Source: Solirubrobacterales bacterium | GTDB lineage: Bacteria; Actinomycetota; Thermoleophilia; Solirubrobacterales; Solirubrobacteraceae | Assembly (NCBI GenBank): GCA_019239375.1 | Contig: JAFAZZ010000179.1 | Coordinates: 1-35,992, forward strand | DNA: 35,992 bases | Direction: 5' to 3' | Shown: positions 1-35,992 of the stretch, piece by piece | Layout: each line of letters opens with the position of its first letter | Numbering within the stretch: position 1 is the stretch's first letter | Notes under the pieces: generated by a model | The model's input: only the letters and a program-made list of their open reading frames with translations | Databases searched by the model: none | Told to the model about the DNA's origin: nothing | Translations under genes and position numbers: made by a program

Positions 1-505
1 GGCGAGCCTGAATGTCCGCGTTGGCCACCGAGATATCAGGGTCGATCCCCGAGCCTGAGCTGTTGGCCGCGTCGACCGGGACCTTGGCCGCCGTGAGGCC
101 AGGGTTGTAAGGCCCTTCGAGCTGCAGGTAAGCCTTGAGGTTCGCGGCGATCGCCTGCTCGGTGGCAACGTTGTTGGGTCCGAGGTTCGAGAAGGCGGTC
201 GACGCGGCGTTGTTGGGCGGCGTGGTGGCCGAGGGCCGGGTCTGGAAGTAGCGGGGATCGGGGTTGGTGACCGGGTTGCCGCTCTTGTCCACCTCCGGCT
301 TCCCGTTCTTGACCGCCTGCGTGGTGAAGTTCTGGCCAATGATCTTGGAGCCGACCAGCTTGCCGTTCACGTGGACCTGCTGGCCGTTGGCGTTGCCCGG
401 GAAGGCGACCTGGCTGATCCCGGTGACGACGAGCGGATAGACGATCCCGCAGAACAGGGTCAGGACAAGGACACCGATGACGGAGGTGAGGATGTCGCGC
501 CGCAT
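1..505 (-). CDS. kdpC: Potassium-transporting ATPase subunit C (KdpC), partial, runs off the left edge
   Basis: My reverse-strand translation from ATG at 505: MRRDILTSVIGVLVLTLFCGIVYPLVVTGISQVAFPGN...YFQTRPSATTPPNNAASTAFSNLGPNN...VPVDAANSSGSGIDPDIS, carrying KdpC hallmark motifs (RPSAT, SNLGP, GSGIDPDIS). Not in the ORF track because it is open at the edge. Confidence 0.93.
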   Translation of the reverse strand, partial: MRRDILTSVIGVLVLTLFCGIVYPLVVTGISQVAFPGNANGQQVHVNGKLVGSKIIGQNFTTQAVKNGKPEVDKSGNPVTNPDPRYFQTRPSATTPPNNAASTAFSNLGPNNVATEQAIAANLKAYLQLEGPYNPGLTAAKVPVDAANSSGSGIDPDISVANADIQAR

Positions 506-506
506 C

Positions 507-2276
507 TCAGTACAGGTGATTGGTCAGGCCCTGCACGACCGGTCCGAGGAGCAGGGCGGGGAAGAAGGTCAGCGCTCCGACGAGGATAATCACGCCGATC
601 AGCAGCACCACGAACGTGGGGTTGTCGGTGCGCATCGTGCCCAGACCGGCGGGGCTGATTCGCTTCCCGGCCAGCGTGCCGGCCACCGCGAGCGCGAACA
701 GGATCGGGGCATAGCGCGCGAAGAGCATCGTGAAGCCTCCGAGCAGATTCGCGAACGTGATCCCGTGCGAGCCGATATTCGTTCCGTTCGGCTGGACGAA
801 CCCGGTGTAGGCGGCGAACGCCGATCCGTTGTTGTTGGCCTGAGACAGGTAGGCGTAGAACGTCTCGGAGAAGCCTTGTGGACCGGTGGCGGCGGCCGAG
901 ATCGAGGCACGTCCGGCGTGGCTGGCGGTGGCCAGCGCCGTCGAGAAGAGCGCGGCCAGGGGCGTGATGAGCAGACCGATAGCCACGAGCTTGATCTCCT
1001 TGGCCTCGATCTTCTTGCCCAGGTACTCGGGCGTACGGCCCACCATCAGCCCGCCGATGAACACGGCCAGTAGGACGTAGAGGAGGATCGAGTAAAGCCC
1101 GGTGCCGACGCCGCCGAAGATCACTTCGCTGGCGGACAGGTTGGCGAACGGCACGGCGCCGCCGATGCCGGTGAAGGACTCGAGCGCGCTGTTCACCGCG
1201 CCGCACGAGGTGACCGTGGTGACCACGTCGAACAGCGCCGAGCCCGCGATCCCGAAGCGCTGCTCCTTGCCCTCCATGTTGCCTCCGCCCGAGCCGGCGA
1301 TCACCTGGGTGTGCAGTCCGGCGGCGTGCTGGGCGGGCGAGCCATGCGCTTCGGCGATGTACGCGACGCACGCCGCGCCGATGAACATCACCATCATCGT
1401 CGCGTAGATGGCGTACCCCTGCCGTCGGTTTCCCGCCGTTCGGCCGTACATGAACACCAGGGCGGCGGGGATGATCAGCACGCTGAACATCTCGACGAAG
1501 TTCGTGAAGCCGGTCGGGTTCTCGAACGGGTGCGCGGAGTTGGTGTTGTAGAAGCCGCCGCCGTTGGTTCCCAGCAGCTTGATCGCCTCCTGCGAGGCGA
1601 CCGGGCCCATGGCGATCTGGTTGGCCAGGCCGGTCGGACCGTTGAAGCTCAGGTAATGCGAGAAGTTCTGGGTGGCGCCCTGGAAGACCAGCACGAGGGC
1701 GATGACGAAGGCCATCGGCGTCAGCACCCACAGCACGGTCCGGACCAGGTCCTGCCAGAAGTTGCCGAGGCTCTTACCGCTGCGGCTGATGATTCCTCGG
1801 ATCAGCGCGACGGCGACGGCGATGCCGACGCCCGCCGACAGGTAGTTCTGCACGGTGAGCCCCGCCATCTGGCTGAAGTAGCTCATCGTGGTCTCGCCGC
1901 CGTAGTACTGCCAGTTCGTGTTGGTCAGGAACGACGACGTGGTGTTGAAGGTCACGTTCCACGGCGCGGAGGTGAAGTGCTGCGGGTTCAGCCCGGTCCA
2001 GTTCCACAGTGTCTGCGTGCGGAGGATGAAATAGAGGAGCAGCCATCCGGCGAGCGAGAACACCAGCAGGCTCTTGGCGTAGGCCTTCCAGTCCTGCTCG
2101 CGCGTCGGATCGACCCGCATGATTCGGTACAGCACCTGCTCCGGGGTGCGAAAGAGCGGGTCGAGGAACGTGCGCTCGCCCGCGTAGACGGCCGCCATGT
2201 AGCGGCCGAGCGGCATGGCCAGCGCGGTCAGGATCGCGACGAACAGGAAGATCGTCAGCCAGCCGAGGAAGGTCAT
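507..2276 (-). CDS. kdpA: Potassium-transporting ATPase subunit A (KdpA)
   Basis: 589 aa; KdpA motifs such as GTNGGGFYNTNSAHPFENPT and the multi-TM pattern. Confidence 0.97.
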   Translation of the reverse strand: MTFLGWLTIFLFVAILTALAMPLGRYMAAVYAGERTFLDPLFRTPEQVLYRIMRVDPTREQDWKAYAKSLLVFSLAGWLLLYFILRTQTLWNWTGLNPQHFTSAPWNVTFNTTSSFLTNTNWQYYGGETTMSYFSQMAGLTVQNYLSAGVGIAVAVALIRGIISRSGKSLGNFWQDLVRTVLWVLTPMAFVIALVLVFQGATQNFSHYLSFNGPTGLANQIAMGPVASQEAIKLLGTNGGGFYNTNSAHPFENPTGFTNFVEMFSVLIIPAALVFMYGRTAGNRRQGYAIYATMMVMFIGAACVAYIAEAHGSPAQHAAGLHTQVIAGSGGGNMEGKEQRFGIAGSALFDVVTTVTSCGAVNSALESFTGIGGAVPFANLSASEVIFGGVGTGLYSILLYVLLAVFIGGLMVGRTPEYLGKKIEAKEIKLVAIGLLITPLAALFSTALATASHAGRASISAAATGPQGFSETFYAYLSQANNNGSAFAAYTGFVQPNGTNIGSHGITFANLLGGFTMLFARYAPILFALAVAGTLAGKRISPAGLGTMRTDNPTFVVLLIGVIILVGALTFFPALLLGPVVQGLTNHLY

Positions 2277-2277
2277 G

Positions 2278-2388
2278 TCAGAACTTCTCGCCGCGGAGAA
2301 GTGCGTACAGCAGGTAGAGGCAGACGAGGGCCGAGGCGATCAGACCGAACAGGTCGGCGCCGCTGATCGAGGCGACGGTGAACGTCAT
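2278..2388 (-). CDS. kdpF: KdpF-like small membrane subunit (36 aa)
   Basis: MTFTVASISGADLFGLIASALVCLYLLYALLRGEKF; single TM, KdpF-like LLYALLRGEKF ending, one base upstream of kdpA. Confidence 0.8.
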   Translation of the reverse strand: MTFTVASISGADLFGLIASALVCLYLLYALLRGEKF

Positions 2389-2465
2389 ATCGCGTCGATC
2401 CCGCGGACGAGCGCGATGAGCACGGCGAACATCAGCACTCCGAGCAAGATGGCTAGAACGTCCAT
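2385..2465 (-). CDS. 26-aa single-TM microprotein overlapping the kdpF start
   Basis: Manual translation: MDVLAILLGVLMFAVLIALVRGIDAI*, with an ATGA overlap onto the kdpF start codon. Confidence 0.6.
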   Translation of the reverse strand: MDVLAILLGVLMFAVLIALVRGIDAI

Positions 2466-2664
2466 GGGCAGATCCTGCCTCGCGGGAAGTGAAGAGCCCA
2501 TTCAGAAAGGGCATGGCGCCATACAGATGTTGTGAAGACGGGGCTGTGCACCGCGGCATCACGGGTGCGTCAACCGCCCGCATCTCGGCTAATCTGAGGC
2601 TGAATGGGCCGGAACTCGCGAGCAAGTCTCGCTGGCATCGTCTCCCTGGGTAGGGGGCTCCCGG

Positions 2665-4812
2665 ATGGCTGGCCCACCGCGTAAGCGGATCTTCCACGAG
2701 GCGGCCCACAAGACGGCCGAGGCCGAGCGCGAGCTGCCCGTCGAGGCGTCCGACGGGGTCCGCTCAGGACAGCGACCGCTGCATAAGCGCAGCTTCAACG
2801 AGGCGGCCCACAAGCTCGGCTACTGGGCCCCGCCGGGGGCGAGCGCATCCGAACTCGAATCGGAAGCGACGCGGCGGCGCTTCGAGGCGTTGGCCGACGC
2901 CAACCGGGACGTGATCGCCCACGGCAGCAAGACAGTGCTCGCGCTCGGGGCCCTTGGCGTCGTTTACGGCGACCTCGGCACGAGCCCGCTCTATACCGAT
3001 CAGGCGATCTTCACCAATTACCACGCCACCGCCCAGGTGACCGCACTGAACGTGTTGGGGACCGCCTCGCTCATCTTCTGGGCGCTGACCGTGATCGTGT
3101 CGATCAAGTACGCGGGGTTCATCATGCGCGCCCACAACCGCGGCGACGGGGGAATAATGGCGCTCACCGCGCTCCTTCATCGCAGCCGCCTGCCGCGCGC
3201 GACGTCGCTGGTGGTTCTCGGGATCTTCGGGGCCGCGCTGTTCTTCGGCGACGGCATCGTCACTCCCTCGATCTCCGTGCTCGGAGCGGTCGGGGGTCTG
3301 TCCGTTGTCTCCACCGCGCTCACCCATCTCGTGGTGCCGCTCGCGCTGATCATCCTGATCGCGCTGTTCGTGCTCCAGCGCTTCGGCTCGGGCACGATCG
3401 GTTGGCTGTTCGGGCCGGTGCTGCTCCTGTGGTTCACCACGATCGCCGTGTTCGGCCTCGCCCAGGTGGTGAGGGATCCGGCCGTGTTCCAGGCGCTGTC
3501 GCCCAGCTGGGCGGTCAGGTTCATGGTCCACCATGGCGCGGCGGGGTACCTCGTCCTCGGGGGTGTGGTGCTGTCGGTGACGGGTGCCGAGGCGCTGTAC
3601 GCCGACCGTGGTCACTTCGGCGCGAGCGCGATTCGCCTCGGGTGGTTCGCCGTGGCGATGCCGGCGGTGGTGCTCGACTACCTCGGGCAGGGCGTCTGGA
3701 TCCTGCATCACCCGCAGGCCACTAACGACGCCAGTACGTTCAACCCGTTCTTCCAGATGCTTCCGCACGCGGCGCTCTGGCCGATGGTGCTCCTGGCCAC
3801 GGTGGCCACCGTGATCGCCTCGCAGGCGGTGATCTCCGGGACGTTCTCGGTGGCGCGGCAGGCCGTGCAGCTGGGCTTCCTGCCGCGCTTGGCCATCCGG
3901 CACACCTCCCGCGTCGAGGGTCAGATCTACGTTCCGATCGTCAACTGGGGGCTGTGCGTCGGCGTGGTTGTGCTGACGCTGGTCTTCCGCAGCGCCAACA
4001 AGCTGGGCGACATCTACGGCGTGGCGGTGACCGGAACCTTCATCCTCAACACGCTCCTGTTCCTCGGCGTCGCCCGGCTGCTGTGGGGGACGCCGCGGCG
4101 CCGCCTGGCGCCGATCGCGATCCTGTTCCTGACCGTCGAGGTCGCGTTCTTCAGCGCCAACATCGCCAAGATCGCCAACGGGGCATGGCTTCCGCTCGCC
4201 ATCGGGCTTGTTTTCGCGGCGGTGATGATGACCTGGTATCGCGGCCAGAAGGTGGTCACGAGCAGGCGCATCGCGCAGGAGGGGTCGTTGAGCGAGTTCC
4301 TCGAGGGCTTGGCCGACCGCAAGCCGCCGCTGGTCCGGGTGCCGGGCGTGGCCGTCTTCCTCAATCCGAGCAAGCAGACGACACCGCTCGCGCTGCGCGC
4401 GGAGGTGGAGCATCTCGGCACCCTGCACGAGCGGGTGGTCGTCGTCTCGATCGACACGGTCAGCATCCCCTACGTAGACCCATTCGACTGCCTCGTGGTC
4501 GAGAAGCTCGGGCGTGGCCTGTTCAAGATCCTCCATGTCACGGCCCGGATCGGCTATCGCGACCGGATGAGCGTTCCCGACGTGCTTGGGATGGCGCGCA
4601 AGCAGGGCCTGCTCGAGCGCAACCTCGACCTCGAGCACGCCTCGTACTTCCTCTCGCGGATCAGCATCATTCCCAGCGCCACGAAAAAACCGCTGCTCGC
4701 CCTGCGCCAGAAGGTGTTCATCACGATGGCCCGGAACGCAGCGAGCCCGGTCGATCACTTCGACCTGCCGCCGGACCGGACCGTAATGATGGGCTCGCAG
4801 GTTGCCCTCTGA
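2665..4812 (+). CDS. kup: KUP family potassium uptake protein with an N-terminal extension
   Basis: LALGALGVVYGDLGTSPLYT...GDGGIMALTALL...FFGDGIVTPSISVLGAVGG; typical KUP core. Confidence 0.95.
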   Translation: MAGPPRKRIFHEAAHKTAEAERELPVEASDGVRSGQRPLHKRSFNEAAHKLGYWAPPGASASELESEATRRRFEALADANRDVIAHGSKTVLALGALGVVYGDLGTSPLYTDQAIFTNYHATAQVTALNVLGTASLIFWALTVIVSIKYAGFIMRAHNRGDGGIMALTALLHRSRLPRATSLVVLGIFGAALFFGDGIVTPSISVLGAVGGLSVVSTALTHLVVPLALIILIALFVLQRFGSGTIGWLFGPVLLLWFTTIAVFGLAQVVRDPAVFQALSPSWAVRFMVHHGAAGYLVLGGVVLSVTGAEALYADRGHFGASAIRLGWFAVAMPAVVLDYLGQGVWILHHPQATNDASTFNPFFQMLPHAALWPMVLLATVATVIASQAVISGTFSVARQAVQLGFLPRLAIRHTSRVEGQIYVPIVNWGLCVGVVVLTLVFRSANKLGDIYGVAVTGTFILNTLLFLGVARLLWGTPRRRLAPIAILFLTVEVAFFSANIAKIANGAWLPLAIGLVFAAVMMTWYRGQKVVTSRRIAQEGSLSEFLEGLADRKPPLVRVPGVAVFLNPSKQTTPLALRAEVEHLGTLHERVVVVSIDTVSIPYVDPFDCLVVEKLGRGLFKILHVTARIGYRDRMSVPDVLGMARKQGLLERNLDLEHASYFLSRISIIPSATKKPLLALRQKVFITMARNAASPVDHFDLPPDRTVMMGSQVAL

Positions 4813-4836
4813 CCCTGCCCGCGCGAGCCCCCGAGC

Positions 4837-5523
4837 TCAGCCGGCGAATCGATAACCCACGCCTGGATCGGTCCGGATGTACCGGCGGCCCTCGGCGGGC
4901 TCGATCTTGCGACGGAGGTTGGCGATGTGCGCGCGGAGCACCTGCGTGTCCTCACCGTAGCCGGGCCCCCACACCGACAGGAGCAGATCGCGGTGGGTCA
5001 AGAGCCGGCCCCGGTTGCGCACCAGCTGGCGCAGCAGGTCGAATTCAGTCGGGGTCAAATGCACCTCCTGACCATCGACGCGCACGCTCCGGCGCGCCAG
5101 GTCCACCTCGAGTCCGTCCACCCGGAACTGCGCCTCCTCGGGATCGGGCGTGGTCCGCCGGAGGTTCGCCTGCAGACGCGCGACCAGCTCGCGGGGGCCG
5201 AACGGCTTGGTTATGTAGTCGTCGGCACCGGCGGCCAGGGCCCGCACCTTGGCATCCTCGTCGCCCACCGCGGACAGGACGATCAGGGGAATCTCGGTCC
5301 ATTCGCGCAGGCGCCGGCACAGCTCGACGCCGTCCATGTCGGGCAGGAGCAGGTCGATGATTCCGGCATCCGGATGCTGGAGCGCCGCCAGGTCGAGCGC
5401 CTCCTCGCCGGTGGCGGCGGGCAATGCCTCGAATCCGGTCTCGCGCAAGATCACGCGGAGTGCCCGGAGGATCTGGTGCTCGTCGTCGACGACCAGGATG
5501 CGGGGACGGGGCAGGCCGCTCAC
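4837..5523 (-). CDS. kdpE: OmpR-family response regulator, KdpE-like
   Basis: Receiver domain (ILVVDDEHQILRALRVILRETGFE) plus winged helix (LTPTEFDLLRQLVRNRGRLLTHRDLL..VWGPGYG..TQVLRAHIANLRRKIEP). Confidence 0.92.
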   Translation of the reverse strand: MSGLPRPRILVVDDEHQILRALRVILRETGFEALPAATGEEALDLAALQHPDAGIIDLLLPDMDGVELCRRLREWTEIPLIVLSAVGDEDAKVRALAAGADDYITKPFGPRELVARLQANLRRTTPDPEEAQFRVDGLEVDLARRSVRVDGQEVHLTPTEFDLLRQLVRNRGRLLTHRDLLLSVWGPGYGEDTQVLRAHIANLRRKIEPAEGRRYIRTDPGVGYRFAG

Positions 5524-6995
5524 GTCGATAGCGGTGCGGCGGGCTCACGATGGCGGTCAGACACGGCCGGCTCCTCGATCGGCAGCGAGACCATGAAGCT
5601 CGACCCCTGTCCCGGGAGTGAGTCGACCGAGATCGTCCCGCCGTTGGCCTCCACGAATCCCTTGGCGATCGCCAGGCCGAGCCCCGAACCGGTCCAAGCC
5701 TCGCCGCTCGAGGCCGGACGAGTGGGGATCCGATAAAAGGGCTCGAAGATCCGGACGCGCTCGGCTGGCCCGATGCCCGGGCCCTGGTCGACCACACGCA
5801 CGACCACGCGGGAGCCGCTGCGGCGCGCGTGCACGGACACGGGCAGCCCGCCCGAGTAACGCAGCGCGTTCTCGAGCAGGTTGGCAAACGCCCGCTCGAG
5901 GTGGGCGCCATCGGCGCGCACCGGCGGGACGTCGGGGTCGATGGCGATTCGCACCTGCCCGGCGGACTCGGGCAGCCCGTCGCGCGCGGCGAGCACCACG
6001 TCCTCGAGCGAGATCCAATCGCGGCGGGGCTCCGCCCGGCCGGCCTGGAGCCTCGAGAGGTCGAGCAGCTTGTCGACCAGGCCGGCCAGCTTCTCGCCCT
6101 CCTGGACCACCGCCGCGCTCAGCTCGGTCCGCTCGCTCGGGCTCACCGAGCCGGTGCCGAGCGCGTGGCCGGCGGCCACGATCGCGGTCACCGGGGTTCG
6201 CAGATCGTGCGAGACGGCGCGCAGGACCGCGGTCTTGACGTCATCGCTGCGCCGCAGGGCCGCCGTCTCGACGGCCTCGGCCTGGAGCGCGTCGCGGCGC
6301 AGCGCGATGGCCACCAGCGCCCCGAGCGCCGGCACGACGTGCGTGAGCAGCCGCTGCTCGGCATCGGCACTCAACCCGGTGGGTACGAGCAGCGTGGCGA
6401 CCTGCGTCCCGTCGGCACCGCGGAGCGCCAGGGCCTGCCGGCGCTCATCGCCCGCCCTCACCCCGAGCTCGATCGACGCGGAGCTCAGCCCGAGCGCTTC
6501 GGCGACCCGCCGTGCCGTCGCGGCGAGCGCGTCCGCGGTCTCCGAGCCGGCCAGCAGCTCCCGCGCAAGCGCCGCAGCCAGGTCCGCCTCGGCCCGGCGC
6601 CGGTCCGCCTCGAGCGCACGGCTGCGGGCCACATCGGCGATCGTGCTGACCGCGACGGCGACGGTGGTGAAGGCCCCGAGGGCCACCCAGTTGCGGCTGT
6701 CGGCAATCGTGAAGCGGCCGACCGGAGGGAGGTGGAAGAAGTTGAACGCGGCGGCGCTCAGCAACGCCGCGGCGAGCCCGAGCGGCAGACCCCAGTAGGC
6801 GGCGACCACCAGCACCGCAGGCAGATAGACGACGCTCAAGGAGACAACCGGCGCGAGGCCCTTGAGCGCATAGATGGCGGCGGTGGCCGCGGCCACCGAG
6901 CCGACCGAGACGGCGATGCCGAGCCTGAGCTCTGGCCTGGAGGCGCGCAGCGTCCCCGGCCGTTCGGAGGGGAGCACGCGCGGCTCCGAGCTCAC
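5520..6995 (-). CDS. KdpD-like sensor histidine kinase, short form (DUF4118 TM domain, GAF-like region, HisKA, HATPase)
   Basis: VSLSVVYLPAVLVVAAYWGLPLGLAAALLSAAAFNFFHLPP (DUF4118), RAVSHDLRTPVTAI (H-box), NLLENALRYS (N), GPGIG and GSGLGLAIAKGFVEANGG. Likely GTG start at 6995; the longer ORF to 7448 overlaps the neighbouring gene and its extra translation does not look like protein. Confidence 0.88.
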   Translation of the reverse strand: MSSEPRVLPSERPGTLRASRPELRLGIAVSVGSVAAATAAIYALKGLAPVVSLSVVYLPAVLVVAAYWGLPLGLAAALLSAAAFNFFHLPPVGRFTIADSRNWVALGAFTTVAVAVSTIADVARSRALEADRRRAEADLAAALARELLAGSETADALAATARRVAEALGLSSASIELGVRAGDERRQALALRGADGTQVATLLVPTGLSADAEQRLLTHVVPALGALVAIALRRDALQAEAVETAALRRSDDVKTAVLRAVSHDLRTPVTAIVAAGHALGTGSVSPSERTELSAAVVQEGEKLAGLVDKLLDLSRLQAGRAEPRRDWISLEDVVLAARDGLPESAGQVRIAIDPDVPPVRADGAHLERAFANLLENALRYSGGLPVSVHARRSGSRVVVRVVDQGPGIGPAERVRIFEPFYRIPTRPASSGEAWTGSGLGLAIAKGFVEANGGTISVDSLPGQGSSFMVSLPIEEPAVSDRHREPAAPLST

Positions 6996-8011
6996 GCCGT
7001 GCCCGTGCTCCCGTATGACCCAGGCGGCGTGCCGCTCGACTGCGCCTGAGCGATCTGCTCGAGCAACGCGGCGGGACTGGTGCCGCCGAGCACGCGCAGG
7101 CGGGGAAGGCGGTAGGGATCCTCTGAGGGGGTGGCCCAGCCCGGGATCACGGTCGTGGAGCCCACGTAGCCGGCGGCCTTGACCGCTGCGATCACCGTCG
7201 CGTTGTAATGCCCCGACGGGTAGCAGAACCAGTTCACGGGCACGCCGTAGCGCCGCCGCAGGATCTGCCGCGCCGTGTCGACCTGGTAGTGGAGCTCGCT
7301 GGAATCGAGCGCGATGAGGTCGGCGTGGCTGATCCCCTGGGTGTCGAGCTCCCAGCCGGCGGCGAGCAGGCCTCGGACCTGCGCATCGGTGAGCCCGCCC
7401 TGCGAGGGCGGCAGGCCGCTCAGCTGGATGTTCTCGTTCCCGACCCACCCGAGCTGCTTGAGGACGGGCATCGCGTGGGTGTATTGCGAGGCGTAACCGT
7501 TGTCAAAGGTCAGCACGACCGGCTTGCCGGGGCCCAGGGGCACGCCGCGCGTCCAGTAGGCCTCGAGCTGGTCCATGGTCACCGCGTGCCAACCGGCGGC
7601 CTTGAGTGCCTGCATCTGGGCGGTGAACTCCTCGGCGGGGACGTACAGGCCGGGGTACGGTGCGCCCGCCGGCGGCGGGTTGATGACGTGATACATGAGC
7701 ACCGGGACCGTCGCGGTGCCGGGTTTGCCGGTGGCGACGCCGGTCACGGTGGAGTGGGGAGTCCTCGACCTCGAGGATCCGTGCCCAGTCCGGGCCGCCC
7801 GGGCGGCGCCGGCCTGGTGCCCGGAGGTCGTAGCGGGCGACTGCGCGTGCTGATCGGACGTCTTGCCGCCGGTTCCGGCGAGCGCGATCGCGGTGGCGGC
7901 CAGGGCAACCACCAGCAGCGCGCCTACGGCGATCAGCCGGGCGCGGCGCGCACGGGCGCGGCGCGCCCGCTCCCTGGCGAGCCGCCGGGCACGGATCTGC
8001 TGCTCGTTCAT
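6992..8011 (-). CDS. NodB/polysaccharide deacetylase-fold protein, membrane-anchored
   Basis: MNEQQIRARRLARERARRARARRARLIAVGALLVVALAATAIALAG signal anchor, then VPVLMYHVIN...VVLTFDNGYASQYTHAMPVLKQLG...WELDTQGISHADL...CYPSGHYN. ATG at 8011 chosen for its 4-nt overlap with the upstream gene. Confidence 0.85.
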   Translation of the reverse strand: MNEQQIRARRLARERARRARARRARLIAVGALLVVALAATAIALAGTGGKTSDQHAQSPATTSGHQAGAARAARTGHGSSRSRTPHSTVTGVATGKPGTATVPVLMYHVINPPPAGAPYPGLYVPAEEFTAQMQALKAAGWHAVTMDQLEAYWTRGVPLGPGKPVVLTFDNGYASQYTHAMPVLKQLGWVGNENIQLSGLPPSQGGLTDAQVRGLLAAGWELDTQGISHADLIALDSSELHYQVDTARQILRRRYGVPVNWFCYPSGHYNATVIAAVKAAGYVGSTTVIPGWATPSEDPYRLPRLRVLGGTSPAALLEQIAQAQSSGTPPGSYGSTGTA

Positions 8012-9012
8012 GAGCCCACGAGCGTACCCACCGCGAAGGCGAAATACAGGACGACGAGCGCGGCGCCGCCGCCGCGCCACATGCCGCCGGGACGGGTGAG
8101 CAGGCTCAGCGTGACAAGCGTCGTCGCGATCAACCAGCCGAGCTGGAGCTTGCCGAGCGTGGTCACCGCGGCCAGCGTCACGAACAGCGACGGGATGATC
8201 ACGCCGGCCGCCAGGTTGATCGTGTTGCTGTTGAATGCTTCTCCGACCAGCGCGGCGCCGCGGCCAGCCACGCCCAGACGGACTGCGGTGACGGCGTTCG
8301 GGATGCTGGTCAGCGGACCGAGGATCAGCGCGCCGAGCACCGCGCTCGAGATGTGCCAGTGGTCTCCCAGACTGAGCGCGGACTCCACCATCCCTGCGCT
8401 GCCCGCGATGATCAGCGTCAGGTCGACCACGATCAGCCCGAACAGGTGATGGGTGGGGTTCGTCGAGGCGGCGGTCGGGCGTTCAGGGCCGGGGTGCTCG
8501 TGGAGGGCTCGGCCCAACCGCGCCGCGAGCGAGCGCGGCTTATGAGCCAGCCGGTCGAGCACGCGGGCACCCACGATCACCAGCGTGAGGTACGGGAGCA
8601 GCACCACGGCCGACATGCCCGCCGCCGCCGCCGGGGCCAGCCAACCCAGGAGCAGTGCGCCGGCGAGCAGCGTCACGAGCAGGCCCACCGTGCCCTCAAT
8701 CAGCAGGACCTCCCGCGGCAGCCTGACCCGCCCGGCCACCAGCGCGCTCAAGCCGATCATCGCGGCGAGGTTGAAGCCGTTGGAGCCGACCAGAACTCCG
8801 ATGCCGACGTCGTGGGCTCCCTTGATCAGCGCGAACAAGGCCGAGGAGATCTCAGGGCCGTCGGCGGCGACCGCGGTCAAAAGTCCGATCAGCGCCTCCG
8901 GAAAGCCGAACCGGACGCCGAGGCGGTCCAGCCGCCGCGCGAACAACCGGGCGGCCCCGAGCGTGACGGCCAGCGAGACGAGAAAGAGCGGGACTGCGAG
9001 GGCGGGGGACAT
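8008..9012 (-). CDS. Sodium/calcium exchanger (CaCA)-type cation antiporter
   Basis: MSPALAVPLFLVSLAVTLGAARLFARRLDRLGVRFGFPEALIGLLTAVAADGPEISSALFALIKGAHDVGIGVLVGSNGFNLAAMIGLSALVAGR; paired alpha-repeat-like segments (GSNGFNL; second repeat AFNSNTINLAAGV). Start at 9012. Confidence 0.75.
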   Translation of the reverse strand: MSPALAVPLFLVSLAVTLGAARLFARRLDRLGVRFGFPEALIGLLTAVAADGPEISSALFALIKGAHDVGIGVLVGSNGFNLAAMIGLSALVAGRVRLPREVLLIEGTVGLLVTLLAGALLLGWLAPAAAAGMSAVVLLPYLTLVIVGARVLDRLAHKPRSLAARLGRALHEHPGPERPTAASTNPTHHLFGLIVVDLTLIIAGSAGMVESALSLGDHWHISSAVLGALILGPLTSIPNAVTAVRLGVAGRGAALVGEAFNSNTINLAAGVIIPSLFVTLAAVTTLGKLQLGWLIATTLVTLSLLTRPGGMWRGGGAALVVLYFAFAVGTLVGS

Positions 9013-9133
9013 CGGGCTCCACGGTCGGCGAGGAGCGCCGACCAGGCTTCCCGGCTCACCTCGAGCGCACGTTAGCGCAAGGCCATTCCCCGAGTGGAAG
9101 GAGTCCGGAGAGCCGCGGCGAAAGGCACGAACC

Positions 9134-9709
9134 ATGCTGCTCAGACGCCGCACTCCGCAGATCGACACCCGCCCGATTCCCGCCGCCCAGGGCTTCGAGC
9201 ACCTGGCCGGCGAATCGATCGCCGTCCTCAGATGGCTCAGGGCGAACCAGGTCGAGTTCGTCCTCGTCGGACCCGTGGCCGCGGCCATCCGCGCCGGCGG
9301 CGGGGAATCCGGTGCGGTGGCGATCGTCCCGGCGCCCTATCGCCGCAACTTCGAGCGCCTCCGGCGCGCCCTCGAGGCCGCGCATGCGAGGCCGCGCGGC
9401 GACGGCGTCGGCAAGCCGAACCGCGAGGCCCGGCCGGCCAAGATGACGTTCGACGCGGGCGCCGGCGGGGAGCGGTGGATGCTCGGCACCGGTCAGCACT
9501 ACCTGGACGTGGAGGGGCGGCCGAGCGGGACGCCTGGCTACCAGGAGCTCCTCTACGAGGCCGGCCGCTTCGAGCTGGCCGAGGGGCTGAGCGTCGACGT
9601 CGCCTCCCCGGAGGACATCGAGCACTACGACCAGCTTCGCCGCACCGGCGCGGCGCCCGAGATGCGGATTACGCGCGGCGCGCCGCGCGAGCAGCTGGAA
9701 GCGCACTAG
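9134..9709 (+). CDS. Hypothetical protein with weak nucleotidyltransferase-fold resemblance
   Basis: ATG at 9134; MLLRRRTPQIDTRPIPAAQGFEHLAGESIAVLRWLRANQVEFVLVGPVAAAIRAGGG... The FVLVGPVAAAIRAG segment resembles the start of MNT/AbiEii-like nucleotidyltransferase folds. Confidence 0.55.
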   Translation: MLLRRRTPQIDTRPIPAAQGFEHLAGESIAVLRWLRANQVEFVLVGPVAAAIRAGGGESGAVAIVPAPYRRNFERLRRALEAAHARPRGDGVGKPNREARPAKMTFDAGAGGERWMLGTGQHYLDVEGRPSGTPGYQELLYEAGRFELAEGLSVDVASPEDIEHYDQLRRTGAAPEMRITRGAPREQLEAH

Positions 9710-9782
9710 CCGGCGGCGTGTCACCCAGCCCCAGGAGGTTGACGTCCGGGGTAATTGCGCCGGGGCGTACTAGGCTGAGCGA

Positions 9783-10634
9783 ATGCCGATGCGCGCCCGG
9801 AACGCGACGCTGGGGGCGGTTGCCTGCGTGACGCTCCTAGCGCTGATGTGGTTCGCCGCCTTTCACCTCGGCTTCTTCAGGCACCTCGACCAGTCGATCT
9901 ACCTGCAGTTCGTCGACCTGAAGGCTCACGGCCGGATCGCGTCGATCGCGGAGCACTTCGTGCGGCTGTTCGACGTGAACCCCTACGCCTACCTGGTCCT
10001 GGCGCCGCTCGTGCTCGCCCTACTTCGGCGACGGCCGTGCGTCGTGCTTGCGGTTGCGGCGATCGTTCTCGGCGCGAACGTGACCACGGAGGTGCTCAAG
10101 CACGTGCTCGCGGCGCCGCGGCCGGGCTCGCTGTTCGCCGGCGGAGTGTCATCGCTGCCCCCCGCCTCCTGGCCGAGCGGCCATTCGACCGCGGTCATGG
10201 CGCTGGTGCTCGCGTCGGTGCTGGCCGCGCCGGCTCGCCTGCGTCCTGTGGTCGCGGCGTTGGGGGCGTCGCTGGGTATCGCCGTCGGTTACTCGCTACT
10301 GGCTACGGGGACGCACTACCCGAGCGACGTGCTTGGCGGGTTCCTAGTGGCCGCGACCTGGGCCCTCTGCGCGGTAGCCGCGCTGCTCGCCTCCGAACGC
10401 TGGCGCTCCAGTCCACGTCGGAGCCACGACCGGGTGTCGATCCGGTCGGCGCTCGGCGCCCCGGGGGCGGTGGTGGTGGCGGCGCTCGTATTCAGCTTGG
10501 TCCTCGTGGGGGTCCGGACGCACGAGGTCGTCTCCTACGTCCAGGCTCACCGGGGGTTCGTGCTCGGTGCCGCTGGGATCGCGGTACTCAGCCTCAGCCT
10601 GTCCACCGCCGTGGTGCTGAGCGTCCGCCGCTAG
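9783..10634 (+). CDS. PAP2-family phosphatase, membrane protein
   Basis: KHVLAAPRPGS, PSGHSTAVMAL and GTHYPSDVLGGF match PAP2 motifs. Confidence 0.92.
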   Translation: MPMRARNATLGAVACVTLLALMWFAAFHLGFFRHLDQSIYLQFVDLKAHGRIASIAEHFVRLFDVNPYAYLVLAPLVLALLRRRPCVVLAVAAIVLGANVTTEVLKHVLAAPRPGSLFAGGVSSLPPASWPSGHSTAVMALVLASVLAAPARLRPVVAALGASLGIAVGYSLLATGTHYPSDVLGGFLVAATWALCAVAALLASERWRSSPRRSHDRVSIRSALGAPGAVVVAALVFSLVLVGVRTHEVVSYVQAHRGFVLGAAGIAVLSLSLSTAVVLSVRR

Positions 10635-10641
10635 GTGTCCG

Positions 10642-11199
10642 CTACGCCCGGTAGCGGCCTGGCTCCCACAGCGGCTCCTCGCCGCGATTGGCGCCCCGGC
10701 TCAGGATGAACAGCAGGTCCGAGAGCCGGTTCAGGTAGCGCACGACCTCCGGCTCGAGCTCGTCGCCGCAGGCTATGGCGAGCCGCTCGGCGCGGCGGCA
10801 CACGGTCCGGCACACGTGGAGCTGGGCGGCGGCGTTCGTTCCCCCCGGGAGGACGAACGACTTGAGCGGTGCGAGCGTGGCGTTGACCTCGTCACAGCGC
10901 GCCTCGAGCCACGCCGTCTGGTCGGGAACCACCCGCAGGCGTTCGCGCTCCGGGTCGGGTGGCACCGAGATGTCGGCGCCCACGTCGAACAGGTCGTTCT
11001 GGATCCGCCGCAGCCACGGCGCATACTGCGCCGGCAAGTCGTCGACTGTCAGGGCAACCGCGATCTGGGCGTTCAGCTCGTCGACAGTGCCGTAGGCCTC
11101 GATCCGGGGATGCGTCTTCGGCACCCGGCTCATGTCGCCCAGATGGGTCTCGCCCGAGTCGCCCAGGCGCGTGTAGATCCGGGTGAGGTTGACGGTCAT
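10642..11199 (-). CDS. Cob(I)alamin adenosyltransferase, PduO-type
   Basis: MTVNLTRIYTRLGDSGETHLGDMSRVPKTHPRIEAYGTVDELNAQIAVAL...PGGTNAAAQLHVCRTVCRRAERL...YLNRLSDLLFILSR. Confidence 0.95.
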   Translation of the reverse strand: MTVNLTRIYTRLGDSGETHLGDMSRVPKTHPRIEAYGTVDELNAQIAVALTVDDLPAQYAPWLRRIQNDLFDVGADISVPPDPERERLRVVPDQTAWLEARCDEVNATLAPLKSFVLPGGTNAAAQLHVCRTVCRRAERLAIACGDELEPEVVRYLNRLSDLLFILSRGANRGEEPLWEPGRYRA

Positions 11200-11244
11200 G
11201 CGGTCGCGCCCGAGTCTAATGCTGCCGCGCTACGATGCCAGCAA

Positions 11245-11400
11245 TTCGAGGTCGGTGGTGATGGGAAGCCGGTGTGATTCCGGCGCGGACCCGCCACTGT
11301 GATCGGGGACGCCGGTCGCATCGAAGCCACTGGCTGACGTCGAGTCAGCTGGGAAGGCGCGAGCGGTAGGCCCGAAAGCCAGGAGACCAGCCTCCGACCA
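11245..11400 (+). ncRNA. Cobalamin (AdoCbl) riboswitch
   Basis: ggtcggtggtgatgggaagccggtgtgattccggcgcggacccgccactgtgat ... agccaggagaccagcctccgacc: B12-box motifs (GGGAANCCGGTG, GCGGNCCCGCCACTGT, AGCCAGGAGACC) with P1 pairing ggtcgg (11250-11255) / ccgacc (11394-11399). Confidence 0.95.
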
Positions 11401-11436
11401 CAAAGCCGACAGCCCTCGTGGAAAGGGGTGGCCCTC

Positions 11437-11859
11437 ATGCATCGCAAGATCCTCGTCGCGCTCGCGGGAGCGCTCGTCCTCGCTCTGGCGGCCTCTGGCG
11501 CGGCGCTCGCCGTCGGCACGGGAGCGGCCGTGAACGTTCAGGTCAAGAGCCTGACCAAGACCCTGCTGGGGCCGAGCACCGTGCACGGCGAGAAGGGCTG
11601 GATCACCAAGGGTGGCACCCCGCACGGCAAGTGCTCGGGCAACAGCGCAGCCGGCGCGCTCGACGCCGCCACGCACGGCAGGTGGACCGGCAAGTACTAC
11701 GCCTCGGTGCCGGGCATCTTCGTGACGTCGATCCTCGGGGTGAAGCCAACCGGGTCGCATTTCTGGGGCGTATTCGTCAACGGCAAGTCCTCGAGCGCCG
11801 GAATCTGCGAGATCAAGTTGCGCGCGGGGGAGCGGCTGCTGTTCAAGATCGTCAAGTGA
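11437..11859 (+). CDS. Small secreted protein with DUF4430-like domain
   Basis: MHRKILVALAGALVLALAASGAALAV signal peptide; FWGVFVNGKSSSAGICEIKLRAGERLLFKIVK resembles the DUF4430 core. SD-like gaaagggg upstream of ATG at 11437. Confidence 0.75.
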   Translation: MHRKILVALAGALVLALAASGAALAVGTGAAVNVQVKSLTKTLLGPSTVHGEKGWITKGGTPHGKCSGNSAAGALDAATHGRWTGKYYASVPGIFVTSILGVKPTGSHFWGVFVNGKSSSAGICEIKLRAGERLLFKIVK

Positions 11860-11881
11860 GGCTGCGCGGCGCGCGACTCCC

Positions 11882-12808
11882 ATGAGCCGGAGCGTTGCCC
11901 TCACGGCGGGCGCGATCGTCGCGGCGGTCGCGCTCGCCGGCTGCGGCCTCGGCGCCGGCAAGGGCACCTCAGGCGTCACGCTGACCGTCACCCGGGACTT
12001 CGGTGGCGCCCCCGTCGCGTCCGTCGCCGCGGGGCACGTCGCAGGCGCGCAGACCGTGATGCGCATGCTCGAGCGATCCTTCCGCGTCACCACGCGCTAC
12101 GGAGGTGGGTTCGTCCAGTCGATCAACGGCCTGTCCGGCAGCGCGTCCCGGCGCGACTGGTTCTACTACATCAACGGCGTCCAGGCAGCGCTGGGCGCGG
12201 CGGGCACCGCGGTCCATCACGGCGACCGGATCTGGTGGGACCTGCACGACTGGACGGCAACGGATTCGATCCCCGCCGTGGTCGGCTCGTTTCCCGAGCC
12301 GTTCCTGCACGGGAAGGGGGGCAGGCGGTGGCCGACGACCCTCGCGTGTGCGCCGGACACCAGGTCGGCATGCCAACGGGTCGCCTCGGAGCTCAAGGCG
12401 GTCGGCGTACCTGCGGCCACGCAGGTGATCGGTAGCGCCTCCGGCACCGACTCGATCGCGGTGGTGGTCGGGACGTGGAAGGACGTGCAGGGGCAGCTGG
12501 CCGCCAGGCTGATCGGGGACGGACCCGCTTCGAGCGGGATCTACGCAAGGTTCACCGGTGCGGCCGGCGGGACGCTGGATTTGCTCGATCCAAAAGGTCA
12601 CGTCGTACGCACCCTGGGATCGGGGGCGGGGCTGATCGCGGCCACCGCTCAGGGCTCCGCCGCCCCGACTTGGCTGATCACCGGCACCGACGCCGCCGGG
12701 GTGTCCGCGGGGGCGGCCGCGCTCGCGCCGGCAAGGCTGCAGAACCACTTCGCGCTCGCCGTCCAAGGCGCCACCAACCTGCCCCTGCCGCTGGAGGCGG
12801 CCAGTTGA
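11882..12808 (+). CDS. DUF4430-domain lipoprotein, candidate extracellular cobalamin-binding component
   Basis: Lipobox AVALAGC; RRDWFYYINGVQAALGAAGTAVHHGDRIWWDLHDW is a typical DUF4430 W.Y.NG...GD..W core. Confidence 0.82.
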   Translation: MSRSVALTAGAIVAAVALAGCGLGAGKGTSGVTLTVTRDFGGAPVASVAAGHVAGAQTVMRMLERSFRVTTRYGGGFVQSINGLSGSASRRDWFYYINGVQAALGAAGTAVHHGDRIWWDLHDWTATDSIPAVVGSFPEPFLHGKGGRRWPTTLACAPDTRSACQRVASELKAVGVPAATQVIGSASGTDSIAVVVGTWKDVQGQLAARLIGDGPASSGIYARFTGAAGGTLDLLDPKGHVVRTLGSGAGLIAATAQGSAAPTWLITGTDAAGVSAGAAALAPARLQNHFALAVQGATNLPLPLEAAS

Positions 12809-13677
12809 TCTACCGCCGCCGCGCCAGCCCGCTGCATGCCGCGCGCGCCGGCGTCGGCTGCGCGTACTGCCTTGCTCTCGCGCTGGCGGCGCTCGTGCTG
12901 CCGGCTCCCGTGACCTTAGCGGCGCTCGTGACGGCGATCGCCGGCATCGCGGCCGGCGCCGGGGTGGGACGGGAGCTGCGCCGAGCGGCGCGCCTTGCGC
13001 TGCCGCTCGGCTTGCTGGTCATGGCGGTCAACGCGCTCGTGGTGCGCGACGGCCTGACCGTGATCGCCCGGTTGGGAGACCTCCCCGTGCTCGGCCAGAC
13101 CGACATCACCCTCGAGGCGACGGTGGCCGGCGGCGTGCTCGGGCTGCGGGCGATCGCGCTGATCCTGTGCGCCGCCCTGTACACCGCCGCGATCGACCCC
13201 GATGAGGTCCTCCGGCTGTTCCGGCGCTTCTCGTTTCACTCAGCGCTGACCGCGACGCTGGCCACCCGGATGGTCCCGCTCCTGGCCCGCGACGCCCGCC
13301 GGCTCGCCGATGCCCAGCGATGCCGGCCCGGCCGGCCGCCGTCGCGCGTCCAGATCATGCGCGCGGCCTCGTCCAGCGTGCTCGACCGGGCGCTCGAGGT
13401 GGCCGCCGCGCTCGAGGTGCGCGGTTACGGTGCAGCGCGCCGCGCCCCCCGCAGCACCGCGGCAAACAGGCCATGGTCGCGTCACGATCTGAGCTTCACG
13501 GCCTCGGCGCTGGCCATCGTGGCGCTGGCCGTCGGCGCCCGCGTGGCCGGGCTGTCGCGGTTCGAGTCAGCCCCGGCGCTCCACGTGCCGGTGGGGCCGG
13601 CGGGGGTGGCCGTCGCCGTCGGGCTGGTGGTGCTCGCGCTGGTGCCGTTCGCGGCCCGGAGGGGGATCGAGCCGTGA
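12805..13677 (+). CDS. Energy-coupling factor transporter transmembrane (T) component, CbiQ/EcfT family
   Basis: Possible TTG start at 12805 overlapping the previous stop (TTGA); PLGLLVMAVNALVVRDG...FRRFSFHSALTATLATRMVPLLARDARRLADAQRCR...LDRALEVAAALEVRGYG, an EcfT-like A-R-G C-terminal motif. Confidence 0.85.
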   Translation: MIYRRRASPLHAARAGVGCAYCLALALAALVLPAPVTLAALVTAIAGIAAGAGVGRELRRAARLALPLGLLVMAVNALVVRDGLTVIARLGDLPVLGQTDITLEATVAGGVLGLRAIALILCAALYTAAIDPDEVLRLFRRFSFHSALTATLATRMVPLLARDARRLADAQRCRPGRPPSRVQIMRAASSSVLDRALEVAAALEVRGYGAARRAPRSTAANRPWSRHDLSFTASALAIVALAVGARVAGLSRFESAPALHVPVGPAGVAVAVGLVVLALVPFAARRGIEP

Positions 13678-15272
13678 GCGTCCTCTCGCTGGACCGGGTG
13701 ACGTACTCGTATCCCGGCGCCGCGGCGCCGGCGCTGCTCGACGTCGGGATTGCGGTCGCGCCCGGCGAGCTCGTCGTGCTGGCCGGGGCTTCGGGCTCGG
13801 GGAAGTCGACGCTGCTGCGCGTCGCCAACGGGCTCGTGCCGCACTTCCACGGCGGCGTGTTCGCGGGCCGCGCGAGCGTGGCCGGGATGGACACGCGCGA
13901 GCACGGCCCCGGCGAGCTGGCCCGTGCCGTCGGCACGCTATTCCAGGATCCGGAGACGCAGGTGGTGATGGGGACGGTGCGGGCGGAGCTCGCGCTGCCG
14001 CTGGAGAACCGGGGTGAGCCGATGCCGGCTGTCGCGCGCGGGGTCGAGGAGGTGGCCCTCGCGCTCGGGATCGCCGATCTGCTCGATCGTCCCACCGCTG
14101 AGCTGTCCGGTGGCGAGCTGCAGCGTGTGGCTCTCGGGGCGGCGGTAGTGGGCCGGCCACAGCTGATCCTGCTTGACGAGCCCACCTCGCAGCTCGATCC
14201 GGTGGCCGGCGATGAGCTGATCGCGCTCCTCAGACGCCTGGGCGAGGACTTCGACACGGCGATCGTGCTTGCCGAGCACCGGCTCGAGCGCTGCCTGGGC
14301 TTCGCCGACCGGGCGATCGCCATGTGCGCCGGCCGGGTGGTGTGCGACGCGGCTCCCGGCGAGTTCCTGACCTGGGCGTGCGCCGAGGCGCCGGAGCTGG
14401 CGACCCCGGGCGCCCGGTTGTTGTCTGGCCTGGGGCTTGCGCCCGCCGCGGGGGTCAAGGCAGCGCGTTCTGCGCTGCGGGCGCACGGGCTGCTGCGAAG
14501 CGCCGAGCCCATCGAGGGCGGCGCCTCCGGCGGGCCTGACCACGAGACGGTTCGGCGCGCCGGAAACAGCGCTCTCAAGTTCGACCGCGTCTGGCATGAG
14601 CTCGATCGCGGCCCGACCGTTCTCCGCGGGGTGTCGCTGTCGCTGCGCCGCGGCGAGCGCGTGGCGCTGATGGGGCGCAACGGGGCAGGCAAGTCCACGC
14701 TGCTGCGCCACGGCGCCGGGCTGATGCGCCCGACGCGCGGGAAGGTCACGAGCACCGGGAGGGTGGCGCTGCTGCTCCAGAACCCGACCGACTACCTGGT
14801 CCACGACCAGGTGGCCCAGGAGGCCTCGCCGGTCGCGTTGGCCACCGTAGGGCTCGGCGATCCGGGGCTGCGCGAGCGCCATCCGCGTGACCTCTCGGGC
14901 GGCGAGAAACAGCGGCTGGCGCTGGCCATCGTGCTCGACGACCCCGACCAGGCGGCAGTTGTCGTCTGCCTGGACGAGCCCACCCGCGGCATGGACCGGC
15001 GGCGAAAGGACGAGCTCGCCGCGCTGCTGTGCGAGCTCGACGCTGCCGTCCTCGTCGCCACCCACGACCCGGAGTTCGTGGCCGCCTTCGCCGAGCGGGT
15101 GATTCTCCTGGCCGATGGCGCGCCGATCGCCGACGGGTCGCCGAGCGAGGTGCTCGCCGGCGGCACCTACTTCGCCACCGAGACCGCGCGCATCCTCGGT
15201 GGCGCGGGTGGCGCGCTGCGGCCAGAGGAGGGCGTGTCGCTGTTGGCGGCGTTGCTCGAGGTGGGCGCATGA
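13674..15272 (+). CDS. Fused double-ATPase ECF transporter subunit (EcfA1-A2 like)
   Basis: GTG start at 13674 (GTGA overlap). Two Walker A motifs (GASGSGKSTLL; GRNGAGKSTLL), two signatures (LSGGELQRVALG; LSGGEKQRLALA) and two Walker B motifs (LILLDEPTSQLD; VVCLDEPTRGMD). Confidence 0.93.
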   Translation: MSVLSLDRVTYSYPGAAAPALLDVGIAVAPGELVVLAGASGSGKSTLLRVANGLVPHFHGGVFAGRASVAGMDTREHGPGELARAVGTLFQDPETQVVMGTVRAELALPLENRGEPMPAVARGVEEVALALGIADLLDRPTAELSGGELQRVALGAAVVGRPQLILLDEPTSQLDPVAGDELIALLRRLGEDFDTAIVLAEHRLERCLGFADRAIAMCAGRVVCDAAPGEFLTWACAEAPELATPGARLLSGLGLAPAAGVKAARSALRAHGLLRSAEPIEGGASGGPDHETVRRAGNSALKFDRVWHELDRGPTVLRGVSLSLRRGERVALMGRNGAGKSTLLRHGAGLMRPTRGKVTSTGRVALLLQNPTDYLVHDQVAQEASPVALATVGLGDPGLRERHPRDLSGGEKQRLALAIVLDDPDQAAVVVCLDEPTRGMDRRRKDELAALLCELDAAVLVATHDPEFVAAFAERVILLADGAPIADGSPSEVLAGGTYFATETARILGGAGGALRPEEGVSLLAALLEVGA

Positions 15273-17038
15273 CCTGGCAGGTCGGGGCGTTCCTGATCCT
15301 CGCCCTCGCCTTGGCCGGGGGATTCGCCTGGTATGAGCGGGCCCATCCCGACGCACGCATCGTGGCGCTCGTCGGCACGCTCGCGGCGTTCGCCGCGCTC
15401 GGCCGAATCGCCTTCGCGGCAGTGCCGAACGTCAAGCCGACGACCGACATCGTGCTCGTCTCGGGCTACGCCCTGGGCGGCGGGCCGGGCTTCGCGGTCG
15501 GGGCGCTGGGTGGCCTGGCCTCGAACTTCTTCTTCGGGCAGGGCCCCTGGACGCCGTGGCAGATGGCAGGTTGGGGGCTGGTCGGCGTAATCGGAGCCGC
15601 CCTGGCCGTGGTTAGCCGACACCGGATCGGGCGCTGGCCGCTCGCACTGGTCTGCGCCGCCGTGGGGTTCGCCTTCACCGCGCTCCAGGACCTGGGCGAC
15701 TGGGTTACCTACAGCGACCACAGCCTGGTTGCGCTCGGCGTCTATGTGGGGAAGGGAATCGGGTTCGACTGCGTCCATGCCGCGGGGTGTCTGCTGTTCG
15801 CCCTGGCGCTCGGGCCCGCGTTGATCCGGTCGCTCAGCCGGTTCGCGACCCGGCTGCAAGTGACCTGGCGGACCCCAGACGCCTCGTCGGGTCGCGCCGG
15901 CCTCGCGCTCCTCCTCATGGCCCTCCCGCTCGGTTGGCTAGCTGGCCAGCCAGGAGGGGGGCCCAGTGTCGCCCGTGCGGCCGCGACTCCCACGGGCTAT
16001 CTGCTCGCGGCCCAGAACGCCGACGGCGGCTTCGGACCATCGCCGGGTTCCGCGTCCTCGCAGTTGTACTCCGGGTGGGTGGCCCTCGGGCTGGCCGCCG
16101 CCGGCGAGAACCTCCAGGGGGTCGCCCGAGGCGGATACGACCTGCTCGACTACGTGCGCGGCGGCGCCGCCTCCGCTTCGGATCCGGGCTCGATCGCGCG
16201 GACGATTCTCGTGGCGCGGGCGGCGGGCGCCTCGGCGACCGATTTTGGCGGGCGCAACCTGGTGGGGGCGCTCGAGCGCGATATCCGGACCAATGGCTCG
16301 GTGGCGAATCAGGTCAACCTGACCGCGTTCGCGCTGCTGGCGCTGCGGGCGGCGGGCGTCGGACCGCCGGCCGCCGCGCTGCCGTGGCTAGCCCGCCAGC
16401 AGGACGCCGACGGCGGTTTCAACTTCGCCACGCGCGGCGGGACGAGCGACGTCGACGACACCGGCGCCGCGCTCCAGGCGCTGGCTGGCGCCGGAGGGCC
16501 GGCGAGCGCACGGGCGCGGTCGCGCGCGGTCCGCTTCCTGCGCGCTCAGCAGCGGGACGACGGCGGCTTCCCCAGCCTGCCGGGCGCCGACTCTAACGCA
16601 CAATCGACGGCGTTCGCCGTACAGGGACTGATCGCGGGTGGGGTCGACCCCGGCTCGCTACGCCAGCGGGGCGCCTCCCCGCTCGACTACCTGCGCTCGC
16701 TGATCGCCGGGGACGGCCACGTCCGCTACTCGCGGACGACCGACCAGACGCCGACCTGGGTGACCGCCGAAGCGCTGCTGGCCCTCGAGGCCAAGCCCCT
16801 GCCGCTGGCGCCCGTGACGCGGCGGCACGCCCCGGCGGTCCACCGCGCACCTCCTCGCCCGGCCACGGCTCGGCGCGCGTCGGCCGCTCCCCGGTCGACT
16901 GATCGCCCCGCGCAAACGCGTCCCGCCGCCGCGCGGCGCGCGGTGGCGCATCGGACCCAGGGGGCCGAACTTGACCGCCTGGCCGTCGATGCCGGGCTGC
17001 TGACGGCTCTCAGCCTGGCGCCGCTCGGCCAGGGCTGA
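15269..17038 (+). CDS. ECF S component fused to an extracellular prenyltransferase/squalene-oxidase-type (terpenoid cyclase-like) alpha/alpha repeat domain
   Basis: ATG at 15269 (ATGA overlap). N-terminal membrane region (MTWQVGAFLILALALAGGFAWYERAHPD...PTTDIVLVSGYALGGGPGFAVGALGGLASNFFFGQGPWTPWQM), another hydrophobic helix, then YLLAAQNADGGFG..., WLARQQDADGGFNF..., FLRAQQRDDGGFPS... repeats. Confidence 0.88.
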   Translation: MTWQVGAFLILALALAGGFAWYERAHPDARIVALVGTLAAFAALGRIAFAAVPNVKPTTDIVLVSGYALGGGPGFAVGALGGLASNFFFGQGPWTPWQMAGWGLVGVIGAALAVVSRHRIGRWPLALVCAAVGFAFTALQDLGDWVTYSDHSLVALGVYVGKGIGFDCVHAAGCLLFALALGPALIRSLSRFATRLQVTWRTPDASSGRAGLALLLMALPLGWLAGQPGGGPSVARAAATPTGYLLAAQNADGGFGPSPGSASSQLYSGWVALGLAAAGENLQGVARGGYDLLDYVRGGAASASDPGSIARTILVARAAGASATDFGGRNLVGALERDIRTNGSVANQVNLTAFALLALRAAGVGPPAAALPWLARQQDADGGFNFATRGGTSDVDDTGAALQALAGAGGPASARARSRAVRFLRAQQRDDGGFPSLPGADSNAQSTAFAVQGLIAGGVDPGSLRQRGASPLDYLRSLIAGDGHVRYSRTTDQTPTWVTAEALLALEAKPLPLAPVTRRHAPAVHRAPPRPATARRASAAPRSTDRPAQTRPAAARRAVAHRTQGAELDRLAVDAGLLTALSLAPLGQG

Positions 17039-17084
17039 GCCTGATCAAGTTGGCGGACAAACCCGATAGCCTCCGGGCCGCTGC

Positions 17085-18236
17085 ATGCGGATAGGAGTCC
17101 CCAAAGAGACCGCCGACGGCGAGCGGCGGGTGGCGCTCGTGCCCGAGGTGGCTGGGAAGCTGGTGGGCGCCGACGGCGGGACCGAGGTGGTGGTGGAGCG
17201 CGGCGCGGGCGCGGGCGCGCTGATCCCGGATGTCCAGTATGAGGAGGCCGGGGCGGGGATGGTCGATGACCCGGCCGGCCCGTATGAGGCGGACGTGGTG
17301 GTGAAGGTCGCCGCTCCGAGCGCCGAGGAGATCGGGCGTCTGCGCCCCGAGAGCGTGCTGATCGGGTTTCTGGCGCCGCTGACCGCGGGCGAGGCGGTTC
17401 AGGCGATCGCCCAGACCGGCGCGACCAGCTTCGCGATGGAGGCGATTCCGCGGATCAGCCGGGCTCAGTCGATGGACGCGCTGTCCTCGCAGGCGAATAT
17501 CGCGGGGTATCGGGCGGCGTTGATCGGCGCGCAGGAGCTTGGCCGGTTCTATCCGATGCTGATGACGGCGGCGGGAACGATCCGCCCGGCGGTCGTGCTG
17601 GTGCTGGGCGCCGGCGTGGCCGGCCTACAGGCGATCGCGACGGCCCGGCGGCTGGGGGCGGTGGTTCAGGGCTTCGACGTGCGGGCGGCGGTCAAGGAGC
17701 AGGTCGAGTCGCTCGGCGCGCACTTTTTGGAGTTCGATCTGGGTGGCGATCTGGAGGGCACGGGCGGGTATGCCAGGGAGCTCACGCCCGAGCAGCAGGG
17801 CCGACAGCAGGAGCTCATGGCCGAGGCGATCGGCAAGGTCGATGTCGTGATCAGCACTGCGGCCGTGCCGGGGCGCCGCGCGCCTGTTCTGGTCACCGAG
17901 GAGGCCGTCCGGAAGATGAAACCAGGGTCGGTGATCGTGGACTTGGCGGCCGAGACGGGCGGGAATTGCGAGCTGACCGAGGCGGGTCAGAGCGTGGTGC
18001 GCCACGACGTGAAGATCCTCGGACCGCTGAACGTGCCGTCCACGATGCCCGAGCATGCTTCACAGCTCTACGCGCGCAACATCCACTCGCTGCTGGATCT
18101 GATGATCAAGGAGGGCGAGTTGGAGCTGGACTTCGATGACGAGGTGATCGCCGGAGCGTGCATCACCCGCGAGGGAGAAATCGTCCACGAGGCCGCTCGG
18201 GCGGCCGCCCAGGCCGCTACAGCCACCAGTTCGTAA
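17085..18236 (+). CDS. pntAA: NAD(P) transhydrogenase subunit alpha part 1
   Basis: MRIGVPKETADGERRVALVPEVAGKL...ATSFAMEAIPRISRAQSMDALSSQANIAGY...VLVLGAGVAGLQAIATARRLGAVVQGFDVR. Confidence 0.96.
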   Translation: MRIGVPKETADGERRVALVPEVAGKLVGADGGTEVVVERGAGAGALIPDVQYEEAGAGMVDDPAGPYEADVVVKVAAPSAEEIGRLRPESVLIGFLAPLTAGEAVQAIAQTGATSFAMEAIPRISRAQSMDALSSQANIAGYRAALIGAQELGRFYPMLMTAAGTIRPAVVLVLGAGVAGLQAIATARRLGAVVQGFDVRAAVKEQVESLGAHFLEFDLGGDLEGTGGYARELTPEQQGRQQELMAEAIGKVDVVISTAAVPGRRAPVLVTEEAVRKMKPGSVIVDLAAETGGNCELTEAGQSVVRHDVKILGPLNVPSTMPEHASQLYARNIHSLLDLMIKEGELELDFDDEVIAGACITREGEIVHEAARAAAQAATATSS

Positions 18237-18247
18237 GGGGGTAGTCC

Positions 18248-18574
18248 GTGAGCACGATCACCGAGATCGCGATCCTCGTCCTGGCCGCGTTCGTCGGGTT
18301 CGAGGTGATCTCGAAGGTGCCCAACACGCTGCATACGCCGTTGATGTCCGGCACGAACGCGATTCACGGGATCGTGCTGCTGGGGGGGTTGTTGTTGATG
18401 CACGAGGCGCATGGGGTGCTGGAGCACGCGCTGCTGGTGATCGCGATCGCGTTCGGCACGATCAACATCGTGGGCGGGTTCTTGGTAACCGACCGGATGC
18501 TGGGGATGTTCAAGCGAAAGCCTGAGGTGCCTTCGGAGGAGGCCGGGGGCGAGCGGGAGATCGAGCGCCAGTGA
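18248..18574 (+). CDS. pntAB: NAD(P) transhydrogenase subunit alpha part 2 (membrane)
   Basis: AFVGFEVISKVPNTLHTPLMSGTNAIHGIVLLGGLLL, a typical PntAB; GTG start. Confidence 0.94.
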   Translation: MSTITEIAILVLAAFVGFEVISKVPNTLHTPLMSGTNAIHGIVLLGGLLLMHEAHGVLEHALLVIAIAFGTINIVGGFLVTDRMLGMFKRKPEVPSEEAGGEREIERQ

Positions 18575-20007
18575 GCGTCGCCACGATCTTCCTGCAGCGG
18601 ACGAACTTCATCGACGCCTGCTACATCGTCGCCTTCTCGCTCTTCATCTACGGGATGAGCGGGCTGACCGGCCCGCGCACGGCGGTGCGCGGCAACATGA
18701 TCGCCGCGGTCGGGATGGCGATCGCCATCATCGCCACGCTGCTGACGCCCCACGTGCTGTCTGGGTCGAGCACGCCGTGGCTGATCGCGCTGGGGCTCCT
18801 GATCGGGGTGGCGGTCGGGGTGCCGGCGGCGCGCAACGTGCGCATGACGGCGATGCCCCAGATGGTTGCGCTGTTCAACGGTGTGGGTGGCGGGGCGGTG
18901 GCGATCATCGCCTGGATCGAATACCGCCACCACTTCGCCTCGGGCGGGGGGGTGTGGATTGAGAAGTCGCAGATCCCGACGCTGTTCGCGGCGATAGTCG
19001 GGTCGATCTCCTTTTGGGGGTCGAACATCGCCTTCGGCAAGCTGCAGGAGATCCTCCCCGGGCGGCCGATCAAGCTGCCCGGGCAGACCGTCATCAACGC
19101 GGTGCTGTTCGTGATCTGCCTCGCGTCGGCGATCGTGCTGGCCGCGGGCACGCACTCGCAGGGGCTGTTCATCCTGGGGATCCTCCTCGCCGCGGCGATT
19201 CTGGGCAACATGGTGGTCCTGCCGATCGGTGGGGCCGACATGCCGGTCGTCATCTCCCTGTTGAACGCGTTCACCGGCCTATCGGCCGCCGCCGCCGGCA
19301 TCGCTTTGAACAACACCGCGATGATCGTGGCCGGAATGATCGTCGGCGCGTCCGGAACCATCCTGACCAACCTGATGGCTAAGGCGATGAACCGCTCGGT
19401 CCCGGCGATCGTGGCCGGCGGATTCGGGGGAGCCATCGCCGCGCCGGCCGGCGTTCCCGGCGCCGAGGACCGCGGTCCCATCCGTTCGACGAGTCCTCAG
19501 GATGTGGCCATCCAGCTGAGTTATGCCCGCCAGGTCGTGATCGCCCCGGGTTACGGGATGGCGGTCGCGCAGGCCCAGCACGCCGTGCGCGAGCTCGAGA
19601 AGGCGCTCGAGGCCAAGGGAGTCACGGTCAAGTTCGCCATCCACCCGGTTGCGGGACGGATGCCCGGTCACATGAACGTGCTCCTCGCCGAGGCCGACGT
19701 GCCCTACGACCTGCTGCGCGAGATGGACGAGATCAACCCCGAGTTCGGTCGCACCGACGTCACGCTGGTCATCGGCGCCAACGACGTGACCAACCCGGCG
19801 GCCAAAAACGAGCCCGGCTCGCCCATCTACGGCATGCCGATCCTCGAAGTCGACCAGTCCGGCTCGGTCATCGTCCTGAAACGATCGATGGCCTCCGGGT
19901 TCGCGGGCATCGACAACCCGCTGTTCTACGACCCCAAGACCGCGATGCTCTTCGGCGACGCCAAGCAATCGGTGAGCGACATCACGTCAGAGGTGCACGC
20001 GCTCTGA
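18571..20007 (+). CDS. pntB: NAD(P) transhydrogenase subunit beta
   Basis: FNGVGGGAVAIIAWIEY...PGYGMAVAQAQHAVRELEKALEAKGVTVKFAIHPVAGRMPGHMNVLLAEADVPYD...VIGANDVTNPAAKNEPGSPIYGMPIL; GTGA overlap with pntAB. Confidence 0.97.
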   Translation: MSVATIFLQRTNFIDACYIVAFSLFIYGMSGLTGPRTAVRGNMIAAVGMAIAIIATLLTPHVLSGSSTPWLIALGLLIGVAVGVPAARNVRMTAMPQMVALFNGVGGGAVAIIAWIEYRHHFASGGGVWIEKSQIPTLFAAIVGSISFWGSNIAFGKLQEILPGRPIKLPGQTVINAVLFVICLASAIVLAAGTHSQGLFILGILLAAAILGNMVVLPIGGADMPVVISLLNAFTGLSAAAAGIALNNTAMIVAGMIVGASGTILTNLMAKAMNRSVPAIVAGGFGGAIAAPAGVPGAEDRGPIRSTSPQDVAIQLSYARQVVIAPGYGMAVAQAQHAVRELEKALEAKGVTVKFAIHPVAGRMPGHMNVLLAEADVPYDLLREMDEINPEFGRTDVTLVIGANDVTNPAAKNEPGSPIYGMPILEVDQSGSVIVLKRSMASGFAGIDNPLFYDPKTAMLFGDAKQSVSDITSEVHAL

Positions 20008-20124
20008 CCGAACTCTGGTAGCCGAAGGCTGATGGATCCCGCACTCGGCGCCTGAGCCCGGTTCACCGACACGGCGCCCGCCTCGGCACTTTGTGATAGC
20101 TTCCCGACCGCCGAATCCCCGGCC

Positions 20125-20235
20125 AGCCACATCGGGGAGCGGAGGACCCAATTCGTTGGGGCGAGTCTCGCGGTGATCCGCGAGAAGCGCTCACCCCCAG
20201 GAGCGCTAGCCCGTCAGCTAACTCCGCAGGCCCAG
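20125..20235 (+). ncRNA. ydaO/yuaA-type c-di-AMP riboswitch
   Basis: gcggaggacccaattcgttggggcgagtctcgcgg...gagcgctagcccgtcagctaactccgcaggc: GGACCCA...TGGGGYGART and GCCCGTCAGCTAACYCCGYAGGC hallmarks; closing stem gcggag (20139-20144) / ctccgc (20222-20227). Confidence 0.88.
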
Positions 20236-20365
20236 GCGCCATGTGCAACGGCTCGCCCACGGAGGACTGTCCGTGTTCGGTTCCAGCAGCTTTCGTAGAT
20301 GGAGACAGCGCAAGGACGGCGCGCGAGGAGCGTGGGAGCAGGGAACGGTTGACCGTCGAGCTGAC

Positions 20366-21244
20366 ATGGGTCATGTCCGGGTGCTCGCCGCACTGTTCGG
20401 CCTGGCGCTGGTGGCGCCGGCGTCGAGTGCCCTCGCCGCTGCGCCCGCGTCGGGCGGCGCAGCGATGGTGAAGCCGCAGCCCACCCGTGGGATCGTCAGA
20501 GCGAGCACCTCCACCGCTGTGTTCACGCGCACGTTGCGCAAAGGAGAGTCGGGGGCGGACGTGAAAACGCTCCAGACCTGGCTGACCGACGTCGGTTACT
20601 CGGTTCCGTCGACCGGCTACTTTGGCTCGATGACCCGGGCCGCGGTGATCAGGTTCAAGACGGCAGAGAACCTGGTGCCGGCGAACGGGCTGGTGGGCAA
20701 CCGGGCCGCGGCGACGCTCTTGGCGGCGGTCAAGAACACCGCCCAGAGCTCGGGCGTGGTCGACGCCCCGGGTGCCTCGACGGCGGGTCCGAGCGGCTGG
20801 GTGTTCCCCCTCCAGCCGGTCGCGAAGGTCCTGCCCTCGCACGACTGGACGCTCGACCAGGGGATCGACATCGGGATGGTGAACAACCTCTGCGGGGCCG
20901 GCGCGGTCGAGGTGGCGATGACCTCCGGGACGATCGTGCAGGAAGGGATCGACGGGTTCGGGCCGGCCGCCCCGGTGCTCAAGGTGGCCAGCGGTCCCTA
21001 CGCCGGCCGGTACATCTACTACGGTCACGCCATGCCGGCGCTCGTGCCGGTCGGGACGCTCGTCACGGCCGGCCAGCCGATCGCCGATGTCGGCTGCGGC
21101 AGCGTGGGCATCTCGGACGCGCCCCACCTCGAGATCGGGATCAGCGACGTCGGTGGACCGCCCTGCTGTCCGGGCAGCCAGGAGACCTCGCCGGCGATGT
21201 ACGACATCGTGCTGAACCTGTTCCGCAAGGCCGGCGGCACCTAG
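20366..21244 (+). CDS. Secreted peptidoglycan-binding plus LytM/M23-like protein
   Basis: [24 protein letters not shown] signal peptide; [47 protein letters not shown] (PG_binding_1); GWVFPLQP...LDQGIDIGM...[28 protein letters not shown]...APHLEIGI (LytM fold). Confidence 0.87.
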
Positions 21245-21288
21245 GGACGAGAGCAGTCTCAGGCCAACTCCGGGATACGCTCCGGGGG

Positions 21289-22272
21289 ATGGGCGATTCA
21301 GATCTGGTTCGGGCGCCGACGGTTTGTCTGCGCGCGGGCGGCAGAACGTTCGAGCTGGGGGACAGGCCCTGGCTGATGGGGATCGTCAACGCCAGCCCGG
21401 ACTCGTTCTCGGACGCCGGGCTGCATCGCACGCTCGAGGATCGCGTGACGCTGGCCGCGGAGCTGCTCGAGGCGGGGGCTGACGTGATCGACATCGGCGG
21501 AGAATCCGGCGTCACCGGCGTGCCCGCGGTGGCGGCAGAGGAGGAGATCGCGCGCGTGGTGCCGCTGATCGAACGGGTGGCCGGCAGCCTCGGCGCGCTG
21601 GTCTCGGTCGACACCTACAAGCCGCTCGTTGCTCGCGCGGCCGTCGAGGCGGGGGCGGCGGTCGTCAACGACGTGAGCGGCCTGCGCGATCCATCACTGG
21701 CCGATGTGTGCGCGCGCTCGGGTGCGGGACTCGTGCTCATGCACACGCGTGCGGCTCCCAAGGAGAAGCTGCTCGATCCGTCGCTCGACGGGCGGGTAGC
21801 CGATGACGTGGATCTCTTCCTGCGCGAGCGGATCGCGGTGGCCCTGGAGCGGGGGGTCGCGTTCGAGCAGCTGATCCTCGATCCGGGACCCGACTTTGGC
21901 AAGACCCCGGCGCAGACCGTCGAGGTGTTGCGCGCGCTGCCGGCGCTCCACGCGCTCGGGCGGCCGGTGCTGCTGGCCGTCTCGCGCAAGGACTTCGTCG
22001 GCGCGATCACCGGCCGTCCCCCGCGGGCCCGGACGGCCGGAACGCTGGCGGCGATCGGGCACGGGGTGGGCGCCGGGGCCCATATTCTGCGCGTTCACGA
22101 CGTGGCCGACGTGGCTGACTTCCTCGCGGTCCGCGCCGCGCTGGCGGGCGAGGCGCCGGTGGATCCGGCGCTGAGGCTAGCCGTGGAGCTGCGCCGTGAG
22201 CCGCCCCGCGCCGCGTCCCGCGACACGCGCGTCGCCGCGCACGGCGAGCTCGACGGCGCCGCACCTCGCTAG
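21289..22272 (+). CDS. folP: Dihydropteroate synthase
   Basis: LMGIVNASPDSFSDAG, DVIDIGGESG, VVNDVSGLRDP, LILDPGPDFGKT. Confidence 0.95.
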   Translation: MGDSDLVRAPTVCLRAGGRTFELGDRPWLMGIVNASPDSFSDAGLHRTLEDRVTLAAELLEAGADVIDIGGESGVTGVPAVAAEEEIARVVPLIERVAGSLGALVSVDTYKPLVARAAVEAGAAVVNDVSGLRDPSLADVCARSGAGLVLMHTRAAPKEKLLDPSLDGRVADDVDLFLRERIAVALERGVAFEQLILDPGPDFGKTPAQTVEVLRALPALHALGRPVLLAVSRKDFVGAITGRPPRARTAGTLAAIGHGVGAGAHILRVHDVADVADFLAVRAALAGEAPVDPALRLAVELRREPPRAASRDTRVAAHGELDGAAPR

Positions 22273-22346
22273 CCTGAGGGACCAATCGCCGGTCGCTGGC
22301 GCAACGCGACCGGAGCCCACCGATCAAACCCACGAGGAGGCACACC

Positions 22347-23687
22347 ATGTCGATCCTGGACCGCGACGCGCTCGCCGCCAGTCCCCTGGCCGACCTTCAC
22401 GCCCTGGCGTCCGAGCTCTCGATCGACGGCTATCGCCGCCTGCGCAAGGCTGAGCTGGTCGACGCGATCCTCACCCGCCAGGGGGGCGAGGCGACGGTCT
22501 CCGAGGAGGAAGAAGAAGCGGTTGGTCCGGCCGAAGAGGAGCGTCCAGCCGCCCGGCGCCGCCGCGGTCGCCGCGGCGGGCGGAGCCGCGGCGGCGTCCG
22601 CGAGGACACAGAGGAGACCATGGCCGCCGAAGAAGAGGGGGAGGCGCCCGCCGGACCAGCGCCCGAGGGCTTGGAGGAAATCGAGGAACAGGTAGAGCGG
22701 GCGGGCCGAGGTGAGCGCGGCCGGCGCGAGCCGGAGGTGCGCGATCCGGAGGTTCGGGACGAGCGCGAGCGAGGCGAGGACGAGGAGGAGATCGTCGAGG
22801 GCGAGGTGGAACTCCTGCCCAACGGCTCAGGGTTCCTTCGCGTCAACCCGCCCGAGTCCTCCGAGGACGACGTGTACGTCTCGGCCGCCCAAGTCAAGCG
22901 GTGTGAGCTGGTGCCGGGCGACAGGATCTCCGGCCCGCGCCGGTCGGCCCGCCGCTCCGAGCGGTTCGCTTCGCTCATCCGCATCGACACGATCAACGGC
23001 CAGCCGGCCGACGAGGTCGTCGACAGCACCCGCTTCGACGACCTGCCCGCCGCCTTCCCAAGCGAGCGATTCAAGCTGGGATCCGATGATCCGACGATCA
23101 AGGCGATCGAATGGCTCACGCCGTTCGGCTTGGGGTCGCGGGTCACCATTGCCGGCGCGGCACGCGCCGGCAAGACTGAGGCGCTGCGCCGCCTGGCCGC
23201 AACTCTCGCCGGCACGGAGGACTTCCACGTGTCGGTCGTTCTCGCCGGGGCGCGTCCCGAGGAGATCAGCGACTGGCAGGAGGGGCCGGTGGCACCGGCC
23301 GGCGCGGTCAGCTTCGCCGCCTCGGCCGACGCGCAGGCGCAGACGCTCGAGCGCGCGATCGATCAAGCCCGCCGGCTTGCCGCCCGCGGCTCGCACGAGG
23401 TCGTGCTGATCGACACACTCTCCGGGGTTCAGCCGCACGCCGCCCGGAAGCTGCTCGCCTCGGCTAAGAACATCGCCGGGGGCGGCTCGCTCACCGTGAT
23501 CGCCACCGCCTCGGAGCCGGTGGGCGGCGAAACGACCGTGATCGCACTCGATCCGCTGCTGGCCTCGACCGGCCGCTTCCCGGCGCTGGATCTGCTGCGC
23601 AGCTGGACGATTCGGCCCGAGCTGCTGGTCGGCGAGGCCGGCGCCGAGGCGATCGCGCGGGCGCGGATGGAGGCAATCGACGCCTAG
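22347..23687 (+). CDS. Transcription termination factor Rho-like protein, divergent
   Basis: Rho N-terminal helical domain, acidic/RG-rich insertion, RNA-binding domain (GEVELLPNGSGFLRVNPPESSEDDVYVSAAQVKRCELVPGDRISGPRR), P-loop GAARAGKTE, ARPEEISDWQ, Walker B-like VVLIDTL, KNIAGGGSLTVIATA. Confidence 0.85.
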   Translation: MSILDRDALAASPLADLHALASELSIDGYRRLRKAELVDAILTRQGGEATVSEEEEEAVGPAEEERPAARRRRGRRGGRSRGGVREDTEETMAAEEEGEAPAGPAPEGLEEIEEQVERAGRGERGRREPEVRDPEVRDERERGEDEEEIVEGEVELLPNGSGFLRVNPPESSEDDVYVSAAQVKRCELVPGDRISGPRRSARRSERFASLIRIDTINGQPADEVVDSTRFDDLPAAFPSERFKLGSDDPTIKAIEWLTPFGLGSRVTIAGAARAGKTEALRRLAATLAGTEDFHVSVVLAGARPEEISDWQEGPVAPAGAVSFAASADAQAQTLERAIDQARRLAARGSHEVVLIDTLSGVQPHAARKLLASAKNIAGGGSLTVIATASEPVGGETTVIALDPLLASTGRFPALDLLRSWTIRPELLVGEAGAEAIARARMEAIDA

Positions 23688-23696
23688 AGCCGTGGT

Positions 23697-24623
23697 TCAG
23701 TAGGCCGTGCAGCGGGTCCGGTGGCGCGGGACGGCCTTGTAGCGCGGCTCCTGGCCCCGGTGCCACAGGACGGCATCGATATCGGCCTCGCGGGCGCCGG
23801 CGCGCTGCGCGGCGAGGAGCGCCACCGTGTGCAGCGCGCAGCCCCGGATCTCGACCTCTTCGCGGGATCCGTGCTCGATCAGCTCGCCGGCGCCGATTCG
23901 CGCGAGGAGGCGGGCGTCGTAGGTGAGCAGGCCGTCGAGGCGCAGAACGTGCGGGACCAGGTTGTCGGCGAACATCGTCAGCCGATCGAGATCGCGGAAC
24001 GCCGCCACGCCGGCGCGTGCCAGATCGGCGGCGGCGATCTGGGCGCGCTTGAGGAACGGGAGCGCGAGTCGGTCGTAGCGCGAGGTGTCGGCGAAGCTGT
24101 CCCACGCGCTCAGGTGCTCCACGAGGGCGACGGCGGAGCTTCCGGCCCCATCGACGACGGCCGCGAAGCGCCCGCCATGCTCGGTGGTGACGCGCCGCCC
24201 TAGGTCATTCAGCGACCGAGCGAACAGGGCCATCAGCTCGTGCTTCGGATCCTGGTCCAGGGTTCTGGCGAGCGCAGCTTCGTCCAGCCCGGCCAGTGCC
24301 CGTGCCGACCACGGGCCGGACGTGACGAACCGGTCGTGAAGCGCACCGGCGATCGTGAAGTAGCCGGAGCGGCCTGAGCGCTTGCGCAGAGTGGGGAACC
24401 AGCCAGAGCCGAAGTTGATCGCATCGAGGGTCAACCAGAAAGCGGCGAGTTCCTCGCGCGTGCCTTCGGTCGGGTGAACCTCGGGGTCAGAGCCGCCGGG
24501 CGGCAGGTCGATCGGAAGCGTGGCCACATAGGCGGCGATGCGCTCGCGCTCGATGCGCACGTATTCGGCCCGCTCCGCCACGACCCCGCAGGCCGCTCTG
24601 AGCTCCTCCAGCACATCGGTCAC
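23697..24623 (-). CDS. Queuosine salvage protein (Qng1/DUF2419 family)
   Basis: LTLDAINFGSGWFPTL, FRDLDRLTMFADNLVPHVLRLDGLLTYDARLLARI, IEHGSREEVEIRGCALHTV, IDAVLWHRGQEP match DUF2419 motifs. Confidence 0.85.
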   Translation of the reverse strand: MTDVLEELRAACGVVAERAEYVRIERERIAAYVATLPIDLPPGGSDPEVHPTEGTREELAAFWLTLDAINFGSGWFPTLRKRSGRSGYFTIAGALHDRFVTSGPWSARALAGLDEAALARTLDQDPKHELMALFARSLNDLGRRVTTEHGGRFAAVVDGAGSSAVALVEHLSAWDSFADTSRYDRLALPFLKRAQIAAADLARAGVAAFRDLDRLTMFADNLVPHVLRLDGLLTYDARLLARIGAGELIEHGSREEVEIRGCALHTVALLAAQRAGAREADIDAVLWHRGQEPRYKAVPRHRTRCTAY

Positions 24624-24671
24624 CAGCGGAGAGTTTCAGACCACCGCCCTCGCTACCGTTGAACTTCATTC

Positions 24672-27600
24672 ATGGCTGACACCGCCACCGAGCTTGAAAC
24701 GCTGCTCGCCGGGCTGAACGAGCCCCAGCGTGAGGCGGTGATCTACGGCGAGGGCCCGCTGCTGATCCTGGCCGGCGCCGGCTCGGGAAAGACGCGCGTG
24801 CTGACCCACCGGATCGCGTATCTGATCGCCACCGATGCGGCCAAGCCGAACGAGATCCTGGCCATCACGTTCACCAACAAGGCGGCCGGCGAGATGCGCG
24901 ACCGAGCCGAGCTCTTGGTCGGCCGGCGGGTGCGGGCGATGTGGGTGATGACCTTCCATGCCGCCTGCGCCCGGATGCTGCGGGCGCACGCCGACCGCCT
25001 CGGCTACACCCGCCGGTTCACGATCTATGACCAGGCCGACTCGCGCCGGCTGGTCAAGCGCTGCCTGGACGAGCTGGGGATCGATCCCAAGCGGTTCACA
25101 CCGGCGGCGATCCACAGCCAGATCTCGGACGCCAAGAACAAGCTGCGCGACGCCGATGCCTATGGGCGGATGGTCGGCTCCTACTTCGAGCAGACCGTGG
25201 CCGACGCGTACCGGATGTACGAGCGCGAGCTTCACCGGATGAACGCGATGGACTTCGACGACCTCCTCGTCAACGCCGTTAACGTCCTGCAACTCTTCCA
25301 GGAGGTTCGCGACCAGTACGCCACGGGCTTTCGCCACGTGCTGGTCGACGAGTACCAGGACACCAACCACGCCCAGTACCGCTGGCTGCAGCTGCTGGCC
25401 GAGGAGCGCCGAAACCTGATGGTGGTGGGCGACGATGCCCAATGCCTGGTCGCCGGCACGTTGGTGACGATGGCCGATGGGTCGCGCCGGCCGATCGAGG
25501 AGGTGGCGGTCGGAGACCACGTGCTATCAGCGTGGGGCGGCGGTTCGTTCGGACCGGCCCGGGTCACGCGAGTGCATCGCTCACGGCGGGTTGATGGGGT
25601 CGCGATCACGCTGCGCTCGGGTCGGCGGCTGGTGAGCACGCCGGAGCACACGCACTTCGCGGGATATCGGTCGGTGGCGCCGGCGGGTGGCGCGGTGGCG
25701 CCGGCGGGTGGGGCGGGGGCGCCGGCGGGTGGCGCGGTGGGGGTGGCGCCGGTGGGTGGGGCGGTGGCGCCGGTGGGTGGGGCGGTGGCGCCAGTGGGTG
25801 GCACGGTGGCGCCGGCAACCCTTCCCCGGCGGGACCTTCAGCCCATCGGCCGCGGCGTTTACCCGAACCCCGGCCGGCGCACGCTCGCCACCACCGCCAC
25901 CATGCAAAACGCGCCAAAGTCGACCTTCGTCCGCGGCTTTGGCGACATAAGCATCCACACCATGCTTATGTCGCCAGGGCGGTCCGCCAGCGGGGAGTTT
26001 GCTGCGTTTTACAGCGGCTCCGCGGACGCTGGCGAGCGCCGGCGGCGTGCCCGGCCGGGCGCGGATGGTGGCGAGCCACGTCGTGACCGGCCCGGCGGGG
26101 ACGCTGGCGAGCGCCGGCGGCGCGCCCGGTTGGGCGCGGACGGTGGCGAGCCACGTCGTTATCGGCTCGGCGGGGACGCTGACGAGCGCCGGCGGCCTGC
26201 CGTGCCCGGCGCGGACGCTGGCGAGCGCCGGCGGCCTGCCCGGCTCGGCGGGGACGCTGGCGAGCGCCGGCGGCCTGCCCTGCCCGGCGCGGACGCTGGC
26301 GAGGCCCGCCGGCGTGGCCGGTTCGGCGCGGATGGAGGCGCGCTCCCGTTGATGCCGGCGGCGTTCGTCCGCGCCGGCATGGTGATGTTCGACCACGACG
26401 GCGGCTATGACGTGGTGGAGAGAGTGGAGCGCGTCGCGCTCGACGCGCCTGTCTACGACCTCGACGTCGAGGCCGCGCACAACTTCATCGCCAACGGGAT
26501 CGTCACCCACAACTCGATCTACGGCTTCCGCGGCGCGGATATCAAGAACATCCTCGAGTTCGAGGACACGTTCCCGGATGCGCATGTGGTCAAGCTCGAA
26601 CAGAACTACCGCTCGACCCAGACGATTCTCGACGCGGCGAACGCGGTCATCCGCAACAACCGGGCCCAGAAGCCGAAGTCGCTGTGGACGGAGCTCGGAC
26701 AGGGCGACCCGATCAAGGTGCGCGAACTCGAGGACGAGCACGCCGAGGCCCGTTATGTGGCCGGCGAGGTCCAGCGCCTGCTCGACGAGGGGGTGTCGCG
26801 AGCGGAAATTGCGGTCTTCTACCGGACCAACGCACAGTCGCGCGTGCTTCAGGACACGCTGGTCCGGGGGGAGATCCCGTACCAGGTGATCGGCGGCACC
26901 AAGTTCTACGACCGGGCCGAGATCAAGGACGCCATCGCCTACCTGGTGACGCTCGTCAATCCGCACGATGCCGGCGCCTTCACCCGCATCGTCAACTCGC
27001 CCAAGCGCGGGATCGGCGCAACGTCGATGTCGAAGGTACTCGCGTACACCAACACGACCGGGACCTCGATCTGGGACGCGGCCTCCGCGCCCGAGCAGGT
27101 GCCCAGTCTGGGTGCGCCCGCGATCAAGGCACTGCGGCGGTTCATGGGGACCATGCAGGTGCTGCGCGAGCGCGCGGAGGCGAACCCACCTGTCTCGGCG
27201 CTGCTCAAGGAGCTCTTGCAGGAGACGGGATATCTCGAGTCGCTCGAGGCCGAGCGGACGATCGAGGCCCAGGGCCGCCTCGAGAACCTCGAGGAACTCA
27301 TCAACGTCGCGGCCGAGTACGACACGCTGACCGCAGCGGAGCCTGAGCGGGAGGCATCGCTGGCCGATTTCCTCGAGCAGATCGCGCTGCTGTCCGACGC
27401 CGATGACCGCAGCGATGACCAGGGGCTGGTCACGCTGATGACGCTGCATAACGCGAAGGGGCTGGAGTATCCGATCGTGTTCATGATCGGCTGCGAGGAG
27501 GGCGTCTTCCCGCACTCCCGCGCGCTCGACGAGGGCGGTCTGGAGGAGGAGCGCCGGCTCTGCTACGTGGGCATCACCCGCGCCCAGCGCGACCTGTACC

Positions 27601-27956
27601 TGACCTACGCCCGCACGCGCAATGTGTTCGGCGCGCGCAGCTTCGGAGCCCCCAGCCGCTTCGTCTCGGAGATCCCGGCCGCGCTGACTGACCGCGATCG
27701 CCAGCAGCCGCGCGGATTCGCGGCAATCCGCGCGCGGGCTACCCGATGGAGCCGAAGTGAGGAGGAGGTGGCTGCCTGGGAGGACGAAGCGAGGTCCGCT
27801 CCGGCGTTCAGGCTCGGTGAGGACGTCGCGCACCCGAAGTTCGGCGAGGGCGTCGTGACCGGGCTCGAGCCGGGAGGAATCGTCGTGATCCGCTTCAGCG
27901 GGGACGGCTCCGAGCGCAAGATGGTGGCCGACCTGGCCCCGATCTCTAGGCGGTAG
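24672..27956 (+). CDS. pcrA: UvrD/PcrA-type superfamily 1 DNA helicase containing an intein
   Basis: LNEPQREAVIYGEGPLLILAGAGSGKTRVLTHRIAYLI (motif I), motif III split as VVGDDAQ | SIYGFRGAD by an intein, LMTLHNAKGLEYPIVFMIGCEEGVFPH, LCYVGITRAQRDLYLTYA. Confidence 0.96.
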   Translation: MADTATELETLLAGLNEPQREAVIYGEGPLLILAGAGSGKTRVLTHRIAYLIATDAAKPNEILAITFTNKAAGEMRDRAELLVGRRVRAMWVMTFHAACARMLRAHADRLGYTRRFTIYDQADSRRLVKRCLDELGIDPKRFTPAAIHSQISDAKNKLRDADAYGRMVGSYFEQTVADAYRMYERELHRMNAMDFDDLLVNAVNVLQLFQEVRDQYATGFRHVLVDEYQDTNHAQYRWLQLLAEERRNLMVVGDDAQCLVAGTLVTMADGSRRPIEEVAVGDHVLSAWGGGSFGPARVTRVHRSRRVDGVAITLRSGRRLVSTPEHTHFAGYRSVAPAGGAVAPAGGAGAPAGGAVGVAPVGGAVAPVGGAVAPVGGTVAPATLPRRDLQPIGRGVYPNPGRRTLATTATMQNAPKSTFVRGFGDISIHTMLMSPGRSASGEFAAFYSGSADAGERRRRARPGADGGEPRRDRPGGDAGERRRRARLGADGGEPRRYRLGGDADERRRPAVPGADAGERRRPARLGGDAGERRRPALPGADAGEARRRGRFGADGGALPLMPAAFVRAGMVMFDHDGGYDVVERVERVALDAPVYDLDVEAAHNFIANGIVTHNSIYGFRGADIKNILEFEDTFPDAHVVKLEQNYRSTQTILDAANAVIRNNRAQKPKSLWTELGQGDPIKVRELEDEHAEARYVAGEVQRLLDEGVSRAEIAVFYRTNAQSRVLQDTLVRGEIPYQVIGGTKFYDRAEIKDAIAYLVTLVNPHDAGAFTRIVNSPKRGIGATSMSKVLAYTNTTGTSIWDAASAPEQVPSLGAPAIKALRRFMGTMQVLRERAEANPPVSALLKELLQETGYLESLEAERTIEAQGRLENLEELINVAAEYDTLTAAEPEREASLADFLEQIALLSDADDRSDDQGLVTLMTLHNAKGLEYPIVFMIGCEEGVFPHSRALDEGGLEEERRLCYVGITRAQRDLYLTYARTRNVFGARSFGAPSRFVSEIPAALTDRDRQQPRGFAAIRARATRWSRSEEEVAAWEDEARSAPAFRLGEDVAHPKFGEGVVTGLEPGGIVVIRFSGDGSERKMVADLAPISRR
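25675..25818 (+). repeat. In-frame approx. 21-bp tandem repeats encoding VAP(A/V)GGA heptads inside the intein
   Basis: Repeated gtggcgccggcgggtggcgcg and variants; protein VAPAGGA VAPAGGA GAPAGGA VGVAPVGGA VAPVGGA VAPVGGT. Confidence 0.9.
25940..25976 (+). repeat. Inverted repeat: 15-bp perfect stem with 7-nt loop inside the intein
   Basis: tggcgacataagcat (25940-25954) / atgcttatgtcgcca (25962-25976), loop ccacacc. Confidence 0.92.
26019..26335 (+). repeat. Approx. 36-39-bp in-frame tandem repeats (about 8 units) inside the intein
   Basis: Repeated gcgcggacgctggcgagcgccggcggcctgcccggctcg and variants; protein units ADAGERRRPARLG / GDAGERRRPALPG / ADGGEPRRYRLG. Confidence 0.92.
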
Positions 27957-28085
27957 GCGGACGCGCAGCCGACCTAACCCCGATCTCGAGGCGGTAGACG
28001 CGCGGCTGGCCTGGCCCCGATCTCGAGGCGGTAGGGGCGGACGCGCGGCCGACCTGGCGCGGGCTCGAGGCGGTAGGGCGGGAGG
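27927..28085 (+). repeat. Tandem repeats derived from the pcrA 3' end, including its stop codon
   Basis: Four imperfect units of gccgacctggccccgatctcgaggcggtag...gcggacgcgcg starting near 27927, 27968, 28005 and 28048; the first encodes ADLAPISRR*. Confidence 0.88.
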
Positions 28086-28140
28086 ACGATCCGCGCGGAG
28101 AGGCGAGGCGGGCGGCCGATCCTCTAGGGTGGCGGCCCAG

Positions 28141-28998
28141 ATGAGCGCGACGATCATTGACGGCAGAGAAGTGGCGGCCCGCGTCCGCGCCGAGGTGGCG
28201 CGGGACGTGGCGGAGATGCGCAAGCGCACCGGACGCATCCCAGGCCTCGCCACCATCCTGGTCGGCGAGGACCCGGCCTCCGAGGTGTATGTCCGCGGCA
28301 AGCGCAAGGCCTCCGCGGAGGCTGGGATCACCGATCACCATCAGCACCTTCCGGCTGGCGCCTCGCAGAGGGAGGTGGCAGCGGTGATCGAGGAGTGCAA
28401 CGACAGTCCAGACGTCAGCGGCATCCTGCTCCAGCTTCCGGTCCCGGAAGGTCTCGACGGCAAGGCGCTCACCGCGATGATCTCTCCCGACAAGGATGTC
28501 GACGGCCTCACCCAGGTCAGCGCCGGGCGCCTCATGCAGGGCGCGCCCGGGCTGCGGCCGTGCACGCCGCTCGGCGTGATCGAGCTGCTCGACAGCTATT
28601 CGGTGGCGCTCGAGGGAGCCCAGGCCGTGGTGGTCGGCCGCTCCGACCTGGTCGGCAAGCCGGTGGCGTTCCTGCTGCTGGAGCGCAACGCGACCGTCAC
28701 CATGTGCCACTCGCGCACAAAGGACCTTCCGGGCGTGTGCGCGCGGGCCGACGTGCTGATTGCCGCGGTCGGGCGGACCGAACTGATCGGAGCCGACTAC
28801 GTCAAGCCGGGAGCGGCGGTGATCGACGTCGGGATCAACCGCACCGAAGACGGGCTGAAGGGCGACGTGCAGTTCGAGCCGGTGGCGGACAAGGCTGGGC
28901 TGATCACGCCGGTGCCGGGTGGGGTGGGGCCGATGACCATCGCGATGCTGCTCCGTAACACGATGACGGCAGCGCAGCTTGCTGCCGGCGAGCAGTAA
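28141..28998 (+). CDS. folD: Bifunctional methylenetetrahydrofolate dehydrogenase/cyclohydrolase
   Basis: ATIIDGREVAARVR...TILVGEDPASEVYVRGKRKASAEAGI...GILLQLPVPEGLDGKAL...PCTPLGVIELL...VVVGRSDLVGKPVAFLLLERNATVTMCHSRT...PVPGGVGPMTIAMLLRNT. Confidence 0.97.
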   Translation: MSATIIDGREVAARVRAEVARDVAEMRKRTGRIPGLATILVGEDPASEVYVRGKRKASAEAGITDHHQHLPAGASQREVAAVIEECNDSPDVSGILLQLPVPEGLDGKALTAMISPDKDVDGLTQVSAGRLMQGAPGLRPCTPLGVIELLDSYSVALEGAQAVVVGRSDLVGKPVAFLLLERNATVTMCHSRTKDLPGVCARADVLIAAVGRTELIGADYVKPGAAVIDVGINRTEDGLKGDVQFEPVADKAGLITPVPGGVGPMTIAMLLRNTMTAAQLAAGEQ

Positions 28999-29033
28999 GC
29001 AGGACCAGGCCGGTCGATCTCGAACCAGTAACC

Positions 29034-29576
29034 GTGGAGAACCAGATCCGCCGAGTGCACCTGGAGCGGCTGACGCGGGAGGACTGGGTCGTCGCTGGCG
29101 TGGCCGCGCTGCTCGTCCTCGATCTGCTCGCGCTGCCTTGGTTCTCGTTCGGCGCGACGATCAGCGTCGGATCCGACAGCGTCTCGATTGGCGGGTCACT
29201 CACGGCGGTTGATGCGCCGGACGCGTGGCTGGGCGTGCTGGCGGTGCTCTGTGCCGCCTTCCTCATCACCGACCTCGCCTTCGAGCGGCTCTTGCCCGAG
29301 ACTCGACTGCCGTCGATCGCCTCCGACCGCGAGACCACGCGCTACATCCTGGCCTGCGTGGCGGCCGGGCTGATCGGCCTGAAGTTCGTGCTGCACCTGG
29401 GGCGGTTCGGGGAGCTCGCGCTCGGGTTCTGGGTGGGGCTCCTGCTCGTCGCGGGCCTGGTGGCGCTGACCAGGCGAGTGCGCCAGCCCACGGGCGCCGC
29501 CCCTCCGCCGGCCGCAGCGTCGACCGCCCCGGCTGCCACGAGCGAGGTTACGCCCGAGCCCGGCTCGAGCGTCTGA
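29034..29576 (+). CDS. Hypothetical membrane protein (about 4 TM)
   Basis: Several hydrophobic helices (VVAGVAALLVLDLLALPWFSF; WLGVLAVLCAAFLITDLAF; YILACVAAGLIGLKFVL; LALGFWVGLLLVAGLVAL) and an Ala/Pro-rich tail; GTG start. Confidence 0.72.
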   Translation: MENQIRRVHLERLTREDWVVAGVAALLVLDLLALPWFSFGATISVGSDSVSIGGSLTAVDAPDAWLGVLAVLCAAFLITDLAFERLLPETRLPSIASDRETTRYILACVAAGLIGLKFVLHLGRFGELALGFWVGLLLVAGLVALTRRVRQPTGAAPPPAAASTAPAATSEVTPEPGSSV

Positions 29577-29587
29577 CCGCGAGACGG

Positions 29588-30034
29588 ATGGACGTTCACG
29601 CGTCGCGGCTTCGGCGTGGCGAGGTGCTCGCCGGCGCCGGCGCGCTGCTGCTGGCGGTGTTTCTCCTCACTGGTCACTGGGCCGGGTCTCGCTCCGGCTG
29701 GGGCGTATTGGTCAGCCTTCGCTGGCTCCTGGCGCTGACCATCGCCGCCGCCTTTGGGCTGGTGCTGGTGCAGGCGAGCCGGCACGCGCCGGCGCTGCCG
29801 GTCACGATGAGCCTCCTGGTCACGGTGCTCGGCGCGATCAGCGCGCTCGCGCTCGTCTACCGCGTACTGATCGACCCACCGGCCCACCAGCATGCCGCCG
29901 CGTACCTCGGCCTCCTCAGCGCGATCGGGCTCGCCTACGGCGGCTACCTGTCCATGCGCCAGGAGGGGATCGCGCAGCGCGACGCGCCGCAGGACATCCC
30001 GGTCGTCCAGCCGCGGCGGGAGAACGGCTCCTAG
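29588..30034 (+). CDS. Hypothetical membrane protein (about 4 TM)
   Basis: MDVHASRLRRGEVLAGAGALLLAVFLLTGHWAG...LRWLLALTIAAAFGLVLVQASRHAPALPVTMSLLVTVLGAISALALVYRVLIDPP; ATG at 29588, just after the previous gene. Confidence 0.72.
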   Translation: MDVHASRLRRGEVLAGAGALLLAVFLLTGHWAGSRSGWGVLVSLRWLLALTIAAAFGLVLVQASRHAPALPVTMSLLVTVLGAISALALVYRVLIDPPAHQHAAAYLGLLSAIGLAYGGYLSMRQEGIAQRDAPQDIPVVQPRRENGS

Positions 30035-30046
30035 AATCCAGGCCGG

Positions 30047-30334
30047 ATGCTCGACCACGCGCAGGTTCTCCACGTCGCCCGGTTGGCCCGGCTTGAGCTG
30101 AGCGACGACGAGGTCGACCGGATGGCCGCCGAGCTATCGGGCGTGCTCGACCACATCGAGAAGATCCGCGAGCTCGACCTCGAGGGCGTGCCGCCCACCT
30201 CACACGTCATCGACGTGGTGAACGCCCTGCGCGCCGATGAGCCCGCGCCGTCGCTGCCGCGGGAGGTCATCCTTGCGGCGGCTCCCGAGCCCCTGAACGA
30301 CGGCTTCGGGGTACCGAGTCCCGGCGCGGCGTGA
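30047..30334 (+). CDS. gatC: Asp-tRNA(Asn)/Glu-tRNA(Gln) amidotransferase subunit C
   Basis: [48 protein letters not shown]. Confidence 0.95.
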
Positions 30335-31761
30335 GCGAGCTGGTCGACCTGACCGCGGCCCAGGCGGCGGAGCGGATCAGCGCCGGCGAGATCAGCGCCG
30401 CCGAAGTGTTCGAGGCCTACCAGGAGCGGGCTCGCGCGGACGAACTGAACGCGTTCACATGGGTGGCCGATTCAGCGCCGGACGGCAGTGGCCACTCGGA
30501 CAACCGGCCGCTCGGTGGGGTCCCGATCGCGGCCAAGGACCTGTTCTGCACGGAGGGCGTGCCGAGCCAGGCGGGCTCGCGCATCCTCGAGGGATATCGG
30601 CCGCCGTACAGCGCGACGGTGGTCAAGAAGCTGGCCGAGGCCGGCGCGCCGCTGCTGGGCAAGACCAACCAGGACGAGTTCGCCATGGGCTCCTCCAACG
30701 AGAACTCCGGGTTCGGGCCGGTGCTCAACCCGTGGGACCGCACGCGCGTTCCGGGCGGCTCCTCCGGCGGAAGCGCTGCGGCGGTGGCGGCCGGAATGGC
30801 TCCGTGGGCCATCGGCACCGACACGGGAGGATCAATCCGCCAGCCGGCGGCCCTATGCGGAATCGTCGGGCTGAAGCCGACCTACGGCGCCTGCTCGCGC
30901 TACGGCATGATCGCCTTCGCCTCCTCGCTGGACCAGGCCGGCCCGCTCGCCCGGGACGTGACCGATGCCGCGCTGATCCTCCGCCACACGATCGGCCGGG
31001 ATCCCCATGATTCCACCTCGCTCGAGTTCCCGGGAGAGGTCGAACGGCCGAAATCCGAAGACCTCAGGGGGATTCGGCTGGGCGTGCCCGAGGATCTCAC
31101 CGGTGCCGAGGGTGGCGTCGAGCCGGGGGTGCGGGAGAGCTTCGACGCGACGTTGGCCCTCGCCGAGGGGCTGGGGGCTTCCATCGAGTCCTGCCGGCTG
31201 CCCCATGCGCCCCACGCGCTGTCGGCCTACTACCTGATCGCGCCGGCCGAGGCCTCGGCGAACCTGGCCCGCTTCGACGCCGTCCGCTACGGCCTGCGAA
31301 TTGCGGGCGACGAGGATCTGATCACGATGTACAGCCGCACGCGCCAGGTGGGCTTCGGGTCGGAGGTCAAGCGGCGGATCATGCTCGGCACCTACGCGCT
31401 CTCGAGCGGCTACTACGAGGCGTACTACGGAACGGCCCAGAGGGTGCGCACCAAAGTCGCCGAGGACTTCCGTGCTGCCTTCGAGCAATTCGATTTCATA
31501 GTCACGCCGACCAGCCCGTGGACGGCGTTCGAACTCGGCGCGAAGACCGCGGATCCGCTCGCGATGTACCTGAACGACTTCCTGACCGTTCCCATGTCAC
31601 TCGCGGGCACACCGGCGATCTCGATCCCATCGGGCCTGAGCGATGGGCTCCCCGTGGGCTTCCAGCTCGCCGGCCCGGCGTTCAGCGAAAGCCGCCTGCT
31701 CGACTGCGCGTATGCGCTCGAGCGGGCGATCGGCTTCGACGGGAGCAAGGCGAGAGGATGA
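30331..31761 (+). CDS. gatA: Asp-tRNA(Asn)/Glu-tRNA(Gln) amidotransferase subunit A
   Basis: Amidase signature [77 protein letters not shown]. Confidence 0.97.
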
Positions 31762-33230
31762 ACGCGAGCGGCGGCAAGGTCGAGTACGAGCCGGTCATCG
31801 GGCTGGAGATCCACGTCCAGCTCAGCACCCGGACCAAGATGTTCTGCGGCTGTGCCTTGTCATGGGGTGACCCGCCGAACACGCACACCTGCCCGACGTG
31901 CCTCGGGCTGCCGGGGGCGCTTCCGGTGGTCAACGAGCGGGCGATCCACTACGGGATCATGATCGGGCTCGCCCTTGAGTGCGAGATCGCCGAGCGATCG
32001 CTGTTTCACCGCAAGAATTACTTCTATCCCGACCTGCCCAAGGGCTACCAGATCTCCCAGTACGACGTTCCGCTGTGCCGAGGTGGGCGGCTGGGCGACG
32101 TACGTATCCATCGCGTGCACTTGGAGGAGGACGCGGCCAAGCTCAACCACCTGGGGACGAGTGGCCGCATCCACGGCTCGGACCGCAGTTGGGTCGACTT
32201 CAACCGCGGCGGCACGCCGCTGGTGGAAATCGTCACCGAGCCCGACATCCGCTCCCCCGAGCAGGCCCGCGAGTGGCTCATCCTCCTGCGCACGACGCTT
32301 CGCCAGCTGGGCGTCTCAGACGTCGACATGTCCCAGGGATCGTTGCGTTGCGATGCCAACGTCTCGATCCGGCCGGCTGGTTCAACCGCACTCGGGACCA
32401 AGACCGAGCTCAAGAACATGAACTCGTTCGCGTTTCTGGAGAGCGGGGTCAAGGCGGAGATCGAGCGCCAGAAGCGGCTGCTCGAGGAGGGGGAGCCGGT
32501 TGTCCAGGAGACCCTGCACTTCGATCCGCGCACGGGCAACCTGACCCCGCTGCGCTCAAAGGAGGAAGCGCACGACTACCGCTACTTCCCCGAGCCCGAC
32601 CTGGTGCCGCTGATGACCAGCGAGGAGACGCTCGCGGCCGCTCGCGCGGACATGCCGCGAGAACTCCCGGCCGAACGGGCGTCGCGGTTCGAGCACGAGC
32701 TCGGCCTGCGCGCCGACACGGCGCGGTTGTTCGCGTTCCGCGCTGAGCTCGGCGACTACTTCGAGCGCGCACTGGCCGCCGCGGCGCAGAACGGCCGAGA
32801 CGGCGGGCCTGGGCTCGAACCGGCCGAGCTGTCCAACTGGATCGCTCCGCTGGTTGAGCGCATCGGCTCGGACACCGATCCCGCCGGCAGCAACGTCACG
32901 CCGGAGAGCCTGGCCGTGCTGGCCTCGATGGTCAAGGCCAAGGAGATCAGCCGCGATGCGGCGCGGGAGGTGCTGACGCTGCTGGTGCACGAGGGGGGCA
33001 ACCCGCGGGTGATTGTCGAGCGCGAGGGGTTGAGCGCAATTACCGCCGAGGAGGACGGCCTGGCTGAGCTCGTCGATCGGGCCATCGCCGCCGACCCGGC
33101 TGCGGCCGATCAAGTCCGCGGCGGCAACCGGAAGGCGATCGGGCCACTAGTCGGCTACGTGATGCGCGAGACCAAGGGCCGCGCGGACGGGGGCGAGGTC
33201 ACCCGTCTGATCCTCGAGCGCCTGGGGTAG
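31758..33230 (+). CDS. gatB: Asp-tRNA(Asn)/Glu-tRNA(Gln) amidotransferase subunit B
   Basis: [23 protein letters not shown]...[19 protein letters not shown]...[21 protein letters not shown]...[28 protein letters not shown] overlap with gatA. Confidence 0.97.
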
Positions 33231-35992
33231 AGGTCAGATCCCGCGGCGTCGCGGACGCGTCCGCCACCGCAACCGCATGCCGGGTGACGGGGTCGGGCGC
33301 GGGGCGCCCATGACCACCCGACAGCTGCTTCGCCAGCTCCTCGCGGGTGGCGACGCCGAGCTTGGAATAGATGTTCCTAAGGTGGAACTCCACAGTCTTC
33401 GGCGTCACGAACAGCGCCGCCGAGATTTGACGCGTGGTCAAGCCGCCTGCGGCCAGCTTGGCCACCCGTCGCTGGCTAGGCGTCAGAGCATCGGCGCCGA
33501 CCAGTGCGGCTCGCCGCGGACGTGCTCCGGCTGCGATCAGCTCCGTGCGGGCCCGCGACTCCAGAACGCTGGCGCCACCTCGGTGGCTGAGATCGAGACC
33601 CAGGCGAAGCGGATCGCGGGCCTCGCGCCGACGGTTGGCCCGCCGCAATGCGGCGCCGTAGTCAATTAAGGCGCGTACGTACTCGAGACGGCTGGGCTGA
33701 GAGCCCCCGAGCGCGACAGCCTCAGCGAGCCGCTCGATGCCGTTACGCTCACGGCCCAGCGCAAGACCAAGAATCCGCAGGTCGCGAATGACGATCCTCG
33801 TCACGCCGCTATTCTGCGCGCGCTCGAGCTCGTCCTCGACGAGCTCCCGCGCCCGGTCGGGTTCACCGAGCGCCAGGTGGGCGAGCGCCGCGGTCGAGCG
33901 CCAGGCCGTCGCTCCAGGACTGGCGTCCGCGAGCTCTTCCCCGAGCACCGCCGCGGCGTGCATCGCGTCCTGGAGTGCGTCCTGCGGACGGTGCTGGGCG
34001 AGCCTCAACTGGGCGCGCGCGTCGAGCACCACGGCCCGGAGGACCGAATCGCGCCGTCCGCTGCATTCGAGCGAAGCCAGAATCGCTTCCGCCTGCTCGA
34101 GGCGTCCGCGTTCGACATGGCAGCGCGCGAGCGCCGCCAGCGCGCCGTGTGAATGTCCGCCAGCCATCGCGCCATCGAGCACCTTGGCGACGTCGGCCTC
34201 GGCCTCGGTGACCCTCCCCTGTTCGTACAAGGCGCAGGCGCGGGCAGCAGTCAGCAGCTCGTGAGCCACCCGCGGGGAAGCGTTGCTGCCGAGGTCGAGT
34301 ACCGCGTCAGTTATTTCGAGCGATCTTTCGAGATCGTCGGCGATCAGCAGCCCGGTAGCCAGCAGCGGCCCACTAAGCGGTGCGCAGTTGTGCAATTGGA
34401 GCAAGCTTCCGTCGCCCCACGCCAGCTCGCCGAGTTCGGCGATGGTGGGGCGCGGTGCTCCTCGCAACGCGTCCAACACCAGCGTGTGCGCGATCGCGGC
34501 CCGTGCGCGTGGTCCCGGAGCTTTCGCTCGGTCGGCAATCAGCTCATCGCGGAGCTCTAGCGCCTCCGTGCTGAGCTGTGGGACCAAGCCCGCAGCCATG
34601 ACGTAAGCAGCCCGCAGCTCGGTCCCTCGCTCGGAGCCTCCGTCGAGCTCATCGAGGCCTGCGCGTAGGACGTCGGCTGCGGCCCAGAAGTTGCCCTGTG
34701 CGCATAGAGCTCGCCCGTGGGCGAGCGCCAGTTCCGCTCGACCTTCCGGATGCTCGCTGATCCGCCGCGCCTCGCTTAGACGATCGGTCGCATGAGGCAG
34801 CCCCGCCTCTGCTTCCGCGCTGGCAAGGTCGCGGAGCAGCTCGACCCTTGTGGCCTGCGCTGGTTGCTCGGCCAGGGCACGGCGGAGCAGGCGGATTGCT
34901 CGCTCGGGCTCTCCCGACCGCCGCGCAGCCTCGCCAGCTTCGCGCAGCACAGAGACTGCGGCGGCATCGTTGCCGGCCGGGGCCTCAAGGAGATGGACGG
35001 CGATCAACTCAGCGTCGGCGTGGTCCCGGGCGAGAATCCGCGCTGCGCGGAGGTGAGCATGCGCGCGCTCGAATGGCGCCAGCGTAGCCCTGATCGCGTT
35101 GCCGAGCATCGGCTGGGCGAACGAAAGCGAGATCCCCGGCGCGAGCAGGTGCATCGCGGCCAGGTCGCGGGCGGCGAATAGGACCGCCTCGGAATCGAGT
35201 GCTGTCAGTTCGGCGACACGGGCCATCGATGCGGCGTCACCCAGGACGGCGACTGCTTCGGCCACGGCTCGGGTGCCCGCCGGCACGGATTCGAGCCGCG
35301 CGGCCACCGCGTCGCGAACGACGTCGGGGACGATATCCCCGACCCCGGATGCGGGCGCTGCCGTCCGCGCCTGCTCGTCCTCGGCGAGTACGGACAGCAG
35401 TTCGGTGAGCAGGAATGGGTTCCCGCCGCTCGCCTGCGCACACGACGCGCTGAACTCTGTAGAGGCGAGCGGAAAGCGTCGGCGCACGACGCGGGCCACG
35501 CCACCTACCCCGAGGGGCGCCAGCTGGAGCAGCCTGCCCGCGCCGGCACGCCGCAGTGTTGCCAATTCCCGCGGTTCGGCGGATCGCTCACCGGGCGTGG
35601 ACGCAAGCACGATCGAGATGGGGAGCTGCGCCGCTCGCTCGGCCACGTAAGCGAGGAAGCGCAGCGACGGTCGGTCGGCAAAGTGCAGGTCATCGATCAG
35701 GATGGCCAGCGCGCCGCTCTGCTCGCGGTGTGGGCGCGGGCCAGCGAGGTGCTGTGTGATTTGGAAGAGACCGTGAATTAGTGGGTACTGGCGCCCGTCA
35801 GCCTCGGTCGATCCGCGCCCGATGTCATCGCGCAGCGCCGTTGCGAGCGCAGCCGCATCTTGCCGCAGCGGGTCGTCGTCGTCCAGCGAGATGCGCAGCG
35901 GTTCGAACAGCCGCATGGCCAGGCAGAAGGGCCACTCGCGCTCGAGTTCCGCGCCGGCTGCGCTGAGGACGCGCATCCCCGATTCGCGCGCG
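33199..35992 (-). CDS. Large AAA/LuxR-family transcriptional regulator, 5'-truncated by the right window edge
   Basis: C-terminal LuxR HTH LTPSQRRVAKLAAGGLTTRQISAALFVTPKTVEFHLRNIYSKLGVATREELAKQL; N-terminal ATPase segment (LAILIDDLHFADRPSLRFLAYVAERA); TPR-like middle. No P-loop inside the window. Confidence 0.92.
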   Translation of the reverse strand, partial: ARESGMRVLSAAGAELEREWPFCLAMRLFEPLRISLDDDDPLRQDAAALATALRDDIGRGSTEADGRQYPLIHGLFQITQHLAGPRPHREQSGALAILIDDLHFADRPSLRFLAYVAERAAQLPISIVLASTPGERSAEPRELATLRRAGAGRLLQLAPLGVGGVARVVRRRFPLASTEFSASCAQASGGNPFLLTELLSVLAEDEQARTAAPASGVGDIVPDVVRDAVAARLESVPAGTRAVAEAVAVLGDAASMARVAELTALDSEAVLFAARDLAAMHLLAPGISLSFAQPMLGNAIRATLAPFERAHAHLRAARILARDHADAELIAVHLLEAPAGNDAAAVSVLREAGEAARRSGEPERAIRLLRRALAEQPAQATRVELLRDLASAEAEAGLPHATDRLSEARRISEHPEGRAELALAHGRALCAQGNFWAAADVLRAGLDELDGGSERGTELRAAYVMAAGLVPQLSTEALELRDELIADRAKAPGPRARAAIAHTLVLDALRGAPRPTIAELGELAWGDGSLLQLHNCAPLSGPLLATGLLIADDLERSLEITDAVLDLGSNASPRVAHELLTAARACALYEQGRVTEAEADVAKVLDGAMAGGHSHGALAALARCHVERGRLEQAEAILASLECSGRRDSVLRAVVLDARAQLRLAQHRPQDALQDAMHAAAVLGEELADASPGATAWRSTAALAHLALGEPDRARELVEDELERAQNSGVTRIVIRDLRILGLALGRERNGIERLAEAVALGGSQPSRLEYVRALIDYGAALRRANRRREARDPLRLGLDLSHRGGASVLESRARTELIAAGARPRRAALVGADALTPSQRRVAKLAAGGLTTRQISAALFVTPKTVEFHLRNIYSKLGVATREELAKQLSGGHGRPAPDPVTRHAVAVADASATPRDLTSTPGARGSDG

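What the first reader, a model, noticed from the sequence alone, without database searches (positions are those of the whole stretch)
22347..23687. Rho-like factor missing the Q-loop and R-loop/arginine-finger segments
Seen: N-terminal, RNA-binding, P-loop (GAARAGKTE) and Walker B-like (VVLIDTL) parts are present. The region equivalent to E. coli [22 protein letters not shown] is shortened to GVQPHAARKLLASAKN, and [27 protein letters not shown] is shortened to ALDPLLASTGRFPALD. In Rho these segments form the RNA-translocating Q/R loops and the arginine finger. The protein may be unable to translocate normally or may use a different mechanism. It also has an acidic/RG-rich insertion.
Basis: partly seen in the sequence, partly recalled or inferred. 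Interest (0 to 1): 0.62.

Follow-up and report, generated by a model that had tools for sequence, protein, structure and literature searches.

The report
Order-wide Rho without its motor
In a whole order of soil bacteria, the only copy of the transcription-stopping protein Rho has kept its RNA-gripping part but has lost the loops and a key catalytic residue that let Rho pull itself along RNA, so these bacteria either stop transcription without a Rho motor or use the protein for something else.

Summary
Window 22347-23687 (+) encodes a 446-aa Rho homologue: Rho_N, an acidic/RGG linker, a cold-shock RNA-binding domain, and a trimmed RecA-like domain. Against E. coli Rho it lacks 22 residues after Walker B (Q-loop), 13 around the R-loop and 29 at the C-terminus. 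Catalytic E211 is Ala. The arginine finger R366 is replaced by Ile rather than deleted, with an Arg one residue further on. Walker A (GKT) and the Walker B Asp remain.

This is not a one-off or a paralogue. The genome is a Solirubrobacterales MAG (Thermoleophilia, Actinomycetota). None of 232 genomes of that order has a Rho above the curated cut-off, two closed Conexibacter chromosomes included. The motor-less Rhos form one clade (support 100/99) and partly keep canonical rho neighbours, so they look like rho itself, altered before the order diversified. Selection is purifying (dN/dS about 0.08 for the RNA-binding and 0.16 for the RecA-like domain). In Solirubrobacteraceae-type loci the P-loop lysine survives in 57 of 58 while the translocation loops are gone in all.

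Best reading: an ATP-binding, non-hydrolysing, non-translocating Rho derivative that binds RNA passively. Function is untested. I found no paper describing it, in a library that lacks most subscription journals.

The parts
22347..23687 (+). Rho-like protein, 446 aa (P0001)
   Evidence: Open frame; Pfam Rho_N, Rho_RNA_bind and ATP-synt_ab; TIGR00767 159.7 bits against a cut-off of 509; the top 50 PDB fold matches are all Rho
22371..22481 (+). Rho_N helical domain, aa 9-45
   Evidence: PF07498 E=6.7e-9; no amino-acid change against L102
22482..22790 (+). Disordered acidic linker with an RGG-type box (RRRRGRRGGRSRGG at 22554-22595)
   Evidence: pLDDT about 38-54; 34% D/E and 18% R/K; an RGGR motif in 40 of 50 Solirubrobacteraceae-type linkers
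22794..23009 (+). Cold-shock-like RNA-binding domain (primary RNA site), aa 150-221
   Evidence: PF07497 E=3.1e-19; equivalents of E. coli F64, R66, D78, Y80 and E108 kept; R185 invariant and R212 nearly invariant at the positions of R88 and K115 (roles in PMC11018626)
23097..23630 (+). Trimmed RecA-like domain, aa 251-428
   Evidence: PF00006 E=2.9e-7; modelled at pLDDT about 92-98; dN/dS 0.16 against L102
23154..23180 (+). Walker A GAARAGKTE (aa 270-278), intact
   Evidence: Position; Lys kept in 57 of 58 Solirubrobacteraceae-type loci
23241..23264 (+). LAGARPEE (aa 299-306), where E. coli has LIDERPEE: catalytic E211 replaced by Ala, R212 kept
23400..23420 (+). Walker B VVLIDTL (aa 352-358), Asp kept
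23421..23438 (+). Q-loop excision junction SGVQPH (aa 359-364)
   Evidence: E. coli residues 272-293 absent here and in 77 of 77 named relatives
23508..23552 (+). R-loop excision junction ASEPVGGETTVIALD (aa 388-402)
   Evidence: E. coli residues 322-331 absent in 77 of 77
23601..23627 (+). Former arginine-finger segment SWTIRPELL (E. coli SGTRKEELL)
   Evidence: R366 aligns with Ile in an ungapped alignment; Arg one residue further on
21289..22272 (+). folP, dihydropteroate synthase, directly upstream; neighbour, not part of the mechanism
   Evidence: PF00809; a folP homologue also lies upstream of rho in Solirubrobacter, Patulibacter, Svornostia and Thermoleophilaceae loci
23697..24623 (-). 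Convergent queuosine-salvage gene; neighbour only
   Evidence: PF10343

Best explanation
This is the rho gene of Solirubrobacterales itself, converted into a motor-less form. SHOWN by sequence: the RNA-translocating loops were lost before the order diversified; the catalytic glutamate and/or the P-loop were then lost differently in different families; the N-terminal domain, the primary RNA-binding site and, in Solirubrobacteraceae, the ATP-binding P-loop are kept under purifying selection; no canonical Rho coexists. INFERRED: it binds unstructured RNA through its cold-shock domain and RGG linker, possibly as an oligomer; ATP binding without hydrolysis sets its conformation or assembly; and it acts as a passive, translocation-independent RNA clamp on nascent transcripts or RNA polymerase, using the loading and RNAP-contact half of Rho action without the pulling half. 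Rho-dependent termination by ring translocation would then be absent from the order. My estimates: 0.85 that it cannot translocate like Rho; about 0.4 for the particular clamp role.
For: Loop loss by spacing and alignment, in all 77 named relatives. E211 absent in the 21 Solirubrobacteraceae and 7 Thermoleophilaceae sequences of the pattern-free alignment. Sole Rho: (0 of 232 over cut-off; in a phylum-wide sample 134 of 150 are over it), including single-contig chromosomes G012 and G016, whose lengths match the Conexibacter records found. One clade, 100/99. Partly shared ancestral gene order. Purifying selection: in closely related pairs dN/dS is mostly 0.08-0.5 in the RNA-binding part and 0.11-0.34 in the RecA-like domain. 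P-loop Lys in 57 of 58 Solirubrobacteraceae-type loci but 0 of 19 Thermoleophilaceae-type. Core and extended RNA-site residues kept. RecA-like core predicted to fold well and to match Rho structures. NusG is present in all 26 near-complete relatives searched. Translocation-independent RNAP inactivation by Rho is a published proposal (Said 2021, seen only as a reference in PMC11018626).
Against: No biochemistry. Hexamer or oligomer formation, ATP binding and RNAP contact are untested. In M. tuberculosis Rho, termination needs a catalytically competent ATPase pocket (PMC4499133), which argues against motor-free termination. An Arg one residue past the R366 position is nearly invariant and might serve as a shifted finger. 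In some relatives the RNA-binding domain is also lost or altered (f4; f3 genera g152 and g153), and a few genomes show no rho-like gene, so the function is not universal.
Confidence: 0.6

Rival explanations
1. The protein has left transcription altogether and is now an RNA-binding regulator, chaperone or condensate scaffold (Rho_N + RGG linker + cold-shock domain), with the RecA-like part only as an oligomerisation or ATP-sensing scaffold.
For: Strong conservation of Rho_N and the RNA-binding domain; RGGR motif in 40 of 50 Solirubrobacteraceae-type linkers; loss of translocation loops removes the classical activity. Disordered insertions in Rho can drive condensates (PMC10284900).
Against: The P-loop is kept in 57 of 58 Solirubrobacteraceae-type loci and the RecA-like domain is under purifying selection. 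NusG, a known Rho partner, is still present, but it has other roles.
Confidence: 0.25
2. It is still a working but unusual Rho motor, with a one-residue-shifted arginine finger and other residues replacing the Q- and R-loops and E211.
For: Walker A and Walker B Asp intact, R212 kept; nearly invariant Arg next to the R366 position.
Against: The Walker A to Walker B spacing is unchanged and there is no compensating insertion here. The Q-loop, R-loop and catalytic Glu are gone together and the C-terminal helices are halved. Sister families lose the P-loop too.
Confidence: 0.08
3. It is a decaying relic with no function.
For: Stepwise decay across families, further truncation in f3 genera g152 and g153, and no rho-like match in a few genomes.
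Against: dN/dS is well below 1 in both folded domains in most pairs, the frame is open across many genera, and the P-loop is strictly kept in one family.
Confidence: 0.05
4. Artefact: a canonical rho exists but was missed in an incomplete metagenome assembly, and this is a second paralogue.
For: The window's genome is a MAG, 87% complete with 6% contamination.
Against: 0 of 232 genomes of the order, 112 of them at least 90% complete, and two single-contig chromosomes lack a canonical rho.
Confidence: 0.02

Closest known systems
Canonical transcription termination factor Rho (TIGR00767 / NF006886; E. coli, Thermotoga, M. tuberculosis structures)
   Same: Domain order Rho_N, insertion, cold-shock RNA-binding domain, RecA-like domain; the fold; primary RNA-site residues; Walker A, Walker B and R212; part of the ancestral neighbourhood.
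   Different: No Q-loop, no R-loop, no catalytic E211, R366 replaced, C-terminal helices halved; 159.7 bits against a 509 cut-off.
Short paralogous Rho2 (NF041509)
   Same: Recognised (E=1e-35) as a Rho relative.
   Different: Scores 123.7 against a 628 cut-off. Second Rho copies elsewhere in the phylum score about 470-525 bits over nearly the whole Rho model and sit beside a canonical Rho; this one is the only copy and lacks the loops.
M. tuberculosis / actinobacterial Rho with a basic N-terminal insertion
   Same: Actinomycetota; long low-complexity insertion between Rho_N and the cold-shock domain (PMC4167861, PMC10284900).
   Different: MtbRho keeps all motor residues and needs ATP hydrolysis to terminate (PMC8828861, PMC4499133).
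Degenerate Rhos of family f32 (G079, G610-G613), another actinobacterial lineage
   Same: Sub-cut-off Rho with P-loop loss (AGRT, ADGT, ADGA, ALVT) and changes in the Q- and R-loop regions.
   Different: Distant from the window's clade in the tree (G079 only), so probably a separate decay; most Q- and R-loop residues still present; E211 kept in some.

Membership tests
Transcription termination factor Rho | Score above the curated family cut-off (TIGR00767 / NF006886) | tested here: not met
   159.7 against 509.45 and 176 against 315 bits; 0 of 232 genomes of the order pass TIGR00767
Transcription termination factor Rho | Rho_N and cold-shock RNA-binding domains with primary-site residues | tested here: met
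   PF07498 and PF07497 above cut-off; F64, R66, D78, Y80, E108 equivalents kept
Transcription termination factor Rho | Walker A Lys and Walker B Asp | tested here: met
   GKT and LID; 57 of 58 each in Solirubrobacteraceae-type loci
Transcription termination factor Rho | Catalytic glutamate (E211) | tested here: not met
   Ala in the window; Val/Ala in relatives
Transcription termination factor Rho | Q-loop of the secondary RNA-binding site | tested here: not met
   E. coli residues 272-293 absent in the window and 77 of 77 relatives
Transcription termination factor Rho | R-loop of the secondary RNA-binding site | tested here: not met
   E. coli residues 322-331 absent in 77 of 77
Transcription termination factor Rho | Arginine finger (R366) | tested here: inconclusive
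   Ile at the aligned position, but a nearly invariant Arg one residue on
Transcription termination factor Rho | Descent from the ancestral rho gene | tested here: met
   The order forms one Rho clade, 100/99; it shares upstream genes with canonical rho loci of the class: metallophosphoesterase plus two genes in L169/L172 and L096/L097, transaldolase in L094/L095/L101 and L097
Transcription termination factor Rho | Hexameric RNA-dependent ATPase, translocase, terminator | not testable with these tools
   Needs purified protein
Short paralogous Rho2 (NF041509) | Score above 628 bits | tested here: not met
   123.7 bits

The most novel reading that the evidence does not exclude
A whole bacterial order keeps Rho-like control of transcription without a Rho motor: ATP-bound, non-hydrolysing Rho grips nascent RNA and RNA polymerase and halts or modulates transcription without translocating.
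Probability: 0.25. Interest if true: 0.88.

Novelty: new variant of a known kind. Interest (0 to 1): 0.68.

Why it matters
Rho is treated as an ATP-driven RNA motor, and whether RNA polymerase can be inactivated without translocation is debated. Here an entire order, with cultured members (Conexibacter, Solirubrobacter, Patulibacter), has lost the motor of its only Rho while still selecting for RNA binding and, in one family, ATP binding. That is a natural separation of Rho's RNA-gripping role from its pulling role and makes the question directly testable. It also means that annotation pipelines may name a Rho, and predictions may assume Rho-dependent termination and bicyclomycin sensitivity, where none is expected.

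Tried and rejected
Sequencing error or frameshift: rejected, the same gaps occur in dozens of independent assemblies. Second canonical rho: none. Rho2 paralogue: rejected by score. Relocated loops: rejected by spacing. Pseudogene: rejected for the window's family by dN/dS. The group table and the one-clade AU test printed are disregarded: my labels matched f22, f25, f32, f37 and f43 by substring; the tree itself is unaffected. The named set was found partly through the pattern VRPEE, so its E211 counts are biased; the relatives were not chosen that way. Literature: no paper in the library holds Rho termination terms together with Thermoleophilia, Solirubrobacter or Conexibacter; the 2013 phyletic survey by D'Heygere et al. 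is not held, so an earlier mention cannot be excluded.

Full report
WHAT IS THERE. The frame 22347-23687 (+) is open and encodes 446 aa. Pfam finds Rho_N at aa 9-45, Rho_RNA_bind at 150-221 and a weak ATP-synt_ab match at 251-360. The best NCBIfam matches are Rho models, far under their cut-offs (TIGR00767 159.7 against 509 bits; NF006886 176 against 315).

WHAT IS MISSING. Distances between landmarks, independent of any alignment, show where material was removed: Walker A Lys to Walker B Asp 80 residues (E. coli 81); Walker B Asp to the next core strand 25 (47); that strand to FPAxD 30 (43); FPAxD to the end 35 (64). In E. coli numbering, residues 272-293 (Q-loop) and 322-331 (R-loop) are absent, E211 is Ala, R353 aligns with Gly and R366 with Ile, while K184, T185, R212 and D265 are kept. 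Q- and R-loops form the secondary RNA site that moves RNA through the ring; E211, R212 and the arginine finger are required for hydrolysis (PMC8828861). One caveat: an Arg is nearly invariant one residue after the R366 position (R423), so a shifted finger cannot be excluded. The remaining RecA-like domain is predicted with pLDDT about 92-98, and the 50 best PDB fold matches are all Rho.

WHAT IS KEPT. Primary RNA-site residues equivalent to F64, R66, D78, Y80 and E108 are present. Arg185 and Arg212 sit where E. coli has R88 and K115, residues of the extended RNA site (PMC11018626). F62 is Ser, but a Rho from an Armatimonadetes MAG with all motor residues also has Ser there (L180), so this is not a loss of function by itself. 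Between Rho_N and the cold-shock domain lies a disordered linker, 34% D/E, with an RGG-type box; an RGGR motif recurs in 40 of 50 Solirubrobacteraceae-type linkers.

IT IS THE ONLY RHO, ORDER-WIDE. The window is contig C13 of a 4.7 Mb, 87% complete MAG with no other Rho. Records of named relatives place it in Solirubrobacterales. Of 232 genomes of that order, 112 of them at least 90% complete with low contamination, none has a Rho above the cut-off; in a phylum-wide sample 134 of 150 do. G012 and G016 are single-contig genomes whose lengths equal those of the Conexibacter sp. S30A1 and DBS9H8 chromosomes; both have only the motor-less form. Other families of the class have canonical Rho (f6, f7, f51, f54), and four of the five f5 genomes sampled gave no match at all; the fifth (G118) gave only a 69-bit partial match.

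ONE ORIGIN, THEN DIFFERENT DECAY. On a tree built without the deleted columns, all 43 Solirubrobacterales sequences form one clade (100/99), with f3 branching first. Families differ: Solirubrobacteraceae (f1) keep the P-loop but lack E211; Thermoleophilaceae (f2) lack both; f3 mostly keeps E211 and the C-terminal helices but has Arg or Ala at K184; f4 lacks the P-loop and key RNA-site residues. The shared loss is the translocation loops, so that loss came first by parsimony (inference). The genes immediately upstream are partly shared with canonical rho loci of the class: a metallophosphoesterase plus two genes in L169/L172 and L096/L097, and a transaldolase in L094/L095/L101 and L097. This supports vertical descent rather than a late-acquired paralogue.

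IT IS UNDER SELECTION. Between the window and its nearest relative (89% identity), Nei-Gojobori dN/dS is 0 for Rho_N, 0.08 for the RNA-binding domain, 0.16 for the RecA-like domain and 0.27 for the linker; the RecA-like domain gives 0.11-0.34 in the 14 pairs. These are simple estimates on GC-rich codons, and the RNA-binding values are less even (up to 0.54 where my domain boundary took in linker). In 58 Solirubrobacteraceae-type loci the P-loop Lys is kept in 57 and Walker B Asp in 57, while the Q-loop and E211 are kept in none (the E211 count is biased because one search pattern was VRPEE).

HOW IT MOST LIKELY WORKS. Shown: translocation loops and catalytic Glu absent; RNA site and ATP-binding motifs present and selected; no canonical Rho. 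Inferred: RNA binding through the cold-shock domain and RGG linker, ATP binding without hydrolysis, and a passive role on nascent RNA or RNA polymerase. Translocation-independent inactivation of RNA polymerase by Rho has been proposed (Said 2021, seen here only as a reference in PMC11018626), whereas M. tuberculosis Rho needs a competent ATPase to terminate (PMC4499133). The main rival is a purely post-transcriptional RNA-binding role.

MEMBERSHIP AND NOVELTY. By descent it is rho; by the tested definition of a Rho terminator (cut-off, secondary RNA site, catalytic Glu) it is not one. I therefore call it a new variant of a known kind. No paper describing it was found in the held library; the 2013 Rho survey is not held. 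A second lineage, family f32, shows a similar and probably separate decay, so losing the Rho motor while keeping the gene may be a recurring path in Actinomycetota.

Noticed in passing
window 24672-27956 (+): UvrD/PcrA helicase of 1094 aa interrupted by an intein-like insert (PF14890, PF05203; about aa 258-620) that itself holds GC-rich tandem repeats at 25672-25816 and 26021-26332; the Conexibacter S30A1 homologue (L092 16039-18270, 743-residue frame) is about 350 aa shorter.
   Followed up: partly
G079, and G610-G613 (loci L208-L211): Family f32, another actinobacterial lineage, has sub-cut-off Rhos with lost P-loops (AGRT, ADGT, ADGA, ALVT) and, in G610/G611, a shortened Q-loop: a probably independent case of Rho motor decay.
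   Followed up: partly
L212-L216 (family f3, genera g152 and g153): Shorter frames (219-290 aa) match only the Rho_N part and part of the RecA-like domain; the RNA-binding domain appears to be gone.
   Followed up: no
family f5 (genomes G054, G129, G172, G183), same class: Near-complete genomes of the class with no Rho match at E 1e-12.
   Followed up: no
window 23687-23697: The rho-like gene and the convergent queuosine-salvage gene end only 9 bases apart, leaving no room for a separate terminator between them.
   Followed up: no
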